Source: Martelella mediterranea (lineage in GTDB: Bacteria; Pseudomonadota; Alphaproteobacteria; Rhizobiales; Rhizobiaceae). From it: a DNA stretch of 64,000 nucleotides. This document shows, in pieces, positions 1-64,000 of this stretch. Under the pieces are notes generated by a model that did no database searches, had not been told where the DNA came from, and saw only the letters and a program-made list of their open reading frames with translations. The position numbers and the translations under genes were made by a program. The stretch covers positions 1 to 64,000 of the forward strand of contig NZ_JAINWJ010000005.1 in assembly GCF_021021415.1 (NCBI RefSeq), in the 5' to 3' direction. Every line of letters starts with the position of its first letter. Position 1 is the first letter of the stretch.

Positions 1-9
1 CTTCTGATA

Positions 10-243
10 TCACTCAATAACTTTTAAATCGGCCTCTGAGATCTCGAGATTAACCTTCGGCAGAAATATCTGCATTAGCTCCGCAGACATTCGCACCGGA
101 TGCCTTTCAGCAACAAGTGAGTACAAATCAAAAACGGAAACATCCCATAGACGCGGGTGCAGTCCATAGGGTTCAAGAAGAACCTCCTCCGATGAGGAGG
201 GAATCAAAAAGAGATGAGGAAAGTAGAAGCGAGCCATTAGCAT
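10..243 (-). CDS. possible small hypothetical protein (77 aa), doubtful
   Basis: An open frame of 77 codons starts with ATG and ends in TGA. I do not recognise the product. It has a hydrophobic N-terminus (MLMARFYFPHLFLI) and an acidic C-terminus. There is no good ribosome binding site; only a weak AAG lies just upstream of the start. The stretch is about 46 % G+C by count over 1-240, well below the 60 %+ of the neighbouring genes, so it may be a foreign or decayed remnant. It could equally be chance, and no neighbour helps to decide. Confidence 0.25.
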   Translation of the reverse strand: MLMARFYFPHLFLIPSSSEEVLLEPYGLHPRLWDVSVFDLYSLVAERHPVRMSAELMQIFLPKVNLEISEADLKVIE

Positions 244-511
244 ATCTTACATCAGCCACCGCCAGTGAGAAGGACCTTCGCGTTCGCGAACTTCCACTTT
301 GTCCGCATTGCAGTCGTTGGCTCTCTGTGCAGCGAACCACCGCACTCCGCCCTCTACTGGCATTCGATCAGTGTGAAATGAACAGCAGCTTTGCTGAAAA
401 ACCGATACCCTGCGAAAGTCCGATATGGCGGCGCTAAGCAGCCACCAATAATTGCCCCTCATACGACAAGGCTTGAACTGCCCTCATCGCTGAAAGTCCA
501 CCCAAAAAACC
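244..511. other. gene-poor, A+T-richer stretch downstream of cckA
   Basis: No convincing gene is seen between the doubtful small frame and the 3' end of cckA. Short frames exist on both strands, but they lack ribosome binding sites and recognisable domains. No U-tailed hairpin is visible right after the cckA stop. The composition is lower in G+C than the rest of the window, which fits a decayed or horizontally acquired segment. Confidence 0.4.
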
Positions 512-3106
512 TCACCCCTCCCGGATCATCTCCCACACGGCCGCCACGAGCTGCTTCAGATTATACGGCTTGGGGAGGAACCCGAATTTGGCGTCTTCGG
601 GGAGGTTCTTGGCGAAGGCGTCGTCGGCGTAGCCGGAGACGAAGATGAATTTGAGGTCGGGATAGATGCGGCGGGCCTCGCGCAGAAGCGTCGGGCCGTC
701 CATTTCCGGCATCACCACGTCGGACACGACGATATCGACCGAGCCCTCGAGCTTTTCGAGGATTTTCAGGGCGTGGACGCCGGTATCGGCCTCGTAGACG
801 GTGAAGCCGCGCATTTCCAGCATGCGCTTGCCGGAGCGGCGCACCGCGTCCTCGTCTTCCACCAGAAGCACCACGGCGGACTGGCCGGTGAGGTCCATAT
901 CCTCCTCGCGCGGGGCCTCGTTGTCGCTCTCATTGCCCTCGCCGAAGGCGGCGGCGATCGGTTTGCCCTTGTGGTCCTTCGGGGCCTCCGCCATGTCCTT
1001 CTCGCCGGCGGCGCGCACGTGGCGCGGCAGCAGGATGATGAAGCGCGTGCCCTTGCCGACTTCGGAAACCGCATGCAGGAAGCCGCCCGACTGGGTGACG
1101 ATGCCATAGACCATGGCAAGACCGAGACCGGTGCCCTTGCCGACATCCTTGGTGGTGAAGAACGGCTCGAAGATCTTGTCCAGCACTTCCGGCGGAATGC
1201 CCGTGCCGGTATCGGCGACCTCGACCATCACGAAGTCCTTCTCCGGCACCTCGCGCAGGCCGAGGCTCGCCACGTCGGCGGCCGGCACGTTGCGGGTCGT
1301 CACCCTCAGCGTGCCGCCATCGGGCATGGCGTCGCGGGCGTTCACCGAGAGATTGGTGATCACCTGGCCGAACTGGCCGGGATCGGTCTTCACCGGCCAC
1401 AGATTGCGGGCGAAATCGGTGGTGAGGCGCACATCCGAGCCGCCGGTGAGGCGCTCGATCATCATCCGGTTGTCGCCGATGACGTCGTTGAGATCGACCA
1501 CTTCCGGCCGCATGGTCTGCTGGCGGGAGAAGGCCAGCAATTGCCGCACGAGGCCCGAGGCGCGATTGGCATTGCGCTTGATCTCGACCAGATCGGCGAA
1601 TTCCGGATCGGAGGCGCGCGACTGCAGCAGGAGGTGATCGGCCGAAAGCAGGATCGCGGTCAGCACATTGTTGAAATCATGGGCGATGCCGCCAGCAAGC
1701 GTGCCGACCGCATTGAGCTTCTGGGTGCGCGCCATCTGCGCCTCCAGCGATTTCTGCTCGCTGATTTCGATCACATAGATCAGCGCCTGCGCATCCGGCG
1801 CGGAGCCGCTGGCGGCATGCACGAAGAAGCGGAAGTGACGGCTGTCGTCGCTGAAATGGCGCGCCTCGAAGGGGGCGATGTCGCTCTGGCCCGCCGCGGC
1901 GGCGGCCAGCGCCTCGTCCAGCCGCGGCCGGTCGCCGGCATCGATCAGCCCGCCCGCGCGCGTGCCCGTGCCGATATCCTCGCGTCGCACGAGATCGGCG
2001 AACATGGTCAGGAAGCGGGTGTTGGTGGTGAGCAGCCTGCCGTCGCGGTCGACGGTGGCGATCGCCATCGGCGTATCGTCGAAAAACCGGCCGGGGGCCG
2101 CATCGCCGGCGCGCTCGTCGGCCTCGCGCCTGACGATCACGGTGCGGCTGTCGCCGGCCCTGCCCTCGCGCCCGCCAACGGCCTCGTGAAGCATGACCAC
2201 CGGCATGGTCTGCCCTGACGCAAGCTTCAGGTTCGCCTCGATCCGTTCGCTGACGCGCGCGCCGGGCTCGGGATCGAGCGCGGTCAGAAGCGCCATGCCC
2301 TCGCCGGTCGCCAGATCGGAGAATTTCATCCGGCCGGCCACGAAAGCGGCGAGATCGACGCCGAGCCAGCCGGCAAGCGTGGCGTTCATATAGCTGACCT
2401 TGCCATCGCTATCCGCCGCCACGAAGCCGACCGGGGCATGGTCGAGATAATCGATCGCCTTCTGCAGCTCGCGGAAATAGCGTTCCTGCTCCTGGCGCTC
2501 CTCGGTGATGTCGGAAATCTGCCAAATGTGGAAATTGCGGGTGGCGGCGCGGCTGTCGGTCACCGGGAAGAAACGGGCGCGCAGCCGATACCAGCGCGGG
2601 CCCTCGCCGTCCGCAAGCGGCTTGACGAGACGGAACTCCTCCTGCCCGTCACGCCCGGCGCGCACCGCCTGGCTGAGGCGATAGAGCACTTCCGAGCTCT
2701 CCGGCTCCTCCGAAAGCAGGGTATCGAGCGTTACAGGCTCGGCCGCGCCCGTCAGCCGGCCATAGGCCGCATTGGCATAGACCAGCCGGTTGCGATGATC
2801 GGTGATCACCACGGCTTCGGGGTACTGGTCGAGAAACGGCCGGGCGAAGTGATTCTGGCGTCCCGTCGGGAACAGTTCCGCCAGACCGGTCATGACCGCC
2901 AGCACGAAGAACACGCCGAGAACGGCAAACAGGCCGAGGATCGCCAGCAGAAGATCGGCCGGAAGATAACCGCGATACTGGTAGGCAAGCGCCACGATCG
3001 TCGCCAGGATGAGAAGCACCAGCGCCAGCCGGGAGATGATGCCGGCGCCGAAGCCGCGCCTGACGGTGGTCTCGCTGCCCGTGTCGTCCTTTTGCCCTGA
3101 TGTCAT
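512..3106 (-). CDS. cckA: CckA, hybrid sensor histidine kinase of the CtrA phosphorelay
   Basis: This membrane-bound hybrid kinase is expected to pass phosphate through ChpT to CtrA and CpdR and so control the cell cycle. The 864-residue product has two transmembrane segments near the N-terminus (about residues 22-80), followed by PAS-type regions. The HisKA dimerisation domain carries GGIAHDFNN with His476. The HATPase has the N box [10 protein letters not shown] and the G boxes DTGTGIPP and [12 protein letters not shown]-terminal receiver domain has the phosphoacceptor Asp796 in [12 protein letters not shown]. The start at 3106 is chosen because a GAGG lies about 7 nt upstream; a start 26 codons further upstream is open but lacks this. 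The order of domains is that of CckA orthologues in alphaproteobacteria. It is divergent from the FliO-like gene. Confidence 0.95.
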
Positions 3107-3382
3107 TGAAACCTCGTCATCCGTCCGGCCCGCGCCGCGAAACATCGTTGGTGCCCGATGCAACAGGATCGGCCAGTTCTGCAAGCATATCTAGCGACAA
3201 ATGCTTAAATTTCGGTATTGCCGCCCGGTTTCCGCCCCGATCAGGCCCGGTTTCGTCCATGCCTTGCTTCGTTCTGGTGATATTGCCAAAAAAGGCGCGA
3301 TTTCAATCCGTAAGCCATGCTAGATTGGCGCGCGCATGCGCAGGCAAAGCGCGAACAGGGCATAGGCAGTGAAAGGCAGACA

Positions 3383-3739
3383 ATGGGCGACCTCGGTTTC
3401 GGCAGCATGATTTTCGATATACCGCTGATAGCGATCGGCGTGATCATCGTGATCATTGTCGCGATCTGGGTTCTGATGCATCTGCGCCCGCCATCGCCCT
3501 TCATCCGGGGCGGCAAGAACCGTAAGCCGCGGCTTTTCGTGGTCGATGCCGCGGCCGTCGACGCGCGCCGCCGGGTGGTGCTGATCCGGCGCGACAATGT
3601 CGAGCATCTGGTGATGATCGGCGGCCCGAACGATATCCTGCTGGAAACGCGCATACCGGCGCCCATCGGCGCGCGCCGCGCGCCTTCGGCCGAAGAGGCC
3701 GCCGCCAAGCCCGCAACCGCGCCCACCGAGCCCAGGTGA
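3383..3739 (+). CDS. FliO-domain small membrane protein
   Basis: The 118-residue product has one N-terminal transmembrane helix (about residues 9-34, rich in Ile and Val) and then a cytoplasmic domain. That domain contains RRRVVLIRRDNVEHLVMIGGP, the pattern seen in FliO, a helper of the flagellar type III export gate (FliP/FliQ/FliR). A proline- and alanine-rich tail follows. The start is chosen at the ATG preceded by AAAGG. The gene is alone, divergent from cckA and far from any flagellar cluster in the window, so the flagellar role is inferred from the domain only. It ends just before a strong bidirectional terminator. Confidence 0.65.
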   Translation: MGDLGFGSMIFDIPLIAIGVIIVIIVAIWVLMHLRPPSPFIRGGKNRKPRLFVVDAAAVDARRRVVLIRRDNVEHLVMIGGPNDILLETRIPAPIGARRAPSAEEAAAKPATAPTEPR

Positions 3740-3771
3740 TTCGCCAGCGCGCAAAAAAAACAGCGATGAGA

Positions 3772-3807
3772 ATCAAAAGGCCGCGTCCTCTGGCGCGGCC
3801 TTTTGAT
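3772..3807. terminator. bidirectional intrinsic terminator between the FliO-like gene and dksA
   Basis: A perfect 14-bp inverted repeat (arms 3772-3785 and 3794-3807) with an 8-nt loop ends in TTTTGAT on the plus strand. By symmetry it also ends in a T run on the minus strand. It lies between two convergent genes and can serve both. Confidence 0.85.
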
Positions 3808-3815
3808 GTGTCATG

Positions 3816-4241
3816 CTATTCGTCGCGGTAGACTTTTTCGCGTCGCTCGTGGCGCTCCTGCGCCTCGATCGACAGGGTTGCGATTGGTCGCGCATCCAGC
3901 CGCTTCAACCCGATCGGCTCACCCGTCTCCTCGCAATAACCATAGGTTCCCTCGTCGATCCGGCGCAGCGCCGCATCGATCTTCGAGATCAGCTTGCGCT
4001 GGCGATCACGCGCACGCAGTTCGATGGAACGGTCGGTTTCGGAAGAGGCCCGGTCAGCGAGATCGGGATGGTTGGCGCTTTCGGCGGCCAGATGTTCGAG
4101 CGTTTCGCGTGCTTCCCGCAGGATATCGTTTTTCCAGGCGATCAGTTTTGCGCGAAAATAGGCCCGCTGGTTGGGATTCATGAACTCTTCGTTATCGGAG
4201 AGAACATAGCTACTAAGATCAATGTTCTTGTTCAAAGCCAT
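3816..4241 (-). CDS. dksA: DksA-family RNA polymerase-binding transcription factor
   Basis: DksA enters the secondary channel of RNA polymerase and, with ppGpp, adjusts rRNA and amino-acid promoters. The 141-residue product has the long N-terminal coiled coil and the C-terminal finger YGYCEETGEPIGLKRLDARP. In E. coli the finger holds four zinc-binding cysteines. Here the pairs read CEET and SIEA, so only one cysteine is left. Single-cysteine DksA proteins are known in alphaproteobacteria. The start at 4241 is preceded closely by AGGAGA. A long upstream region (over 300 bp) separates it from the divergent phosphatase gene. Confidence 0.92.
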   Translation of the reverse strand: MALNKNIDLSSYVLSDNEEFMNPNQRAYFRAKLIAWKNDILREARETLEHLAAESANHPDLADRASSETDRSIELRARDRQRKLISKIDAALRRIDEGTYGYCEETGEPIGLKRLDARPIATLSIEAQERHERREKVYRDE

Positions 4242-4590
4242 TCTCCTGAACAACACCCCACGGGCGGTGTATATCCCAAACAAATACGAAAATTCAAGCC
4301 TCTGCTTCATATTTGGGCATGTAAAAAACTGTTGAAAAAATAGGCCCTGCCTGAAGAACGACCTCTCTGTCACAATGCCGTTCAAAATCGCGCCTGCGTT
4401 GCAGGACCGTCGAAGATCGCTCTCAACGGCTGCATTCCAATGGATTTTCGGGGCTCGGGAAACATCGAAGAAAGGCGACAAAAAAGCGTGAGGCCTTGTG
4501 AAAAAATCATGGTAAAGACATGGTCGATTTTTGAATGTCAGCGCAGCCACCGCGCGTTCGATACCGCTTCACGCCGCTTCGAGATTGAGA
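4242..4590. promoter_or_regulatory. divergent intergenic region between dksA and the SixA-like gene
   Basis: This 349-bp region holds no supported gene. It is A+T-richer next to dksA and must contain the promoters and leaders of two divergent genes. I see no clear riboswitch, terminator or sigma-factor consensus in it. Confidence 0.4.
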
Positions 4591-5106
4591 ATGTCGACCA
4601 TCAACCCGCACCCCGACCGGATCTATCTTCTGCGCCATGCCCAGGCGGTCTGGCCCGAGCCGACCATGCGCGATTACGACCGGCCGCTCTCCAAGCGCGG
4701 CGTCGACGACGCGGCCGAACTTGCCGAGCGGATGAAGCAGAGCGGCTACGTTCCAGGCCTGATCCTGTCGTCGTCCGCGATGCGTTGTCGGCAGACGGCG
4801 GACGCCGCCTATCGCACGCTCGGCCGCGCGCCGGAGTGCCGATTCGTCGATGATTTCTACCAGGCCGCGCCCGTGACCTATCTCGAGGCGCTGGCCGAGA
4901 ATGCCGACGCCAAAACCGTGCTGATCTGCGGCCACAATCCCGGCATAGAGGAAACACTGCTGATGCTGGTGGGCCCCGAAGCCTTCAACAGAGCCTGCCC
5001 CTACGGCTTTCCCACCGCCGGCATGGCGGTGCTCGACCATGCGGGCGATGGCGCGGGAACCGAGGCGCCGCAATGGAATATCACGGCCTTCCTGGCGCCG
5101 AACTGA
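4591..5106 (+). CDS. SixA-type histidine phosphatase
   Basis: This is a 171-residue histidine phosphatase. The catalytic signature YLLRHAQAVWPEP near the N-terminus carries the phosphohistidine nucleophile, and the second conserved histidine is in ICGHNPGIEE. The short length and the LILSSSAMRCRQTA motif match the SixA group, which removes phosphate from histidine phosphotransfer domains in E. coli. The true substrate here is unknown. The start is taken at MSTINPHP because homologous proteins begin a few residues before the catalytic motif; the upstream ribosome binding site is weak. Confidence 0.8.
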   Translation: MSTINPHPDRIYLLRHAQAVWPEPTMRDYDRPLSKRGVDDAAELAERMKQSGYVPGLILSSSAMRCRQTADAAYRTLGRAPECRFVDDFYQAAPVTYLEALAENADAKTVLICGHNPGIEETLLMLVGPEAFNRACPYGFPTAGMAVLDHAGDGAGTEAPQWNITAFLAPN

Positions 5107-5203
5107 GCCATTGCGTATCCGCGCTCCCGTTCGCGACGGTGCTTTGATCCGCGCGCCGGCCTCCCTATATTGCGGGTAGACCCGTGAAAGGAAGCCGAAC
5201 TTG

Positions 5204-6679
5204 ATGCCGATCCATACGTCGCTGGGCGACAATGCCAGACTTACGCTCGACAACATCACGGATCGCGCCTCCGACCTTGTTCAGCCCACGCTGCGGCTTG
5301 GCGTCACCGGCCTGTCGCGGGCCGGCAAGACGGTGTTCATCGCTTCGCTGGTCCACAATCTGCTGCATAATGGCCGCCTGCCGTTCTTCGAGGCGATGCG
5401 TTCGGGGCGCATCTCCGATATCAGGTTGGAAGAGCAGCCCGACGATCAGGTCCCCCGCTTCGATTACGAAACCCATATCGACCGGCTGGTGGACGAACGC
5501 ATCTGGCCCGATTCGACCCGCGCGGTGTCCGAACTCCGCCTGACGCTGCATTATCAGAGCGCGAGCCGCTGGAACCGGATGTTCTCGCGTGGCAGCATCG
5601 CCATCGATATCGTTGATTATCCAGGCGAATGGCTGCTCGACCTGCCGCTCCTCGGCCAGGATTTCCGCACCTTCAGTCGCGAGACCGAGGCGCGGGCGTC
5701 AAGCCCCGCGCGGACAGCGCTCGCCAAGGGTTGGATGGAGCTTGCCGGCTCTCTCGATTACGACGCGCCGGCCGACGAGAAGACGCTGAAGGCGCTGCAT
5801 GAAAGCTTCTCGGCCTATCTGACCGCCTGCCGCGCCGACGAGCATTCGCTTTCCACCCTGCCCCCCGGCCGTTTCCTGATGCCGGGCGATCTGGAAGGTT
5901 CACCTGCACTTACCTTCGCGCCGCTTCCCGGCCTCGGCGACGAGAAGTTCAAGCGCGGATCGCTCGCCGCCCAGATGGAGCGGCGCTTCGAGGCCTATAA
6001 ATCCGTCGTCGTAAAACCGTTCTTCCGCAACCACTTCGCCCGTCTCGACCGCCAGGTCGTGCTGGTCGACACGTTGCAGGCGCTGAGCCGCGGGCCGGAG
6101 GCGATCGCCGATCTGGAACGCGCGCTTTCCGAAGTGCTGTCCTGCTTCCGGCCGGGACGCAATTCCTGGCTCTCCTCGCTGGCGCGGCGGCGGATCGACC
6201 GGGTGCTGATCGCGGCCACCAAGGCCGACCACCTGCATCACGAAAGCCATGACCGGCTGGAGAAGCTGACGCGTCGGCTCGTCAACGACGCGATCAAGAC
6301 CATCGGCATTTCCGGCGCTGGCATCGACGTGATGGCGATCGCCTCCGTTCGGGCGACGCGGGAGGCGACGGTCGAATCCGGATCGCAGGTTCTACCTGTC
6401 ATCGTCGGCACCCCGATAAAAGGCGAGAAGATCGGCGCGGAAACCTTTGATGGAATTCGAAAAACAGCAATCTTCCCCGGCGACCTCCCGGCCAATCCGG
6501 AGGCGTTTTTCCGCATGCTGAAGCGCGGCGGCGACGTGCCGGAAGGCCTTGCCGACATCAACGCCGTGCGGTTCCGTCCGCCCGAGATCGACATCGAGGC
6601 CAGCGAAGGCGGACCGTCGATCCCGCATATCCGGCTCGACCGCGCGCTGCAGTTTCTGATCGGAGACAGACTGGCATGA
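5204..6679 (+). CDS. YcjX-like P-loop GTPase (DUF463)
   Basis: The 491-residue product carries a Walker A motif close to the N-terminus (GVTGLSRAGKTVF). The arrangement is that of the YcjX family, a stress-associated GTP-binding protein. Further motifs include IVDYPGEWLLDLPLL and IAATKADHLHH, which fits the NKxD-like guanine-recognition position. GAAAGGAAG lies upstream of the ATG. The next gene starts inside its stop codon (ATGA), so the two are translationally coupled. The cellular role of this pair is not well defined. Confidence 0.85.
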   Translation: MPIHTSLGDNARLTLDNITDRASDLVQPTLRLGVTGLSRAGKTVFIASLVHNLLHNGRLPFFEAMRSGRISDIRLEEQPDDQVPRFDYETHIDRLVDERIWPDSTRAVSELRLTLHYQSASRWNRMFSRGSIAIDIVDYPGEWLLDLPLLGQDFRTFSRETEARASSPARTALAKGWMELAGSLDYDAPADEKTLKALHESFSAYLTACRADEHSLSTLPPGRFLMPGDLEGSPALTFAPLPGLGDEKFKRGSLAAQMERRFEAYKSVVVKPFFRNHFARLDRQVVLVDTLQALSRGPEAIADLERALSEVLSCFRPGRNSWLSSLARRRIDRVLIAATKADHLHHESHDRLEKLTRRLVNDAIKTIGISGAGIDVMAIASVRATREATVESGSQVLPVIVGTPIKGEKIGAETFDGIRKTAIFPGDLPANPEAFFRMLKRGGDVPEGLADINAVRFRPPEIDIEASEGGPSIPHIRLDRALQFLIGDRLA

Positions 6680-7737
6680 GCCCCGACCACACGCGCCGCC
6701 CGGCGGTATTCGATATCGAGGAAAAAGCCTCCCGCAAGGAAGACGAGCCGCGCCGCCCGCCCCGCCATTTCGATCCGCCGCCAGTGACGCCCGACGAGGA
6801 CGACCCGTTTCTGCGCGATGCGGAGACGATTGCCGCCGACGAGATGGAGCCGCCGGTGGCGACCATGAAGAAGCGCGGCTTCTCGTTTTCCAAGCTTGCC
6901 GGCATCGCCTTCGGCATCCTGCTGTCGCTGGCGATCGGGCTGTGGATCGACGATCTGGTGCGCTCGCTGTTTGACCGCGCGCCCTGGCTCGGCTGGCTGG
7001 CACTCGGTGCGGTGGTGGTCGGCGTCGCGGCGGCGCTGGTGGTCGCCGCCCGCGAGATCATCGCGATCATGCGGCTCGGCGCGATCCAGCATATCAAGCT
7101 GAAGATGGCCGAGGCCCATGCAAGCAGCGATGCCGCAAGCGCGCGGGTCGCCGCCCGCGAGCTGTCGACGCTGCTTGCCGGCAAGGCCGAAACTGCGCGC
7201 GGCCGCCAGCGCCTTTCAGAGCTTGACGAGGAGGTGGTCGATGCCCCGCAGCTTGTCGAGTTTTGCGAACGCGAGATGATGGCGCCGCTCGACCTGAAAG
7301 CGCGCGCACTGATCCTCAACGCCTCCAAGCGCGTCTCGGTGGTCACCGCCATCAGCCCGCGCGCCGCCGTCGATCTTCTTTACGTCTTCTACGAATCGAT
7401 CCGCCTGATCCGCAACATGGCGGAGCTTTACGGCGGCCGTCCGGGCTCCGTCGGCATGTTCCGGCTGATCCGCGACGTGCTCTCGCATCTGGCCGTCACC
7501 GGATCGATTGCGGTGGGCGACAGCCTGATCCAGCAGGTGCTCGGCCACGGGCTGGCGTCCAAGCTTTCCGCCCGCTTCGGGGAGGGCATGATCAACGGGC
7601 TGATGACCGCCCGCATCGGCATCGCCGCCATGGACCTGTGCCGCCCGATGCCGTTCCACGCGTTGAAACGCCCCGGCATGGGCGATTTCATCGGCGATCT
7701 CGCCCCCGGCGAAAAGCGCGACCTCTCCAACCCATAG
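6676..7737 (+). CDS. YcjF-like inner membrane protein (DUF697 / TIGR01620)
   Basis: This is a 353-residue membrane protein. A charged, proline-rich cytoplasmic N-terminus of about 70 residues is followed by two transmembrane helices (about residues 75-92 and 100-125). A DUF697-type C-terminal domain carries the hydrophobic helix LIQQVLGHGLASKLSARFGEG. Its ATG overlaps the TGA of the YcjX-like GTPase by four bases, a pairing conserved in proteobacteria. The two products probably act together at the membrane, but the process is unknown. Confidence 0.8.
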   Translation: MSPDHTRRPAVFDIEEKASRKEDEPRRPPRHFDPPPVTPDEDDPFLRDAETIAADEMEPPVATMKKRGFSFSKLAGIAFGILLSLAIGLWIDDLVRSLFDRAPWLGWLALGAVVVGVAAALVVAAREIIAIMRLGAIQHIKLKMAEAHASSDAASARVAARELSTLLAGKAETARGRQRLSELDEEVVDAPQLVEFCEREMMAPLDLKARALILNASKRVSVVTAISPRAAVDLLYVFYESIRLIRNMAELYGGRPGSVGMFRLIRDVLSHLAVTGSIAVGDSLIQQVLGHGLASKLSARFGEGMINGLMTARIGIAAMDLCRPMPFHALKRPGMGDFIGDLAPGEKRDLSNP

Positions 7738-7836
7738 GCTCCCGCGCGCAAGCATAGATTGTGCGCAAACCAAAGCTTAACCATTCGCCGTCATGATTGG
7801 CTACCGAACCCTTGTCTTGCGTAACCGGAACAATCG

Positions 7837-8382
7837 ATGGCCCCCACTCCCCGCATCCTTCGCTCCGCCCTGCTGATTGCGGCCCTCGCGGCGGCGCTTC
7901 CGGCAAGCGCCCTTGCGGAAAGCGATGACGACGCGTTCTTCCGCCAGGTCGCCGGCAAATGGACAGGCCCCGGTAAGATCGTCGAGGGCAAGCTGAAGGG
8001 CACGCATTTCAAATGCGAGCTGGACGGTCTTCCGGTGACGGGCGAGGAAGGCGGCTTCAAGCTGGACGGCAAATGCCGCGCCGGCCTGTTTTCCCACCCG
8101 ATCACCGCCGTGTTCATCCGCGACGGCGACAGCTATCGCGGCCAGTTTCTCGATGGCGAGGAAGGCGAAGGACTTGCCGTGACCGGCGGCAGCATCGAGG
8201 ACCAGAAAGCCGTGATTTCGCTGCGGCGCAAGGAGGTCGAGGGCGCGCTGGTGACCAGCATGCAGAGCGAAAACGATCTCAACATCACGCTGCTGATCAA
8301 GGGCGGCACCCGCTATGTGCCGGTCATCGGCCTATCGCTGAAGCGCGAGGGCGATCCCTTCACCGTCGGCGCGATCAAGTAG
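7837..8382 (+). CDS. secreted protein of unknown function, probably beta-rich
   Basis: The 181-residue product has a clear signal peptide (positive start, hydrophobic core, cleavage after ALA at about residue 27). The mature part begins FFRQVAGKWTGPGKI and continues as short alternating strands with many Gly and Asp turns, suggesting a small beta-barrel such as a lipocalin-like fold. I cannot assign a function. A TTAACCAT motif about 55 bp upstream (near 7777) resembles a CtrA half-site, but without a full box this is weak. It converges on folK. Confidence 0.65.
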   Translation: MAPTPRILRSALLIAALAAALPASALAESDDDAFFRQVAGKWTGPGKIVEGKLKGTHFKCELDGLPVTGEEGGFKLDGKCRAGLFSHPITAVFIRDGDSYRGQFLDGEEGEGLAVTGGSIEDQKAVISLRRKEVEGALVTSMQSENDLNITLLIKGGTRYVPVIGLSLKREGDPFTVGAIK

Positions 8383-8409
8383 CGGCGGCTCCGGGAAACC
8401 GAACCGCGC

Positions 8410-8922
8410 TCACGCCGTCCACCACGCCCCGTCATCGCTGATCGCGACAATGCCCGCCATATCGGCCTCGGATGCCCATTCAGACACCGCGCGACCGTCG
8501 ACCGCAAGGTCGGGCGCGATTTCGGCAAGCGGCATCAGCACGAAGCCGCGTTCCAGCATGCGCGGATGCGGGATGGTCACGGTCTCGGTATTCAAGGTCT
8601 CCGTGCCATAGGTCAGGATATCGATATCGATCAGCCGCGGCCCCCAGCGGACATCGCGCACCCGTTTCAATTGCTTCTCGATATCGAGACAGCGCTGCAT
8701 CAGCGCCTGCGGCGAAAGCGACGTTTCGACAAGGGCGCAGCAATTGATGAAGGGCGGTTGCTCGACAAGGCCCCAGGGCGGCGTGCGGTAGAGCTTCGAC
8801 ACGGCGGCGACTGCTGTGCCCTCCCCGTCATCAAGCATCCGCAAGGCCCGCGCCATGGCGGCAACCGGATCGCCGAGATTGGCGCCGAGCCCGAGCGCGG
8901 CGCGGACGGGTTCAGCGGACAT
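8410..8922 (-). CDS. folK: 2-amino-4-hydroxy-6-hydroxymethyldihydropteridine pyrophosphokinase
   Basis: HPPK transfers pyrophosphate from ATP to 6-hydroxymethyl-dihydropterin, just before the FolP step. The 170-residue protein has ALGLGANLGDP at the start, the FINCCALVET segment and the family signature RWGPRLIDIDIL. It is the last gene of folP-folB-folK, and its start overlaps the end of folB by 11 bases. Confidence 0.95.
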   Translation of the reverse strand: MSAEPVRAALGLGANLGDPVAAMARALRMLDDGEGTAVAAVSKLYRTPPWGLVEQPPFINCCALVETSLSPQALMQRCLDIEKQLKRVRDVRWGPRLIDIDILTYGTETLNTETVTIPHPRMLERGFVLMPLAEIAPDLAVDGRAVSEWASEADMAGIVAISDDGAWWTA

Positions 8923-9280
8923 CGCGCACCAGCCTCGCCTCGACGTGATCGAGTATGCCCGGGATCGGCACCGAGGGTTTGCGCACCGCGACCTCGACGC
9001 GCGTGATGGCCTGATGATAGGCCGTCACTGCCTCGGCGATTGCGGCGGCAAGCGCCTCGATCAACTGAAAGCGCCGTTCCGTCACCACCGCGCCCACGAC
9101 CGGATAGAGCCCGCCGTAATCCACGGCATTGGTGAAATCGTCGGCAAGCGCTGCCGCATCATCGACATCGACGATGACGTCGACGAAGAAGCGCTGGCCC
9201 ATCCGCTCCTCCTCCGGCAGCACGCCGTGATAGGCATAGAAAGCGCAGTTTTTCATGGTGATCGTGTAGCGTCCGCTCAT
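8912..9280 (-). CDS. folB: dihydroneopterin aldolase
   Basis: FolB converts 7,8-dihydroneopterin to 6-hydroxymethyl-dihydropterin and glycolaldehyde. The 122-residue product starts with the typical CAFYAYHGVLPEEERMGQRF segment containing the conserved Tyr-His-Gly and Glu, and continues with VDYGGLY. GGAG lies 8 nt before the ATG. The ATG overlaps the folP stop by four bases, and the 3' end overlaps folK, so the three genes form one translation unit. Confidence 0.95.
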   Translation of the reverse strand: MSGRYTITMKNCAFYAYHGVLPEEERMGQRFFVDVIVDVDDAAALADDFTNAVDYGGLYPVVGAVVTERRFQLIEALAAAIAEAVTAYHQAITRVEVAVRKPSVPIPGILDHVEARLVRDVR

Positions 9281-10149
9281 GACCGGTCTCCATACCGTCG
9301 GGAAATGATTGCATCGGCGGCGGCAAGCGCCGCCCGGTTGGCCGCGACATTGTGCACGCGGAATATCGCCCCGCCGGCAAGCCGCAGGAGCGCGGTGGTG
9401 GCGACCGTCGCGAAATCGCGCGAGAGATTGTCGTCCGCGCCCGCAAGGGCGGCGACAAAACGCTTGCGCGAGGTGCCGATCAGGAGCGGCAGGCGAAGTT
9501 CGTGCAGCCGCTCAAGATGCGCCATGATGTCGAGATTGTCGTCGCTGTCCTTGCCGAAACCGAAACCGGGGTCGAGGACCAGCCGGTCGTCGGCGATCCC
9601 CGCCGCGCGCGCTACCTTGAGCGCCGCCTCGATAAAGGCGAACTGATCGGCCAGTGGATCGGAGAGCGTGTCCGCCCTGCGGCTGGTATGCATCAGGCAA
9701 TAGGCCGCCCCGCTTCGAGCCGTGACGGAGAGAATGTCGGGCTCCGCCGTGCCGCCGGAAATATCGTTGACGATATGCGCGCCCGCCGCCACCGCGAGCC
9801 GGGCGGTCTCGGCGTGGTAGGTATCGATCGAGATCAGCGCATCGGATCTTGCCGCCAGCGCCGCGATCACCGGCAACACGCGGTCCTGTTCCTCCGCCGG
9901 CGTCACATCGTCAGCGCCCGGCCGGGTCGACTGTCCGCCGATATCGAGGATCGCCGCCCCCTCCTCCGCCGCCTGAAGGCCAAAGTCGACAGCAGCCTCG
10001 ACGCTGCCGAACTGTCCGCCATCGGAAAAGGAATCGGGCGTCACATTGACGATCGCCATCAGCACGCCGCGCGGCCCGAGCGTGAGCGAGCGCCCGTGCG
10101 CGCATTCAAGCCGTCGCGGCTGAAACATGCTGGCGGACGCTTCGATCAT
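9277..10149 (-). CDS. folP: dihydropteroate synthase
   Basis: FolP joins p-aminobenzoate to the pterin pyrophosphate and is the target of sulfonamides. The 290-residue product has both family signatures, IVNVTPDSFSDGG and LDIGGQSTRPGA, and the later DPGFGFGKD and GTSRKRF motifs. The start at 10149 is supported by GGAGG seven bases upstream. It leads the folP-folB-folK operon. Confidence 0.95.
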   Translation of the reverse strand: MIEASASMFQPRRLECAHGRSLTLGPRGVLMAIVNVTPDSFSDGGQFGSVEAAVDFGLQAAEEGAAILDIGGQSTRPGADDVTPAEEQDRVLPVIAALAARSDALISIDTYHAETARLAVAAGAHIVNDISGGTAEPDILSVTARSGAAYCLMHTSRRADTLSDPLADQFAFIEAALKVARAAGIADDRLVLDPGFGFGKDSDDNLDIMAHLERLHELRLPLLIGTSRKRFVAALAGADDNLSRDFATVATTALLRLAGGAIFRVHNVAANRAALAAADAIISRRYGDRS

Positions 10150-10331
10150 GATGTTCCTCCAGGGCAATTGGCAGTCAGGCGGAACCAGGCAAGGTCCGCG
10201 AACATGCGGCAAGACAGAAAGATGGCGCGCGCGGCGTCACAGCGAAGGACAGGAAGCCGCCACGACCCGCATACATCCGGGCCTTCCGCGCGTCCACCCG
10301 GAAAGCCGTCATTGTCCCTGCTGCGCGCGCC

Positions 10332-10652
10332 TCAGCCCTGGCTGTCGGGCACCCGCACCGTCAGGCCGTCGAGTTCGGCGGACATGGTGATCTGACAGGA
10401 AAGCCGCGAATTGGCGCGTACGTCGACCGCGAAGTCGAGCATGTCTTCTTCCATCGGCTCGGGCTCGCCAACCTTGTCGGTCCAGGCCTCGTCGACATAG
10501 ACGTGACAGGTGGCGCAGGCGCAGGCCCCGCCGCATTCCGCCTCGATGCCGGGCACGCCGTTGCGAACCGCGTTTTCCATAACGGTCGAGCCGTCCTGTA
10601 CCTCAAGGTCATATACCGTATCGTCATTGCCGATGAATTTCAGTTTGAACAT
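10332..10652 (-). CDS. adrenodoxin-type 2Fe-2S ferredoxin
   Basis: This is a 106-residue ferredoxin with cluster ligands Cys40, Cys46, Cys49 and Cys86 in the C-x5-C-x2-C...C arrangement. That is the vertebrate-type (FdVI/adrenodoxin) group used in electron transfer to monooxygenases or in Fe-S assembly. An extra Cys44 lies inside the motif. The acidic helix [12 protein letters not shown] is the usual partner-docking site. The start at MFKLKF is chosen by homology; the upstream AAGG is weak. It lies 182 bp upstream of folP on the same strand. Confidence 0.9.
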
Positions 10653-11160
10653 TTGCCGGGCCTTGGTCTTTTCGGGAGGGTCGTTCAGCGCTAATTGGGC
10701 CATCTGGGCGAGGCAGTCAATATCGCCCTTGACCATATGGGATGGCGGCCGCCGGGCTTGAAGGCCCCGCGTTTTGGTTTTGCGAAAGCCTCAGAAAAGG
10801 CGCATTATGGTTAATATTTGCTAAATATCGGAATTTGATCGGTTTTTGCCGCCGCAAAACCGGCTCTTGCGCGATCGATCGCGGGGAGCTTCGGGAGGGA
10901 GACTTTCACGATGTTGTGCGTGTCTGGCGAATGTGCGATGAAAAGCTGGGATAATCCTTTGAAATAGAAGACATTTGCCCGAGTTTACAGACCTTTCACA
11001 CATGTAAAAGGTCCCGTTCGAAAAGGCATCTGAACGCTGTTTCAGGAAATGTGTACCGCGCCAGACAGGCCGCAAAGGCTGTGTGGTTCGGGATTGAAAT
11101 AGAGTAATCGGGCCGGCTTTCGCGTTCATGCGAGACCGCCCGTGTGTTGCGAGGCGTATT
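10653..11160. promoter_or_regulatory. 508-bp intergenic region between the ferredoxin and gpr-like genes
   Basis: No supported gene lies here. The region must carry the divergent promoters of the ferredoxin gene and of the large gpr-like gene. It is A+T-richer around 10800-10850, where a near-CtrA box is found (separate entry). Another A+T-rich patch at about 10965-11010 lies nearer the gpr-like start. Confidence 0.5.
10811..10825 (+). promoter_or_regulatory. candidate CtrA box (TTAA-N7-TAAA)
   Basis: TTAA at 10811-10814 and TAAA at 10822-10825 are separated by seven bases. The CtrA consensus is TTAA-N7-TTAA, so one base differs. The site is in the divergent promoter region of the gpr-like polarity gene. 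Cell-cycle control of that gene would make sense, but a single near-match is weak evidence. Confidence 0.35.
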
Positions 11161-14100
11161 ATGGCGAACCAAACTGGCGGCTCTTCGCTCGACGATCAGG
11201 CACTCCACGCACTGGAGGACGCGCTTGCATCCGATGTGGCGAGCGACGACACTTCCGGTGAAGCCGACGCGGCGCAGAAGAAGGCGCCGCGGCTGCGCGC
11301 GCCCTCGCAGCGCAAGCAATCCGCTACGCCTGCTTCCTCGCGCGCCACGGCCGCCCGGCCAAAATCGCCCGAATTCCGCCCTGCAAACGACCCCGGCATC
11401 GTCTCCACCCAGCGCGTGCTGCGCGCCTTCGAGCGCTCCTCGACCGTCAAGGCGCTGCGCAACTCCACCATCATGGCCGCCGGCTGGCTGGCGCTCGGCG
11501 TTGGCGGCACCATGGTCGCCTTCGGTTCGGAAATCTTCCGCGCCCGCTCCTTCGCCGATATTCTTTCGATCGACGGCATCGGCCTTGCCGCGGCCCTGAC
11601 GGTCGCGCCGATCTTCGTGTTCTACGCCTTCAACCTGATGCTCGCTCGCGCCCGCGACATGCAGGAGGCCGCCCGCTCGATGGCGGAAGTGGCCCTCAAA
11701 CTGTCCGATCCGGACGAAAACGCCGCCCAGCAGGTGCGCAATGTCAGCCAGGCGGTGCGGCGCGAAGTCTATGCCATGAACGAAGGCATCGAGCGCACCA
11801 TCGCGCGCGCCTCGGAACTGGAAAACCTCGTCCACTCCGAAGTCAACGCGCTCGAGCGCAGCTATGCCGAAAACGAGATGCGGATCCGCAATCTGGTGCA
11901 GGAACTGACGGCCGAACGCGAGGCCGTCGTCAATCACGCCGCCCGCATCCGCACGTCGCTTCTGGGCACCAACGACCAGATGAAATCCGACATCGCCCAG
12001 GTGATGGAGGAACTCACCCAGACGGTCGGAACCGCCGGAGACGGCGTTGCCAAGATGCTCGAAACCCGCGCGGCGACGCTCACGGAAAGCACAAGCCGCG
12101 CGGCCCAGTCGCTCGGCGACCTTTTGGAGGAACGCTCGGCGACGCTGCGCGAATCCTTCGATCGCAGCTACGGCCAGTTGAGCGAACTGTTCGACGATCG
12201 CTTCAACGACCTTTCCACCCGCTTCGACGAGCGCGGCCGCAAGCTTATCGGCGATTTCCACACCAGCGCGACCGCGCTGAACGAGGATACCGAGCGCCTG
12301 ACCGCAACGCTCAGCGAACGCGGCGCCAAGCTTGACGAAATCCTGTCGGAGCGCACCGCCAAGCTGCGCGACGTCGCCGAAAGCAGCGAAACCGCGATGA
12401 ACGCGGCGCTGGAACGCGTGGTCGGCGGCCTGACGGACACCATCACCGAGACCGAGGCCCGCTTTACCCAGAAGCTCAACGAGGCCAATGAGGAAGCGGC
12501 AAACCGGTTCGACGAACGCAGCCAGTATGTCGACCAGCGGCTGGAAGCCACGCTGACCCGTCTCGGCAGCAATATCGACAGCCGCCTGGAAAATTTCACC
12601 GGCGCGCTCGAAGCCAGCGGCAACGCTCTGGAGGATCGTCTCAATGGCGGCGTGGAACGCGTTTCGCGTTCGCTGGCCGAAGGCGAATCCACCATCGGCA
12701 GCATGCTGGAGAGCGCATCCGAGCGCCTTCAGGAGCGCATGAGCGACGAAACGCAGGCGCTCGCCGCCAGCCTGTCGGCCAATGTCGAGGCGCTCGACCA
12801 GACGCTCGAAAGCCGCAGCCGCGAGCTTGGCAGCAAGATCAGCGCCGAGCACGAGCGTCTTGGCCAGACCTTCGATGAAGCCGGCAATCGCCTGGAGGGC
12901 AATATCGCTCGCCTCAACCAGCAACTTGCCGGCGGAGAGGCCAGCATCGCCGCCTCGCTCAGCGATGCCGCCGAACGGCTCGGCGATCGCATGAACGAGC
13001 AGGCGATCATGCTGACCACCACGCTTTCGATGAGCGAGGAAAGCCTTGCCCAGACGCTCGATTCCCATTCGGCCAGGGTCGAGGAAAGCATGCGCGCGGG
13101 CAATGAGCGCCTGAGCGGCACGCTTTCGGGCGTCTCCGAACGGCTTGACGCCCAGCTCGAACGCTTCAACACCCAGGTGGGCGACAGCGAGAGCGGCATC
13201 GCCGCGACGCTGGAAAACGCCTCAAGCCGGCTCAAGGAGCAGCTGGACGAACATCAGATGGACCTTGCCACCACGCTTTCGGCGAGCGAGGCAACCTTCG
13301 GCGTCACGCTCGAAAACCAGGCGGAGAAGCTCGGCGATACCATCCGCCTCAGCCAGGAACAGCTCGACGGCACGCTCAACACCGCCGCCGACAAGCTGGA
13401 AGAACGCCTCACCCGCTTCAATGCCCAGATCGGCGACAGCGAGAACGGCATTGCCGCATCGCTCAACGCCGCCTCCGAGCGGCTGAGCGATACGCTGAAC
13501 GACCGCACGATCATGCTTACCTCGGCTCTTTCGGCGAGCGAAGAGTCCTTCGCCCAGACGCTGGACACCCATTCCGCGCGGCTTGAGGAGACGCTTGGCG
13601 CCGGTCAGGGACGCCTCGGCCAGGCGCTGGAACAGGCGACCGGCGAGATCGGCAGCCAGTTCGAACGCTTCAGCGACCGGATCAGCGCGGGCGAGACCGG
13701 CATTTCCTCCGCCATCGCAGGCGCTTCGGAACGGATCGATCAGCAGTTCGACCGCCTCACCCAGGGTCTGGGCGATGGCGAGAGCAGCATCGCGAAAACG
13801 CTCACCGAGGCCGCCAGCCGGCTCGACGAGCGCTTCAACGAGCATGCCATCATGCTGGCGACCACGCTTTCGACCGGCGAGGAAACCTTCGGCCAGACGA
13901 TCGAATCGAATACCGCGCGTCTCGCCGCGGCGCTTGAGTCCGGCCAGAGCCAGCTCGCCGGCGCCTATGAGGGCGTCGCAAGCCGCCTGCAGGCGACCAT
14001 TACCAACGAGGCCAACGCGCTTGACGGCCGCATCAGCGCGATCGACAGCCGGATCGCGGAAACCTTCGCGGCCCGCGAAGCCGGAATCCGCGATGCCTAT

Positions 14101-17100
14101 CGCGAGGGCCAGACCCAGCTCGAAGACGCCCTGCGCAACAATGCGGGCGAGATCCAGCGCGCCTTCGATCAGGCAAGCGCGCAGGTCAACGAGACGCTCA
14201 CCGACCAGACCACCAATATTTCCGCGTCGATCGCCGCCTCCACCAGCCTCCTGGAAATGACGCTGGAAGGCCGGCGCGAGGCCTTGCAGGACACCATCGA
14301 CAAGGCCGGCACCGCGCTGGAAGGTCGCCTGCGCGGCTCGGCCGGCGCAATCGCCGAAAAGGTCTCGACCGCCGCCGGGCTCATCACCCGCTCGGCCGAA
14401 ACCATGACCGACCGGGTGGAAACCTCCTTCGGCGCGCTCAACGAAACGCTCGCCCGCCATGGCGACGCCGTGGAAAAAGGCGCGTTCCGGATCGAGGGGC
14501 TTGCCGAAGAAACCGGCCGTCGTCTCGATGCCGCGCTCACCAACCACGTCAGCGCGATCGAACACTCGTCCGACGAGGCGCGCGCCAAATTCGAAAACAC
14601 CTTCGCCGAACAGCGCTCGGCCTTCGAGCGCACCGCCATTGACGCCAGCAGCCAGCTCAATGCCTCCGCCGACGCGCTTCATGAGCGCATCTCCGGCGCG
14701 CTGGAAGCCAATGGCAAGCGCCTGGAACAGGCCGGCGAAACCGTTTCGGAGCGGCTCCACGAAACGCTGCTGACGCACGAAAACACCTTCTCGCTGATCG
14801 GCGCGCAGTTCGACGAGCGGCTGAACAGCATGCTGGACGAAAAGGCGCGCGGCATCGAGACCGCCTCCTCCTCTGCCGCCGACCGCCTCGGCGAAGCGCT
14901 TGACGCCCGCCACAACCGGATCAGCGAGACGCTGGAACAGGGGTATGGCCAGATATCCGAGAGCCTTGAACAGGCTGAGGGCCGTCTCTCGGATACGCTT
15001 GGACAGGGCCATGGAAGAATATCCGAGACCCTGGAACAGGCTGAGGGCCGACTTTCCGATTCCCTGGAACAGAGCCACGGTCGGATTTCCGAGACGCTCG
15101 GACAGGGCCACGGCCAGATCGAGGAACGCTTCGGCAGGCTGGAACAGGCGCTCGATCACGGCATCGGAAATCTCAACAGCACGATGGACCGCCGCGCCGG
15201 CGAGTTGGCAGGCCGTCTGCGCGACACCGTCGCCGAGGCCGCCGGCGACATGACCCGCAATGCCGAGGAGGCGCGTCAGAAGCTCGAAGCCAGCGGCAGC
15301 GCCTTCACCGAGCAGGTGACGAACTCCGTCGCTTCGGCGCGCGAGGGCATGGAGCTTTCGGCCAACGCCATCTTCGAGCGCGCCCGTGAACTGCAGCAGG
15401 CGCTTGCCGAGCAGAGCAACGCCGCCAGCGAAAACGCATCGGAAAACAGCGCCCGCATCAGCGAGATTCTGTCGGCCACCAGCGCGCGGATCGACAACCA
15501 GATCGAGACGATCAGGACCACGATGAGCGATGCCGAAAACCTGCTTGCCCAGCGCAGCGAGCGGATGAATGCCGGCATCACCGAAGCCGCCGGCGCGATC
15601 TCGCAGTCGATGGGAGAAACCGAGCGGACCATGACAGAGCGGGCCGCCGAACTGCGCGACAATCTCGGTTCGCAGATTGCATCGCTGCAGGAAATCCTCG
15701 GCGCCGCCGACCGGGCCCTTGCAGCCCGCGGCGAGGCCGTCGGCACCGCGCTCGACGAACGCTCGCGCGACCTCAACTCGATGCTGGCCGGTCGCACGGC
15801 AGAGCTCAACGCCCTGATCGACGAAAAGGCGCAGCCGCTGATCGCACGCTACGCCGAAACCGGCCGGATCGCGGCGGAGGAAATCCGCCAGGCCGCCGAC
15901 GAGACCAGCCGCCAGCTTCGCGACGACAGCAATGCGCTGGCCGGCAATGTCGAGGCGCTGGTGCGCCATCTCGGCCAGAGCCACCAGTTGCTCGCCGGCG
16001 TCGTCAACGAGGCGGCCGACAGCCTGTCTTCCGTCGACCGGAATCTCAACGCGACCGCCAACCGCATCAACGAAACGGCGGAACGCTCCGCAGCCTCGAT
16101 GTCCGAGGCCGGCGCCATGCTGGGCAACAAGGTCGATGCGCTCGACGGCAGCGCGTCCAATTCGCTTGCCGCAGTACGCGAACTGGTTGAGAAGATCGAA
16201 AGCCATGCCGGTATTCTGGACCGCGCCTCCGACCTGATCGGCTCCGCCCAGTCCAACCTCGCCAATACGCTCACCGAGCGTCAGGAGGCTCTCGGCCTGC
16301 TGTCGAACGGACTTGCCGAGCGTTCGCAGGAAATCGAGCGCGGCCTGAAGGCAGTCGCCGCCATGGTCGCCTCGACCATGGACCAGACCGGCCGCGAGGC
16401 CGAGACAATGTCGCAGCGCGTGGGCGAGACCATGCGCGGCTCGGTCGAGGACGCCGCCAAGCGCTTCTCCGGCGCGACGCGCGAGATCGAACAGGCAGCC
16501 GCCGCCATCCGCGCCGAGCTGGATGACACCCGTGCGGCCGTCAAGCGCGGCATCCACGATATGCCCGAGGAGGCCCGCGAAAGCGCGCAGGCCATGCGCA
16601 AGGCCGTCGAGGACCAGATCCGCGCGCTGCAGGATATCTCAACGCTGGTGTCCACCTCGCGCAGCCAGCTTTCGCAGCCGGCCGCACGCCAGCAGCCATC
16701 CGCGCCGGCCACAGCACCGCGCAACAGCGAAAGCCTGCCGCCGTTTTCGGCATCGCCCGCCGGCAATACTTCCGGCGAACGCAGCCTCGGCAGCTTCGAA
16801 ACCAAGGCCACGGCCGCACCCGCGCAGCCCGCCCGCCAGGCGGTGACCCGCCCGGCGGCGTCCAGCGCCCCCGGCGGCGAAGGCTGGATCAGCGATCTGC
16901 TGCGCGCCGCCGCCCGCGAGGAAGCCGGCCAGAGCCGCAAGCCCGCGGAACGCCGGCCGGCCGCCGAAACGCTGAATGCGCTCTCGGTCGATATCGCCAG
17001 CGCGATCGACCACGACACCGCCGCCGATCTCTGGCACCGGTACCAGCAGGGCGAACGCGATATCTTCTCCCGCCGTCTCTACACGCTGAAGGGCCAGCGC

Positions 17101-17301
17101 ACCTTCGACGAGATCAAGACGCGTTATGAAGGCGACCGCGAATTCCGCACCTCCGTCGACCGCTATATCGCCGATTTCGAAAAGCTTCTGTCGGACGTGA
17201 TGCACAACAACCGCGACCGCGGCGTGGTCCAGTCCTACCTGACCTCGGACACCGGCAAGGTCTACACCATGCTCGCCCATGCAGCCGGAAGGCTGCGATA
17301 G
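11161..17301 (+). CDS. gpr: giant coiled-coil membrane protein, growth pole ring (GPR/RgsE) type
   Basis: The 2046-residue product resembles the growth pole ring protein of Agrobacterium (RgsE in Sinorhizobium), which organises unipolar growth in Rhizobiales. The assignment rests on size, apolipoprotein-like repeats, topology and lineage; no alignment was run. A basic N-terminus precedes two transmembrane helices (about 103-122 and 140-160). About 1500 residues of coiled coil follow, rich in Ala, Glu, Arg, Ser and Leu. They include a tandem array with an 84-residue period (533 onward) and six 11-residue repeats (1254-1319). An Ala/Pro-rich linker (about 1835-1900) leads to a non-repetitive C-terminal domain (about 1940-2046, with DLWHRYQQGERDIFSRRLYT). 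The ATG at 11161 begins MANQTGG; an open extension of 11 codons upstream has no merit. A strong terminator follows. Confidence 0.8.
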   Translation: MANQTGGSSLDDQALHALEDALASDVASDDTSGEADAAQKKAPRLRAPSQRKQSATPASSRATAARPKSPEFRPANDPGIVSTQRVLRAFERSSTVKALRNSTIMAAGWLALGVGGTMVAFGSEIFRARSFADILSIDGIGLAAALTVAPIFVFYAFNLMLARARDMQEAARSMAEVALKLSDPDENAAQQVRNVSQAVRREVYAMNEGIERTIARASELENLVHSEVNALERSYAENEMRIRNLVQELTAEREAVVNHAARIRTSLLGTNDQMKSDIAQVMEELTQTVGTAGDGVAKMLETRAATLTESTSRAAQSLGDLLEERSATLRESFDRSYGQLSELFDDRFNDLSTRFDERGRKLIGDFHTSATALNEDTERLTATLSERGAKLDEILSERTAKLRDVAESSETAMNAALERVVGGLTDTITETEARFTQKLNEANEEAANRFDERSQYVDQRLEATLTRLGSNIDSRLENFTGALEASGNALEDRLNGGVERVSRSLAEGESTIGSMLESASERLQERMSDETQALAASLSANVEALDQTLESRSRELGSKISAEHERLGQTFDEAGNRLEGNIARLNQQLAGGEASIAASLSDAAERLGDRMNEQAIMLTTTLSMSEESLAQTLDSHSARVEESMRAGNERLSGTLSGVSERLDAQLERFNTQVGDSESGIAATLENASSRLKEQLDEHQMDLATTLSASEATFGVTLENQAEKLGDTIRLSQEQLDGTLNTAADKLEERLTRFNAQIGDSENGIAASLNAASERLSDTLNDRTIMLTSALSASEESFAQTLDTHSARLEETLGAGQGRLGQALEQATGEIGSQFERFSDRISAGETGISSAIAGASERIDQQFDRLTQGLGDGESSIAKTLTEAASRLDERFNEHAIMLATTLSTGEETFGQTIESNTARLAAALESGQSQLAGAYEGVASRLQATITNEANALDGRISAIDSRIAETFAAREAGIRDAYREGQTQLEDALRNNAGEIQRAFDQASAQVNETLTDQTTNISASIAASTSLLEMTLEGRREALQDTIDKAGTALEGRLRGSAGAIAEKVSTAAGLITRSAETMTDRVETSFGALNETLARHGDAVEKGAFRIEGLAEETGRRLDAALTNHVSAIEHSSDEARAKFENTFAEQRSAFERTAIDASSQLNASADALHERISGALEANGKRLEQAGETVSERLHETLLTHENTFSLIGAQFDERLNSMLDEKARGIETASSSAADRLGEALDARHNRISETLEQGYGQISESLEQAEGRLSDTLGQGHGRISETLEQAEGRLSDSLEQSHGRISETLGQGHGQIEERFGRLEQALDHGIGNLNSTMDRRAGELAGRLRDTVAEAAGDMTRNAEEARQKLEASGSAFTEQVTNSVASAREGMELSANAIFERARELQQALAEQSNAASENASENSARISEILSATSARIDNQIETIRTTMSDAENLLAQRSERMNAGITEAAGAISQSMGETERTMTERAAELRDNLGSQIASLQEILGAADRALAARGEAVGTALDERSRDLNSMLAGRTAELNALIDEKAQPLIARYAETGRIAAEEIRQAADETSRQLRDDSNALAGNVEALVRHLGQSHQLLAGVVNEAADSLSSVDRNLNATANRINETAERSAASMSEAGAMLGNKVDALDGSASNSLAAVRELVEKIESHAGILDRASDLIGSAQSNLANTLTERQEALGLLSNGLAERSQEIERGLKAVAAMVASTMDQTGREAETMSQRVGETMRGSVEDAAKRFSGATREIEQAAAAIRAELDDTRAAVKRGIHDMPEEARESAQAMRKAVEDQIRALQDISTLVSTSRSQLSQPAARQQPSAPATAPRNSESLPPFSASPAGNTSGERSLGSFETKATAAPAQPARQAVTRPAASSAPGGEGWISDLLRAAAREEAGQSRKPAERRPAAETLNALSVDIASAIDHDTAADLWHRYQQGERDIFSRRLYTLKGQRTFDEIKTRYEGDREFRTSVDRYIADFEKLLSDVMHNNRDRGVVQSYLTSDTGKVYTMLAHAAGRLR
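12757..13851 (+). repeat. tandem 84-residue (252-bp) coding repeats in the gpr-like gene
   Basis: Equivalent points recur at 12757, 13009, 13261 and 13513, exactly 252 bp apart. A fifth unit begins at 13852, 339 bp later. The longer step is 252 plus 87 bp: a 29-residue sub-unit (FERFSDRISAGE..., then FDRLTQGLGDGE...) is duplicated. Units share a pattern such as MLTTTLSxSEExxAQTL, a middle ERFNxQxGDSExGI and an ending ASxRLxExLxExxx. Units after the fifth diverge. Confidence 0.9.
14920..15117 (+). repeat. six tandem 11-residue (33-bp) repeats in the gpr-like gene
   Basis: The protein reads ISETLEQGYGQ, ISESLEQAEGR, LSDTLGQGHGR, ISETLEQAEGR, LSDSLEQSHGR, ISETLGQGHGQ (residues 1254-1319). An 11-residue period is a hendecad, the same period as in apolipoprotein A/E amphipathic helices. 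The DNA copies are close enough to suggest recent duplication, so the copy number may vary between strains. Confidence 0.9.
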
Positions 17302-17319
17302 GTCGAAAGACACGACACG

Positions 17320-17347
17320 AAAAAGGCGGCCTCGGAGCCGCCTTTTT
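17320..17347 (+). terminator. intrinsic terminator of the gpr-like gene
   Basis: A perfect 11-bp stem (17320-17330 with 17337-17347, core GGCGGC/GCCGCC) has a 6-nt loop and ends in TTTTT, 18 bp after the stop codon. Confidence 0.88.
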
Positions 17348-17402
17348 GCTGTTGATGAAGCCACGGTTTCAGAGCTTGTGAACCTCGCTGCCCCCCACAG
17401 GG

Positions 17403-17512
17403 GTCATGCTCGGGCTTGACCCGAGCATCCATACTGCGCAAGCCGTTGACCAGAATGGTATTTTGATACTGTACGATCCCGCCTGGATCCTCGGGTCAAG
17501 CCCGAGGATGAC
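17403..17512. repeat. dispersed palindromic repeat, copy 1
   Basis: This 110-bp element begins GTCATGCTCGGGCTTGACCC and ends with nearly the inverted sequence (TCGGGTCAAGCCCGAGGATGAC). Each end forms its own hairpin with a GCTCGGG- or CCTCGGG-type stem and a 5-nt loop. A second copy lies at 58161-58271. The two ends match between copies, while the central 40-50 bp differ. It lies in the convergent gap between the gpr-like and lipoprotein genes, which is typical of REP/RIME-like elements of rhizobia. Confidence 0.8.
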
Positions 17513-17546
17513 ACAGGAGAGGCAAGCGGATTTATCAAAAAAGCAG

Positions 17547-17572
17547 AAGGCGGCCCGGGAGCCGCCTTTTTT
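17547..17572. terminator. intrinsic terminator downstream of the lipoprotein gene
   Basis: An 8-bp stem AAGGCGGC/GCCGCCTT surrounds the loop CCGGGA. T7 follows on the plus strand, and an A-rich flank gives TTCTGCTTTTTT on the minus strand. It lies 29 bp beyond the stop of the minus-strand lipoprotein gene and can also back up the gpr-like terminator. Confidence 0.75.
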
Positions 17573-17600
17573 TACATCGCTGCAGAAGGATGCAAACCGC

Positions 17601-18137
17601 TCAGCGGGCGATCCCGACCCTGACGGCGGTGTTCGGGCCGGCCGTCAAGGGCACCGGCAGGTTGTCGGCGCGGAACAGGAACTGCGTCGACATGCCTTCG
17701 GCGGGCAGCGTGACTTCCTGCTGGATCACCTGATCGTAAAGCGCGACATCGCCATCGACCACTTCGACGCGGACCGGGACCTGATAGGTGCCCGATTTCG
17801 CCTTCGGGCCGCCGACGAGGCGCCCGGCGATCGAGATCGTCTCAAGCAGTTGGTCGCCGCTGGGTGCGGCCGCGCAAGTGCGGCTGAACTCGCCGAGCGA
17901 GACCTGGTAGGCGAGATTTTCCGGCGCTTCGGAATTGGCCGGCGAGTAGACGCGTTTGAAAGCAACCTCGTCATCGAGCATCACCTTGGGGCAGAGCTTC
18001 GTCAAAGCGGTCAGGTTGATGCCCGGGGTCACCGGTCGGGCGGGCGCGGGTTCCGGCTCGGGCTGGGCCGTCGAGCAGGCCGCCAGTCCCGAAATTGCAA
18101 GAACGGCTGCCACGCGGCGGGTAGTACGAAATGACAC
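17601..18137 (-). CDS. putative lipoprotein of unknown function
   Basis: The 178-residue product has a lipoprotein signal peptide: basic MSFRTTRR, hydrophobic VAAVLAISG, then the lipobox LAAC at about residues 18-21. A proline-rich spacer (PEPEPAPARP) follows. The mature domain is beta-rich with two further cysteines (KLCPKV and SRTCAAA) that could form a disulfide. The C-terminal half contains VPVRVEVVDGDVALYDQ. I do not recognise a family. It is transcribed away from thrC. Confidence 0.7.
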   Translation of the reverse strand: MSFRTTRRVAAVLAISGLAACSTAQPEPEPAPARPVTPGINLTALTKLCPKVMLDDEVAFKRVYSPANSEAPENLAYQVSLGEFSRTCAAAPSGDQLLETISIAGRLVGGPKAKSGTYQVPVRVEVVDGDVALYDQVIQQEVTLPAEGMSTQFLFRADNLPVPLTAGPNTAVRVGIAR

Positions 18138-18316
18138 GGCGAAACTTCCTTTCCTCTCTCAAGGGCTTTTCAAGCCCTCCGGCTTTGCTTTATATCAGCG
18201 CCAACACAGATTGTCTGGTCGACCGCCCCCTCGTCTCCATTAGAACGGTCTTAACAGGTAAAGCCTGCCACAAGCTAGACAATTTCCATATTCTGGCAAG
18301 CACAAAGGGGCTTTGC

Positions 18317-19711
18317 GTGGACTATATCTCTACCCGTGGCGAGGCGCCCGTCCTCGGTTTTTCAGATGCGGTTCTGGCGGGCCTGGCGCAGGATGGCGGG
18401 CTCTACCTGCCGCGCGAATGGCCCTTCCTGCCGGCGGACAATATCCGCGCGCTGCGCGGCAAGACCTATCAGGAGATCGCTTTCACGATCATCAAGCCGT
18501 TCATCGATGGCGAAATCGCCGATGACGAGCTGAAGGCGATGATCGACGACGCCTATGCCACCTTCCGCCACGAGGCGGTCGTGCCGGTGGTGCAGAGCGG
18601 CGCGAACCGGTTCACGCTGGAGCTTTTCCACGGCTCCACCCTCGCCTTCAAGGACGTCGCCATGCAGTTGCTGGCGCGGCTGATGGATCATGTGCTGGCA
18701 AAACGCGGCCAGCGCGCGACCATTATCGGCGCGACCTCGGGCGATACCGGCGGGGCCGCGATCGACGCGTTTTCGGCAAGCACCCGCACCGACATCTTCA
18801 TCCTGTTTCCCCATGGGAAGGTCTCGCCGGTGCAGCAGCGTCAGATGACCACGCTCGGCGCGGACAATGTCCATGCGATCGCCGTCGAGGGACATTTCGA
18901 CGACTGCCAGAACCTCGTCAAGGCGATGTTCGCCGATGGCGGCTTCCGCGACGAGGTGAAGCTTTCCGGCGTCAACTCGATCAACTGGGCGCGGATCATG
19001 GCGCAGGTGGTCTATTACTTCACCGCCGGCATTGCGCTCGGCGCGCCCGACCGCGCTATCGACTTCACCGTGCCGACCGGCAATTTCGGCGATATCTTCG
19101 CCGGCTATGTTGCCATGAAGATGGGATTGCCCGTCGGCCGGCTGGTGATCGCCACCAATGAAAACGACATCCTCGCCCGCGCGCTGGAGACCGGTCGCTA
19201 CGAAATGCGCGGCGTCGAGGCCACCACCTCGCCGTCGATGGATATCCAGATTTCGTCCAATTTCGAACGTCTGCTGTTCGAGGCGAGCGGCCGCGACAGC
19301 GCCTATGTGCGCCGCGCCATGGCCGGACTGAAGCAATCCGGCGCTTTCGATATCGAGGGCGAGACGCTTGCCAAAATCCGCGCCCTGTTTGCGGCCGGCA
19401 AGACCGATCAGGCGGGCGCTGCAGCCGAAATCGCGCGCTCGCTCAGGGACACCGGCGTGCTGATCGACCCCCACACCGCCGTCGCCGTCGCCGTCGCGAG
19501 AAAACACGAACGCACGGAAAACCCGATGGTGGTGCTGTCGACCGCGCACCCCGCCAAGTTCCCGGACGCAGTAAAATCGGCAAGCGGTATTGACCCGGCG
19601 CTTCCCGCATGGCTTGCTGGTCTGATGGACAAGGAGGAGCGTTTCAGTGTCCTTTCTCCCGACCTGGATGCCATCGAGGCCTTTATTCGTTCGGGCATCC
19701 AAAAAGGTTGA
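18317..19711 (+). CDS. thrC: threonine synthase
   Basis: This PLP enzyme converts O-phosphohomoserine to threonine. The 464-residue product has the cofactor lysine in HGSTLAFKD (Lys112) and the phosphate-binding ATSGDTGGAAIDAF loop. The start is a GTG at 18317 before DYISTRGE, the usual beginning of the family, with AAGGGG about six bases upstream. An ATG 62 codons further upstream is open but would add an unrelated extension. The homoserine kinase gene thrB of the same pathway is at 30159-31127. The M16 peptidase gene follows after 28 bp. Confidence 0.94.
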   Translation: MDYISTRGEAPVLGFSDAVLAGLAQDGGLYLPREWPFLPADNIRALRGKTYQEIAFTIIKPFIDGEIADDELKAMIDDAYATFRHEAVVPVVQSGANRFTLELFHGSTLAFKDVAMQLLARLMDHVLAKRGQRATIIGATSGDTGGAAIDAFSASTRTDIFILFPHGKVSPVQQRQMTTLGADNVHAIAVEGHFDDCQNLVKAMFADGGFRDEVKLSGVNSINWARIMAQVVYYFTAGIALGAPDRAIDFTVPTGNFGDIFAGYVAMKMGLPVGRLVIATNENDILARALETGRYEMRGVEATTSPSMDIQISSNFERLLFEASGRDSAYVRRAMAGLKQSGAFDIEGETLAKIRALFAAGKTDQAGAAAEIARSLRDTGVLIDPHTAVAVAVARKHERTENPMVVLSTAHPAKFPDAVKSASGIDPALPAWLAGLMDKEERFSVLSPDLDAIEAFIRSGIQKG

Positions 19712-19739
19712 GCACTGACCAAAACGAAAGCAGGACCGC

Positions 19740-21038
19740 ATGACCGTAGAGTACACCCGGCTTTCCTCCGGGTTGACCGTCGTTACCCAGAACATGCCGC
19801 ATATCGAAAGCGTTGCGATCGGAACCTGGATCAAATCGGGCTCGCGCAATGAACTGCAAAACGAGCATGGCATCGCCCACCTTCTGGAACACATGGCCTT
19901 CAAGGGCACCAAGCGCCGCACCGCCCGCCAGATCGCGGAGGAGATCGAAAATGTCGGCGGCGAGGTCAATGCCGCGACATCCACCGAAACGACGTCCTAT
20001 TACGCCCGGGTCCTGAAGGATCACGTACCGCTGGCCGTCGATATCCTGGCCGATATCCTCACCGGCTCCGCCTTCGACGAGGAGGAGCTGGCGCGCGAGA
20101 AGAACGTGATCATGCAGGAGATCGGCGCCGCCAACGACATTCCCGATGACGTGGTGTTCGACAATTTCGCGGGCGCTGCCTTTCGCGACCAGACCATCGG
20201 CCGGCCGATCCTCGGCACGCCGGAGACCGTGATGGCGTTCACGCCGGACGATATCCGCCGCTATCTCGCCCGCAACTACACCACCGACCGGATTTTCATC
20301 GTCGCCACCGGCGCGGTCGACCATCAGACCTTCGCCCGTATGGTGGAGGAGCGCTTTGCGTCCCTTCCGCGCAAACCGGAAACCCCGCCGCAGATGGAAG
20401 CCGCGATCTATACCGGCGGTGAAGTGCGCGAGAGCCGCACGCTTTCCGATGCGCAGATCATTCTCGGCTTCGAAGGCCCGGCCTATCACGCCCAGGATTT
20501 CTACTGTTCGCAGATTCTCGCCAATATTCTCGGCGGCGGCATGTCGTCGCGCCTGTTCCAGGAAGTGCGCGAAATCAGAGGGCTGTGCTACTCGGTCTAT
20601 GCCTTCCACTGGGGATTTTCGGACTCGGGCGTGTTCGCCGTCCACGCGGCAACCGGCGGCGAGCAACTGCCTGAACTAATGCCCGTGATCGTGAACGAGT
20701 TGCAGCGCGCGGCCGACCACTTCGATGAAAGCGAGATCGAGCGCGCGCGCCAGCAGATCCGGGCCCAGCTTCTGATGGGCCAGGAAAGTGCTGCCGCCCG
20801 CGCCGGACAGATCGCCCGCCAGGTGATGCTCTGGGGCCGGCCGATCCCCAACGAGGAAATGATGCTGCGCATCGAAAACATCACGCCGCGCCGCCTGACC
20901 GACCTCGCCGGCCGCTCCTTCTACGATGCGCCGCCGACGCTTTCGGCGATCGGTCCGCTGGACCAGCTTACCGGGATTGAGGACATCGCCGGCAGCCTCA
21001 GCTTCAACCACAAGCAGGCGGTGAATGCAGCCGGGTAG
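19740..21038 (+). CDS. M16 family zinc metallopeptidase (processing-peptidase type)
   Basis: The 432-residue product has the inverted zinc motif HLLEH (His47, Glu50, His51) in GIAHLLEHMAFKGT. The downstream zinc-ligand glutamate region is REKNVIMQEIGAANDIPDD, and the C-terminal R/Y motif region is EIRGLCYSVYAFH. This is the mitochondrial-processing-peptidase-like group common next to thrC in alphaproteobacteria. No signal peptide is seen, so a cytoplasmic role is likely; the substrate is unknown. AGGA precedes the ATG. Confidence 0.9.
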   Translation: MTVEYTRLSSGLTVVTQNMPHIESVAIGTWIKSGSRNELQNEHGIAHLLEHMAFKGTKRRTARQIAEEIENVGGEVNAATSTETTSYYARVLKDHVPLAVDILADILTGSAFDEEELAREKNVIMQEIGAANDIPDDVVFDNFAGAAFRDQTIGRPILGTPETVMAFTPDDIRRYLARNYTTDRIFIVATGAVDHQTFARMVEERFASLPRKPETPPQMEAAIYTGGEVRESRTLSDAQIILGFEGPAYHAQDFYCSQILANILGGGMSSRLFQEVREIRGLCYSVYAFHWGFSDSGVFAVHAATGGEQLPELMPVIVNELQRAADHFDESEIERARQQIRAQLLMGQESAAARAGQIARQVMLWGRPIPNEEMMLRIENITPRRLTDLAGRSFYDAPPTLSAIGPLDQLTGIEDIAGSLSFNHKQAVNAAG

Positions 21039-21155
21039 GCCAGACGGGCGCCATGCCCGTCGCGCCGGCAGGGCAGTCCCGCTTCTGACTGCGCCGCGGG
21101 CCGTTTTCGCACGCGGCCCCGGCGGCTCAAGCAGCCAACCGCCGGAGTGACAGCC

Positions 21156-21758
21156 GTGGTTGCGTTGCTGCTTTCGTCCCGGGCGCGCCGGCGCCATCGG
21201 TTTGCCATACAATCCGCCGATTATCTGCTGCGTCTTCCGCGCACAGAAGATTTCGAGGAGTGGAGAACGCTCAGGACCCGCAGCCGCGCCTTTCTGCAGC
21301 CGTGGGAGCCGGTGTGGAGTGCAGCCGACATGACCCGGCGCGGGTTTCGCAAGCGCATCGCCCGCGTCAATCTCGAATTCGAGTCGGGCTCGGGCATCCA
21401 GCTTTTCATCTTTGCCAGAAACCCCGACAGGCTGGTCGGCGGCATCACGATCGGGCTGATCCGGCGCGGCGTAGCGCAGAACTGCATGCTTGGATACTGG
21501 ATGGGCGAGGAATATGCCGGCAAGGGTCATATGTTCGCCGCACTTCAACTCGTAATTCGCTATATCTTCGAGGAGTTGAGGTTGCACCGGATTGAGGCGG
21601 CCTGTATCCCCACAAACATGCGCAGCGCGTCGCTGTTGCAAAAAGCCGGCTTCACCCAGGAGGGGTATTTGCACAAATATCTGCGCATCAACGGCGAATG
21701 GCAGGATCATCATCTCTTTGCCCTGCTCGAAGACGACTACGACCGCAAAGGGAACTGA
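21156..21758 (+). CDS. GNAT acetyltransferase, RimJ type
   Basis: The 200-residue product has the GNAT core with YWMGEEYAGKGHMFAAL (acetyl-CoA binding), LHRIEAACIPTNMRSASLLQKAGF and the C-terminal YLRINGEWQDH. This is the pattern of RimJ/RimL-like N-alpha-acetyltransferases of ribosomal proteins; the actual substrate is not known. The start is taken as GTG 21156 with GGAG at 21144-21147; a GTG at 21147 is also open. It follows the M16 gene and is nine bases from the next gene. Confidence 0.8.
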   Translation: MVALLLSSRARRRHRFAIQSADYLLRLPRTEDFEEWRTLRTRSRAFLQPWEPVWSAADMTRRGFRKRIARVNLEFESGSGIQLFIFARNPDRLVGGITIGLIRRGVAQNCMLGYWMGEEYAGKGHMFAALQLVIRYIFEELRLHRIEAACIPTNMRSASLLQKAGFTQEGYLHKYLRINGEWQDHHLFALLEDDYDRKGN

Positions 21759-21767
21759 AGACCGCTG

Positions 21768-24659
21768 ATGCCAATGTCCCCCCTCACCGCCTGGTTCTGC
21801 CGCAAGCTCCTGGCCCTTCTTGGAGCGATCGTCGTGATGATCGCCGTGGCCGTGCCCGCCCTGGCGCTCGAACCGGTGGAAGTGTCGCGCGGCGACGTCG
21901 CCATCGACCTGACCTCGCAGGTCGAGCTCTATCCCAATGAGGGCGAGACGTTCCAGATTTCGACGGTTCCCGACCCGAACGGCATAAGGCGTCGCATCGA
22001 GGTCCGCTCCACCGGCGACAACCACTCCGGCGACTGGGCGGTGTTTTCACTTGCCAATATTTCCGACGAGCAGCTGGACCGGCTGATCGTCGCGCCGCAT
22101 TTCCGCCTCGTCGGCTCCGGCCTGTTCTGGCCGGATCTCGGCTCGTCGCGGATCGAGGCGATCACGCCGAGCGAGGGCTTCGCGCTGAACCGCGTCAACA
22201 GCGACGATGCGGACGTGTTTTCGATCACGCTCAATCCGGGATCGGTGATCACCTTCGTGGCGGAGCTCAACACCGCCGAACTGCCGCAGCTCTACATGTG
22301 GGAGCCCGAGGCCTACAAGGACACCGAAAACGCCTTCACGCTCTATCACGGCATCGTGCTCGGCATTGCCGGCCTGCTGGCTGTGTTTTTGAGCATCCTG
22401 TTCGTGGTCAAGGGAACCTCGGTTCTGCCGGCAACGGCCATGCTGGCATGGTCGGTGCTGCTCTATGTCGCGATCGATTTCAATTTCCTGAACCAGATCA
22501 TACCGTTGTCGGCGTCCGATCAACGCATATGGCGGGCGAGCGCCGATGTCGCGATCGCCTTTTCACTGGTGGTGTTCCTGTTCACCTATCTCAATCTGGC
22601 GCGCTGGCATGCCCAGCTCGGCTATGGCACGGCCGCCTGGGGCGTGCTGTTGATGGCGCTGTTCGGGGTGGCGCTGTTCGACCCCTCGGCGGCCGCCGGC
22701 ATCGCGCGCCTCTCGTTCGCCGCAACCGTGCTTGCCGGCATCGTGCTGATGTTCTACCTGAGCTTCCGGCGCTATGACCGGGCGATCCTGCTGATGCCGG
22801 CCTGGGCGCTGATCGTCGCTTGGCTGTTTGCCGGCTATATGGCGGTGACCGGCCGGATCGACAACGACATCATTCAACCGGCGCTCGACGGCGGCATGGT
22901 TCTGATCGTGCTGCTGCTCGGCTTCACCGTGATCCAGCACGCCTTTGCCGGTGGGGTCTACCAGCCGGGCCTGTTTTCCGATCTGGAGCGTCAGGCGCTG
23001 GCCTTTCTCGGCACCGACGCCACCGTGTGGGACTGGGATGTCGGCCGCGACCGGATCGTCACAGAGCCCGATTTCGCGCCCAAGCTCGGCCTTGCGCCCG
23101 GCGCGCTGAACGGCCCCGCGCGGACATGGCTGCAATATCTCCACCCCGCCGACCGCGACCGCTTCCGCTCCACCCTCGACCTGTTCCTCGAATGGCGGCG
23201 CGGCCGGCTGAAGCTTGAGTTCCGGGTGCGCGCCAATGACGGGCATTATCATTTCATGACCATCCGCGCCCGGCCGGTGCTGAGCTCGGATGGCGAGGTG
23301 ATCCGCTGCGTCGGCACGCTGAACGACCAGACGGACCATAAGGTTTCCACCCAGCGCCTGCTGCAGGACGCGGTGATCGACAACCTCACCGGCCTGCCGA
23401 ACCACACCATCCTCATCGACCGGCTGCAATCGCTGATCGCAATGTCGCGTACGGCCCCGCATCTCCATCCGACGCTGATCGTGGCGGATATCGACCGCTT
23501 CAAGGAGATCAACGAGACGCTTGGTTTTGCTGCCGGCGACAATATCCTGATCGCGCTGACGCGCCGCATCCAGAGGCTGCTGAAGCCGGAGGACACCCTG
23601 TCCAGAATCTGGGGCAGCAGCTTCGCGATCATCCTGCAATCCCAGAATGACCCGGACGCGATCGCCGAATTCACCGATGCGCTTACTGCGGCGATCGATG
23701 TGCCGATCACGTTCGAAAACCGCGAGATCGCGCTCACGGCCGCGATCGGCATTGCGTCCTGGCACGATGACCATGAGACCGCCGAGGCGTTTCTGGAGGA
23801 TGCCCGGCTGGCGATGCTGCGCGCCAAGCGCATGGGCGGCAACACGGTCGAGACCTATCGTCCGGCGCTCAGAATGCTCGATGACGAGCGCAAGCAGCTG
23901 CAAGGCGACCTTGGCCGCGCGATCGACCGCCAGGAAATGACGGTGCTCTACCAGCCGATCGTGAAGTTCGAGGGGCAGAAGCTCGCGGGCTTCAGGTGCT
24001 CGCTTAACTGGAAGCATCCCCAGCGCGGCGATGTCTCCGCCGGCGAGATTTTCGAGCTGAGCCGGGAGAGCGGCCGCTCGGCGGAGCTCATCCTCTACAC
24101 CGTACGTCAAGCGGCAAACGATCTCGCGGCATGGCAGCAATCCGTCGCCAATGCCCGCCCGTTCGTCATGGTCGAACTGAGCTGCAACGAGATGCTGAAA
24201 ACCAGCACGCTGATCGAGCTGGAGAGCATCGTGCGGGAATCGGAAGTGGCGCCGCGCCAGATCGTATTCTCCATTCCGGAGGATATCGTGCAGGAAGCGC
24301 CCGAGCAGGCGAAGCTCGCCCTGCAGTATCTGCGCACCATCGGCGCGGGCGTTACCCTGTCGGGCTTCGGCAATGGCCACGGCTCGCTGACGCTGCTGAA
24401 GAGCTTCCGTTTCGACGCGACTTATGTCGACAGCGCGATCTTCAAGTACAATCAGGAACCGCAGGCGGAAATCGTCAAGGCCTTTAGCGAACTGGCCGAG
24501 CGCCTCGGCACGGCAATCGGGATCAGCGACCTCGACAATGAGGCCGATGCCACAGCCTTTGCCGAAGCAGGCTGCACCTACGCAACCGGCCCGATCTACG
24601 GGGCCGCGGTCGTCTCCTCCACCGCGATCCGTCTTGTGCGCGAGAACGGCGCAAGCTGA
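21768..24659 (+). CDS. membrane PAS-GGDEF-EAL protein with both output motifs degenerate
   Basis: The 963-residue product has a signal peptide ending near residue 35. A periplasmic beta-rich domain (about 36-185) is followed by seven or so transmembrane helices (about 190-390), like 7TM-DISM receptors. A PAS domain (about 408-525), a GGDEF-type domain (530-690) and an EAL-type domain (705-955) complete it. The GGDEF signature is WGSSF (615-619) instead of GG(D/E)EF. The EAL region is GFRCSLNWKHP, with Arg743 where the metal-binding Glu should be. Diguanylate cyclase and phosphodiesterase activity are therefore unlikely. It may sense c-di-GMP or act by protein contact. It follows the GNAT gene in the same direction. 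Confidence 0.85.
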   Translation: MPMSPLTAWFCRKLLALLGAIVVMIAVAVPALALEPVEVSRGDVAIDLTSQVELYPNEGETFQISTVPDPNGIRRRIEVRSTGDNHSGDWAVFSLANISDEQLDRLIVAPHFRLVGSGLFWPDLGSSRIEAITPSEGFALNRVNSDDADVFSITLNPGSVITFVAELNTAELPQLYMWEPEAYKDTENAFTLYHGIVLGIAGLLAVFLSILFVVKGTSVLPATAMLAWSVLLYVAIDFNFLNQIIPLSASDQRIWRASADVAIAFSLVVFLFTYLNLARWHAQLGYGTAAWGVLLMALFGVALFDPSAAAGIARLSFAATVLAGIVLMFYLSFRRYDRAILLMPAWALIVAWLFAGYMAVTGRIDNDIIQPALDGGMVLIVLLLGFTVIQHAFAGGVYQPGLFSDLERQALAFLGTDATVWDWDVGRDRIVTEPDFAPKLGLAPGALNGPARTWLQYLHPADRDRFRSTLDLFLEWRRGRLKLEFRVRANDGHYHFMTIRARPVLSSDGEVIRCVGTLNDQTDHKVSTQRLLQDAVIDNLTGLPNHTILIDRLQSLIAMSRTAPHLHPTLIVADIDRFKEINETLGFAAGDNILIALTRRIQRLLKPEDTLSRIWGSSFAIILQSQNDPDAIAEFTDALTAAIDVPITFENREIALTAAIGIASWHDDHETAEAFLEDARLAMLRAKRMGGNTVETYRPALRMLDDERKQLQGDLGRAIDRQEMTVLYQPIVKFEGQKLAGFRCSLNWKHPQRGDVSAGEIFELSRESGRSAELILYTVRQAANDLAAWQQSVANARPFVMVELSCNEMLKTSTLIELESIVRESEVAPRQIVFSIPEDIVQEAPEQAKLALQYLRTIGAGVTLSGFGNGHGSLTLLKSFRFDATYVDSAIFKYNQEPQAEIVKAFSELAERLGTAIGISDLDNEADATAFAEAGCTYATGPIYGAAVVSSTAIRLVRENGAS

Positions 24660-24723
24660 TCCGGCAAGGTCCGCCCCGCGCTTGCGAACGCCGAGACATC
24701 GCCCTGCCGGGCGCGGTTCGGCG

Positions 24724-25788
24724 TTACGTCGCCGCTTTTCCGGCTTTGGGACCGTTCAGCATGGTGACGATGTAGTCGATTTTCGCGACGATGTCCGGGG
24801 TGAGCACGAAGGGATAGAAATCCTGCTGGCCCATTGACTTATGGATCGCATTCATCGCGATCGTCAGCGGTATCCATGCCTCGGCCAGACGTTTGCCGCT
24901 GACGCATTTATAGGGGTCGCCAAGCGGTTCGAGCCGGGCGTCATCCACCGCAAGGCCGAAGGCGCGCGCGGTCTCAAGCGTGTCGACGATGTGGAGCGCA
25001 TGCGCGAAGCTCTCGGCAAAATCCTCCCAGGGGTGCGTCGCCGCATAGGCGCTGACGTGGTGCTCGGGCCAGTCCGGCGGCGGGCCGTTCTCATAGTGAC
25101 GCTGGAGCGCCGCCTGATAGTCTTCGCGCTCGTCGCCAAAGACCGCGCGAAAGCTCTCCAGCCGTCTGTCGTCGCGCACCAGCCTGTCCCAGACATAATG
25201 CCCGACCTCGTGGCGGAAATGGCCGAGCATGGTGCGATAGGGCTCGTTCATCTGGTCGCGGATGATCTCGCGGGTCACGTCATCGGCCTCCGCCGCCCTC
25301 AGCGATATCAGCCCGTCATCGTGGCCCGTCATCGCCGGCGTGACCGAACCGTCGGCCTCCACGGTGTCCTCGAGGAAATCGAACACCAGCCCGTTTTGCG
25401 GGTCCTGCTTGCGCGTCGGCGTGTCCACGCCCCAGCGCAGCAGAGAATAGAACAGATGCCGCTGGGCGGCGCCGATGCGCTTGAAACGGTTGAGTCCGAT
25501 CTCGGTGGTTGTGTCCGGTATCAGGTTGTTGTGCCGGCAGGCCAGGCAGAAGGTCTCGTCGTCGTCCTCGTCCACCAGCCAGTTGCATACGCCGATCCCG
25601 GTGTTCTCGCAGAGCCGGAAACGCCGGCTCTCGTCATCGGCCTTGTGCCAGAGCTCTCCCTCGCCCTGCCTGATGGAATAAAGGGCGATATCATCCGGCG
25701 CAAAGCCAAGCCGATGGCCACAGGCGACGCAGGTATCGTTATCGAAATAAACGGTCTGCCCGCAATGATCGCATTCAAAGATCTTCAT
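24724..25788 (-). CDS. zinc-ribbon putative zinc metallopeptidase
   Basis: The 354-residue protein begins with a zinc ribbon (CDHCGQ and CVACGHR), followed by a second Cys set (VCNW, FCLACRH). The catalytic-looking HEVGHYVWD carries an HExxH pattern. A possible third ligand region is HPWEDFAESFAH. This is the arrangement of the conserved 'zinc-binding metallopeptidase' family of alphaproteobacteria. No signal peptide is seen; the substrate is unknown. It converges on the GGDEF-EAL gene. Confidence 0.8.
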   Translation of the reverse strand: MKIFECDHCGQTVYFDNDTCVACGHRLGFAPDDIALYSIRQGEGELWHKADDESRRFRLCENTGIGVCNWLVDEDDDETFCLACRHNNLIPDTTTEIGLNRFKRIGAAQRHLFYSLLRWGVDTPTRKQDPQNGLVFDFLEDTVEADGSVTPAMTGHDDGLISLRAAEADDVTREIIRDQMNEPYRTMLGHFRHEVGHYVWDRLVRDDRRLESFRAVFGDEREDYQAALQRHYENGPPPDWPEHHVSAYAATHPWEDFAESFAHALHIVDTLETARAFGLAVDDARLEPLGDPYKCVSGKRLAEAWIPLTIAMNAIHKSMGQQDFYPFVLTPDIVAKIDYIVTMLNGPKAGKAAT

Positions 25789-25856
25789 GGAGGCCTCGCA
25801 ATTGCGCCTGCCATCATTGGCAGACGCCCCTAAACGGGAATCCCGGCGGGATTGTT

Positions 25857-26507
25857 TCAGGCGTGCCCGATATTGGTGGAAAGCGACGACGGGCGCACAC
25901 CCATCGAATACAGCGCGCGTTCATATTTGCTGTCGAGATCGCGATCGAAAACCATGTCCTCGATCGCCGGGCATGTCAGCCAGTCATTGTTGGCGATCTC
26001 GCTTTCAAGCTGGCCGGGAGCCCAGCCGGTATAGCCGAGCAGCAGCGTCGCCCGCTCCGGGCCCCTGCCGGCGGCGACCGATTTCAGCACATCGAGCGTG
26101 CCAGTCATCGCCATATCGTCGCTGATCGGAATGCTGCCGTCGCCAGAATAATCGTAGGAATGCAGCACGAAGCCGCGGCCGGGTTCCACCGGCCCGCCGC
26201 ACAGCACCGGAAAATCGATCAGGGACGGCATCTCCGGATCGCGCTCTTCCCCGACAAGGTCGAGCTGATGAAGGACTTCGGGAAAGGTCACGGACTGGGC
26301 GCGGTTGATGATGAAACCCATCGCTCCGTCGCCGGAATGGGCGCAGATATAGATCACGCTGCGTTCGAACTCGCTCTCGGCAAGCTGCGGCATGGCGATC
26401 AGAAACTGGCCGTCGAATGGCCCGCGCTCACGCCCTTTTGCAAAGTTCTCCAACACGTCGATCTCCAGCGAACCGTTTGCGCCGCTTTCAAAATTCATCG
26501 TAGGCAT
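25857..26507 (-). CDS. YqgE/AlgH family protein
   Basis: The product contains the family core [23 protein letters not shown], followed by [19 protein letters not shown] and the later [17 protein letters not shown]. The family (UPF0301) has a known fold but no settled biochemical role; AlgH was first linked to alginate control in Pseudomonas. The start is uncertain: 26507 (ATG), 26498 (ATG) and 26531 (GTG) are all open, and none has a clear ribosome binding site. It is divergent from the DsbD-N gene. Confidence 0.88.
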
Positions 26508-26609
26508 GAAACCAAGATGGGGCAAGGTCACGCGATATTCAAATCAAATTGTCCGCAATATCATCGAAGCGCCATATCCCCGCCCCGCCCGCTGCGCTAA
26601 AGAGCAGAC

Positions 26610-27422
26610 ATGAAAACACGCCGCATCCTGATCATCGCCACACTCGCCCTGCCCGCTTTCGCGGGCCTCTCCCATGCCGGTCAAACCGAATGGGCCGAAG
26701 ATGCCGGCGGGCGCATGCGCATGATCATGACGGCACCCGATGAGGACGGCACGATCCGCGCCGCGCTGCAGGTGGAGCCCGCAGACGGTTTCATCACCTA
26801 CTGGCGCGAGCCCGGCGAAAGCGGCATCCCCCCGCAGATCACCATCGGCGGCAATGACGACGTGACGCTCGAAGCGATCGCCTACCCGGTGCCCAAGCGC
26901 ATCGACCTCGCCGGCGTGACGGATATGGGCTATGACGGGCCGGTAACATTTCCGTTGACCTTCAAGGCCGCGCCGGGCGCGCGTCCGCGGATGGACGTCA
27001 CCGCCTTTATCGGGCTTTGCAAGGACATCTGCATCCCGTTCCAGACGACGTTCGAGATCACCGCCTCCACCTATGACGGCAGCGCGGTGGATACCGCGAT
27101 CCTCGCCGTCGCCGAGACCACGCTACCGGAAGCGCCATCGGCCGATTTCCGCGTCGAACGCGCCGTCAGCACCGGGCAGGCCCTGGAGCTTGCCCTCGCC
27201 CTGCCGGAAGCCGACACCCCCGAAATCACGCTCGCCAGCAGCGGCGGTTTTATCGTCGAAGCTCCGGCGGGCGCGATGAAGGACGGGTTCTACACCATCA
27301 CCATACCGGTGAACTCCCTTCCCGACGGCCAGGATTCGGTCGGCGGCGACTGGCTGCTGCTTGCCAAGGCGGGTGACCGGGCGATGGAAACGCCGCTTGT
27401 GTTTGAAACGGTCTCCCCTTAG
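26610..27422 (+). CDS. periplasmic protein with DsbD/ScsB N-terminal-like domain
   Basis: The 270-residue product has a signal peptide (cleavage near SHAG, residues 21-24). A domain with FITYWREPGESGIPP and GLCKDICIPF follows, the pattern of the N-terminal thiol-disulfide interchange domain of DsbD/ScsB. The two cysteines are spaced CKDIC. No membrane or thioredoxin domain follows, so it is a free periplasmic version. It probably takes electrons from a membrane partner elsewhere. The peroxiredoxin gene follows after 35 bp, suggesting a shared oxidative-stress context. Confidence 0.78.
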   Translation: MKTRRILIIATLALPAFAGLSHAGQTEWAEDAGGRMRMIMTAPDEDGTIRAALQVEPADGFITYWREPGESGIPPQITIGGNDDVTLEAIAYPVPKRIDLAGVTDMGYDGPVTFPLTFKAAPGARPRMDVTAFIGLCKDICIPFQTTFEITASTYDGSAVDTAILAVAETTLPEAPSADFRVERAVSTGQALELALALPEADTPEITLASSGGFIVEAPAGAMKDGFYTITIPVNSLPDGQDSVGGDWLLLAKAGDRAMETPLVFETVSP

Positions 27423-27457
27423 GTTTCGTCCCCAGAGGATAAGAGAAGGAGTTTTCC

Positions 27458-27943
27458 ATGTCTGTTTCAAAAGGCGACACGCTGCCCTCCTCCACCCTGC
27501 GCGAGCTTACCGAAAACGGGCCGGAGCAGGTTTCCACCGACGATATTTTCAAGGGCAGGCGCGTGGTGCTGTTTGCGGTTCCCGGCGCGTTCACGCCGAC
27601 CTGCTCGATCAACCATCTGCCGACCTATCTCGAAAACCGCGACGCCATTTTGAGCCGCGGCGTCGATGAGATCGCGGTGGTGGCCGTCAACGATCCGTTC
27701 GTCATGGGCGGCTGGGCCAAGGCCACAGGCGGCGAAGGCAAGATTCGCTACCTCTCGGATGCCGATGGTTCATTCACCAAGGCGCTCGGCATGGACCTCG
27801 ATATGTCCGGCCCCGGTCTCGGCCTGCGCTCCAAGCGCTATTCCATGCTGGTCGAGGACGGCAAGGTGAAGGAACTGAATGTCGAGGACAATCCCGGGGA
27901 GGCTACCGTCTCCGCTGCGGCCACCATTCTCGGCCAGCTCTGA
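27458..27943 (+). CDS. peroxiredoxin, Prx5 type
   Basis: This 161-residue thiol peroxidase has the peroxidatic Cys49 in VPGAFTPTCSINHLP. The conserved region AVVAVNDPFVMGGWAK is typical of the Prx5/AhpE-like group that uses glutathione/glutaredoxin or thioredoxin. No other cysteine is present, which means a 1-Cys mechanism. AGAGAAGGAG lies before the ATG. It probably forms an operon with the DsbD-N gene and ends at a strong terminator. Confidence 0.9.
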   Translation: MSVSKGDTLPSSTLRELTENGPEQVSTDDIFKGRRVVLFAVPGAFTPTCSINHLPTYLENRDAILSRGVDEIAVVAVNDPFVMGGWAKATGGEGKIRYLSDADGSFTKALGMDLDMSGPGLGLRSKRYSMLVEDGKVKELNVEDNPGEATVSAAATILGQL

Positions 27944-27983
27944 GCGCGCAGTCGCTTTCACGAAGTCGCCCGTTGAAAAAACG

Positions 27984-28018
27984 GAAGCCGGCCGGGGGAT
28001 ACCCGACCGGCTTCTTTC
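27984..28018 (+). terminator. intrinsic terminator after the peroxiredoxin gene
   Basis: A GC-rich stem (left arm from 27984, GAAGCCGG...; right arm ...CCGGCTTC ending at 28014) closes a loop around GGGGATACCC and is followed by TTTC. It lies about 40 bp after the stop codon. Confidence 0.8.
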
Positions 28019-28275
28019 ATGCCCGGACGCAACACTTGGCAGGAAGCGCCCGCAGCATTACCACGCCGAGTTTGGCGGAGCCGCAAGCCGTACTCCGGCT
28101 GGCACGCTAGTCTCGTCGCCACTCGAAACAACGCTGCAGATGATACAATGTAATTTCGCGGTTAAAACCACTTTTATTAATTAATATTAATTGTATTACA
28201 TCGCATGTTCAGAATAACAAACCATTCCATCTTCTTTATTGGTTCTGGTAAGATACCCGCGAACGGAGGGCCCGA
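28019..28275. promoter_or_regulatory. A+T-rich upstream region with a 14-bp palindrome
   Basis: No gene is seen between the terminator and the ATG at 28276. The part from 28140 to 28250 is strongly A+T-rich. It contains a perfect palindrome AATTAATATTAATT at 28179-28192, flanked by the inverted pair TGTAAT (28149-28154) and ATTACA (28195-28200). This looks like an operator or promoter region for the membrane protein gene; the regulator is unknown. Confidence 0.4.
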
Positions 28276-29376
28276 ATGCAACGCGTTGCCAGCAGAACCG
28301 TCCGGCGGACGGCGACGGCGGTTCTCGCCGTGGCCTTTATCGTGTCCACGCCGTTCGTGGTGCCGAACGGAATCGAATCCGTGAAGCTGCTTGCCCTGCG
28401 CAATGATCCGGTGAAACTGACGGATTACCGGCTGGAGCAGCTGACGCCAGCCGATTACGACCGCGCCATCCGCGAGGCTCTGGCCAGCGACGACCCGGAT
28501 CTTGCCGAAAGCGTCGTCACCCTTGCCGACAGCCGCGGCGTGCGCATCGACGGCGCCGAGCGCGAACGCGTCGAGATCGCCGTCTCGGAATCTGGCAGCC
28601 TTGGCAACCAGATCTACGAGCTTTGGGATGGCGCCCTGACCGGCAAGCCCGACAGCGCCGTCGGGCTCGTGGGCGCGATCGCCACCGACCTGACCACGGT
28701 CGGCGATGTCCGCGACATCATCATCGAGGGCGGCTCCTATCTGCAGGGCGAGGATTATGATCCGCTGATCCTGGGCCTGTCGGTGGCGGGCCTTGCGATC
28801 ACCGGCGCGGTGGTGCTGTCCGGCGGCTCGGCGTCATCGGCCAAGATCGGCACCAGCACGCTGAAGGCCGCCGGCAAGGCGGGCGCGATCGCCACCCCGC
28901 TGCGGCGTTCCTTCACCCGGCTTTCCGGAGAGGTGGTCAGCGGCCCGGCGCTGCGCAAAAGCCTGCCGCTGCTCAAGCGCGGGAATGTGCCGGCGGCACG
29001 GCGGGCGCTGACAAGTTCGCTTGATGTCAAGCCGCTGGCGAAGATGCAGGATGCGGCCATGGAGGTCGGCACGGTGATGACCAAGAATGGCTTCAAGGCC
29101 GGCACGGACATGCTGAAAGTGGCCGACACGCCGGCCGACCTGACCAAGCTTGGCAAGCTCTCGACCCGCTTCGGCAAGCGCTTCCGCGCCATCGTCTTTA
29201 TGCTGGGTTCCGGCGCGATCACGCTCGCTGGCGTCATGCTGACGGCGGCAAGCTGGACGGCAACCTTCGCGATGTGGCTGGCGGGCGCGGCCTATTTCGG
29301 CTATCGCGCCCTCAGGTTCGGCTGGCGGTTTCTGTTCTATCCGGCCGGACGCATGATCGTCCGGCTCTGGGCCTGA
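28276..29376 (+). CDS. conserved-looking membrane protein of unknown function
   Basis: The 366-residue product has an N-terminal signal anchor (TATAVLAVAFIVSTPFVV). An acidic region around residues 45-110 follows, then a hydrophobic segment near residues 170-190 (LILGLSVAGLAITGAVVL). An Ala/Lys-rich middle leads to a pair of C-terminal helices from about residue 310. A GGAGG-containing ACGGAGGGCC precedes the ATG. I do not recognise the family. It stands alone behind its own A+T-rich promoter region and converges on the Dabb gene. Confidence 0.65.
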   Translation: MQRVASRTVRRTATAVLAVAFIVSTPFVVPNGIESVKLLALRNDPVKLTDYRLEQLTPADYDRAIREALASDDPDLAESVVTLADSRGVRIDGAERERVEIAVSESGSLGNQIYELWDGALTGKPDSAVGLVGAIATDLTTVGDVRDIIIEGGSYLQGEDYDPLILGLSVAGLAITGAVVLSGGSASSAKIGTSTLKAAGKAGAIATPLRRSFTRLSGEVVSGPALRKSLPLLKRGNVPAARRALTSSLDVKPLAKMQDAAMEVGTVMTKNGFKAGTDMLKVADTPADLTKLGKLSTRFGKRFRAIVFMLGSGAITLAGVMLTAASWTATFAMWLAGAAYFGYRALRFGWRFLFYPAGRMIVRLWA

Positions 29377-29382
29377 TCCGGC

Positions 29383-29691
29383 TTAAACCGTCATATCGAA
29401 GACGAGAATACCGGAAATGCCGCCGGCAGCGGCGGCGACGATCTTCTCGCCCACGGCCTGGTGATCGGGGTGATCAAGATAGGCATCGCGCGCGGCCGAA
29501 TCCTCAAAGGTCACGATGAAGCCGTCGCCATAGCCGCTATCAAGGCCTTCCGGCGAGACGTTCGCGCCGGACTTGAAATCCACGATGCCGGGAATGACGC
29601 GCTTCAGTCCGGCGATCTCATCGTAGAGCGCCTGCTTTTCTTCTGGCCCGGCTTCCTGTCGAAATCGAATGAATACGCAATGCATGATCAT
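29383..29691 (-). CDS. Dabb (stress-responsive A/B barrel) domain protein
   Basis: The 102-residue product starts with MHCVFIRFRQEAGPEEKQAL and ends with the strand FDMTV. The middle contains SGYGDGFIVTFEDSAARDAYLDHPDHQ, the signature of ferredoxin-like Dabb barrels. These are small dimeric proteins; no reaction can be assigned here. It is the last gene of the long minus-strand array, 18 bp after rnhA. Confidence 0.85.
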   Translation of the reverse strand: MIMHCVFIRFRQEAGPEEKQALYDEIAGLKRVIPGIVDFKSGANVSPEGLDSGYGDGFIVTFEDSAARDAYLDHPDHQAVGEKIVAAAAGGISGILVFDMTV

Positions 29692-29709
29692 GATATTTTC
29701 CGAAGCGCC

Positions 29710-30162
29710 TCAGCGCCCTGGCCCCTGTTTAAACGGTTCCATCCCCTGACGCGCCAGTTCATCGGCGCGTTCATTCTCTTCATGGCCGGCATGGCCTTTT
29801 ACCCAATGTAGAGTGACATCGTGCCTGTTGCGCTCGGCTTCAAGAGCCTGCCACAATTCGGCGTTCTTGACGGGTTTCTTCGCGGCGGTTTTCCAGCCGT
29901 TCTTCTTCCAGCCGTGGATCCATTTCGAAATGCCGTCCTTGACGTATACGCTATCGGTATAAAGCGCCACGGTGCAAGGCTCCTTCAACGCCTTCAGCGC
30001 CTCGATCGCGGCCATCAGCTCCATGCGGTTATTGGTGGTCAGCTTTTCGCCGCCGCACAGATCGCGTTCCTTGTCGCCGTAACGCAGTACCGCGCCCCAG
30101 CCGCCGGGGCCGGGATTGCCGGAGCAGGCCCCGTCGGTGAAAATCTCAACTGTTTTCTTCAA
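29710..30162 (-). CDS. rnhA: ribonuclease HI
   Basis: RNase HI removes the RNA strand of RNA-DNA hybrids. The 150-residue product has all four metal-binding residues: Asp10 ([16 protein letters not shown]), Glu48 (NNRMELMA), Asp70 (LYTDSVYV) and Asp134 (NERADELA). The start codon is TTG, overlapping the TGA of thrB in TTGA, which implies translational coupling. Confidence 0.95.
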
Positions 30163-31127
30163 GCCTGTTCCAGTCCGTATTCGCTGGCCGTTTCCACAGA
30201 ACGGTGAAAGCGCAGATAGCGCAGATATTCAAGCGGGTCCTTCTTGACTACCAGCGCGCCCGCCGGCGTGTTCAGCCAGTCGTAGAGCCGGGTGAGGAAG
30301 AACCGGAGCGCCGAGCCTCGGCACAGCAGCGGCAGCGCCTCGATCTCATCTTCGTTGAGTGGCCGCACGCTCTGATAGCCCTCGATCAGCGCCCGGGCCT
30401 TGGTGACGTTGAAGGAACCATCCTTCTCGAAGCACCAGGCATTGAGGCAGATCGACAGGTCATAGGCGAGGAAGTCATTACAGGCGAAATAGAAATCGAT
30501 CAGGCCGGAGAGCCTGTCGCCGATGAAGAACACATTGTCGGGAAACAGATCGGCGTGGATCACGCCGTCGGGCAGGTCCACCGGCCAGCGATCCTCAAGG
30601 GTCGCGAGTTCCTCGGTAATCTCGCTCTCAAGCCCCTTCTGCACCTCATCGGCGCGGGCGGCGGACTTGTCCCAAAGATCGACCCAGCCCTTGAGCGCCA
30701 GCGCGTTCTTGCGCGTGAGTTCGAAATCCTGGCCGGCGATATGCATGCGGGCGAGCGCGACGCCCAGCTCGCGGCAATGGGTGGCGGCGGGCTTTCTCAG
30801 CCACATGCCTTCCAGAAACGAGATCAGCGCCGCCGGACGCCCGCAGAGCCTGCCATAGGGCGCGCCGTCATCGCGGGCGAGCGGCAGCGGGCAGGACAGG
30901 CCGCGATCGGCCAGATGCTGCATCAGCCCGAGATAGAACGGTAGATCGCCCTCATCCACGCGCTTTTCGTAAAGCGTCAGGATTAGTGGAAATTTCTCGG
31001 TGTGGAGCAGGAAATTGGAGTTCTCGACGCCTTCCGCGATGCCGCGATAGGACAGGAGTTCGCCGACGTCATAGGCTTTCAGAAACTGCCGGAGATCGTC
31101 TTCGTTGATATCGGTATAGACGGCCAA
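30159..31127 (-). CDS. thrB: homoserine kinase (aminoglycoside-phosphotransferase fold)
   Basis: This 322-residue enzyme phosphorylates homoserine, giving the substrate of ThrC (18317-19711). It belongs to the type with the APH kinase fold: catalytic loop [14 protein letters not shown], then the metal-binding [10 protein letters not shown], with the substrate region [13 protein letters not shown] near the start. The start is TTG at 31127, four bases after the ispH stop. No ATG is available nearby, and homologues begin MAVYTDI. Confidence 0.93.
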
Positions 31128-31131
31128 ATGC

Positions 31132-32127
31132 TTATCGTCCGTTGACGAAGGCCATGTCTTCGACGGTCAGTTCGACATCGCGGAGCTGGCGGTTGACGAG
31201 GAAATGTTCGTTCTCGACGGTGGTCTCGGCCAGTTCGATCGTGGTGTCGAACCGCGCGCGAAACGCCTCGATGATCTCGTTCACCACGACTTCCGGGGCC
31301 GAAGCGCCGGCGGAAAGCCCAAGCGTGCCGATCGGGCCGATCGCATCGAAATCAAGTTCGGCGGCGCGCTGGACGAGGATAGCTTCCTTCGCCCCTGCCC
31401 GTTTGGCCACTTCCACGAGACGCCGGGAATTGGACGAATTCGGCGCGCCGACGATGATGAAGAGGTCGCAGCCGGGCGCTGCCGCCGACACCGATTCCTG
31501 GCGGTTGGTGGTGGCATAGCAGATCGAATCGGCAGACGGGGCGGTGAGGTTCGGGAACCGCTCGGTGAGCTTGGCGATCACCGCCGCGGTATCCTGCACC
31601 GACAGCGTGGTCTGGGTCACATAGCCGAGATTGTCGGGATCGGCGGGCTGGTAGCGCTCTGCATCCTCCACGGTCTCCACCAGCGACACCGCGCCTTCGG
31701 GCAACTGCCCCATCGTGCCGATCACTTCCGGGTGGCCGGCATGGCCGATCAGCACCACGTGGCGGCCGAGCCGCTCGTGGCGCATCGCCTGCTTGTGGAC
31801 TTTGGAAACGAGCGGGCATGTGGCGTCGAGATAGAACAGGTTGCGGCTTTCGGCATCGGCGGGCACGGATTTCGGCACGCCATGGGCGGAAAACACCACT
31901 GGCTGCTCGCGGTGTTCGGCCGGTATCTCGTCGAGCTCCTCGACGAAGACCGCGCCGCGCGCCTCAAGCCCTTCCACGACATAGCGATTATGCACGATCT
32001 CGTGACGCACATAGACGGGCGCGCCATAGCGCTTCAGCGCCAGCACGACGATCTGGATCGCCCGGTCGACGCCGGCGCAGAACCCGCGCGGGCCACAGAG
32101 GCGAATGGTCAGTGGGGTCATGGTCAT
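31132..32127 (-). CDS. ispH: 4-hydroxy-3-methylbut-2-enyl diphosphate reductase
   Basis: IspH makes IPP and DMAPP in the last step of the MEP isoprenoid pathway. The 331-residue product carries the three cysteines that hold the iron-sulfur cluster, in [26 protein letters not shown] and [11 protein letters not shown]. It also has the conserved [10 protein letters not shown] and [11 protein letters not shown](CG)AG lies upstream of ATG 32127; the ATG two codons later is also possible. It sits five bases after mug and four before thrB. Confidence 0.95.
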
Positions 32128-32132
32128 CTCGC

Positions 32133-32612
32133 TCAAATCATTCCGGGCAACTGATACCAATGATGACGGTCCTTTGTCCAATGCGCGTTTGCGCCCGATG
32201 TCGAAGGAAGCGCCGCAATCGCGATGCCGTCGAGCGTGCGCTGCTGCAGACCGCAGCTTATCTTGTTGTCCCCGAAATAGATGCGCGCGCCGGTGAGGCT
32301 GGTGAACGCGATCAGCTTCGGGCGGAAATGCCGCATCTTCTCCTCGAATGCGGCGATATCGAAGGCCGACAGGGTCAGCGCCTTGTCCATGCCGCTTTCG
32401 CTCTGGTTAAGATCGGTAAGACCGATGCCGTAATCAAGAAGCTTGCGGAAATCCTTCGGCGAAACCTGCTCCGGCGTCAGCCCGATCTCGTGAAGCGTGC
32501 GATAGAATTTGTTGGAGGGGTTGGCATAGAACGAGCCGGTGCGCGCTGAAATGTGCCCCTTGGCCGTGCCGCAGAACACGATATCGAGGCCCGGCGCGAG
32601 CAGGTCAATCAT
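32133..32612 (-). CDS. mismatch-specific uracil-DNA glycosylase, Mug/TDG type with altered motif 1
   Basis: The 159-residue product has the fold pattern of Mug/TDG proteins: [15 protein letters not shown] at the start, [24 protein letters not shown] and, near the C-terminus, [11 protein letters not shown]. In E. coli Mug the first motif reads GINPG and its Asn activates water. Here the motif is GTAKG, with Ala17 at that position. It may belong to a divergent subfamily with another catalytic residue. It overlaps the SURF1 stop by eight bases and lies in the cox-ispH array. Confidence 0.75.
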
Positions 32613-33339
32613 GCTTGCGCCGCCCGCGCCAGACGAGCAGGCCGACGATGACCGCAAGCACCGCCGCGAGCCCGTACCAGGTGACCGCATATTGCAGATG
32701 GTCGTTCGGAAACGAGATCCGGGTCACGCCGCCGACGGGCAACCCGCCCGGATTGGGCGCGTCATCGGCATCGACGAAGAAAGGCACCACCTCACCGGCA
32801 GACAAACCGGTCGATTGCGCCATCGCGTCGATATCCTTCCAGTAGAAGATGTTCTGCGCGATATCGTTCTCGGGGACCGCAAAGGATGGTTTTTCGTCGA
32901 GCCGGTCGCGGGCAAGGCCGGTCACGGTCACCGTGCCAGTCACCTGCCCTTCCTGTCGGGTCGCGGCATCCTTCATGTCGAACGGCACGAAGCCGCGATT
33001 GACGAAGATCGCGCGGCCATCGGCCAGCCTGAGCGGCGTATAGACGTAGTAGCCGGACTGGCCCTGATAGGTCGCGAAGAAATGCCGCTCGCGGTCATGC
33101 TCGAACCGGCCGGTCACCTCTATCGGCCGGTATTCGATTTCACTCCTCGGCAGCGCCTCGGCCTCGGCGAGCGTGATCGGCGGCGCCTGCAACTGCTGCT
33201 CGACGGAGGCGAGCAAAGACTCTTTCCAGTGCAGCCGGCGCACTTGCCAGTTGCCGAGCGAGATCAGGGTCACGAAGGCGAGCGCTGCCAGCGCCAGCCC
33301 CACCACCCGCACAAGCGTCTTCCGTCTAGGCATCGTCAT
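32605..33339 (-). CDS. SURF1 family cytochrome oxidase biogenesis protein
   Basis: SURF1 helps insert heme a into subunit I of the aa3 oxidase. The 244-residue product has two transmembrane helices, one at each end (about residues 11-29 and 217-237), around a periplasmic domain. Conserved parts are LGNWQVRRLHWKE near the start, GYYVYTPLRL and FVNRGFVP in the middle, and HLQYAVTWYGLA near the end. It overlaps DUF983 by 14 bases and mug by 8. Confidence 0.92.
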   Translation of the reverse strand: MTMPRRKTLVRVVGLALAALAFVTLISLGNWQVRRLHWKESLLASVEQQLQAPPITLAEAEALPRSEIEYRPIEVTGRFEHDRERHFFATYQGQSGYYVYTPLRLADGRAIFVNRGFVPFDMKDAATRQEGQVTGTVTVTGLARDRLDEKPSFAVPENDIAQNIFYWKDIDAMAQSTGLSAGEVVPFFVDADDAPNPGGLPVGGVTRISFPNDHLQYAVTWYGLAAVLAVIVGLLVWRGRRKHD

Positions 33340-33712
33340 CGCGCTTGATCATGCCCTCGGCGGCGGAGTGGCGGTATTGCAGCACGATCAGAACGCCCTT
33401 GAAGGCCCGCAGCGCCGCCAGCGAAAGCGCGATCGCAAGCGGCACCCAGATCACGATATGGACCCAGAACGGCGGCGAATAGGTAATCTCGGTCCACAGC
33501 ACCAGCGCGATCACCAGAAAGCCGACGGCGAGCATCACGAAGATCGCCGGCCCATCGCCCGAATCGGCGAAGCCGTAGTCCAAGCCGCAGTTGTCGCATT
33601 CCGGCTTCAGGGCCAGAAAGCCATCGAAAAGCCGGCCTTCGCCGCAGCGCGGGCAGCGGCCCTTGAGACCGGAAAGAATGAGCGGGGCGAGCGGATTTTG
33701 GTCTGCGGGCAT
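33326..33712 (-). CDS. DUF983 zinc-ribbon membrane protein, cox cluster copy
   Basis: The 128-residue product has the DUF983 head GRCPRCGEGRLFDGFL with a second CDNCGLDY, together a likely four-Cys zinc ribbon. Two transmembrane helices follow (about residues 55-75 and 83-105). The family is frequently found between coxIII and SURF1 genes, which suggests a role in oxidase assembly; the biochemical role is not known. A paralogue is at 46972-47397. Confidence 0.85.
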   Translation of the reverse strand: MPADQNPLAPLILSGLKGRCPRCGEGRLFDGFLALKPECDNCGLDYGFADSGDGPAIFVMLAVGFLVIALVLWTEITYSPPFWVHIVIWVPLAIALSLAALRAFKGVLIVLQYRHSAAEGMIKRDDDA

Positions 33713-33749
33713 GAACCTGAAAGCCTTCCTGAAGCCGGAAGGCGCCTCT

Positions 33750-34031
33750 TCACTTGATGACGTCTTGCCAGTCGTTGTAGTTGCGCACGCTCAGCGCCTT
33801 GAAGAACGGGCAGAGCGGAATGATTTTCCAGCCGCCCTTGCGCGCTTCCTCGACAGCATGTTCGGCAAGCACCTGACCAACACCCTTGCCGCGCAGCGCG
33901 TCCGGCACGCCGGTGTGATCGATGATGATCAGCCGTTCGGAACTGCGGGAGTAGGTCATCTCCGCCTCATGGCCGTCAACGACCGTGTAATAGCGGCCGC
34001 CCGAGGCGGTCTTTTCTTCCTGTATGGCCAT
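33750..34031 (-). CDS. small GNAT-like N-acetyltransferase (NATD1/YidJ-like)
   Basis: The 93-residue product has DHTGVPDALRGKGVGQVLAEHAV, the acetyl-CoA binding loop, and ends with IIPLCPFFKALSVRNYNDWQDVI. This is the short single-domain group of GNAT proteins whose substrates are largely unknown. It sits between ctaE and DUF983 in the oxidase array. Confidence 0.82.
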   Translation of the reverse strand: MAIQEEKTASGGRYYTVVDGHEAEMTYSRSSERLIIIDHTGVPDALRGKGVGQVLAEHAVEEARKGGWKIIPLCPFFKALSVRNYNDWQDVIK

Positions 34032-34091
34032 GATGCGCCTTTCCCAAAAACCGACCGCCGCCTCGATGGGCGGCGGAGGGTGGTTTCAAAT

Positions 34092-34976
34092 TCAGTGGCC
34101 GGTTTCAGCCAGCGGCGCGCCCCATCCGCCCCAGATATAGATGGTGAAGAACAGGAACAGCCAGACCACATCGACGAAGTGCCAGTACCATGCGGCGGCC
34201 TCGAGGCCGAAATGCCGCTCTGCAGTGAACGATCCCCGCGCCGCGCGAATCAGGCAGACGATCAGAAAGATCGTACCGACGATCACGTGGAAGCCGTGGA
34301 AACCGGTCGCCATGAAGAAGGTGGCGCCATAAATGGAGTTTTTGAAGGCAAACGGCGCCTCGTAATACTCATAGGCCTGAACGCCGGAAAACAGCAGACC
34401 GAGCAACACGGTAAGCGTGAGGCCCTGCAGCAAGCCACGACGATCGCCGTTAATCAGGGCGTGATGCGCCCAGGTCAACGTCGTACCGGAGAGCAGCAGG
34501 ATCACCGTATTGTAGAGCGGGAAATGCCAGGGATCGACGACGGCAATGCCTTCCGGCGGCCATGTTCCACCGGTCGCTTCCACGCGCGCCGCCTGGATCG
34601 CCTCGCCGGTGAACAGGCTGGCGTCGAAGAACGCCCAGAACCACGCCACGAAGAACATCACTTCCGAGGCGATGAACATGATCATGCCGTAGCGCAGATG
34701 CAGCGAGACAACCGGGGTATGATGCCCCTCGCGTCCTTCCTTGATCGTGTCCGACCACCATCCGAACATGACATAGATGATGACTGCGAGGCCGATCAGC
34801 ATCAGCCACGGCTGCGCCAGATTGAGGCCGAGAATACTGAAGGACCCACCGCTGAGATAGCGCATATAACCAACGCCGCCGAAGGCCAGCAGGAAAACGC
34901 CGATGGAAGCGACCAGCGGCCAGGGGCTTGGGTCGATGATATGATAATCGTGGTTCTTGTGATGCGCGTCTGCCAT
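34092..34976 (-). CDS. ctaE: cytochrome c oxidase subunit III
   Basis: The 294-residue membrane protein has seven predicted helices. Conserved subunit III stretches are WWSDTIKEGREGHHTP, FIASEVMFFVAWFWAFFDASL, TGFHGFHVIVGTIFL and AAWYWHFVDVVWLFLF. It is part of the aa3-type oxidase. A 185-bp gap separates it from ctaG, so an internal promoter is possible. Confidence 0.96.
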   Translation of the reverse strand: MADAHHKNHDYHIIDPSPWPLVASIGVFLLAFGGVGYMRYLSGGSFSILGLNLAQPWLMLIGLAVIIYVMFGWWSDTIKEGREGHHTPVVSLHLRYGMIMFIASEVMFFVAWFWAFFDASLFTGEAIQAARVEATGGTWPPEGIAVVDPWHFPLYNTVILLLSGTTLTWAHHALINGDRRGLLQGLTLTVLLGLLFSGVQAYEYYEAPFAFKNSIYGATFFMATGFHGFHVIVGTIFLIVCLIRAARGSFTAERHFGLEAAAWYWHFVDVVWLFLFFTIYIWGGWGAPLAETGH

Positions 34977-35161
34977 TCCTGGTCCCCGTTTCCTCTCTCC
35001 CTGAAAACCGCGCCCCGCGTCGGGCGCCGCCTCAGTAAACTAGCATCTACACCGTTTCCGGTCTTTGGCAAATCGCCCGCTGCTTTATCAGCATTTGGTC
35101 CGAGTTTGCCGTTTTAATCAATCCCCGCGAACGATAATCCGCGAGTGGTGGCAGCGCTCCT

Positions 35162-35746
35162 TCAGGAGCTGCCGTCGGAGCCTGCGGCAGACGCCTTCGC
35201 TGCGACCGGCTTCTCGTGTTCGAAAAACGTATAGGACAGCGTCAGAACCCTGATATCCTTGGTCTCTTCCGCATCGACAATCGCCGGATCGACGAAGAAG
35301 ACGACCGGCATCTCCAGCGTCTCACCCGGCTGCAGCACGGTCTCGGTGAAACAGAAGCACTCCACCTTGTTGAAATAGGCGCCGGCCTGAAGCGGCGTGA
35401 CGTTGAAGATCGCCTGTCCGAGTATCGGTTCGCTACTCTTGTTGCGGGCGGTGAACATGACCTGCACCGTCTCGCCGATCCTGGGCGACACCGACTTCTG
35501 CTCCGGCTTGAACTCCCAGTCCAGCCCGGGCGCAACATTGGCGTCGAAGGTCACCTTGATCGACTTGTCGAGCACCACGTTGGAATACTGCTCCACCCGC
35601 TGGGCCGTGCCGTTATAGCCGGTGACCTGACAGAATATGCGGTAGAGCGGCACGGCGGCGAAGCTCATCGCGGTCATGCCGAACACGAAAACAAGGCACA
35701 TCAGGACGATGGCGCCGTTATTGCGTTTGCCGCTCGCTTGCGTCAT
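35162..35746 (-). CDS. ctaG: cytochrome c oxidase assembly protein CtaG (Cox11)
   Basis: CtaG delivers copper to the CuB site of subunit I. The 194-residue protein has one N-terminal transmembrane helix (about residues 11-31) followed by [15 protein letters not shown] and a periplasmic domain. The copper-binding CFCFTE motif is present. It lies nine bases after the small membrane protein gene. Confidence 0.95.
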
Positions 35747-35755
35747 TTCGCCTCC

Positions 35756-35890
35756 TCAGGCCGCGCCGAACTTGACCATGGTGATGATGTAGAACAGCAC
35801 CACGAGGCCGAACAGCACGAAGCCGAGCGCGATATTACGCGCGCGCCGGGCCCGCTTCTGCTTGTCGGTCAATTTCACTGTCTCGATCAT
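35756..35890 (-). CDS. 44-aa single-helix membrane protein of the oxidase operon (CoxF-like)
   Basis: This short gene encodes 44 residues: a basic start MIETVKLTDKQKRARRARN and one transmembrane helix (about residues 20-40) ending FGAA. GTGAGG lies directly upstream of the ATG. It sits exactly between ctaB (4 bp) and ctaG (9 bp), where rhizobia often carry a small 'CoxF' protein. The topology resembles small oxidase subunits or assembly peptides, but no function can be shown from sequence. Confidence 0.8.
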   Translation of the reverse strand: MIETVKLTDKQKRARRARNIALGFVLFGLVVLFYIITMVKFGAA

Positions 35891-35894
35891 GGCC

Positions 35895-36821
35895 TCACCC
35901 GAACACAAGCATGGCCGCGCGATCGACGATCAGGCCGGCGAAGATCGCCGCCAGATAGAAGATCGAAAACGTGAACATCTTCTTCGCCGGCACCATCTTC
36001 TGGTCGCCCTCGGCCATCGCCCGCACCTTCAGCGACTGATAGACGAAGTAGCCCCCGAGCCCGGCCGCGAACACGGCGTAGAACGGGCTCGCAAGCCCCG
36101 TCAGCGCCGGTGCGACGCCGGCAATCGCGGTCAGCACCGCATAGACGACCATCTGATTCTTGGTGGACTTTTCGCCCGCCACATTCGGCATCATCGGGAT
36201 GCCGACATCGTCGTAATCGCGCATCTTGAAGAGCGCCAGCGCCCAGAAATGCGGCGGGGTCCACAGGAAGGTGATCGAAAACAGGATGATGCTGTCGAGC
36301 GAGATCGAGCCGGTCACCGCAGCCCAGCCAACCATGGGCGGAAAAGCGCCGGCCGCGCCGCCGATGACGATGTTCTGCGGCGTCGCCCGCTTCAGCCACA
36401 TCGTGTAGAACACGGCGTAATAGAAGATCGTGAACGCCAGAAAACCGGCGGCGAACCAGTTGACCGCGAGGCCAAGCGTCGCCACCGAGAAGCAGGCGAG
36501 CGCAATGCCAAAGGCGAGCGCCTCCTCGCGGCCGATCCGGCCCGCCGGGATCGGCCTGTTTGCGGTGCGCGACATCACGGCATCGATATCGGCGTCATAC
36601 CACATGTTGAGCGCGCCGGCCGCGCCGGCACCGATGGCGATGCACAGGATCGCGATCGCCCCCATGACCGGATTGATCGATCCCGGCGCCAGGAACAGGC
36701 CGGCAAAAGCGGTAAACACCACCAGCGACATCACCCGCGGCTTCAACAGCGCGAAATAATCCCGCCCGGTTGCTTCCGAAAGCACGAGATCGTCGCCGAG
36801 GTCGTTGTCGATTACTGTCAT
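35895..36821 (-). CDS. ctaB: protoheme IX farnesyltransferase (heme o synthase)
   Basis: CtaB adds a farnesyl group to heme b to make heme o, the precursor of heme a. The 308-residue UbiA-family protein has about eight to nine membrane helices. The prenyl-diphosphate site is [19 protein letters not shown], and a second polar loop is [21 protein letters not shown]. It lies between ctaD and the small CoxF-like gene. Confidence 0.95.
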
Positions 36822-36893
36822 TGTCAGCTCTCATTTCAAACAAGACCGCGCGCCATTTGGCGGCGCGCGAGCTTTGTTGTTTGTCGCATCGCC

Positions 36894-39447
<2,554 letters not shown>

Positions 39448-39469
39448 CACGTTGAATTCTCCCACCATT

Positions 39470-39487
39470 GTTTGACCTCGGTCAAAC
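39470..39487. promoter_or_regulatory. FNR/FixK-type palindrome upstream of ctaC
   Basis: GTTTGACC at 39470-39477 and GGTCAAAC at 39480-39487 form a perfect 8-bp inverted repeat. It contains TTGA-N6-TCAA, the FixK/FNR half-sites with their normal spacing. The centre is about 31 bp upstream of the preferred ctaC start. That is too close for a normal class II activator site, so repression of the aa3 oxidase at low oxygen is the likelier role. Confidence 0.6.
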
Positions 39488-39808
39488 CGGATCCTGTTCG
39501 TTTGCGCCAGAAGTAACAAAACCGCCCGCGGCGCGATAGCGCCATGATAGTATCTCAAGACGCCGACGCACCCCTTGGCCGGCGAACAGACGACACCGTC
39601 GACCGTTTTTGTCCCTCAGTCACAATTATGCCATAGCATTTGCCAATTTGAAGCGTCAAATTGTCTCATGCGGCACGCGCTCCCTCTGATATTTCGCCGC
39701 GCTTTCCCAGGTCAAGCCCTTCTTCAGCCGTTGAAAATTTCTTTTGAACGCGGCACAAAGCCCGCTATCGAAAAAGAGAGATATCAATTCACCCGAGGAG
39801 CCCGCGCC

Positions 39809-40435
39809 ATGCCCGTATTTCCCGCAGATCATGCGCTTCGAAGGGTCGGTGCGCTAAGCCTCGCCTGCCTGCTGTTTTCAGCCGCCCTGCCCGCTCTCGC
39901 CCAGGAGGCCGCGGATGACGGCGCCGGGGAAACATCTGAGGAAGCCGCAACGCCCGCCGCCGAACCCGCCCCTCAGCCGGCGCCGCCCGCGCCGCCGGCC
40001 GACAACAGCGTGGTGCGAGAGAATCACGGCGCATGGTCGATGGTCTGCGATCAGCCGCCGGGCTCCAGCGTCGAGCAATGCGCGCTGATGCAGAACGTGA
40101 TCGCCGACGACCGCCCGGAAATCGGCCTTTCGATCGCGGTACTGAAGACCGCCGACCGCGAGGCGAAATTGCTGCGCGTTCTGACCCCGCTCGGCGTTTT
40201 CCTGCCCGAAGGCATGAACCTGTTCGTCGACAACGTCGATATCGGCAAGGCCTATTTCTCGCGCTGCTATCTCGACGGCTGCTATGTCGAGGTCGATATC
40301 GACGACGACCTGATGCGGATATTGCGCGCCGGAACCCAGGCGGTGTTCACCCTCAACTTCTCGGTCGATCAGAACTCGATCGGCATTCCGGTCGACCTCT
40401 CGGGCTTTGCCGAGGGCTATGACGCCCTGCCCTGA
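39809..40435 (+). CDS. IalB-like secreted protein
   Basis: The 208-residue product has a signal peptide (cleavage near ALAQ, about residue 31) and an Ala/Pro/Glu-rich linker. A domain with HGAWSMVCDQPPGSSVEQCALMQ follows, then LPEGMNLFVDNVDIGKAYFSRC. This is the invasion-associated locus B pattern, widespread in Rhizobiales including non-pathogens. The cysteines probably pair in the periplasm. GAGGAG lies nine bases before the ATG. Confidence 0.85.
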   Translation: MPVFPADHALRRVGALSLACLLFSAALPALAQEAADDGAGETSEEAATPAAEPAPQPAPPAPPADNSVVRENHGAWSMVCDQPPGSSVEQCALMQNVIADDRPEIGLSIAVLKTADREAKLLRVLTPLGVFLPEGMNLFVDNVDIGKAYFSRCYLDGCYVEVDIDDDLMRILRAGTQAVFTLNFSVDQNSIGIPVDLSGFAEGYDALP

Positions 40436-40494
40436 TATCGCGGGACGATCGTTCCTATATGGGACGCATGACGAATAAAAAGACGGAAATCACC

Positions 40495-41913
40495 ATGACA
40501 GACCGCGACCTCCTCAGCCATTTCGATGCCGATGAAGCGACGATCCGCGGCATTGTTGAAGACACGCTGCACGGCGCCGATGACGGCGAGCTCTATGTCG
40601 AATATTCACAGAGCGAATCGCTGTCCTTCGATGATGGCAGGCTGAAGGGCGGCGCGTTCAACACCGGCCACGGCTTCGGCCTCAGGGCGGTGGCGGGCGA
40701 GGCCAGCGGCTTTGCCCATGCCGGCGAATTGTCGCTCGGCGCGCTGAAGCGGGCCGCGGCGACCGCCAAGGCCGTGACCCAAGGCTATGACGGCACCTAT
40801 GCCGAACCGCCGCGCGGAACCAATACGCGGCTTTATTCCGAGGACAACCCGATCGGCGCGCCGTCGTTCGAGGAAAAAATCACGATGCTCGGCGAAATCG
40901 ACGCCTATCTCAGAGAACGCGACCCGCGCGTGCGCCAGGTCTCCGCCTCGCTCGCCGCCAGCCATCAGGTCGTCGAAATCCTGCGCGCCGACGGCTATCG
41001 CGTCGGCGATGTGCGGCCGATGACGCGGCTCAACATCTCGGTCGTCGTCGGCGACGGCGACCGTCAGGAAACCGGCTCGTTCGGCATTGGCGGCAGGCAA
41101 AGCTTCGCCGACCTGTTCGCGCGCCAGGACTGGCAGTCGGGCGCCGAGGAAGCGCTGCGCAAGGCCTTCGTCAATCTCGAGGCGATCGACGCGCCCGCCG
41201 GCACGATGGACGTGGTGCTCGGAAACGGCTGGCCGGGCGTGATGATCCACGAGGCCGTCGGCCATGGGCTCGAGGGCGATTTCAACCGCAAGGGGCTTTC
41301 GGCCTTTTCAGGGCTTGTCGGCCAGATGGTCGCCGCCCCCGGCGTCACCATCGTCGATGACGGCACGATCGAAAACCGTCGGGGCTCGATCTCGATCGAT
41401 GACGAGGGAACGCCGTCCGGCTACAATGTGCTGATCGAGAACGGCCGGCTGACCGGCTATATGCAGGACCGCATGAATGCCCGGCTGATGGGCGTGGCGC
41501 CCACCGGCAATGGCCGCCGGCAGTCCTATTCCGACCTGCCGATGCCGCGCATGACCAACACCTATATGCTGGCCGGCGACAAGACCAAGGAAGAGATCAT
41601 CGCCTCGGTCAAGAAGGGCATCTACGCCGTCACCTTTGGCGGCGGCCAGGTCGATATCACCTCCGGCCAGTTCGTGTTCGACTGCACCGAAGCCTATCTG
41701 ATCGAAAACGGAAAGATCGGCGCGCCGATCAAGGGCGCGACGCTGATCGGCAACGGGCCGGACGCGATGAAGCGGGTCTCGATGGTCGGCAACGATCTCG
41801 CGCTCGACAACGGCATCGGCAATTGCGGCAAGGCCGGCCAATGGGTCCCCGTCGGCGTCGGCCAGCCGCATCTCAGACTCGACCAGATCACCGTCGGCGG
41901 CACGCAGGCGTGA
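40495..41913 (+). CDS. tldD: TldD metalloprotease
   Basis: TldD works with TldE (PmbA) as a zinc protease on modified peptides and unfolded proteins. The 472-residue product has the zinc-site HEAVGHGLEGDF, the typical GRLKGGAFNTGHGFGLRAV near the start and GGGQVDITSGQFVFDC near the end. The ATG at 40495 is chosen by homology; ATGs at 40459 and 40468 are open. No tldE gene lies in the window. A small gene overlaps its stop. Confidence 0.93.
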   Translation: MTDRDLLSHFDADEATIRGIVEDTLHGADDGELYVEYSQSESLSFDDGRLKGGAFNTGHGFGLRAVAGEASGFAHAGELSLGALKRAAATAKAVTQGYDGTYAEPPRGTNTRLYSEDNPIGAPSFEEKITMLGEIDAYLRERDPRVRQVSASLAASHQVVEILRADGYRVGDVRPMTRLNISVVVGDGDRQETGSFGIGGRQSFADLFARQDWQSGAEEALRKAFVNLEAIDAPAGTMDVVLGNGWPGVMIHEAVGHGLEGDFNRKGLSAFSGLVGQMVAAPGVTIVDDGTIENRRGSISIDDEGTPSGYNVLIENGRLTGYMQDRMNARLMGVAPTGNGRRQSYSDLPMPRMTNTYMLAGDKTKEEIIASVKKGIYAVTFGGGQVDITSGQFVFDCTEAYLIENGKIGAPIKGATLIGNGPDAMKRVSMVGNDLALDNGIGNCGKAGQWVPVGVGQPHLRLDQITVGGTQA

Positions 41914-42212
41914 CCATCGAATACGAATTCCGGCGGCGAATAGACGACGTGATCTACCGTTTCGCGCCTGACGGACTTGTAAACGGCTTCCCCGCCTGGA
42001 AACGCGTCGACCTCGATATCCGGCTCATCCGGCACGCCGACAAGGGCTGGTGCACGGTCGACAGTGCAGGCACGATCAACGGCCGCCCGTGGAATGTGGA
42101 ACCTGAGGAACAGGGCGCGGCCCCTTTCGAAGGCGAGTGGGTCAGCAAGAAGAACGACAAATCCTACGTATACGATCTCGTGAAACTGACAGACAGAAGC
42201 GCTGCCTTTTGA
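41910..42212 (+). CDS. small protein of unknown function coupled to tldD
   Basis: The 100-residue product starts at a GTG that overlaps the tldD TGA (GTGA), so it is translationally coupled. It begins with TIEYEFRRRIDDVIYRF and carries many aromatic and charged residues (RPWNVEPEEQ, EGEWVSKKNDKSYVYDLVKL). There is no signal or membrane segment. I do not recognise the family. A role with TldD is suggested only by the overlap. Confidence 0.65.
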   Translation: MTIEYEFRRRIDDVIYRFAPDGLVNGFPAWKRVDLDIRLIRHADKGWCTVDSAGTINGRPWNVEPEEQGAAPFEGEWVSKKNDKSYVYDLVKLTDRSAAF

Positions 42213-42251
42213 AGGCACGGCTTAGCGGATTGTTTACGCCTTTCGGGCTCA

Positions 42252-42782
42252 ATGGGCCCCATGTATTGCGTAACCCCTTCTTCCGCCGCCATGGCCTCTT
42301 CCGCACCCGACATCCGTCCCTATCGGGCGGAGGACAACGCCACGCTTGTCGACATCTGGCATCGGGCCTCGTCCGTCGCCCATGATTTTCTGCCGGCCGA
42401 ATTGCTCGTCGCGCAGAAGAAGCTCGTTTCTGAAAAATACCTGCCGGAAACCGAGACCTGGGTTGCGGTCGACGGCGAAACGCCCGTCGGCTTCATCGGC
42501 CTTATCGACAGCTTCATCGGCGGCCTGTTCGTCTCGCCCGATTGCCAGGGCGGCGGCATCGGCTCCACGCTGCTCGACCACGCCTTCCGCCTCAAGGGCC
42601 ACCTGCTGCTGGAAGTCTACGCCGCCAACACCCGCGCGCTTTCCTTCTACCGCCGCCACGGCTTCTGCGGCATCAAGCGGCGGCAAACCGACGATAACGG
42701 CCTGCCTTTCCCGCTGATCATGATGCAAAAGCCGGTTCCGACGACGTGGCAGCGATCCGAGATCGGGGCCGCCCGCAACTGA
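42252..42782 (+). CDS. GNAT acetyltransferase
   Basis: The product (up to 176 residues) has the GNAT elements ETWVAVDGETPVGFIGLID, GLFVSPDCQGGGIGSTLLDHAF (acetyl-CoA loop) and ANTRALSFYRRHGF. It resembles YjaB-type acetyltransferases of unknown substrate. The start is uncertain: 42252, 42261 and 42291 are all ATG in frame, and none has a good ribosome binding site. The domain itself begins near residue 20. Confidence 0.8.
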   Translation: MGPMYCVTPSSAAMASSAPDIRPYRAEDNATLVDIWHRASSVAHDFLPAELLVAQKKLVSEKYLPETETWVAVDGETPVGFIGLIDSFIGGLFVSPDCQGGGIGSTLLDHAFRLKGHLLLEVYAANTRALSFYRRHGFCGIKRRQTDDNGLPFPLIMMQKPVPTTWQRSEIGAARN

Positions 42783-42802
42783 CGAGCGCCAAGTGTTCTC
42801 CG

Positions 42803-43273
42803 TCAGCCCTGTTCCTTCACAAACGCCGTCAGCACATCGACGATCAGCCCGTGATCGTCCTTGCTCGCAAGGCCGGATACCGTGATCGCGGCGACGACTC
42901 CGACATGGCGGATGCGGACGGGAAAGCTGCCGCCGTGGTCGGCGTAGTCGGTGAGGTTCAGGCCGAGTTCGGGGCCGATGGTGCGGCCCTTGCGGCGATG
43001 TTCCAGCTCGATCGCGTAGGACGAGCGGTGAAAGTGGAACACGACGTTCGATTTGCGTCGCGCCCACATGTCGTTGTCGGGGGCCGAGCCCGGGAGGGCC
43101 GCATGAAACAGCGTCCGGCTTGGCGTGCGGATATCGATCACCACCGGCGCGTCGAGCGCCAGCGCACGGTCCACCAGCCGCTGGCCGAGATCCCAGGCAT
43201 CGGTCTCGTCGAAACGGGCGAGAACCAGCTTCTTCTCCTGGCCGGCGACCTGATCTTCAAGTTCGTTTGCCAT
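42803..43273 (-). CDS. heme-binding-type protein of the UPF0303 / HbpS-GlcG group
   Basis: The 156-residue product has a GlcG/HbpS-like core: LGQRLVDRALALDAPVVIDI, DNDMWARRKSNVVFHFHRSS and YADHGGSFPVRI, ending with SGLASKDDHGLIVDVL. Proteins of this type are annotated as heme-degrading-domain or UPF0303 proteins; no activity can be read from sequence. GGGAG lies six bases before the chosen ATG. It is 20 bp downstream of pdxH on the same strand. Confidence 0.75.
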   Translation of the reverse strand: MANELEDQVAGQEKKLVLARFDETDAWDLGQRLVDRALALDAPVVIDIRTPSRTLFHAALPGSAPDNDMWARRKSNVVFHFHRSSYAIELEHRRKGRTIGPELGLNLTDYADHGGSFPVRIRHVGVVAAITVSGLASKDDHGLIVDVLTAFVKEQG

Positions 43274-43293
43274 CGATAACTCCCGGGCTTTTC

Positions 43294-43911
43294 TCACGGA
43301 TACATGCGGACCTTGTGCCAGCCGCCCTCGGCGGCATTGCGGCGGAACTCGATGCGGTCGTGCAGGCGGAACTTGCCGTCATGCCAGAACTCGATCGAGA
43401 CCGGCTTCAGCCGGAAGCCCGACCAGTGCGCCGGGCGCGGTATTTCGCTGACGCCGTATTTCGCCGTGGTCTTGGCAACCGCCCTTTCGAGCGCGAACCG
43501 GCTTTCCAGCGTTCGCGACTGTTTCGAGGCCCAGGCGCCGATACGGCTGCCGCGCGGGCGCGACTGGAAATAGGAATCGGCTTCTGCGTCGGTCACCACT
43601 TCCACGGGGCCGCGCAGCCGGATCTGACGGCGCAGCGATTTCCAGTGAAAACACATCGCCGCCTTCGGTTGGCCGAGAAGCTCCCTGCCCTTCTGGCTTT
43701 CGAAATTGGTGTAGAACACGAAACCGTTGGCGTCGAATTCCTTCATCAGCACCATGCGCACATTGGGCAGGCCGTCCTCGTCGACGGTCGCGACCGCGAC
43801 GGCGTTCGGATCATTGGGCTCGCTCGCCTGGGCATCCTTGAGCCATTTGGCGAACAGTTCGAAAGGGTCGTTCTCCTCGGTGAAATCAGCCTTGCCGCCG
43901 TCGTCAGCCAT
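43294..43911 (-). CDS. pdxH: pyridoxamine 5'-phosphate oxidase
   Basis: PdxH uses FMN and oxygen to make pyridoxal phosphate. The 205-residue product has the FMN-site [21 protein letters not shown], the stretch [11 protein letters not shown] and the C-terminal family signature [17 protein letters not shown]. The start at 43911 has GGGAG eight bases upstream; a GTG three codons earlier lacks this. It is divergent from fabI. Confidence 0.95.
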
Positions 43912-44149
43912 CGTCGTCACTCCCGATCATGTTTCGCCTGCCGCACGGTCGCAATCAAATCGCGGAAAAATCGCGCCGGATGTCCGTTCCGGCAAGCCAG
44001 AGAATGGATATGAGAGAAGACCAAACCGCGGCGCCTTGCAAGCGGCGTTTCGCCGGCGAAAGCGCGATCGACGCGGAAAGGTCAGCTTGAACCGATTAGC
44101 CGCCTATGCCATAGGCAGAAACCAGATGAGTTTCAAGGAGCATCGACAC

Positions 44150-44968
44150 ATGGCGGAAGCAACCGGCCTCATGAAAGGCAAACGCGGCATTATTCTCGGT
44201 GTCGCCAATAACCGTTCGATCGCATGGGGCATTGCCAAAGCATGTCATGACGCCGGAGCCGAGATCGCGCTGACCTGGCAGGGCGACAATCTCAAGAAGC
44301 GCGTCGAGCCGCTCGCAAACGAGCTCAACGCCCTGATGGCCGGCCATTGCGATGTCACGGATCCTGCAAGCATCGACGCGGTTTTCGCCACACTCGAGCA
44401 GGAATGGGGCAAGATCGACTTCGTGGTCCACGCCATTGCGTTCTCCGACAAGGAAGAACTCACAGGCCGCTACATCGACACCTCGCGCGAGAATTTCGCG
44501 AAGTCGATGGATATCTCGGTCTATTCCTTCACCGCCATCGCGCGCCGCGCCGAGAAGATGATGAATGACGGCGGTTCCATGCTCACGCTGACCTATTACG
44601 GCGCCGAGAAAGTGATGCCGCATTATAATGTCATGGGCGTCGCCAAGGCCGCGCTGGAAGCCAGCGTGCGCTACATGGCCGTCGATGTCGGCGGGCGCGG
44701 CATCCGCGTCAACGCCATCTCCGCCGGTCCGATCAAGACGCTGGCCGGCTCGGCGATCGGCGATTTCCGCTACATTCTGAAGTGGAACGAATACAACTCG
44801 CCGCTGAAGCGCAATTGCACGATCGACGAGGTCGGCAACACCGCGCTGTTCCTGCTGTCCGATCTCTCCACCTCGGTCACCGGCGAGGTGCTGCATGCCG
44901 ATTCGGGTTATCACGTGGTGGGCATGAAGGCCGTCGACGCGCCGGACATTTCGGTGGTCAAGGACTGA
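44150..44968 (+). CDS. fabI: enoyl-[acyl-carrier-protein] reductase (NADH), FabI
   Basis: FabI catalyses the last reduction of the fatty-acid elongation cycle and is the triclosan target. The 272-residue SDR-fold product has the cofactor site GVANNRSIAWGIA, the catalytic Tyr-x6-Lys in HYNVMGVAKAALEASVRYMA and the substrate loop RVNAISAGPIKTLAGSAI. AAGGAG lies nine bases upstream of the ATG. A clear terminator follows. Confidence 0.95.
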   Translation: MAEATGLMKGKRGIILGVANNRSIAWGIAKACHDAGAEIALTWQGDNLKKRVEPLANELNALMAGHCDVTDPASIDAVFATLEQEWGKIDFVVHAIAFSDKEELTGRYIDTSRENFAKSMDISVYSFTAIARRAEKMMNDGGSMLTLTYYGAEKVMPHYNVMGVAKAALEASVRYMAVDVGGRGIRVNAISAGPIKTLAGSAIGDFRYILKWNEYNSPLKRNCTIDEVGNTALFLLSDLSTSVTGEVLHADSGYHVVGMKAVDAPDISVVKD

Positions 44969-44987
44969 GCGGCACCTGGCCAGAGAG

Positions 44988-45012
44988 GGCGCGAACCATC
45001 CCGCGCCTTTTT
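44988..45012 (+). terminator. intrinsic terminator of fabI
   Basis: The stem GGCGCG/CGCGCC (44988-44993 with 45002-45007) has an 8-nt loop and is followed by TTTTTC. It lies 20 bp after the fabI stop. Confidence 0.75.
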
Positions 45013-45143
45013 CTTTCAAAGGCTTGAGAACCATTCCCCGCTCGCCGAAAAGTGTGCAAAACCCCCTCCTCCTTTTGAACTTTCGCATCCGCCTGTAATG
45101 AAAGTTGATCGGACGACGCGCCAGCAACCACGGGACGCCGAAA

Positions 45144-45737
45144 TTGCAGATTTATGTCATCCGCCACGGCCAGACGGACTGGAACGCCGAGTACCGGCTC
45201 CAGGGCCAGCAGGACATACCGCTCAACGATACGGGCCGCAGCCAGGCCAATGGCAATGGCAGCGAACTCGCCGAAATTCTCGGCGCCGACGCCCATCTCT
45301 ACGATTTCGTCGCGAGCCCGCTTTCGAGAACCCGCGAGACGATGGAGCGCGTGCGCGCCGCTATGGGGCTGACGCCGGAGCTCTACCGCACCGACGACCG
45401 GCTGAAGGAACTTTCCTTCGGCGACTGGGAAGGCCGCACGCTCAAGGAGCTCTCGACGGTCAGCCCGGCGCTTCTCGAGGAGCGCGAAAAGGACAAATGG
45501 TCCTTCGTGCCGCCCGGCGACGATGCCGAGAGCTATGAAATCCTGTCCTGGCGGGTGGGCGCATGGCTGAAGGACGTGGTGGGGCCGACGGTCTGCGTCG
45601 CCCATGGCGGCGTCATCCGCTCGCTGTTCAGGATCGTCGGCGGCGCCAGCACGGCAGAGGCCGCCGAACTCGCGATCCCGCAGGACAATATCCTGAGCCT
45701 CGACCCGGAGACCGGCGTGATCGGCTGGATTGTGTAG
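45144..45737 (+). CDS. histidine phosphatase (phosphoglycerate mutase family)
   Basis: The 197-residue product has YVIRHGQTDWNAEYRLQGQQDIPLN (nucleophile His), ASPLSRTRETM, the acid/base region LKELSFGDWEGRTLKEL and VCVAHGGVIRS (second His). This is the GpmB/CobC-like branch; the substrate cannot be told. The start is set at TTG 45144 (MQIYVIRHGQ), as homologues begin there; a TTG about 13 codons upstream is also open. No good ATG is available. Confidence 0.82.
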   Translation: MQIYVIRHGQTDWNAEYRLQGQQDIPLNDTGRSQANGNGSELAEILGADAHLYDFVASPLSRTRETMERVRAAMGLTPELYRTDDRLKELSFGDWEGRTLKELSTVSPALLEEREKDKWSFVPPGDDAESYEILSWRVGAWLKDVVGPTVCVAHGGVIRSLFRIVGGASTAEAAELAIPQDNILSLDPETGVIGWIV

Positions 45738-45812
45738 CGTCGAGCCTTTTCCTCCTCGACCAATTGCTATAGAGCCGAGCCGTGAGAAATGGCCGGTCGC
45801 AGGAGGTTTTTG

Positions 45813-46910
45813 ATGTCGCACAACACATTCGGACACATGTTCCGCGTCACCACCTGGGGCGAGAGCCACGGGCCGGCGCTTGGCTGCGTCGTCGATGGCT
45901 GCCCGCCCGGCATCGCGTTCACGCTTTCCGACATCCAGACCTATCTCGACCGCCGCAAGCCGGGCCAGTCGCGCTTCGTCACCCAGCGCCGCGAGGCCGA
46001 TGAGGTGAAGGTGCTCTCCGGCGTGCTGCCGCAGGAGGATGGCGTCACCTTCATCACCACCGGCACGCCGATCTCGCTGATGATCGAGAACACCGACCAG
46101 CGCTCGAAGGATTACGGCGAGATCGCAAGACAATACCGCCCGGGTCACGCCGACTACACCTATGACGTCAAATATGGTCTGCGCGACTATCGCGGCGGCG
46201 GGCGTTCGTCGGCGCGCGAGACCGCGGCCCGCGTCGCCGCCGGCGCGATCGCCCGCAAGGTGCTGCCCGATGTGACCTATCGCGGCGCGCTGGTGCAGAT
46301 CGGCAAGCACAGGATCAACCGCGACAACTGGGACTGGAGCGAGATCGCCAACAACGATTTCTTCTGCCCGGACCCCGAAATTGTGCCGGTCTGGGAAGGC
46401 TATCTCGATGAAGTCCGCAAGGCCGGCTCCTCTGTCGGCGCTGTGGTGGAAGTGGTCGCCGAAGGCGTGCCGGCGGGCCTCGGCGCGCCGATCTACGCCA
46501 AGCTCGACCAGGAGATCGCCGCCGGCCTGATGTCGATCAACGCGGTCAAGGGCGTCGAGATCGGCGAAGGCTTCAATGCCGCTGAACTCACCGGTGAGGA
46601 AAATGCCGACGAGATGCGGATCGGCAATGACGGCCGCCCGCGGTTTCTCTCCAACCACGCCGGCGGCATTCTCGGCGGGATTTCGACCGGGGAGCCGATC
46701 GTCGCCCGCTTCGCCGTGAAGCCGACCTCCTCGATCCTGACCACCCGCCAGACGATCGACAAGGACGGCAAGGAAGTCGACCTGCGCACCAAGGGCCGCC
46801 ACGACCCCTGCGTCGGCATTCGCGCGGTGCCGATCGGCGAGGCCATGCTTGCATGCACGATCGCCGATCACTACCTGCGTGATCGCGGCCAGACCGGCCG
46901 GCTCGACTGA
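45813..46910 (+). CDS. aroC: chorismate synthase
   Basis: AroC makes chorismate from EPSP with reduced FMN. The 365-residue product has the three family signatures: [33 protein letters not shown] with [21 protein letters not shown], and [18 protein letters not shown], and ends [19 protein letters not shown] lies seven bases upstream of ATG 45813. Confidence 0.97.
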
Positions 46911-46971
46911 CCGATGGCGATTGCCTTTGGCGCGCCATTCTGAAACAGTCGGACGCTTCACGGAGACGATC

Positions 46972-47397
46972 ATGGCCGACCAAGCCAATCATCATCGCTA
47001 CGGCGAAAAAAGCGACCGCCAGCGGATGCCCGCGATCATCAACGGGCTGAAATGCCGCTGCCCGGCCTGTGGCGAGGGCAGACTGTTTTCCCGCTACCTG
47101 AAGACCGTCGATGCCTGCGCGGCCTGCGGCACCGAAATCCATCACCATCGCGCCGATGACCTGCCGGCCTATCTCGTCATCCTGATCCTCGGCCACTTCA
47201 TGGTCGGCGGCTACATGACCGGCGCGGAGCTTCTGGATGTGCCGGACTGGGTCCATCTCGCCATCTGGGTGCCGCTGACGGCGATCGCCGCCTTCGCCAT
47301 CATCCAGCCCATCAAGGGCGCCGTTGTCGGCCTGCAATGGGCGCTGAGGATGCACGGATTTGACGGCAAGGGCGAGGACCAGCCGGCCGAATACTGA
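46972..47397 (+). CDS. DUF983 zinc-ribbon membrane protein, second copy
   Basis: The 141-residue product has CRCPACGEGRLFSRYLK and CAACGTEIHHH, a four-Cys zinc ribbon with three extra histidines. Two helices follow (LVILILGHFMVGGYMTGAEL and WVHLAIWVPLTAIAAFAII). It is a paralogue of the protein at 33326-33712. GGAG lies upstream of the ATG. It follows aroC by 61 bp but does not sit with oxidase genes. Confidence 0.85.
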   Translation: MADQANHHRYGEKSDRQRMPAIINGLKCRCPACGEGRLFSRYLKTVDACAACGTEIHHHRADDLPAYLVILILGHFMVGGYMTGAELLDVPDWVHLAIWVPLTAIAAFAIIQPIKGAVVGLQWALRMHGFDGKGEDQPAEY

Positions 47398-47433
47398 CGT
47401 CGGCCGTTTTCCGCCGGCATCTTCAGGTCTTTC

Positions 47434-48351
47434 TCAAGCAGCGATGTCCGACGCGCAGACCCTGTTCTTCCCCTCGCTCTTGGCGCGGTACAGCGCTTCG
47501 TCGGCGCGCGCATAGAGTTCGCTCTGCGCTTCGCCCGGTATAACCGATGCCACGCCAGCCGAGCAGGAGTAGAAAAATTCCGGGTGATCCGGGAACGGCC
47601 GCAGCGAACTGATCTGCGCCAGCATGCGGTTGATGATCACGATCGCTTCCGCGCCGGTCGTAGCCGGCAGCACAAGGCCGAACTCCTCGCCGCCCAGACG
47701 TCCGAAACAATCGGTTCTGCGCACCTGCAGCGAGATTTCGCGGGCGAAATCGATCAGCAGCCGATCGCCGGAAAAATGGCCGAAACGATCATTGACCTGT
47801 TTGAAATTGTCGAGATCGAGAATGGCGAAACACCCGGGGCGGCCGTTGGCGGCCACGCCGTCCCGGGCGATCATGTCGTTCAGCCGCTCCATCACAAAGC
47901 GCCGGTTGGCGATCCCCGTCAGGTCGTCGGTCAGCGAGCGCCTGAGCGCGATATCGCGCTCCTGTCGCAACACGCTGTCCTTGACGAGCAGCTTGGTGAT
48001 ATCGCTGGCAATACAGACCATCCAGCCGTCCTCGTCGACGGTTTCGGTCATCCACAGCCAGCTTCCATCGTGGACATCGGTCTCGAAGGCGCGGAACGGC
48101 ACCTTGCCGCGCCGCGACAGCGTGCCCTTCAGCCAGAGATCGAAATCGGCCTCGCCGATAACCGTCCCGCGACGCGCCTCGAAATTGCGCCGCATCATAT
48201 CGCCCCAGTATGGATATTCCTCGTCCGTGAGGAAGAACGCCTCCCGGTACAGCCGGTTGGCATAGACCAGGACATCGTTCTCATCGAAAACCGCGAACAT
48301 GACACCCGCTGTCTCGATGAACCGCAGAATTTTCCTCAGTTTTCGTTCCAT
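47434..48351 (-). CDS. PAS-GGDEF diguanylate cyclase
   Basis: The 305-residue cytoplasmic protein has an N-terminal PAS domain (about residues 10-125) and a C-terminal GGDEF domain (about 135-300). The active signature is GGEEF (220-224), and the inhibitory I-site RRTD (211-214) lies five residues before it, so it should be an active, product-inhibited cyclase making c-di-GMP. The metal site LDLDNFKQVND is intact. No membrane segment is seen; the signal sensed by the PAS domain is unknown. Confidence 0.93.
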   Translation of the reverse strand: MERKLRKILRFIETAGVMFAVFDENDVLVYANRLYREAFFLTDEEYPYWGDMMRRNFEARRGTVIGEADFDLWLKGTLSRRGKVPFRAFETDVHDGSWLWMTETVDEDGWMVCIASDITKLLVKDSVLRQERDIALRRSLTDDLTGIANRRFVMERLNDMIARDGVAANGRPGCFAILDLDNFKQVNDRFGHFSGDRLLIDFAREISLQVRRTDCFGRLGGEEFGLVLPATTGAEAIVIINRMLAQISSLRPFPDHPEFFYSCSAGVASVIPGEAQSELYARADEALYRAKSEGKNRVCASDIAA

Positions 48352-48453
48352 ATCGGCGCGATCGTTGTTTTGGCCCGCACTACTTCGAAACTAATCTCAG
48401 ATATGGGCCGGTTGAGACACAGGACAAGCATCCGCCTTAAGCCAACTCTCAGT

Positions 48454-49131
48454 TTATCTGTGGCCGACGCCCAGCCAGATGACATGCTTCGCGCCGCGGC
48501 GTTTGGCATTGGCGCGGACGATCCGGACCTCCGTGGCAAAGCCGGCCTTCTCCATCCTGGCGGTGAAACGCGGATCCGGACCGGACGACCAGACCGCGAG
48601 AACGCCGCCAGGGCGCAGCGCCCTTCCGGAACGCCCCAGGCCGCCGGCATCATAAAGCCGGTCATTGGAGGCGCGCGTCAGCCCGTCGGGACCGTTGTCG
48701 ACATCGAGCAGTATCGCGTCGAATGCCGATTTCGATTTTTCGATCAGGATTGCGACATCGCCGGTATGAATTTCAACGCGGGGATCATCGAGCGATCCCT
48801 TGAAGACCGCGGCCATCTCTCCGCGCGCCCATTTCACCATCGCCGGCACCAGTTCGGCCACCACGACCCTGGCATCGCCCGGCAGAACGGCAAGGGCGGC
48901 GCGCAGCGTGAACCCCATGCCGAGCCCGCCGATCAGCACCACCGGCGCCTTGCGCCCGGCCAGCTTCGCGCAGGACAGTTCCGCCAACGCCTCCTCGGAC
49001 CCGGAAAGCCGGCTGTTCATCAACTCGTTCGCGCCGAGCATGATCGAGAACTCGTCGCCGCGGCGCTTCAGACGCAGCGTGCCTGCCTCGCCGGGAATGG
49101 CGGCGCTATCAAGTTCTATCCAGGGAATCAT
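48454..49131 (-). CDS. spermidine-synthase-like methyltransferase-fold protein
   Basis: The 225-residue product has a Rossmann fold of the SpeE type: VLIGGLGMGFTLRAAL (nucleotide site), VVVAELVPAMVKWARG and FDAILLDVDNGPDGLTRASN, followed by LRPGGVLAVWSSGPD. It is shorter than true spermidine synthases (about 280-300 residues) and lacks their N-terminal beta domain, so polyamine synthesis is not certain. The start at MIPWIELD is by homology; a longer frame is open upstream. Confidence 0.75.
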   Translation of the reverse strand: MIPWIELDSAAIPGEAGTLRLKRRGDEFSIMLGANELMNSRLSGSEEALAELSCAKLAGRKAPVVLIGGLGMGFTLRAALAVLPGDARVVVAELVPAMVKWARGEMAAVFKGSLDDPRVEIHTGDVAILIEKSKSAFDAILLDVDNGPDGLTRASNDRLYDAGGLGRSGRALRPGGVLAVWSSGPDPRFTARMEKAGFATEVRIVRANAKRRGAKHVIWLGVGHR

Positions 49132-49429
49132 GGCTGCGGTCGCATGGTTGTTTGCGGGTAAAGTCTGTCTGTCCCTTCTAACTCGCCCAAAATCGCCTCC
49201 ACTGCAACGCAACCGACGAAGAAATGCGACAAGTTCGGCTTTTGGAACGGGGCCGTATTGACTTTTACGCCAGGATTCGTAGTGTCCCGCCAGATTTTGC
49301 CGTGGCCACTGGTCCGGCGAGCATGCGAGGCGTCCGATGCGGGCGCTTCTTGATTTTCAAATTAAAGTCCGGGCGTACCGGTTCCGTTTTCCATCAGGGA
49401 GAGCGGATTGCTCTTGAAGGCGGAATAAA

Positions 49430-49597
49430 ATGGCAAAGGCAACAACGATCAAGATCAAGCTGCTGTCGACGGCAGACACCGGCTTTTTCTACGTCACCAA
49501 GAAGAACAGCCGCACGATGACGGAAAAGATGGTCAAGACCAAATACGATCCGATCGCGCGCAAGCACGTCGAATTCAAGGAAGCCAAGATCAAGTAA
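49430..49597 (+). CDS. rpmG: 50S ribosomal protein L33
   Basis: This 55-residue protein begins [20 protein letters not shown] and ends [11 protein letters not shown], the normal length and pattern of the zinc-less (C-minus) L33. The ATG at 49430 follows GAAGGCGGAATAAA. It stands alone with its own terminator. Confidence 0.97.
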
Positions 49598-49624
49598 TCG
49601 CGGCTTTCCATCGGCATTTTTTTC

Positions 49625-49653
49625 AACGCGTGGGCTCTCGCCCGCGCGTTTTT
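49625..49653 (+). terminator. intrinsic terminator of rpmG
   Basis: The stem AACGCGTGGGC/GCCCGCGCGTT (one G-U pair) at 49625-49635 and 49640-49650 has a TCTC loop and is followed by T's. It lies 28 bp after the rpmG stop. In reverse it may also help the convergent MFS gene. Confidence 0.85.
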
Positions 49654-49663
49654 CGTTTTGGGG

Positions 49664-50881
49664 CTAGGCGGCCGCTCGTGCGATCAGTTGACCGCGCAGG
49701 CCGAACATCAGCGCCGCGAGTGCCGCGCAGACGATCCCCATTGCCGCGATCTGACCCGGATAGCTGACATCCCAGTCGATCAGATAGCCCGTCAGGCCCG
49801 GTCCCACGGCAGTGGAGAACACCATGAAGGCAATCACGCTCGCCCTGATACTGCCGAGATAGCGCGATCCGTAAAGCTCGGGCCAAAGCGCGCCGTTAAG
49901 CGTGCTCGATGCGCCCATGGCGCAGCCGATCAGCGGCATGAAGACGTAGGGGCTCCACGATGCGCCCGTTACAGCCATGATGAAACAGGCGGCGACCAGC
50001 GGCAGCAGCATGAAGGGCATGACCGCGACGGAGGAAAACCGGTCGACGAGCACGCCGGTTACCAGCATCGCGGTGAGGCTTGCGATCGACAGCAGGAAAA
50101 ACGAGCCCGCGAACATCTCCAGCGTCCAGCCCCTGAGCTCCACCATGTAAACCTGATGAAAGAAGATCGTGGTGCCGATAAAGGGCGGCGCGAGAAAGAC
50201 AGCAAGCACCGGCCAGAACAGCGGGTCGCGCAGCACTTCGCCGCGCGTCCAGTCGCGAGGCGCGGCGGCGGCGCCGTTCTCGGTGGCAGCGGTCTGCGGC
50301 TCCCGCTCCACCCGCATCAGCGCGACTACCAGCGGCAGGCCGACGACGAGAATCAGCGCGGTCGCTGCAAGCCAGCTTCCCCGCCAGCCGACCACTCCCG
50401 AAACAACAACGAAGATTAGCGGAAAGCTCGCCTCGCCGACCTGAAAGCCGAGTGAAGACAGCGATACGGCGCGGCCGCGCATGGCATTGAACCAGCGCCC
50501 CATCGCTGTTACCGCGATATGGCTCATCATCCCCTGCCCGAACAGACGCAGCATGTAGAGCGACAGGAACAGAAGCACGATCCAGTGCGACAGCGCCATG
50601 ATGACCGTCGCAAGCGCCAGCAGCGGCATGACGATCAGCACCACCTGAACCACGCTCTTGTAATCGACGATCCGGCCGAAACGCGCGAGCGTCAGCGCGC
50701 TCAGCAAGGTTGCGCCCATGTAGAGCAGGCCGAAAGCACCATGGCTGAGATCATATTCGGCGCGGATTTCGCCAGCGGACAGAGAGATGAAATAGGTCTG
50801 ACCGAAGGCCGTGAAGTAGTTCATCACGAAGGCGCCGCCCACCCAGCGGGCGTTTTCACGCAGGAATGACAGGAAATGCAT
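49664..50881 (-). CDS. MFS transporter
   Basis: The 405-residue product has about twelve membrane helices, with a loop after helix 6 that holds the acidic and basic stretch REPQTAATENGAAAAPRDWTRGE. Typical MFS loop motifs are seen around ARFGRIVDYKSV (after helix 2, the G-x-x-x-D-R/K-x-G-R region) and RWFNAMRGRAVSLSSLGFQVGE. The substrate cannot be told. It is transcribed towards the rpmG terminator. Confidence 0.88.
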   Translation of the reverse strand: MHFLSFLRENARWVGGAFVMNYFTAFGQTYFISLSAGEIRAEYDLSHGAFGLLYMGATLLSALTLARFGRIVDYKSVVQVVLIVMPLLALATVIMALSHWIVLLFLSLYMLRLFGQGMMSHIAVTAMGRWFNAMRGRAVSLSSLGFQVGEASFPLIFVVVSGVVGWRGSWLAATALILVVGLPLVVALMRVEREPQTAATENGAAAAPRDWTRGEVLRDPLFWPVLAVFLAPPFIGTTIFFHQVYMVELRGWTLEMFAGSFFLLSIASLTAMLVTGVLVDRFSSVAVMPFMLLPLVAACFIMAVTGASWSPYVFMPLIGCAMGASSTLNGALWPELYGSRYLGSIRASVIAFMVFSTAVGPGLTGYLIDWDVSYPGQIAAMGIVCAALAALMFGLRGQLIARAAA

Positions 50882-51016
50882 GTTGAAAGCCTCTGAACCG
50901 GGCGAACCGAAGGCGAGCCCCGCCCTCCTCCCGGTCTGCCGATCCGGGGCCTCCCTAGGATCGGGAGACTGAGCGACGTCAGGTTAGCCCCACGGCTTGC
51001 CGCAGCGCAACCCCTG

Positions 51017-52456
51017 TCACGGATGCGGGTCGTCGCCGGGCTCGGACCGCGCCGGCAAAGCCTTCGCCCGCTTGGCCGCCTTTTTCTCCGTCCGGTGCTC
51101 CGCCTTGCGGCGGCGGCGTTCGCGGCGGGCGTGGTTGAAGGCGATCAGCCTTGCGCGCGAGCCGGCGACCGCGTGGCCTACAAAGGCCCGGCCGCGCCCG
51201 ACCTCGCGCAGCTCCTGCGCATAGGCGACGGCAAGGGCATTGCGGTAGCTTTCCAGCCCCTCCGTCAGCGTCGCCTCCACGCGGCGCATCACCGAAACCC
51301 AGACCGGCGAGACCAGCAGCGTGATTGCCGTGACCGCGATCACGAGACGATAGAGATCGTCGCTGAGTGCCGCGGCGGCCAGCCCGGCGGCGGCGAGCAC
51401 GAACGAGAACTCGCCGACCTGCGCCATGGAAAGTCCGGCGATCAGCGCCGTCTGCGGCGAAGAGCCGGTCCAGCGCAGGAACATGACGTTCAGCACTGAT
51501 TTCGCCGCGACGACACCGACGGCGGCCAGCAGGACGATCGCGAGATGGTCCCAGATGAAGGTCAGGTCGATCAACAGGCCGATGGACAGGAAGAAGATCA
51601 CCAGCAGAACGCTCTGGATCGGCTCGACCACGGGAATGACACGGCTGCGCAGGGTGGAATTGCCGATGCAGATGCCGGCGAGAAACGCACCATAGGCGGG
51701 CGAAAGCCCGGCAACGCCCGAAATCGCGGCCGCTGAAAAGCACAGCGCCAGCGCGCCGAGCGCCAGCAGTTCCACCTTGTCCTCCACCTTTTCCGCGAAC
51801 GGCACCTTGAGCTTGCCGAAACGGCCGAAATACCAGAGCAGCCCCGCCATGATGCCCACGGCCACCATCACGCGAATCGCGGTCGCGGTGATATCGAACC
51901 CCTGCCCGCCGAAGCTCGAGACAAAGATCAGCATCGGCACGACCGCGATATCCTGCGCGATCAGCACGCCGACCGCGATCCGACCGGCATCGCCGCGCAA
52001 CGCATCCATCTCGTCCAGCATCTTCATCGCCACCACGGTCGAGGAGATCGCAATGACGAAGGACAGAATCACGATCTCGCGGGTGGTCACGTCCAGCAGC
52101 AGGCCGATCAGCACCGCCAGCACGGCCGCGCTGACCAATTGGCCGCCGACCACCAGGAGCGCCTGGCGCAGGGAGATGACGAAGGCCTTGATCGACAGCT
52201 CCATGCCGATGAAGAACAGCAGCACGACAACGCCCATTTCGCCCAAAAAGGCCACGCTGTCATTGTTCTCGATCAGCCCCAGGCCGGTGGGTCCGAGCAG
52301 GATGCCAGCCAGAATGAACCCGACGAGCGGCGGCTGTCTGAGCCACAGAAAACCGAGACCGGCGAGCGCTGCAACGGCGATGACCAGCGCGACAGCCGCA
52401 AAATCGCCGCCATGGGACCCGGCCTGCGCAACGGCTTCGTGGACAACCTGCTCCAT
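51017..52456 (-). CDS. CPA2-type monovalent cation:proton antiporter
   Basis: The 479-residue product has about twelve to thirteen membrane helices. Conserved stretches are LRQPPLVGFILAGILLGPTGLGL, GVVVLLFFIGMELSI, GVLIAQDIAVVPML and SPAYGAFLAGICIGNS, as in KefB/YbaL. The usual C-terminal RCK/TrkA-N domain is absent; instead a basic tail (RRERRRRKAEHRTEKKAAKR) ends the protein. Which ion it moves is not clear. Confidence 0.88.
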   Translation of the reverse strand: MEQVVHEAVAQAGSHGGDFAAVALVIAVAALAGLGFLWLRQPPLVGFILAGILLGPTGLGLIENNDSVAFLGEMGVVVLLFFIGMELSIKAFVISLRQALLVVGGQLVSAAVLAVLIGLLLDVTTREIVILSFVIAISSTVVAMKMLDEMDALRGDAGRIAVGVLIAQDIAVVPMLIFVSSFGGQGFDITATAIRVMVAVGIMAGLLWYFGRFGKLKVPFAEKVEDKVELLALGALALCFSAAAISGVAGLSPAYGAFLAGICIGNSTLRSRVIPVVEPIQSVLLVIFFLSIGLLIDLTFIWDHLAIVLLAAVGVVAAKSVLNVMFLRWTGSSPQTALIAGLSMAQVGEFSFVLAAAGLAAAALSDDLYRLVIAVTAITLLVSPVWVSVMRRVEATLTEGLESYRNALAVAYAQELREVGRGRAFVGHAVAGSRARLIAFNHARRERRRRKAEHRTEKKAAKRAKALPARSEPGDDPHP

Positions 52457-52742
52457 CGATTTCCTTTCGATTTGCTATGGATCAGAACATAGGCGGTAAC
52501 GCCTGAAAAGCTCAAGCGTCCCGCGCGGTGGAAAAAAAGATATAAGCCTGAGCAATCACTATATAACCAAAAGGTATCGCCCCTTAACCCCTTGTTCCTG
52601 AAGGGTTTAGGCACGACGATCGCCGCGTGATGCGCGAACAGGCATCCGCTTTTTCGCCGCAGTTTGCGCACCGCAGCAACAAAATCGCTTTGTCAGCGCC
52701 GAAAATAGTCATATATTCGTAACCATAAATGGAGGAGACGAT
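52457..52742. promoter_or_regulatory. 286-bp divergent upstream region
   Basis: This region has no gene. A weak hairpin (AACCCCTT/AAGGGTT) sits at about 52585-52609, and TATA-like stretches occur near 52558-52568 and 52708-52718. It separates the antiporter gene from the small-protein genes and must hold their promoters. Confidence 0.35.
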
Positions 52743-52820
52743 ATGAGCTTATCACGTTCCCTGCATACGATCCTGATCGGAGCCGCCTTCGTTTTCGTCG
52801 CGGCCATGCTGTTCATCTAA
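52743..52820 (+). CDS. 25-aa single-helix membrane miniprotein
   Basis: A 26-codon frame encodes MSLSRSLHTILIGAAFVFVA followed by AMLFI. Almost all of it is one transmembrane helix after a short basic start. The ribosome binding site GGAGGAG at 52731-52737 lies five bases upstream of the ATG and is among the best in the window. A TATA-like -10 region is near 52708-52718. I know no function. A strong translation signal in front of a pure helix argues for a real small membrane protein. Confidence 0.65.
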   Translation: MSLSRSLHTILIGAAFVFVAAMLFI

Positions 52821-52985
52821 AGGATCGTCCCGCGCCGGATGGGCATGCAGCCCTTCAAGGAACCGGCGCCCCTGGTTTCGCGTTATATGACTGGACTTCG
52901 CGGCGTGGCTTTCGAGCGCACCGCGAAGCCCGTTTACCGCCGCAATTTAATGCGACGGTCGCGCAAAACGCATGGGAGTACAGAC

Positions 52986-53315
52986 ATGTTCGAACAGAAG
53001 ACTTCCGCAAGCGACATCATGGATCGCCTGCGCTTTTCCCAGAAAACACCCGTGGAACGCGCCAGCGCGATGGTACGCGACGAGGTGGATGCGCTGGCCC
53101 GCACCGCCCGCAAACATCCGGCCGGCAGCGGCTCGGCGCTGGCCCTGGTCGGTCTCTTGGCGTTCGGCCTCGGCTTCCTCACCGCCCATGCGGGTCAGGA
53201 TGGATCCGTGCCGAAGAAGCGGCTGTTCCGTTCGCGTCAGCGCGTCGGCAAGCCGGTCTACCGCAAGCGCACGCCCTATTACGCCATGAAGAGCAAGCGC
53301 CGCGCCTCCACCTGA
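52986..53315 (+). CDS. small protein with one membrane helix
   Basis: The 109-residue product has an amphipathic first half (MDRLRFSQKTPVERASAM, DEVDALARTARKH). A transmembrane helix (about residues 50-70, LALVGLLAFGLGFLTAH) and a very basic C-terminus (RSRQRVGKPVYRKRTPYYAM) follow. This shape loosely resembles DUF883/ElaB-like proteins, but I cannot confirm it. GGGAG lies about eight bases before the ATG. It follows the 25-aa gene by 165 bp and may be cotranscribed. Confidence 0.65.
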   Translation: MFEQKTSASDIMDRLRFSQKTPVERASAMVRDEVDALARTARKHPAGSGSALALVGLLAFGLGFLTAHAGQDGSVPKKRLFRSRQRVGKPVYRKRTPYYAMKSKRRAST

Positions 53316-53318
53316 GCG

Positions 53319-54056
53319 TTACTGCCAGTATTCGTCGATCCACGGCGTCGGCCGGGCGTATTTGTAGATTTTCTTCCAGGCCTGCTCGACCGGCCAGGCC
53401 CCGATCGCCGCTTCGTCGGGATCGGGCTTGCCGGTGAATGCGACGATTTTGGCGTTTTCGGGAAGCTTTGGCGTTCTGAAGAAGTTCAGAGGCCAGTATG
53501 GCACGAGGGTGTGCTTGAAACTGACGCACCAGTCGCGCGGCCAGAATTCCATCCGGTCGATGACCCTGGAAATATAGACCTGCTCGATCCCGTATTTGCG
53601 CCAAATGCCTTCGCCATCCGCCTCGAAATCGGTGAAAATATGGGTATTGCGCCCGACATTCCACCGGAAGACGGAGGTGTTACCGATTCCCTTGCCGATC
53701 TGGGTCCAGTTCTCGCAGGCGCAGAAAACGCCCGGCTTGTAATCGAACATTGCGTCGATATCGCCTGTGATGACGATATCGAGGTCGAGAAACAGGACAT
53801 CGCCCGACAGATTCGCAAGCGGAGACTGCCACAGCGACAGCTTGCGCCACGGCGTCCAGGCGATCGCATCCGGAATGTGGATTTCGGGAAGCGGAAAGAC
53901 TTCAACAGCCGGATCAACGCCGGTGGGGTCATCGGTAAAACACACCAGCCGCGTTGGGCGCACGGTGTGTCGCTTGATCATGGACCAGAGACGGTTCACA
54001 TAGAGCGCAGGGTAACGTGTTCCCCATTTCATGCATACGATGGTCTGCAAGTTCAA
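53319..54056 (-). CDS. putative glycosyltransferase (GT8-like)
   Basis: The 245-residue product has a GT-A-like pattern. CFTDDPTGVDPAVEVFPLP near residue 40 and DVLFLDLDIVITGDIDAMFD hold the DxD-type metal site of GT8-like enzymes. The later ISRVIDRMEFWPRDWCVSF contains the expected acceptor-side residues. Donor and acceptor are unknown. It stands apart from the GT4 gene, which is divergent from it, and no polysaccharide cluster is visible. Confidence 0.72.
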   Translation of the reverse strand: MNLQTIVCMKWGTRYPALYVNRLWSMIKRHTVRPTRLVCFTDDPTGVDPAVEVFPLPEIHIPDAIAWTPWRKLSLWQSPLANLSGDVLFLDLDIVITGDIDAMFDYKPGVFCACENWTQIGKGIGNTSVFRWNVGRNTHIFTDFEADGEGIWRKYGIEQVYISRVIDRMEFWPRDWCVSFKHTLVPYWPLNFFRTPKLPENAKIVAFTGKPDPDEAAIGAWPVEQAWKKIYKYARPTPWIDEYWQ

Positions 54057-54284
54057 ATCCTTGAAATTCCGGCGGGAACCCGACGCGTCAGAGCGAGGCC
54101 GAGATACTTGTCAGCCATGTAGGTAATATGGCACATCGAATGCAACCTTGGCAGTAATTTAGAATGGGGGAAAATTCGGATGGGTTGTGAGGCCCCTCTT
54201 CTCCGGAAACCTTTTTATCCCCAGTTTCAGACGGAGCAAGCCCGAATTTGACGAAACACATCACGATATGCGGCGTTGGCTCGC

Positions 54285-55421
54285 ATGAATAAGACCCAGT
54301 CCAGAATTCTGCAACTGCTGCCGGCGCTCGGCGATGGCGGCGTTGAACGCGGCACCGTGGAAATGGCGTCCTATCTCGCCCGCAGGCATATCGAAAACTG
54401 GGCGGCGAGCGCGGGCGGCCCGCTTCTGGAGCCGCTGAAGGCCACCGGCACGCATTACATTCCGCTCGACGTAGGCCGCAAATCGCCGCTCGCGATTGTC
54501 GCCAATGCCAGGAAACTTGCGCGCGTCATCGATGACAACCGGATCGATATCGTGCACGCCCGCAGCCGCGCGCCGGCCTGGGCCGGCTGGCTGGCTTGTC
54601 GCCTGTCTCGTCGCAAGCCCCGGTTTCTGACCACCTTCCACGGCGTTTACAGCCACGGCAACGCGTTCAAGCGGGCCTATAACAGCGTGATGCTGAAGGC
54701 GCCGGTCGTGGTGGCCAATTCCGCCTTCATCCGCGACCACATCATCTCGGTCTACGGCTTCCCGGCCGAGCGCATCATCCTCTCCCCGCGCGGCGTCGAC
54801 ACGACGCTGTTCGACCCTGCCACTGTCAGCGATGAACAGCGCGAAAGCGTGCGCAAAGACCTCGGGGCGGAAGACGGCGCGCCGCTCGTCACCATTGTCG
54901 GTCGCCTCACCGACTGGAAAGGCCATCGCTACCTCGTTGAGGCGGCCGATCGCGCGGCGAACAAGACCTGGCATCTCGCCATCGTCGGATCGGGCAATGA
55001 AGGCATTATCGCCGACCTCAAGGCGCTGATCGCCGAGCGCGGCCTTGGCAGCCGCGTCACCATCGCCGGAAGCCGTCGCGACATTCCGGCGATCATGGCC
55101 GCTTCCGACCTCGTCGTCTCGACCTCCACTCGCCCGGAAGCCTTCGGTCGGGTGGCGATCGAGGCGGAGGTGATGGGAACGCCCGTGATCGCGACCGCCC
55201 ATGGCGGCAGTCTCGAGACGATCATCGACGGCGAGACCGGCTTTCTGGTCCCGCCCGCAAACGCCGACGCCCTTGCCGAGGCCATCGACGCGGCGCTTGC
55301 CGACCCGGCGCGGCTGAAGGCAATGGGGCAAGCGGCACGCGCCCATGTGCTCGCCAATTTCACCGTGGAGATGATGCTGGAGAAGGAATTTTCCGCCTAT
55401 GAGGCGGTGATGAGCGCGTAG
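54285..55421 (+). CDS. GT4 family glycosyltransferase
   Basis: The 378-residue GT-B enzyme has an N-terminal domain with LLPALGDGGVERGTVEM, FLTTFHGVYSHG and VANSAFIRDHI. The C-terminal donor domain has VTIVGRLTDWKGHRYLVEA, SDLVVSTSTRPEAFGRVAIEAE (EAFG-type nucleotide-sugar site) and GFLVPPANADALAEAI. It probably acts on lipopolysaccharide or another surface glycan; the sugar is unknown. The ATG at 54285 is chosen over an upstream TTG. Confidence 0.87.
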   Translation: MNKTQSRILQLLPALGDGGVERGTVEMASYLARRHIENWAASAGGPLLEPLKATGTHYIPLDVGRKSPLAIVANARKLARVIDDNRIDIVHARSRAPAWAGWLACRLSRRKPRFLTTFHGVYSHGNAFKRAYNSVMLKAPVVVANSAFIRDHIISVYGFPAERIILSPRGVDTTLFDPATVSDEQRESVRKDLGAEDGAPLVTIVGRLTDWKGHRYLVEAADRAANKTWHLAIVGSGNEGIIADLKALIAERGLGSRVTIAGSRRDIPAIMAASDLVVSTSTRPEAFGRVAIEAEVMGTPVIATAHGGSLETIIDGETGFLVPPANADALAEAIDAALADPARLKAMGQAARAHVLANFTVEMMLEKEFSAYEAVMSA

Positions 55422-55466
55422 ACATCGCCAGAGCCAGGACTTCCGCTCTGGCTCATCGGCAGCGCC

Positions 55467-55931
55467 TTAGATCGCCACCAGACCTTCCTTCTTGATCTGG
55501 CGGATGGTGAGCATGGTGCGCACGGTATCGACATGGGGGTTTGCGGTCAGAACCTCGATGACGAAATCCTGGAACTGCATCAGGTTTTCACACACGCAAT
55601 GCAGCAGGAAGTCGGTTTCGCCCGAGGTCATCCAGGCCTGGCGCACGATCGGCCAGTCCTCGCTGGCGCGCGAAAACGCCTTGAGCTCCACCTCCGACTG
55701 ATGCTTCAGCCCGACCATGCAGAAGGCGACGAGATCATAGCCGAGCTTCGGCCCGTTCAGCATCGCGTTATAGCCCTCGATGATGCCCGCCTCCTCCAGC
55801 CGGCGCACCCGGCGCAGGCATGGCGGTGCGGAAATGCCGACCCGCTCGGCGAGTTCGACATTGGTCATGCGACCGTCCCGCTGGAGTTCGCGCAGAATTT
55901 TAAGATCGACAGAATCGAGATCGGCGCGCAT
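55467..55931 (-). CDS. Lrp/AsnC family transcriptional regulator
   Basis: The 154-residue protein has an N-terminal helix-turn-helix (MTNVELAERVGISAPPCLRR) and a C-terminal RAM ligand domain. The RAM domain includes GETDFLLHCVCENLMQF and TANPHVDTVRTMLTIRQIK. AGGAG lies six bases upstream of ATG 55931. It is divergent from trxB. The ligand is probably an amino acid. A 10-bp palindrome (GCGTATACGC, 55959-55968) in its own promoter could be a binding site. Confidence 0.9.
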   Translation of the reverse strand: MRADLDSVDLKILRELQRDGRMTNVELAERVGISAPPCLRRVRRLEEAGIIEGYNAMLNGPKLGYDLVAFCMVGLKHQSEVELKAFSRASEDWPIVRQAWMTSGETDFLLHCVCENLMQFQDFVIEVLTANPHVDTVRTMLTIRQIKKEGLVAI

Positions 55932-56131
55932 CAAGGGCTCCTGCGGCGGGAAAATCGGGCGTATACGCAATTTTATTACAACATACAGCCAGATTCTTTC
56001 AACTGGGAGAAATGGTCTGTTGGTAGCTTGCCGTCCGGCCTTGAAACAGACGGCCTTCCAGCCATAAATGGGGGCAGACTTGCAACTGTTGCGGCGTGCC
56101 CCTCTTTGTGGCGCGCCAAAAGGATTTTGAG

Positions 56132-57109
56132 ATGGCAGACCACCACACCCAGGTGCTCATCATTGGTTCCGGCCCCGCCGGCTATACCGCCGCGATCTAC
56201 GCAGCGCGCGCGATGATGAAGCCGGTGCTGATCGCAGGGCTCGAACAGGGCGGACAGCTGACGATCACCACCGATGTCGAGAATTATCCGGGCTTTGCCG
56301 ATCCGATTCAGGGCCCGTGGCTGATGGAGCAGATGCTCGCCCAGGCGGAAAATGTCGGGACCGAGATCGTCAACGATATCGTCACCAAGCTCGACCTGTC
56401 CAAGCGCCCCTTCACCGCCACCACCGATTCCGGTGAAACCTGGATCGCGGATACCGTCATCCTCGCGACCGGCGCCAAGGCCAAATGGCTCGGTCTCGAG
56501 AGCGAGCAGACCTTCAATGGCGGCGGCGTTTCGGCCTGCGCCACCTGCGACGGCTTCTTCTATCGCGGCAAGGATGTGGTCGTGGTCGGCGGCGGCAATT
56601 CAGCGGTGGAGGAAGCGCTCTACCTCGCCAATATCGCCAAGACCGTGACGGTCGTGCACCGCCGCGACACGTTCCGCGCCGAGCGGATCCTTCAGGAAAG
56701 GCTGTTCGCGCTGGAAAACGTGAAGATCGTCTGGGATCACGCGGTGGAGGAAATCGTCGGCACCAGCGCCGTGCCGCCGCTTCCGCCATCAGTGACCGGC
56801 GTCGCGGTGAAGAACGTCAAGACCGGCGAGAAGCAGACCATCCCCGCCGATGGCGTTTTCATCGCGATCGGGCACACGCCGCAGGTCGACCTGATCCGCG
56901 ACCAGCTCCGCCTGAAGCCCAACGGCTATCTGTGGACCGAGCCGGGCACCACCAAGACAAGCATTGAGGGCGTCTATGGCGCCGGCGATGTCACCGACGA
57001 CAATTACCGTCAGGCCGTGACGGCGGCCGGCATGGGCTGCATGGCGGCGCTTGAGGCGGAACGCTTTCTGACAGGGCAAAAGACCGGCACGCTGGCTGCC
57101 GCGGAGTAG
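56132..57109 (+). CDS. trxB: thioredoxin reductase
   Basis: TrxB uses NADPH and FAD to reduce thioredoxin. The 325-residue product has the FAD motif IIGSGPAGYTAAIYAAR, the redox motif CATC (Cys136, Cys139) and the NADPH motif VVVGGGNSAVEEALYLA. The C-terminal FAD site is GVYGAGDVTDDNYRQAVTAAGMG. AAAGGA precedes the ATG. The LysR gene follows after five bases, so both are probably in one operon. Confidence 0.96.
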   Translation: MADHHTQVLIIGSGPAGYTAAIYAARAMMKPVLIAGLEQGGQLTITTDVENYPGFADPIQGPWLMEQMLAQAENVGTEIVNDIVTKLDLSKRPFTATTDSGETWIADTVILATGAKAKWLGLESEQTFNGGGVSACATCDGFFYRGKDVVVVGGGNSAVEEALYLANIAKTVTVVHRRDTFRAERILQERLFALENVKIVWDHAVEEIVGTSAVPPLPPSVTGVAVKNVKTGEKQTIPADGVFIAIGHTPQVDLIRDQLRLKPNGYLWTEPGTTKTSIEGVYGAGDVTDDNYRQAVTAAGMGCMAALEAERFLTGQKTGTLAAAE

Positions 57110-57114
57110 GGTAA

Positions 57115-58026
57115 ATGAAAAGCACGAGCATGCCTCTGGACTGGGACAAGCTCAGGATCTTTCATGCCGCGGCGGAGGCAGGATCGTTCACGCATGCCGC
57201 CGACAAGCTCCATCTTTCGCAGTCAGCGATCAGCCGGCAGGTCTCCGCGTTGGAACAGGATGTCGGCGTCAAGCTGTTTCACCGCCACGCCCGCGGCCTG
57301 ATTCTCACCGAACAGGGCGAACTGCTTTACCGCACCGCCAACGATGTGCTGCTGAAGCTCGAAAGCGTGCGCTCACGGCTGACCGAGACCAAGGAAAAGC
57401 CGTCGGGCAAGCTCAGGGTCACCACCACGGTCGGCCTCGGCCAGGGCTGGCTTACCGATAAGGTGCAGGAATTCCTCCAGCTCTATCCCGACATGCAGAT
57501 CCAGCTCATCCTCGACAATGAGGAGCTGGACGTGAACATGCGCCACGCCGATTGCGCGATCCGCCTGCGCCAGCCGCAGCAGCCGGACCTGATCCAGCGC
57601 AAGCTGTTTACCGTGCACATGCATGTCTACGCCTCGCCCTCCTATATCAACCGGCATGGCGAGCCGCAGTCGCTGGAAGACCTCGACAACCACCGAATCA
57701 TCACCTTCGGCGAACCGGCGCCCGCCTATCTGCTCGACGTGAACTGGCTGGAGATCGCCGGTCGCTCGCCCGACAGCCCGCGTCCGGCGCATCTGCAGAT
57801 CAACTCGCTGACCTCGATCAAGCGGGCGGCGCTTTTAGGAATCGGCATCGTCATGCTGCCGGATTATATCGTCGGCCGCGATCCCGGCCTGCTGCAGCTC
57901 GTCACCCACGCCGATGTGCCAAGTTTCGACACCTATTTCTGCTATCCGGACGAACTCAAGAACTCCGCCAAGCTGAAAGTCTTCCGCGATTTCATCGTCG
58001 CCAAGGCCCGCAACTGGAGCTACTGA
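57115..58026 (+). CDS. vtlR: LysR regulator VtlR/LsrB
   Basis: The 303-residue LysR protein starts with PLDWDKLRIFHAAAEAGSFT and has the helix-turn-helix HAADKLHLSQSAISRQVSALE. An effector domain follows, including the Cys of NMRHADCAIRLRQ. The trxB-LysR order and the sequence fit LsrB of Sinorhizobium, a redox-linked regulator of lipopolysaccharide and stress genes. That protein is the orthologue of VtlR of Brucella and Agrobacterium, which controls AbcR sRNAs. The two AbcR-like sRNA genes just downstream (58444-58752) strengthen this. GGAG of the trxB end serves as ribosome binding site. Family assignment is by recollection, not alignment. Confidence 0.9.
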   Translation: MKSTSMPLDWDKLRIFHAAAEAGSFTHAADKLHLSQSAISRQVSALEQDVGVKLFHRHARGLILTEQGELLYRTANDVLLKLESVRSRLTETKEKPSGKLRVTTTVGLGQGWLTDKVQEFLQLYPDMQIQLILDNEELDVNMRHADCAIRLRQPQQPDLIQRKLFTVHMHVYASPSYINRHGEPQSLEDLDNHRIITFGEPAPAYLLDVNWLEIAGRSPDSPRPAHLQINSLTSIKRAALLGIGIVMLPDYIVGRDPGLLQLVTHADVPSFDTYFCYPDELKNSAKLKVFRDFIVAKARNWSY

Positions 58027-58160
58027 GCTCCCTCCCCTTCGGCTGCGGCGTTGATCCTTCGCTCGCAGCCGCGTTATCATGAAAAACATGCGTCTAAATT
58101 CAAACTGCTGACAGAACCGCGGCTTCAGAGGTGTTGATGCTTGCTGATCCCGCCAAAGGG

Positions 58161-58271
58161 GTCATGCTCGGGCTTGACCCGAGCATCCATACTGACCAAC
58201 CAATTGAATTATAGGTTTGTTTTAACGCTGTACCAACCTGCCTGGATCCTCGGGTCAAGCCCGAGGATGAC
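58161..58271. repeat. dispersed palindromic repeat, copy 2
   Basis: This is the second copy of the element at 17403-17512, 111 bp long. The first 35 or so bases and the last 30 or so are shared, while the middle differs. Both ends are hairpins with CTCGGG-type stems. It lies between vtlR and the sRNA genes. Confidence 0.8.
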
Positions 58272-58408
58272 GCCGAGGGGGTGAAGAGGGTTGTCAACAC
58301 CTTGGTGAATTCCGCCTATTTTTTAGGCTGTATCGTCGTTCGTCCTAATTTTAAGCAAAATCTGCTGCATTTTTCATCTTTCGCATGGCAGCCATGCACA
58401 AAGATGCA

Positions 58409-58437
58409 TTGTGAAATGCCTAATTCAGGGGCATATA
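58409..58437 (+). promoter_or_regulatory. promoter of the first AbcR-like sRNA
   Basis: TTGTGA at 58409-58414 and CATATA at 58432-58437 are separated by 17 bases, giving a usable sigma-70-type promoter. A transcript would start near 58444. The -10 region plus following GCT is shared with the second sRNA gene (TTATAGCT at 58642-58649). Confidence 0.55.
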
Positions 58438-58443
58438 GCTCGC

Positions 58444-58563
58444 AGCTGATGCAGGTGGTGCCCAACTTCTCCCTGGTGCACCGCAGCAGCTGTTCCCCTC
58501 TGGAGGTTTTGAGAGACCTTCTAACTCAAAGGGCCCCGGTTTTTCCGGTGGCCCTCTTTTTTT
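58444..58563 (+). ncRNA. AbcR-like (alpha-r15) small RNA, first copy
   Basis: The predicted transcript is about 120 nt. A first stem (GGTGC/GCACC) exposes a pyrimidine-rich loop (AACTTCTCCCT). A conserved 28-nt block at 58483-58510, containing CTGTTCCCCTCTGGAGG, follows. It ends in a strong terminator. The same block occurs at 58681-58708 in the second copy. The CUCCC-type stretches could pair with ribosome binding sites. Tandem sRNAs next to vtlR/lsrB match the AbcR1/AbcR2 pair that represses ABC-transporter mRNAs in Rhizobiales. The 5' end is inferred from the promoter. Confidence 0.75.
58531..58563 (+). terminator. terminator of the first AbcR-like sRNA
   Basis: The stem GGGCCCCGG/CCGGTGGCCC (one bulged T) has a TTTTT loop and is followed by TCTTTTTTT. 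Confidence 0.88.
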
Positions 58564-58652
58564 GCCCGCACGAATTTGTTGTTTTTTTCCGCAATCTGCG
58601 ATGAAAACTATTGCAACGCGCACAAAAAAGAACCATATCGATTATAGCTGAT

Positions 58653-58752
58653 GCGTTCGATACGGCATCCCAGCCGTATTGCAGCAGCTGTTCCCCTCTG
58701 GAGGTTTTACCTTCACACTTACAAGGGCCCCGTTTCGGAGGCCCTTTTTTTT
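58653..58752 (+). ncRNA. AbcR-like (alpha-r15) small RNA, second copy
   Basis: The predicted transcript is about 100 nt. A 5' stem-loop ATACGGC/GCCGTAT (loop ATCCCA, near 58660-58679) is followed by the 28-nt block at 58681-58708, identical to that of the first copy. A terminator follows. The upstream -10 is TTATAG near 58642; no good -35 is seen, which could mean activation by the neighbouring LysR regulator, as VtlR does for AbcR2 in Brucella. The two copies differ in the 5' stem-loop, which may give them different targets. Confidence 0.73.
58724..58752 (+). terminator. terminator of the second AbcR-like sRNA
   Basis: The stem AGGGCC-CCG/CGG-A-GGCCCT has a TTT loop and is followed by T8. 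Confidence 0.88.
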
Positions 58753-58953
58753 GTGCATCGCCAGCATCCTTCGAACCGCTTACCTTTGAGGTGCGTAAAC
58801 GCTTTCTTTTGGTTTATACATTAGAGCGTAAGCCATGTAGAAAGACGGCAGGCAAGCTTGCAAAAGCCGCCGTCGCAACGGCAAGCCGGGACGGAGGCTG
58901 TAAATTGCACCTGCGCCGGGCCTCCGCTACAAGTAGGCACCGGAAGGAATTTG

Positions 58954-60069
58954 ATGGCTAACCTCTTTGACCCCATAACGATCGGCGATGTCACAATCGA
59001 GAACCGGATCATTATGGCGCCGCTGATGCGCAATCGCTCGCCTGAAGCCGTTCCGAACGAGCTCAATGTCGACTATTATCGCCAGCGGGCAAGCGCGGGC
59101 CTGATCATTTCGGAAGCCACCGCGATCACCGAACAGGGCCAGGGCTATTCCAACGCGCCGGGCCTCTACAGCGATGCCGCGGTTGAAGGCTGGCGGAATG
59201 TCACCAAGGCGGTGCACGAGGCCGGCGGCAAGATTTTCTGCCAGTTGATGCATGTCGGCCGGGTATCGCACAAATCGCTCCAGCCCTTCGGTGACCCGCC
59301 GGTGGCGCCATCGGCCCTGCAGGCCCGCGCCAAGACCTTCGTGGTCTATTCCGACGCGACCAGCGACTTCATCGAGACCTCGATGCCGCGCGCGCTGAAG
59401 CCGTTCGAAATTTCGGGAATCATCGACGATTACCGCCGCGCCGCCGCCCGCGCGCTCGAGGCCGGATTCGATGGTGTCGAGATCCATGCCGCCAACGGCT
59501 ATCTCATCGACCAGTTCCTGCGCTCCGGCAGCAACCAGCGCACCGATCTCTACGGCGGCCCGATCGAGAACCGGGCGCGCTTCATGTTCGACGTCGTCGG
59601 CACGATTTCGCGGGAGATCGGGCCCGGCCGCACGGCGATCCGGCTTTCGCCCGTGGCCCCCTCCAACGATGTGCATGACGACAATCCGCAGGTTCTGTTC
59701 AATTACCTGGCAAGCCAGCTCAGCGCCTACGACCTCGCCTATATCCATGTCATCGAGGGCGCGACCGGCGGGGACCGCAATTACAGCCAGGGCCCGCGGC
59801 CTTTCGACTACGAGGAAATGCGCCAGACCTACTACCGCACAGATGGGTCCGGCGCGTGGATGCTCAACAATGGCTATGACCGCCAGCTCGCCATCGACGC
59901 GCTTGAAAAGGAGCGGGCCGATCTGATCTCCTTCGGCCGCGCCTTCATCGCCAATCCGGATTTGGTGCGCCGGCTGCGGATCAATGCCCAACTTAATGCG
60001 TTGGATCAGAGAACGCTTTTTGGCGGCGATGCCAAGGGTTATGTCGACTACCCTCCCCTCGGCGGCTAA
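58954..60069 (+). CDS. Old Yellow Enzyme family ene-reductase
   Basis: The 371-residue FMN enzyme has NRIIMAPLMRNRSPEAVPN near the start, the substrate-binding HAANGYLIDQFLRSGSNQRTD and YGGPIENRARFMFDVV, and the FMN phosphate region SFGRAFIANPDLVRRL. This is the NemA/OYE class acting on electrophilic alkenes, nitro compounds or similar. GGAAGGA lies six bases before the ATG. No regulator gene is adjacent. Confidence 0.93.
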   Translation: MANLFDPITIGDVTIENRIIMAPLMRNRSPEAVPNELNVDYYRQRASAGLIISEATAITEQGQGYSNAPGLYSDAAVEGWRNVTKAVHEAGGKIFCQLMHVGRVSHKSLQPFGDPPVAPSALQARAKTFVVYSDATSDFIETSMPRALKPFEISGIIDDYRRAAARALEAGFDGVEIHAANGYLIDQFLRSGSNQRTDLYGGPIENRARFMFDVVGTISREIGPGRTAIRLSPVAPSNDVHDDNPQVLFNYLASQLSAYDLAYIHVIEGATGGDRNYSQGPRPFDYEEMRQTYYRTDGSGAWMLNNGYDRQLAIDALEKERADLISFGRAFIANPDLVRRLRINAQLNALDQRTLFGGDAKGYVDYPPLGG

Positions 60070-60135
60070 GATCACCAGAAGCGCTCACGGATCAATGCGC
60101 CGCCATTGGCGCCATCACGGGGGCCTTGTCAATCG

Positions 60136-61230
60136 ATGCTGACCTTTCTGCGCGGTGAAATCCTGCTGCTGCAGGCGCTTCCTGTTGGCGCGCTTGCGTT
60201 GTTCCTGGAACATGACGTGATGCATGCCGGGCAGATCTTTTCGCTTCTGGCCGCCGCCCTGTTGGTCGTGTCGATCGCCTGCGCCTCGATGCGCGTCGCC
60301 CACCACGCCGAAATCCTCGCCGCCAAGGCCGGCGATCCTTATGGCACCATGATTCTCACGCTGTCCGCAGTCTTGGTGGAGGTGATCATCCTGGTGATCA
60401 TGATGCGCGAGAGCCAGCAGCCGACGCTGGTGCGCGACACGATCTATGCCGCCGTCATGCTGGACATTAACGGCATTCTCGGGCTGGCGGCGCTGCTGGG
60501 CGGGCTGAAGCACGGCGAACAGCCCTATAATGATGATTCGGGAAAAACCTATTCGGTGATGATCATGACCGCCATGGGCATTTCCATGGTCGTGCCCGAT
60601 TTCGTGCCGCAGGCAAGCTGGCATATCTATTCCGGCTTCACCATTGCCGCCATGATCGCGCTTTATGCGCTGTTCCTGAAGCTGCAGGTCGGCCAGCACA
60701 GCTATTTCTTCGCCTATCGCTATCCGCGCATGAAGAAGGCCACCGAAGGCGAGACCGGTCATGCAGCGGAGGAAGGCTCGACCACCGTCTCCGTCATCAC
60801 CCTCATCGCCGGCGTGGCCGTGATCGGGCTTCTCGCCGAGTTCATGGCCGCCTTTTTCAATGACGGGCTGGAAGGGACCGGCGCGCCGCTGGCGCTGACC
60901 GCCATACTGGTCGCGGCGATCGCGGCCGGACCGGAAATCCTGACCGCCCTGCGCGCAGCACTCGCCAACCGCATGCAGGCGGTCGTCAACATCGCGCTTG
61001 GCGCGTCACTTTCAACGGTGATCCTGACCGTTCCGGTGATCGAGGCAATCGCGCTTTTCACCGGCCAGCCCTTCACAATGGCGATGACCCCGGTTCAGAT
61101 CACCATGACCGCCATCACGCTGGTCGTCGCCGCCATCAACATCAATGACGGCGAGACCAATGCGATCGAGGGCATGACCCATTTCGTGCTGTTTGCCACC
61201 TTCATCATGCTCTCGATACTGGGCCTTTGA
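60136..61230 (+). CDS. ChaA-type Ca2+/H+ antiporter
   Basis: The 364-residue membrane protein has ten to eleven helices in two homologous halves. The first alpha repeat contains GDPYGTMILTLSAVLVEVIIL. The second contains AGPEILTALRAALANRMQAVVNIALGAS, with the acidic residues of cation exchangers. A charged loop (KKATEGETGHAAEEG) separates the halves. The start at MLTFLRGE is chosen by hydrophobicity; the ribosome binding site is weak. Its 3' end overlaps the convergent epimerase gene by 26 bp. Confidence 0.88.
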   Translation: MLTFLRGEILLLQALPVGALALFLEHDVMHAGQIFSLLAAALLVVSIACASMRVAHHAEILAAKAGDPYGTMILTLSAVLVEVIILVIMMRESQQPTLVRDTIYAAVMLDINGILGLAALLGGLKHGEQPYNDDSGKTYSVMIMTAMGISMVVPDFVPQASWHIYSGFTIAAMIALYALFLKLQVGQHSYFFAYRYPRMKKATEGETGHAAEEGSTTVSVITLIAGVAVIGLLAEFMAAFFNDGLEGTGAPLALTAILVAAIAAGPEILTALRAALANRMQAVVNIALGASLSTVILTVPVIEAIALFTGQPFTMAMTPVQITMTAITLVVAAININDGETNAIEGMTHFVLFATFIMLSILGL

Positions 61231-62227
61231 TGCGCAGCGGTTCCGGGGCGGAGGAGCGCGGCAGGGTGACGCCGATATCCTCAAGCGCATTGCGGATCGC
61301 GGTATCGAGCGGGGTGCGCGGCTCGCGGCCCAGAACGGCAACCAGCTTTTCGTTGGTCATGTGCATCGGCTCCTTCCAGAGATAGCGCACCTCCAGCACC
61401 TCACGCATCAGGGTCATGAACGGCGCAAGCAGAGGCACGATGAACCAGGGAAACCGGCTGACTTTCAGCTTCGGGTCGCCGGAAACCCGGCGGATCGCCT
61501 CGATCATCTGCATGCCGTCGGCATCGTAAAAGCCCTCGAAATGGAAATTGGCGAATTTCGGCAACTGCCCTGCCCTGTCATTGAGCCCAGCGAAGGTTTC
61601 GGCGAGATCGGGCAGATAGGCCCATTGATGGCCGACGCCGGGCGTTGCCGGATTGGTGACCCGGGTGAGCGGCGCATGCGGCTTGACCATCTGCCCGAAC
61701 CAGCTATTGCCCGCGGCGCCGCCGCCGAAGAAATCGCCCGCGCGCACCAGAATGACCTGGGTGCCCTCAAAGGCCGCTTCCCTGAGACGCTCTTCCACCG
61801 CGACCCGAATGCGTCCCTTGCGGGTGTGCGGGTTCTGCGGGCTGTCCTCGTTCGGATAGGGAAATACATCGCGCCCGAAATTATAGATCGTGGCCGGAAA
61901 CAGGATGCGGGCATTGGCAAGGCGCGCCGCGCCGATGGTATTCTCCAGCATCGGCAGCACCAGTCTGTCCCAGTCCTTGTAACCGGGCGGGTTGACGCCG
62001 TGGAATATCAGCTCAGCGCCCCGCGCCGCGTTCTCCACGTCCGCGCGGCGCATCGCATCGCCCTTGATCCATTCATAATGCGCCAGACGTCCGTCCAATC
62101 TGGACGGGTCGCGATTGAGCGCGCGGATATGGTAGCCGCGATCATTGAGCGCCCGGGCCACAGCGCCGCCAACGCCGCCCGTGGCTCCAAGAACAAGCGC
62201 CACGGGTTGTCTGTTCATGTCTGACAT
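61205..62227 (-). CDS. NAD(P)-binding epimerase/dehydratase-type protein
   Basis: The 340-residue product begins with a Rossmann motif VALVLGATGGVGGAVARAL and continues with ALNRDPSRL (the dinucleotide-specific loop) and RILFPATIYNFGRDVFPY. No Tyr-x3-Lys catalytic pair is obvious (YNFGRD), so it may bind substrate without true epimerase activity, as NmrA-like proteins do. GGAG lies upstream of ATG 62227. It is divergent from a LysR gene that may control it. Confidence 0.82.
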   Translation of the reverse strand: MSDMNRQPVALVLGATGGVGGAVARALNDRGYHIRALNRDPSRLDGRLAHYEWIKGDAMRRADVENAARGAELIFHGVNPPGYKDWDRLVLPMLENTIGAARLANARILFPATIYNFGRDVFPYPNEDSPQNPHTRKGRIRVAVEERLREAAFEGTQVILVRAGDFFGGGAAGNSWFGQMVKPHAPLTRVTNPATPGVGHQWAYLPDLAETFAGLNDRAGQLPKFANFHFEGFYDADGMQMIEAIRRVSGDPKLKVSRFPWFIVPLLAPFMTLMREVLEVRYLWKEPMHMTNEKLVAVLGREPRTPLDTAIRNALEDIGVTLPRSSAPEPLRIKGPVSRA

Positions 62228-62286
62228 TTCCGTCTCCTTCATTCGAGTGTGACCGCAATATCGGGGTAAATCTCATTAAACGGAAT

Positions 62287-62313
62287 TGTATAAAATCGTT
62301 CCATTGGTATACA
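62287..62313. promoter_or_regulatory. candidate LysR operator in the divergent promoter
   Basis: TGTATA at 62287-62292 and TATACA at 62308-62313 form an interrupted inverted repeat with a 15-bp spacer. It lies 7 bp upstream of the LysR ATG and about 60 bp upstream of the epimerase ATG. Divergent LysR targets typically have such a site. No other evidence exists. Confidence 0.4.
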
Positions 62314-62320
62314 TAATTTT

Positions 62321-63223
62321 ATGGATACGCAGAGTTGGGATTATTACCGCACCTTTCTGGCGGTGCTTGAAAGCGGATCGCTTTCCGGCGCCGCGCGGCG
62401 TCTGGGCCTGACCCAGCCGACCGTTGGCCGCCATATCGAGGCGCTGGAGCGCGACGCCGGCCAGCAGCTTTTCACCCGCTCGCAGCGCGGACTGGAGCCG
62501 ACCGACACGGCACGCGCCATGAAACCGCTGGCCGAGGCCATGGCAGCCTCGGCCGACGCCATGCGCCGGGCCTCCTCCGAGACCCGCGACGAAGTCTCCG
62601 GGAGCGTACGCATCAGCGCTTCCGATGTCATTGCGGTGGAAGTCCTGCCGGATATCCTGGCGCCGGTCATGACCGCTTACCCCAGGCTGGAACTCGAACT
62701 TTCGGTTTCCGATGCGGTCGAGGACCTTTTGAACCGGAAGGCGGACATCGCGCTCCGGCTGGTGGAGCCCAGCCAGGCGGCGCTGGTGGTGCGCCATATC
62801 GGCAAGATCCCGATCGGGTGTTTCGCCCGGCAGGATATCATCGCCCGCTTCGGCGTGCCGCAGACGATCGGGGATTTGATGGGCCGGCCCACAATCGGCT
62901 TCGACCGCGAACTTTCCTATGTGCGCGATGTGCTGGAGGCCTTTCCGGACTTCGCCGTGCCCGGTTTCACCTTCCGCTCCGACAGCAACCTCGCCCAGCT
63001 TGCCGCCATTCGCGCCGGCTGCGGGTTCGGCCTTTGCCAGCGGCCGCTCGGCGAGCGCGATCCCGCGCTGACGGAGGTGCTGCACGGCCAGATCCCGTTC
63101 CACCTCCCGCTCTGGATCGCCATGCACGAGGACCTGCGTCGCTCGCCCCGCTGCCGCGTCGTCTTCGATGCGCTGGTCAAAGGCATGTCCGCCTATATCG
63201 GCAGATCGGTCAAGGGTGCCTAA
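62321..63223 (+). CDS. LysR family transcriptional regulator
   Basis: The 300-residue product has the N-terminal helix-turn-helix SGAARRLGLTQPTVGRHIEALE and a periplasmic-binding-protein-like effector domain (from about residue 92). The divergent Rossmann-fold gene is its likely target. The effector is unknown. Its 3' end overlaps the channel gene by four bases in convergent orientation. Confidence 0.9.
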   Translation: MDTQSWDYYRTFLAVLESGSLSGAARRLGLTQPTVGRHIEALERDAGQQLFTRSQRGLEPTDTARAMKPLAEAMAASADAMRRASSETRDEVSGSVRISASDVIAVEVLPDILAPVMTAYPRLELELSVSDAVEDLLNRKADIALRLVEPSQAALVVRHIGKIPIGCFARQDIIARFGVPQTIGDLMGRPTIGFDRELSYVRDVLEAFPDFAVPGFTFRSDSNLAQLAAIRAGCGFGLCQRPLGERDPALTEVLHGQIPFHLPLWIAMHEDLRRSPRCRVVFDALVKGMSAYIGRSVKGA

Positions 63224-64000
63224 CGCACGCCCGACGCCAGATAGCGCTCAAGGATGAGATGCCATTGCTGGGACTCGAGCGTCTGCAGGATCGCGACGTT
63301 GATCGCGTCGCGCTCCGGATCGTTCTGGGGAAGGATCAGGGCGTAGTTCTGCTGCATGAACTCCAGATTGCTCAGATAAAGGTCACGGTAGTTGTCGAGC
63401 GACCATTGCAGGATCGCCCGGTCATAGACGAGCGCGTCGATATCGTGGTTTTCAAGCGCATCGAGGCCGTCCGGAACGGTCTCGAAAGTGGTAAAGGAAA
63501 GGTTGAGCAGGCCGAGTTCGGTGGCGGCCGGCGAATCGGCGATGGTGCCGACCGTCAGCCCGGAGAGATCGTGGATGTTATCAACGAAATTGGTGTGCAG
63601 CGACGAAGTCAGCCCGGCAGCCAGCTGCGCGGTGGTGATCGCGGCAAGGATAAGCGCCGTGAACATCCAGGCCATCGCCAGAAGTCTGCCGAAGAAGGTC
63701 ACCGGCGCCTTGTCGCCATAGCCCACCGTGGTCATCGTCACGGTCGCCCACCAGAAGCCGGAAAAGACGCCGCGCGCGGGACGCGGCTCGAACTGTTCGG
63801 GATTGGCCCGCCGCTCCAGGAGCCAGATCAACGCGCCGATGACGAAGACCGGCCCGGTGAGCAGGCCGAGCATATAGAGAAAGGCTGGCGACGTCAGAAG
63901 CTGGAACATCATCGTCGGGCCGATCTTGTCGACCACGCGCAGCGCGACGCCAAGGTCGCCGCTGTAATAGGGAACCGAGAAATCGATCACCGCCTCGTCG
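63220..64000 (-). CDS. GluR0-type ligand-gated potassium channel, 5' end outside the window
   Basis: The visible 260 residues hold a pore between two parts of a solute-binding domain. The S1 end reads VIDFSVPYYSGDLGVALRV. Helix M1 (FLYMLGLLTGPVFVIGALIW), a pore loop with TVGYGD and helix M2 (LLAMAWMFTALILAAITTAQ) follow. The S2 lobe begins SGLTVGTIADSPAATELGL and runs to the stop. This is the layout of bacterial GluR0, in which an amino acid opens a K+-selective pore. The frame stays open to the window edge, so the signal peptide and most of S1 are missing. Confidence 0.85.
   Translation of the reverse strand, partial: DEAVIDFSVPYYSGDLGVALRVVDKIGPTMMFQLLTSPAFLYMLGLLTGPVFVIGALIWLLERRANPEQFEPRPARGVFSGFWWATVTMTTVGYGDKAPVTFFGRLLAMAWMFTALILAAITTAQLAAGLTSSLHTNFVDNIHDLSGLTVGTIADSPAATELGLLNLSFTTFETVPDGLDALENHDIDALVYDRAILQWSLDNYRDLYLSNLEFMQQNYALILPQNDPERDAINVAILQTLESQQWHLILERYLASGVR

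Follow-up and report, generated by a model that had tools for sequence, protein, structure and literature searches.

Two small RNA genes lie one behind the other, downstream of a gene for a LysR-type regulator, in Martelella mediterranea. The question that this locus raises is which of them the regulator controls, and through which motifs each RNA would reach its targets. The window, that is, the whole stretch of 64,000 nucleotides that was analyzed, corresponds to C52:1-64000 of a 5.41 Mb genome in 106 contigs; in NCBI taxonomy, Martelella belongs to the Aurantimonadaceae (Hyphomicrobiales). On the plus strand, the order is trxB, vtlR/lsrB, a gap of 417 bp, abcR1, abcR2 and an old-yellow-enzyme-type reductase. 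The features are as follows:

56126-57109, plus strand: trxB, thioredoxin-disulfide reductase (NCBIfam TIGR01292, 400.8 bits against a cut-off of 343.45), the 5′ neighbor of vtlR
57115-58026, plus strand: vtlR/lsrB, LysR-type regulator of 303 aa (Pfam HTH_1 and LysR_substrate; synteny)
58383-58397, no strand assigned: predicted VtlR/LsrB box, the odd palindrome GCATGGCAGCCATGC, at -61 to -47 of unit 1
58409-58437, plus strand: predicted sigma70-type promoter of abcR1, TTGTGA - 17 nt - CATATA (from conservation)
58444-58563, plus strand: abcR1 (unit 1, ar15 copy 1), about 117-120 nt (RF02345; fold with three hairpins)
58600-58638, plus strand: block conserved in the genus, with the predicted abcR2 promoter (from alignment and conservation)
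58646-58752, plus strand: abcR2 (unit 2, ar15 copy 2), about 105-107 nt (RF02345; fold)
58954-60069, plus strand: old-yellow-enzyme-type reductase, the next gene 3′ of abcR2

Very probably, this locus is the known trxB-vtlR-abcR1-abcR2 module in Martelella, with unit 1 driven by VtlR, and unit 2 driven separately and acting mainly through the motif M2. The palindrome at 58383-58397 is the most likely binding site of VtlR (LsrB), which would from there activate the sigma70-type promoter that yields AbcR1. This RNA would pair via an exposed anti-Shine-Dalgarno loop, the M1-like CUUCUCCC, and also via a single-stranded linker, M2 (GUUCCCCUC), with ribosome-binding sites in mRNAs for transport and metabolism, silencing these mRNAs with the help of Hfq. 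AbcR2 would be transcribed from a separate promoter that has no VtlR box and is probably recognized by a sigma factor of the heat-shock type. Because its first loop is no longer visibly constrained in the genus, AbcR2 probably acts mainly through M2. The RNA family, predicted structure, gene order, conservation of box and promoters, and absence of CUCCC from unit 2 are read from the sequence. We infer transcription, VtlR binding, RpoH dependence, the part of Hfq and the mRNA targets from published relatives.

The regulator, the RNAs and their order

Judged by synteny and by identity to rhizobial relatives, from which it takes its name, the LysR protein is the VtlR/LsrB ortholog. It is 87-99% identical to the best 80 of 577 named relatives, among which the nearest proteins from outside the genus belong to Rhizobium and Ciceribacter; the second-best LysR protein of the source genome shows 31% identity to it. 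Its 25 best NCBIfam models all stay below their cut-offs, and none bears the name VtlR or LsrB. Between vtlR and abcR1, at 58150-58290, there is a repeat element whose inverted arms are of the CGGGCTTGACCCGAG type, and the element or its arms have 113 matches in the source genome. We take it to resemble rhizobial REP/RIME elements.

The AbcR identity of both units, proposed by an earlier sequence-only reading of this DNA, is confirmed. In an Rfam cmscan, unit 1 matches RF02345 (alpha-r15, ar15) with 98.2 bits (E 2.5e-19, 58444-58560) and unit 2 with 86.9 bits (E 1.8e-16, 58646-58750), the gathering score of the family being 40 bits; both matches span positions 1-112 of the 112 in the model. 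Besides these two, no other Rfam match at gathering score is listed in the 64-kb window, in an output that omits two same-clan matches that overlap and score lower. A whole-genome search gave no third ar15 copy in the source genome. The two tandem units at 58444-58752 are present as that reading had described them, each with a 5′ stem-loop, a core and a terminator hairpin followed by a T-run. The identical 28-nt core, GCAGCAGCTGTTCCCCTCTGGAGGTTTT, starts at 58483 in unit 1 and at 58681 in unit 2, and is absent elsewhere in the window on either strand. The minimum-energy folds of both units consist of three hairpins, the third being a Rho-independent terminator with a U-run, in agreement with the two terminators expected. 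These folds are stable (z of -3.20 for unit 1 and -5.55 for unit 2), with none of 200 dinucleotide shuffles being as stable. A simple scan of 58300-58800 returned no terminators (shuffles gave a mean of 0.7); we think that its pattern allows no bulge and hence misses these bulged terminator stems. The same scan returned a single promoter, on the minus strand, which is neither of the predicted abcR promoters.

A 14-nt part of the core had been proposed to pair with ribosome-binding sites. This stands for GUUCCCCUC(U), which is the unpaired part in both predicted folds, but not for the GGAGG within the TTCCCCTCTGGAGG stretch, which is paired in hairpin 2 in both. Because the former is free and the latter is held in hairpin 2, the folds suggest that the 14-nt core corresponds to the published M2 (GUUCCC) plus neighboring bases. 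GUUCCC lies in the linker of hairpins 1 and 2 in both units, where it is predicted to be unpaired, and GTTCCCCTCTGGAGG is identical in both copies in all 13 Martelella genomes.

The VtlR/LsrB neighbor and the widely kept order, also part of the first reading, are borne out by the comparison with relatives. At E <= 0.001, ar15 was found in 52 of 101 genomes (the source genome and 100 relatives), and over the gathering score in 40, in a search whose strict filters may have lost weak matches. Among the 50 ar15 loci fetched, which come from 44 of the 52 genomes (the matches in the 8 omitted genomes score at most 39.8 bits) and have flanks of about 1.5 or 3 kb, some ending at contig ends, vtlR is in the same stretch in 41. 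Every one of the 13 Martelella genomes, the source genome included, has two ar15 copies, and vtlR adjoins the pair in 12. The exception is G012, which keeps the box and both promoter motifs at its abcR pair (C1:2323759-2324064, plus strand) and has a 96% identical vtlR at 2335906-2336814 on the minus strand. Since this vtlR is about 12 kb away and in the opposite orientation, the adjacency of vtlR and abcR is not obligatory. In each of the best 80 of 577 named vtlR loci, vtlR is followed by one or more AbcR cores (two in 57, one in 22 and three in 1), at 82-483 nt from vtlR to the AbcR RNA start. There are three consecutive AbcR copies behind vtlR in one genome (G058, L026), and in another (G026; L015, L056-L058) just one of six ar15 matches lies near vtlR within the stretches examined.

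The VtlR box and the two promoters

The VtlR/LsrB consensus is given as GCAT-N3-TG-N3-T, together with its position in S. meliloti (PMC7486931, PMC8844928). The box at 58383-58397 matches it exactly on the minus strand and has one mismatch to it on the plus strand. If 58444 is counted as +1, the predicted box begins at -61, just as reported for S. meliloti; the RNA starts used here, 58444 and 58646, are those predicted by the RF02345 model. An exact consensus is found in register 5′ of copy 1 in all 13 Martelella genomes (including the source) and in 68 of 72 other loci; these 72 are the best 80 of 577 named loci minus 8 Martelella-like ones (L060-L067), the genus being represented by the 13 genomes. 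In 60 of the 68 it lies at -61 on the plus strand and in 8 at -59 on the minus strand, with an additional match at -68 on the minus strand in 4 of them. The 4 loci without the exact consensus have a near-match in which the first G is altered. At equal base frequencies, about 0.7 of 72 loci would be expected by chance to carry the consensus anywhere in 90 nt.

In the predicted abcR1 promoter, TTG and GCATA are invariant among the 13 Martelella genomes. A literal TATAG, which the sequence-only reading had taken as the -10 element of each unit, is at the expected place in unit 1 (58434), but in unit 2 (58643) it overlaps the model RNA start at 58646 and varies among the genomes. What is invariant before unit 2 is CCATAT at 58633-58638, within an almost invariant block, and this region is conserved at least as strictly as the promoter region of unit 1. 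The predicted elements of unit 2, TTGCAA (58611-58616) and CCATAT, separated by 16 nt, partially match, at similar spacing, the RpoH1 consensus CTTGAA-N16-CCTATAT that has been assigned to PabcR2 of S. meliloti (PMC8844928). In the source genome, one RpoH match exceeds the curated cut-off, with 371.9 bits, and two weaker sigma-factor matches fall below it (273 and 134.1 bits). PabcR2 of S. meliloti is suspected of having an uncharacterized upstream enhancer, and the block at 58600-58638, roughly 40 bp long, may include it. A 28-nt part of this block has a single site in each of the 13 Martelella genomes, and a search allowing up to 3 mismatches found no second one. The block was also considered as a wider regulon motif and rejected, being single in each genome at 28 nt and, in the source genome, occurring once at 39 nt with up to 3 mismatches.

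As for other sites, the strict palindrome pattern GCATNNCWGNNATGC occurs 3 times in the source genome and, over all 13 genomes, 40 times: at the 13 abcR1 sites and at 27 others, the latter being about 2 per genome. The reversed pattern, a weak control in which the dinucleotides are changed, gave 0 sites. Context was viewed for two of the 27, both in the source genome. One is the palindromic VtlR-like box GCATTGCTGCAATGC (L140:1501-1515), 50-64 nt 5′ of an ar14-like sRNA at 1565-1649 with two CCTCCTCCC motifs (L140 region, G000:C44:7548-7696). This sRNA scores 45.7 bits against RF02344, under the cut-off of 58.8. In S. meliloti, LsrB is reported to activate NfeR1, an sRNA that presumably belongs to ar14. 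Because a search of the other 12 Martelella genomes did not return the stretch with box and ar14, and because no consensus lies within 110 nt 5′ of ar14 in 30 fetched over-threshold Martelella loci, or 5′ of 12 weak matches in other genomes (one with 24 nt of upstream sequence), this pairing is a lead. The third box of the source genome, GCATGCCAGCCATGC (L142:1501-1515; G000:C85:100772-100786), lies, by eye, between an apparent GntR-type regulator reading frame and a divergent one for a TRAP-type solute-binding protein. In another region (L180, G007:C54:25-1021), three consecutive ar14-like matches each overlap the end of an apparent small repeated reading frame, again by eye.

The 5′ hairpins and the role of unit 2

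The roles of M1 (CUCCCA) and M2 (GUUCCC) have been studied in B. abortus (PMC5461406). The window loops are each one letter off this M1, being CUCCCU in unit 1 and AUCCCA in unit 2, whose loop lies at about 58666-58671. Among the 13 Martelella genomes, the interior of the unit-1 hairpin has a mean pairwise identity of 0.93, and its apical loop is ACUUCUCCC in 9 and AUUUCUCCC in 2; CTCCC is in the loop of 12, the exception being L027 with CTCCTT, and CTCCCA is in none. The interior of the unit-2 hairpin has a mean identity of 0.59, with 11 distinct forms in 13 genomes and apical loops of 3-6 nt, and CTCCC occurs in none of them. Three second copies have CTCTCC (L027, L031, L033), and the other nine are at least two letters off M1. 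Among 50 second copies from outside the genus (from the best 80 of 577 loci), CTCCC is missing in just two, L126 and L138. By contrast with its loop, the stem base and core of unit 2 are identical, and its terminator is present, in 13 of 13 Martelella genomes.

When the unit-2 hairpins of the 13 genomes were aligned with MAFFT, using the 11 distinct forms and omitting two duplicates, the gaps were too many for pairs to be counted; the counts were made on four related rows of equal length with the structure of the window's own row. In these rows, both bases are replaced in 5 of the 8 upper-stem pairs of hairpin 1, and pairing is preserved. For the whole structure, the shuffled mean of such double changes is 1.2, and none of 500 shuffles reaches the observed number. 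The pair-type measure, one of five, gave 5 observed against 5.0 shuffled, with 415 of 500 shuffles reaching 5. From the sequences, the stem of unit 2 looks as if it were kept for its shape, with a drifting, cap-like loop.

A drifting loop on a kept stem argues against a second target set defined by the loop, and for action mainly through M2. The sequence-only reading had concluded from the different 5′ loops that the two RNAs have separate target sets. The loops do differ, and both AUCCCA in the window and CTCTCC in three Martelella genomes could pair with ribosome-binding sites; because of these loops, a mainly M2-borne role of unit 2 is less certain, and unit 2 could keep a residual M1-like role. 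Nevertheless, a loop that is not conserved within the genus, as its low interior identity and many forms indicate next to those of unit 1, and whose stem is maintained by compensatory changes, makes separate sets improbable. It is more likely that the targets of unit 2 are a subset reached via M2.

The separate promoter may be questioned as well, since the first reading placed its VtlR assay site at 58580-58660 and thus implied that both units are under VtlR. In favor of this, 43 of 50 multi-copy loci outside Martelella (from the best 80 of 577) have the consensus 5′ of copy 2, in 42 of them within one base of the -61/-59 register (L134 is out of register), and the copies in loci with the consensus before both are 88-99% identical. 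However, none of the 13 Martelella genomes has the consensus before unit 2, their two copies are merely 71-78% identical within a genome, and the consensus lies at 58383-58397 instead; moreover, AbcR2 is reported to be independent of VtlR in A. tumefaciens and dependent on RpoH1 in S. meliloti. Control of both units by VtlR is therefore very unlikely here. Least probable of all is that unit 2 is a decaying, non-functional duplicate, although it has neither CUCCC nor a VtlR box and AbcR2 of A. tumefaciens is said to lack a robust regulatory function (PMC5461406, PMC7486931). Decay would leave hard to explain the unchanged core, stem base and terminator, the strict promoter region and the stem compensation. 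Thus, the preferred reading is that of a unit 1 probably driven by VtlR, by analogy with the published relatives, and of a separately driven unit 2 acting mainly through M2.

These comparisons tentatively suggest, with the balance somewhat against so general a statement, that the vtlR-linked AbcR tandems of rhizobia and their relatives are of two kinds: near-identical copies both driven by VtlR, and diverged copies of which the second is on a heat-shock-type promoter and acts mainly through M2. Martelella would have fixed the second kind, with a genus-specific block. The contrast between pairs with a box before both copies and the promoter-split pairs of Martelella is the mildly new part. The analysis extends a well-studied regulator-sRNA module to Martelella, corrects the site at which VtlR should be assayed and indicates the likely copy for each targeting motif. 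The survey also suggests a rule, in which the presence or absence of a box before copy 2 predicts the relatives that have both AbcRs under VtlR.

Comparison with known systems

The first reading saw in this order a regulator-sRNA module that has stayed together. The order holds, but the module and its arrangement are already published and the suggestion is no longer new; Martelella is an additional member. The available text of PMC3927594 has nothing on tandem copies or Martelella, and a literature search on small RNAs in Martelella found nothing on this subject, as judged by titles and the start of abstracts. Adjacency to the regulator gene in Brucella and Agrobacterium, as had been stated, applies to Agrobacterium and to abcR2 of B. 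abortus, which is with vtlR on chromosome I, but not to its abcR1, which is on chromosome II (PMC7486931).

A. tumefaciens C58 shares with the window the order trxB-vtlR-abcR1-abcR2, with tandem AbcRs and a VtlR box described for abcR1 (PMC7486931). Northern blots reported there show that AbcR1 requires VtlR and AbcR2 does not. AbcR2 of this species is said to lack M1, so M1 does not define the family, and it has been proposed to act mainly by M2 (PMC5461406, PMC7486931). The window differs in the gene 3′ of abcR2, which is arsR in A. tumefaciens and the old-yellow-enzyme-type reductase here, in the final U of its M1, and in the AUCCCA of unit 2.

In S. meliloti, lsrB-abcR1-abcR2 likewise has two independent units in tandem, 121 and 114 nt long, and Hfq stabilizes AbcR (PMC3712013). 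LsrB drives PabcR1 and RpoH1 drives PabcR2 according to reporters, Northern blots and gel shifts, with an LsrB-type motif at -61 to -49 of PabcR1, as in the window, and an RpoH1-like PabcR2. Both sRNAs are described as silencing transport and metabolic mRNAs via two anti-Shine-Dalgarno motifs (PMC8844928). The reported effects of lsrB conflict, with none on either AbcR in strain 1021 (2020, PMC7486931) and a strong one on AbcR1 in Sm2011 (2022, PMC8844928). In S. meliloti AbcR2, CUCCCC replaces M1 (PMC5461406), whereas unit 2 of the window has no CUCCC. B. abortus is alike in RNA family, in the M2 sequence and in VtlR control of the linked copy (PMC5461406, PMC7486931), but instead of a tandem it has one copy per chromosome, with M1 in both.

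Finally, the loci in which both copies are preceded by a box (42 of 50 multi-copy loci, mostly Rhizobium, among the best 80 of 577) also have vtlR followed by AbcR copies. Unlike those of the window, their copies are nearly identical, carry CTCCCA in both and are both predicted to be under VtlR.
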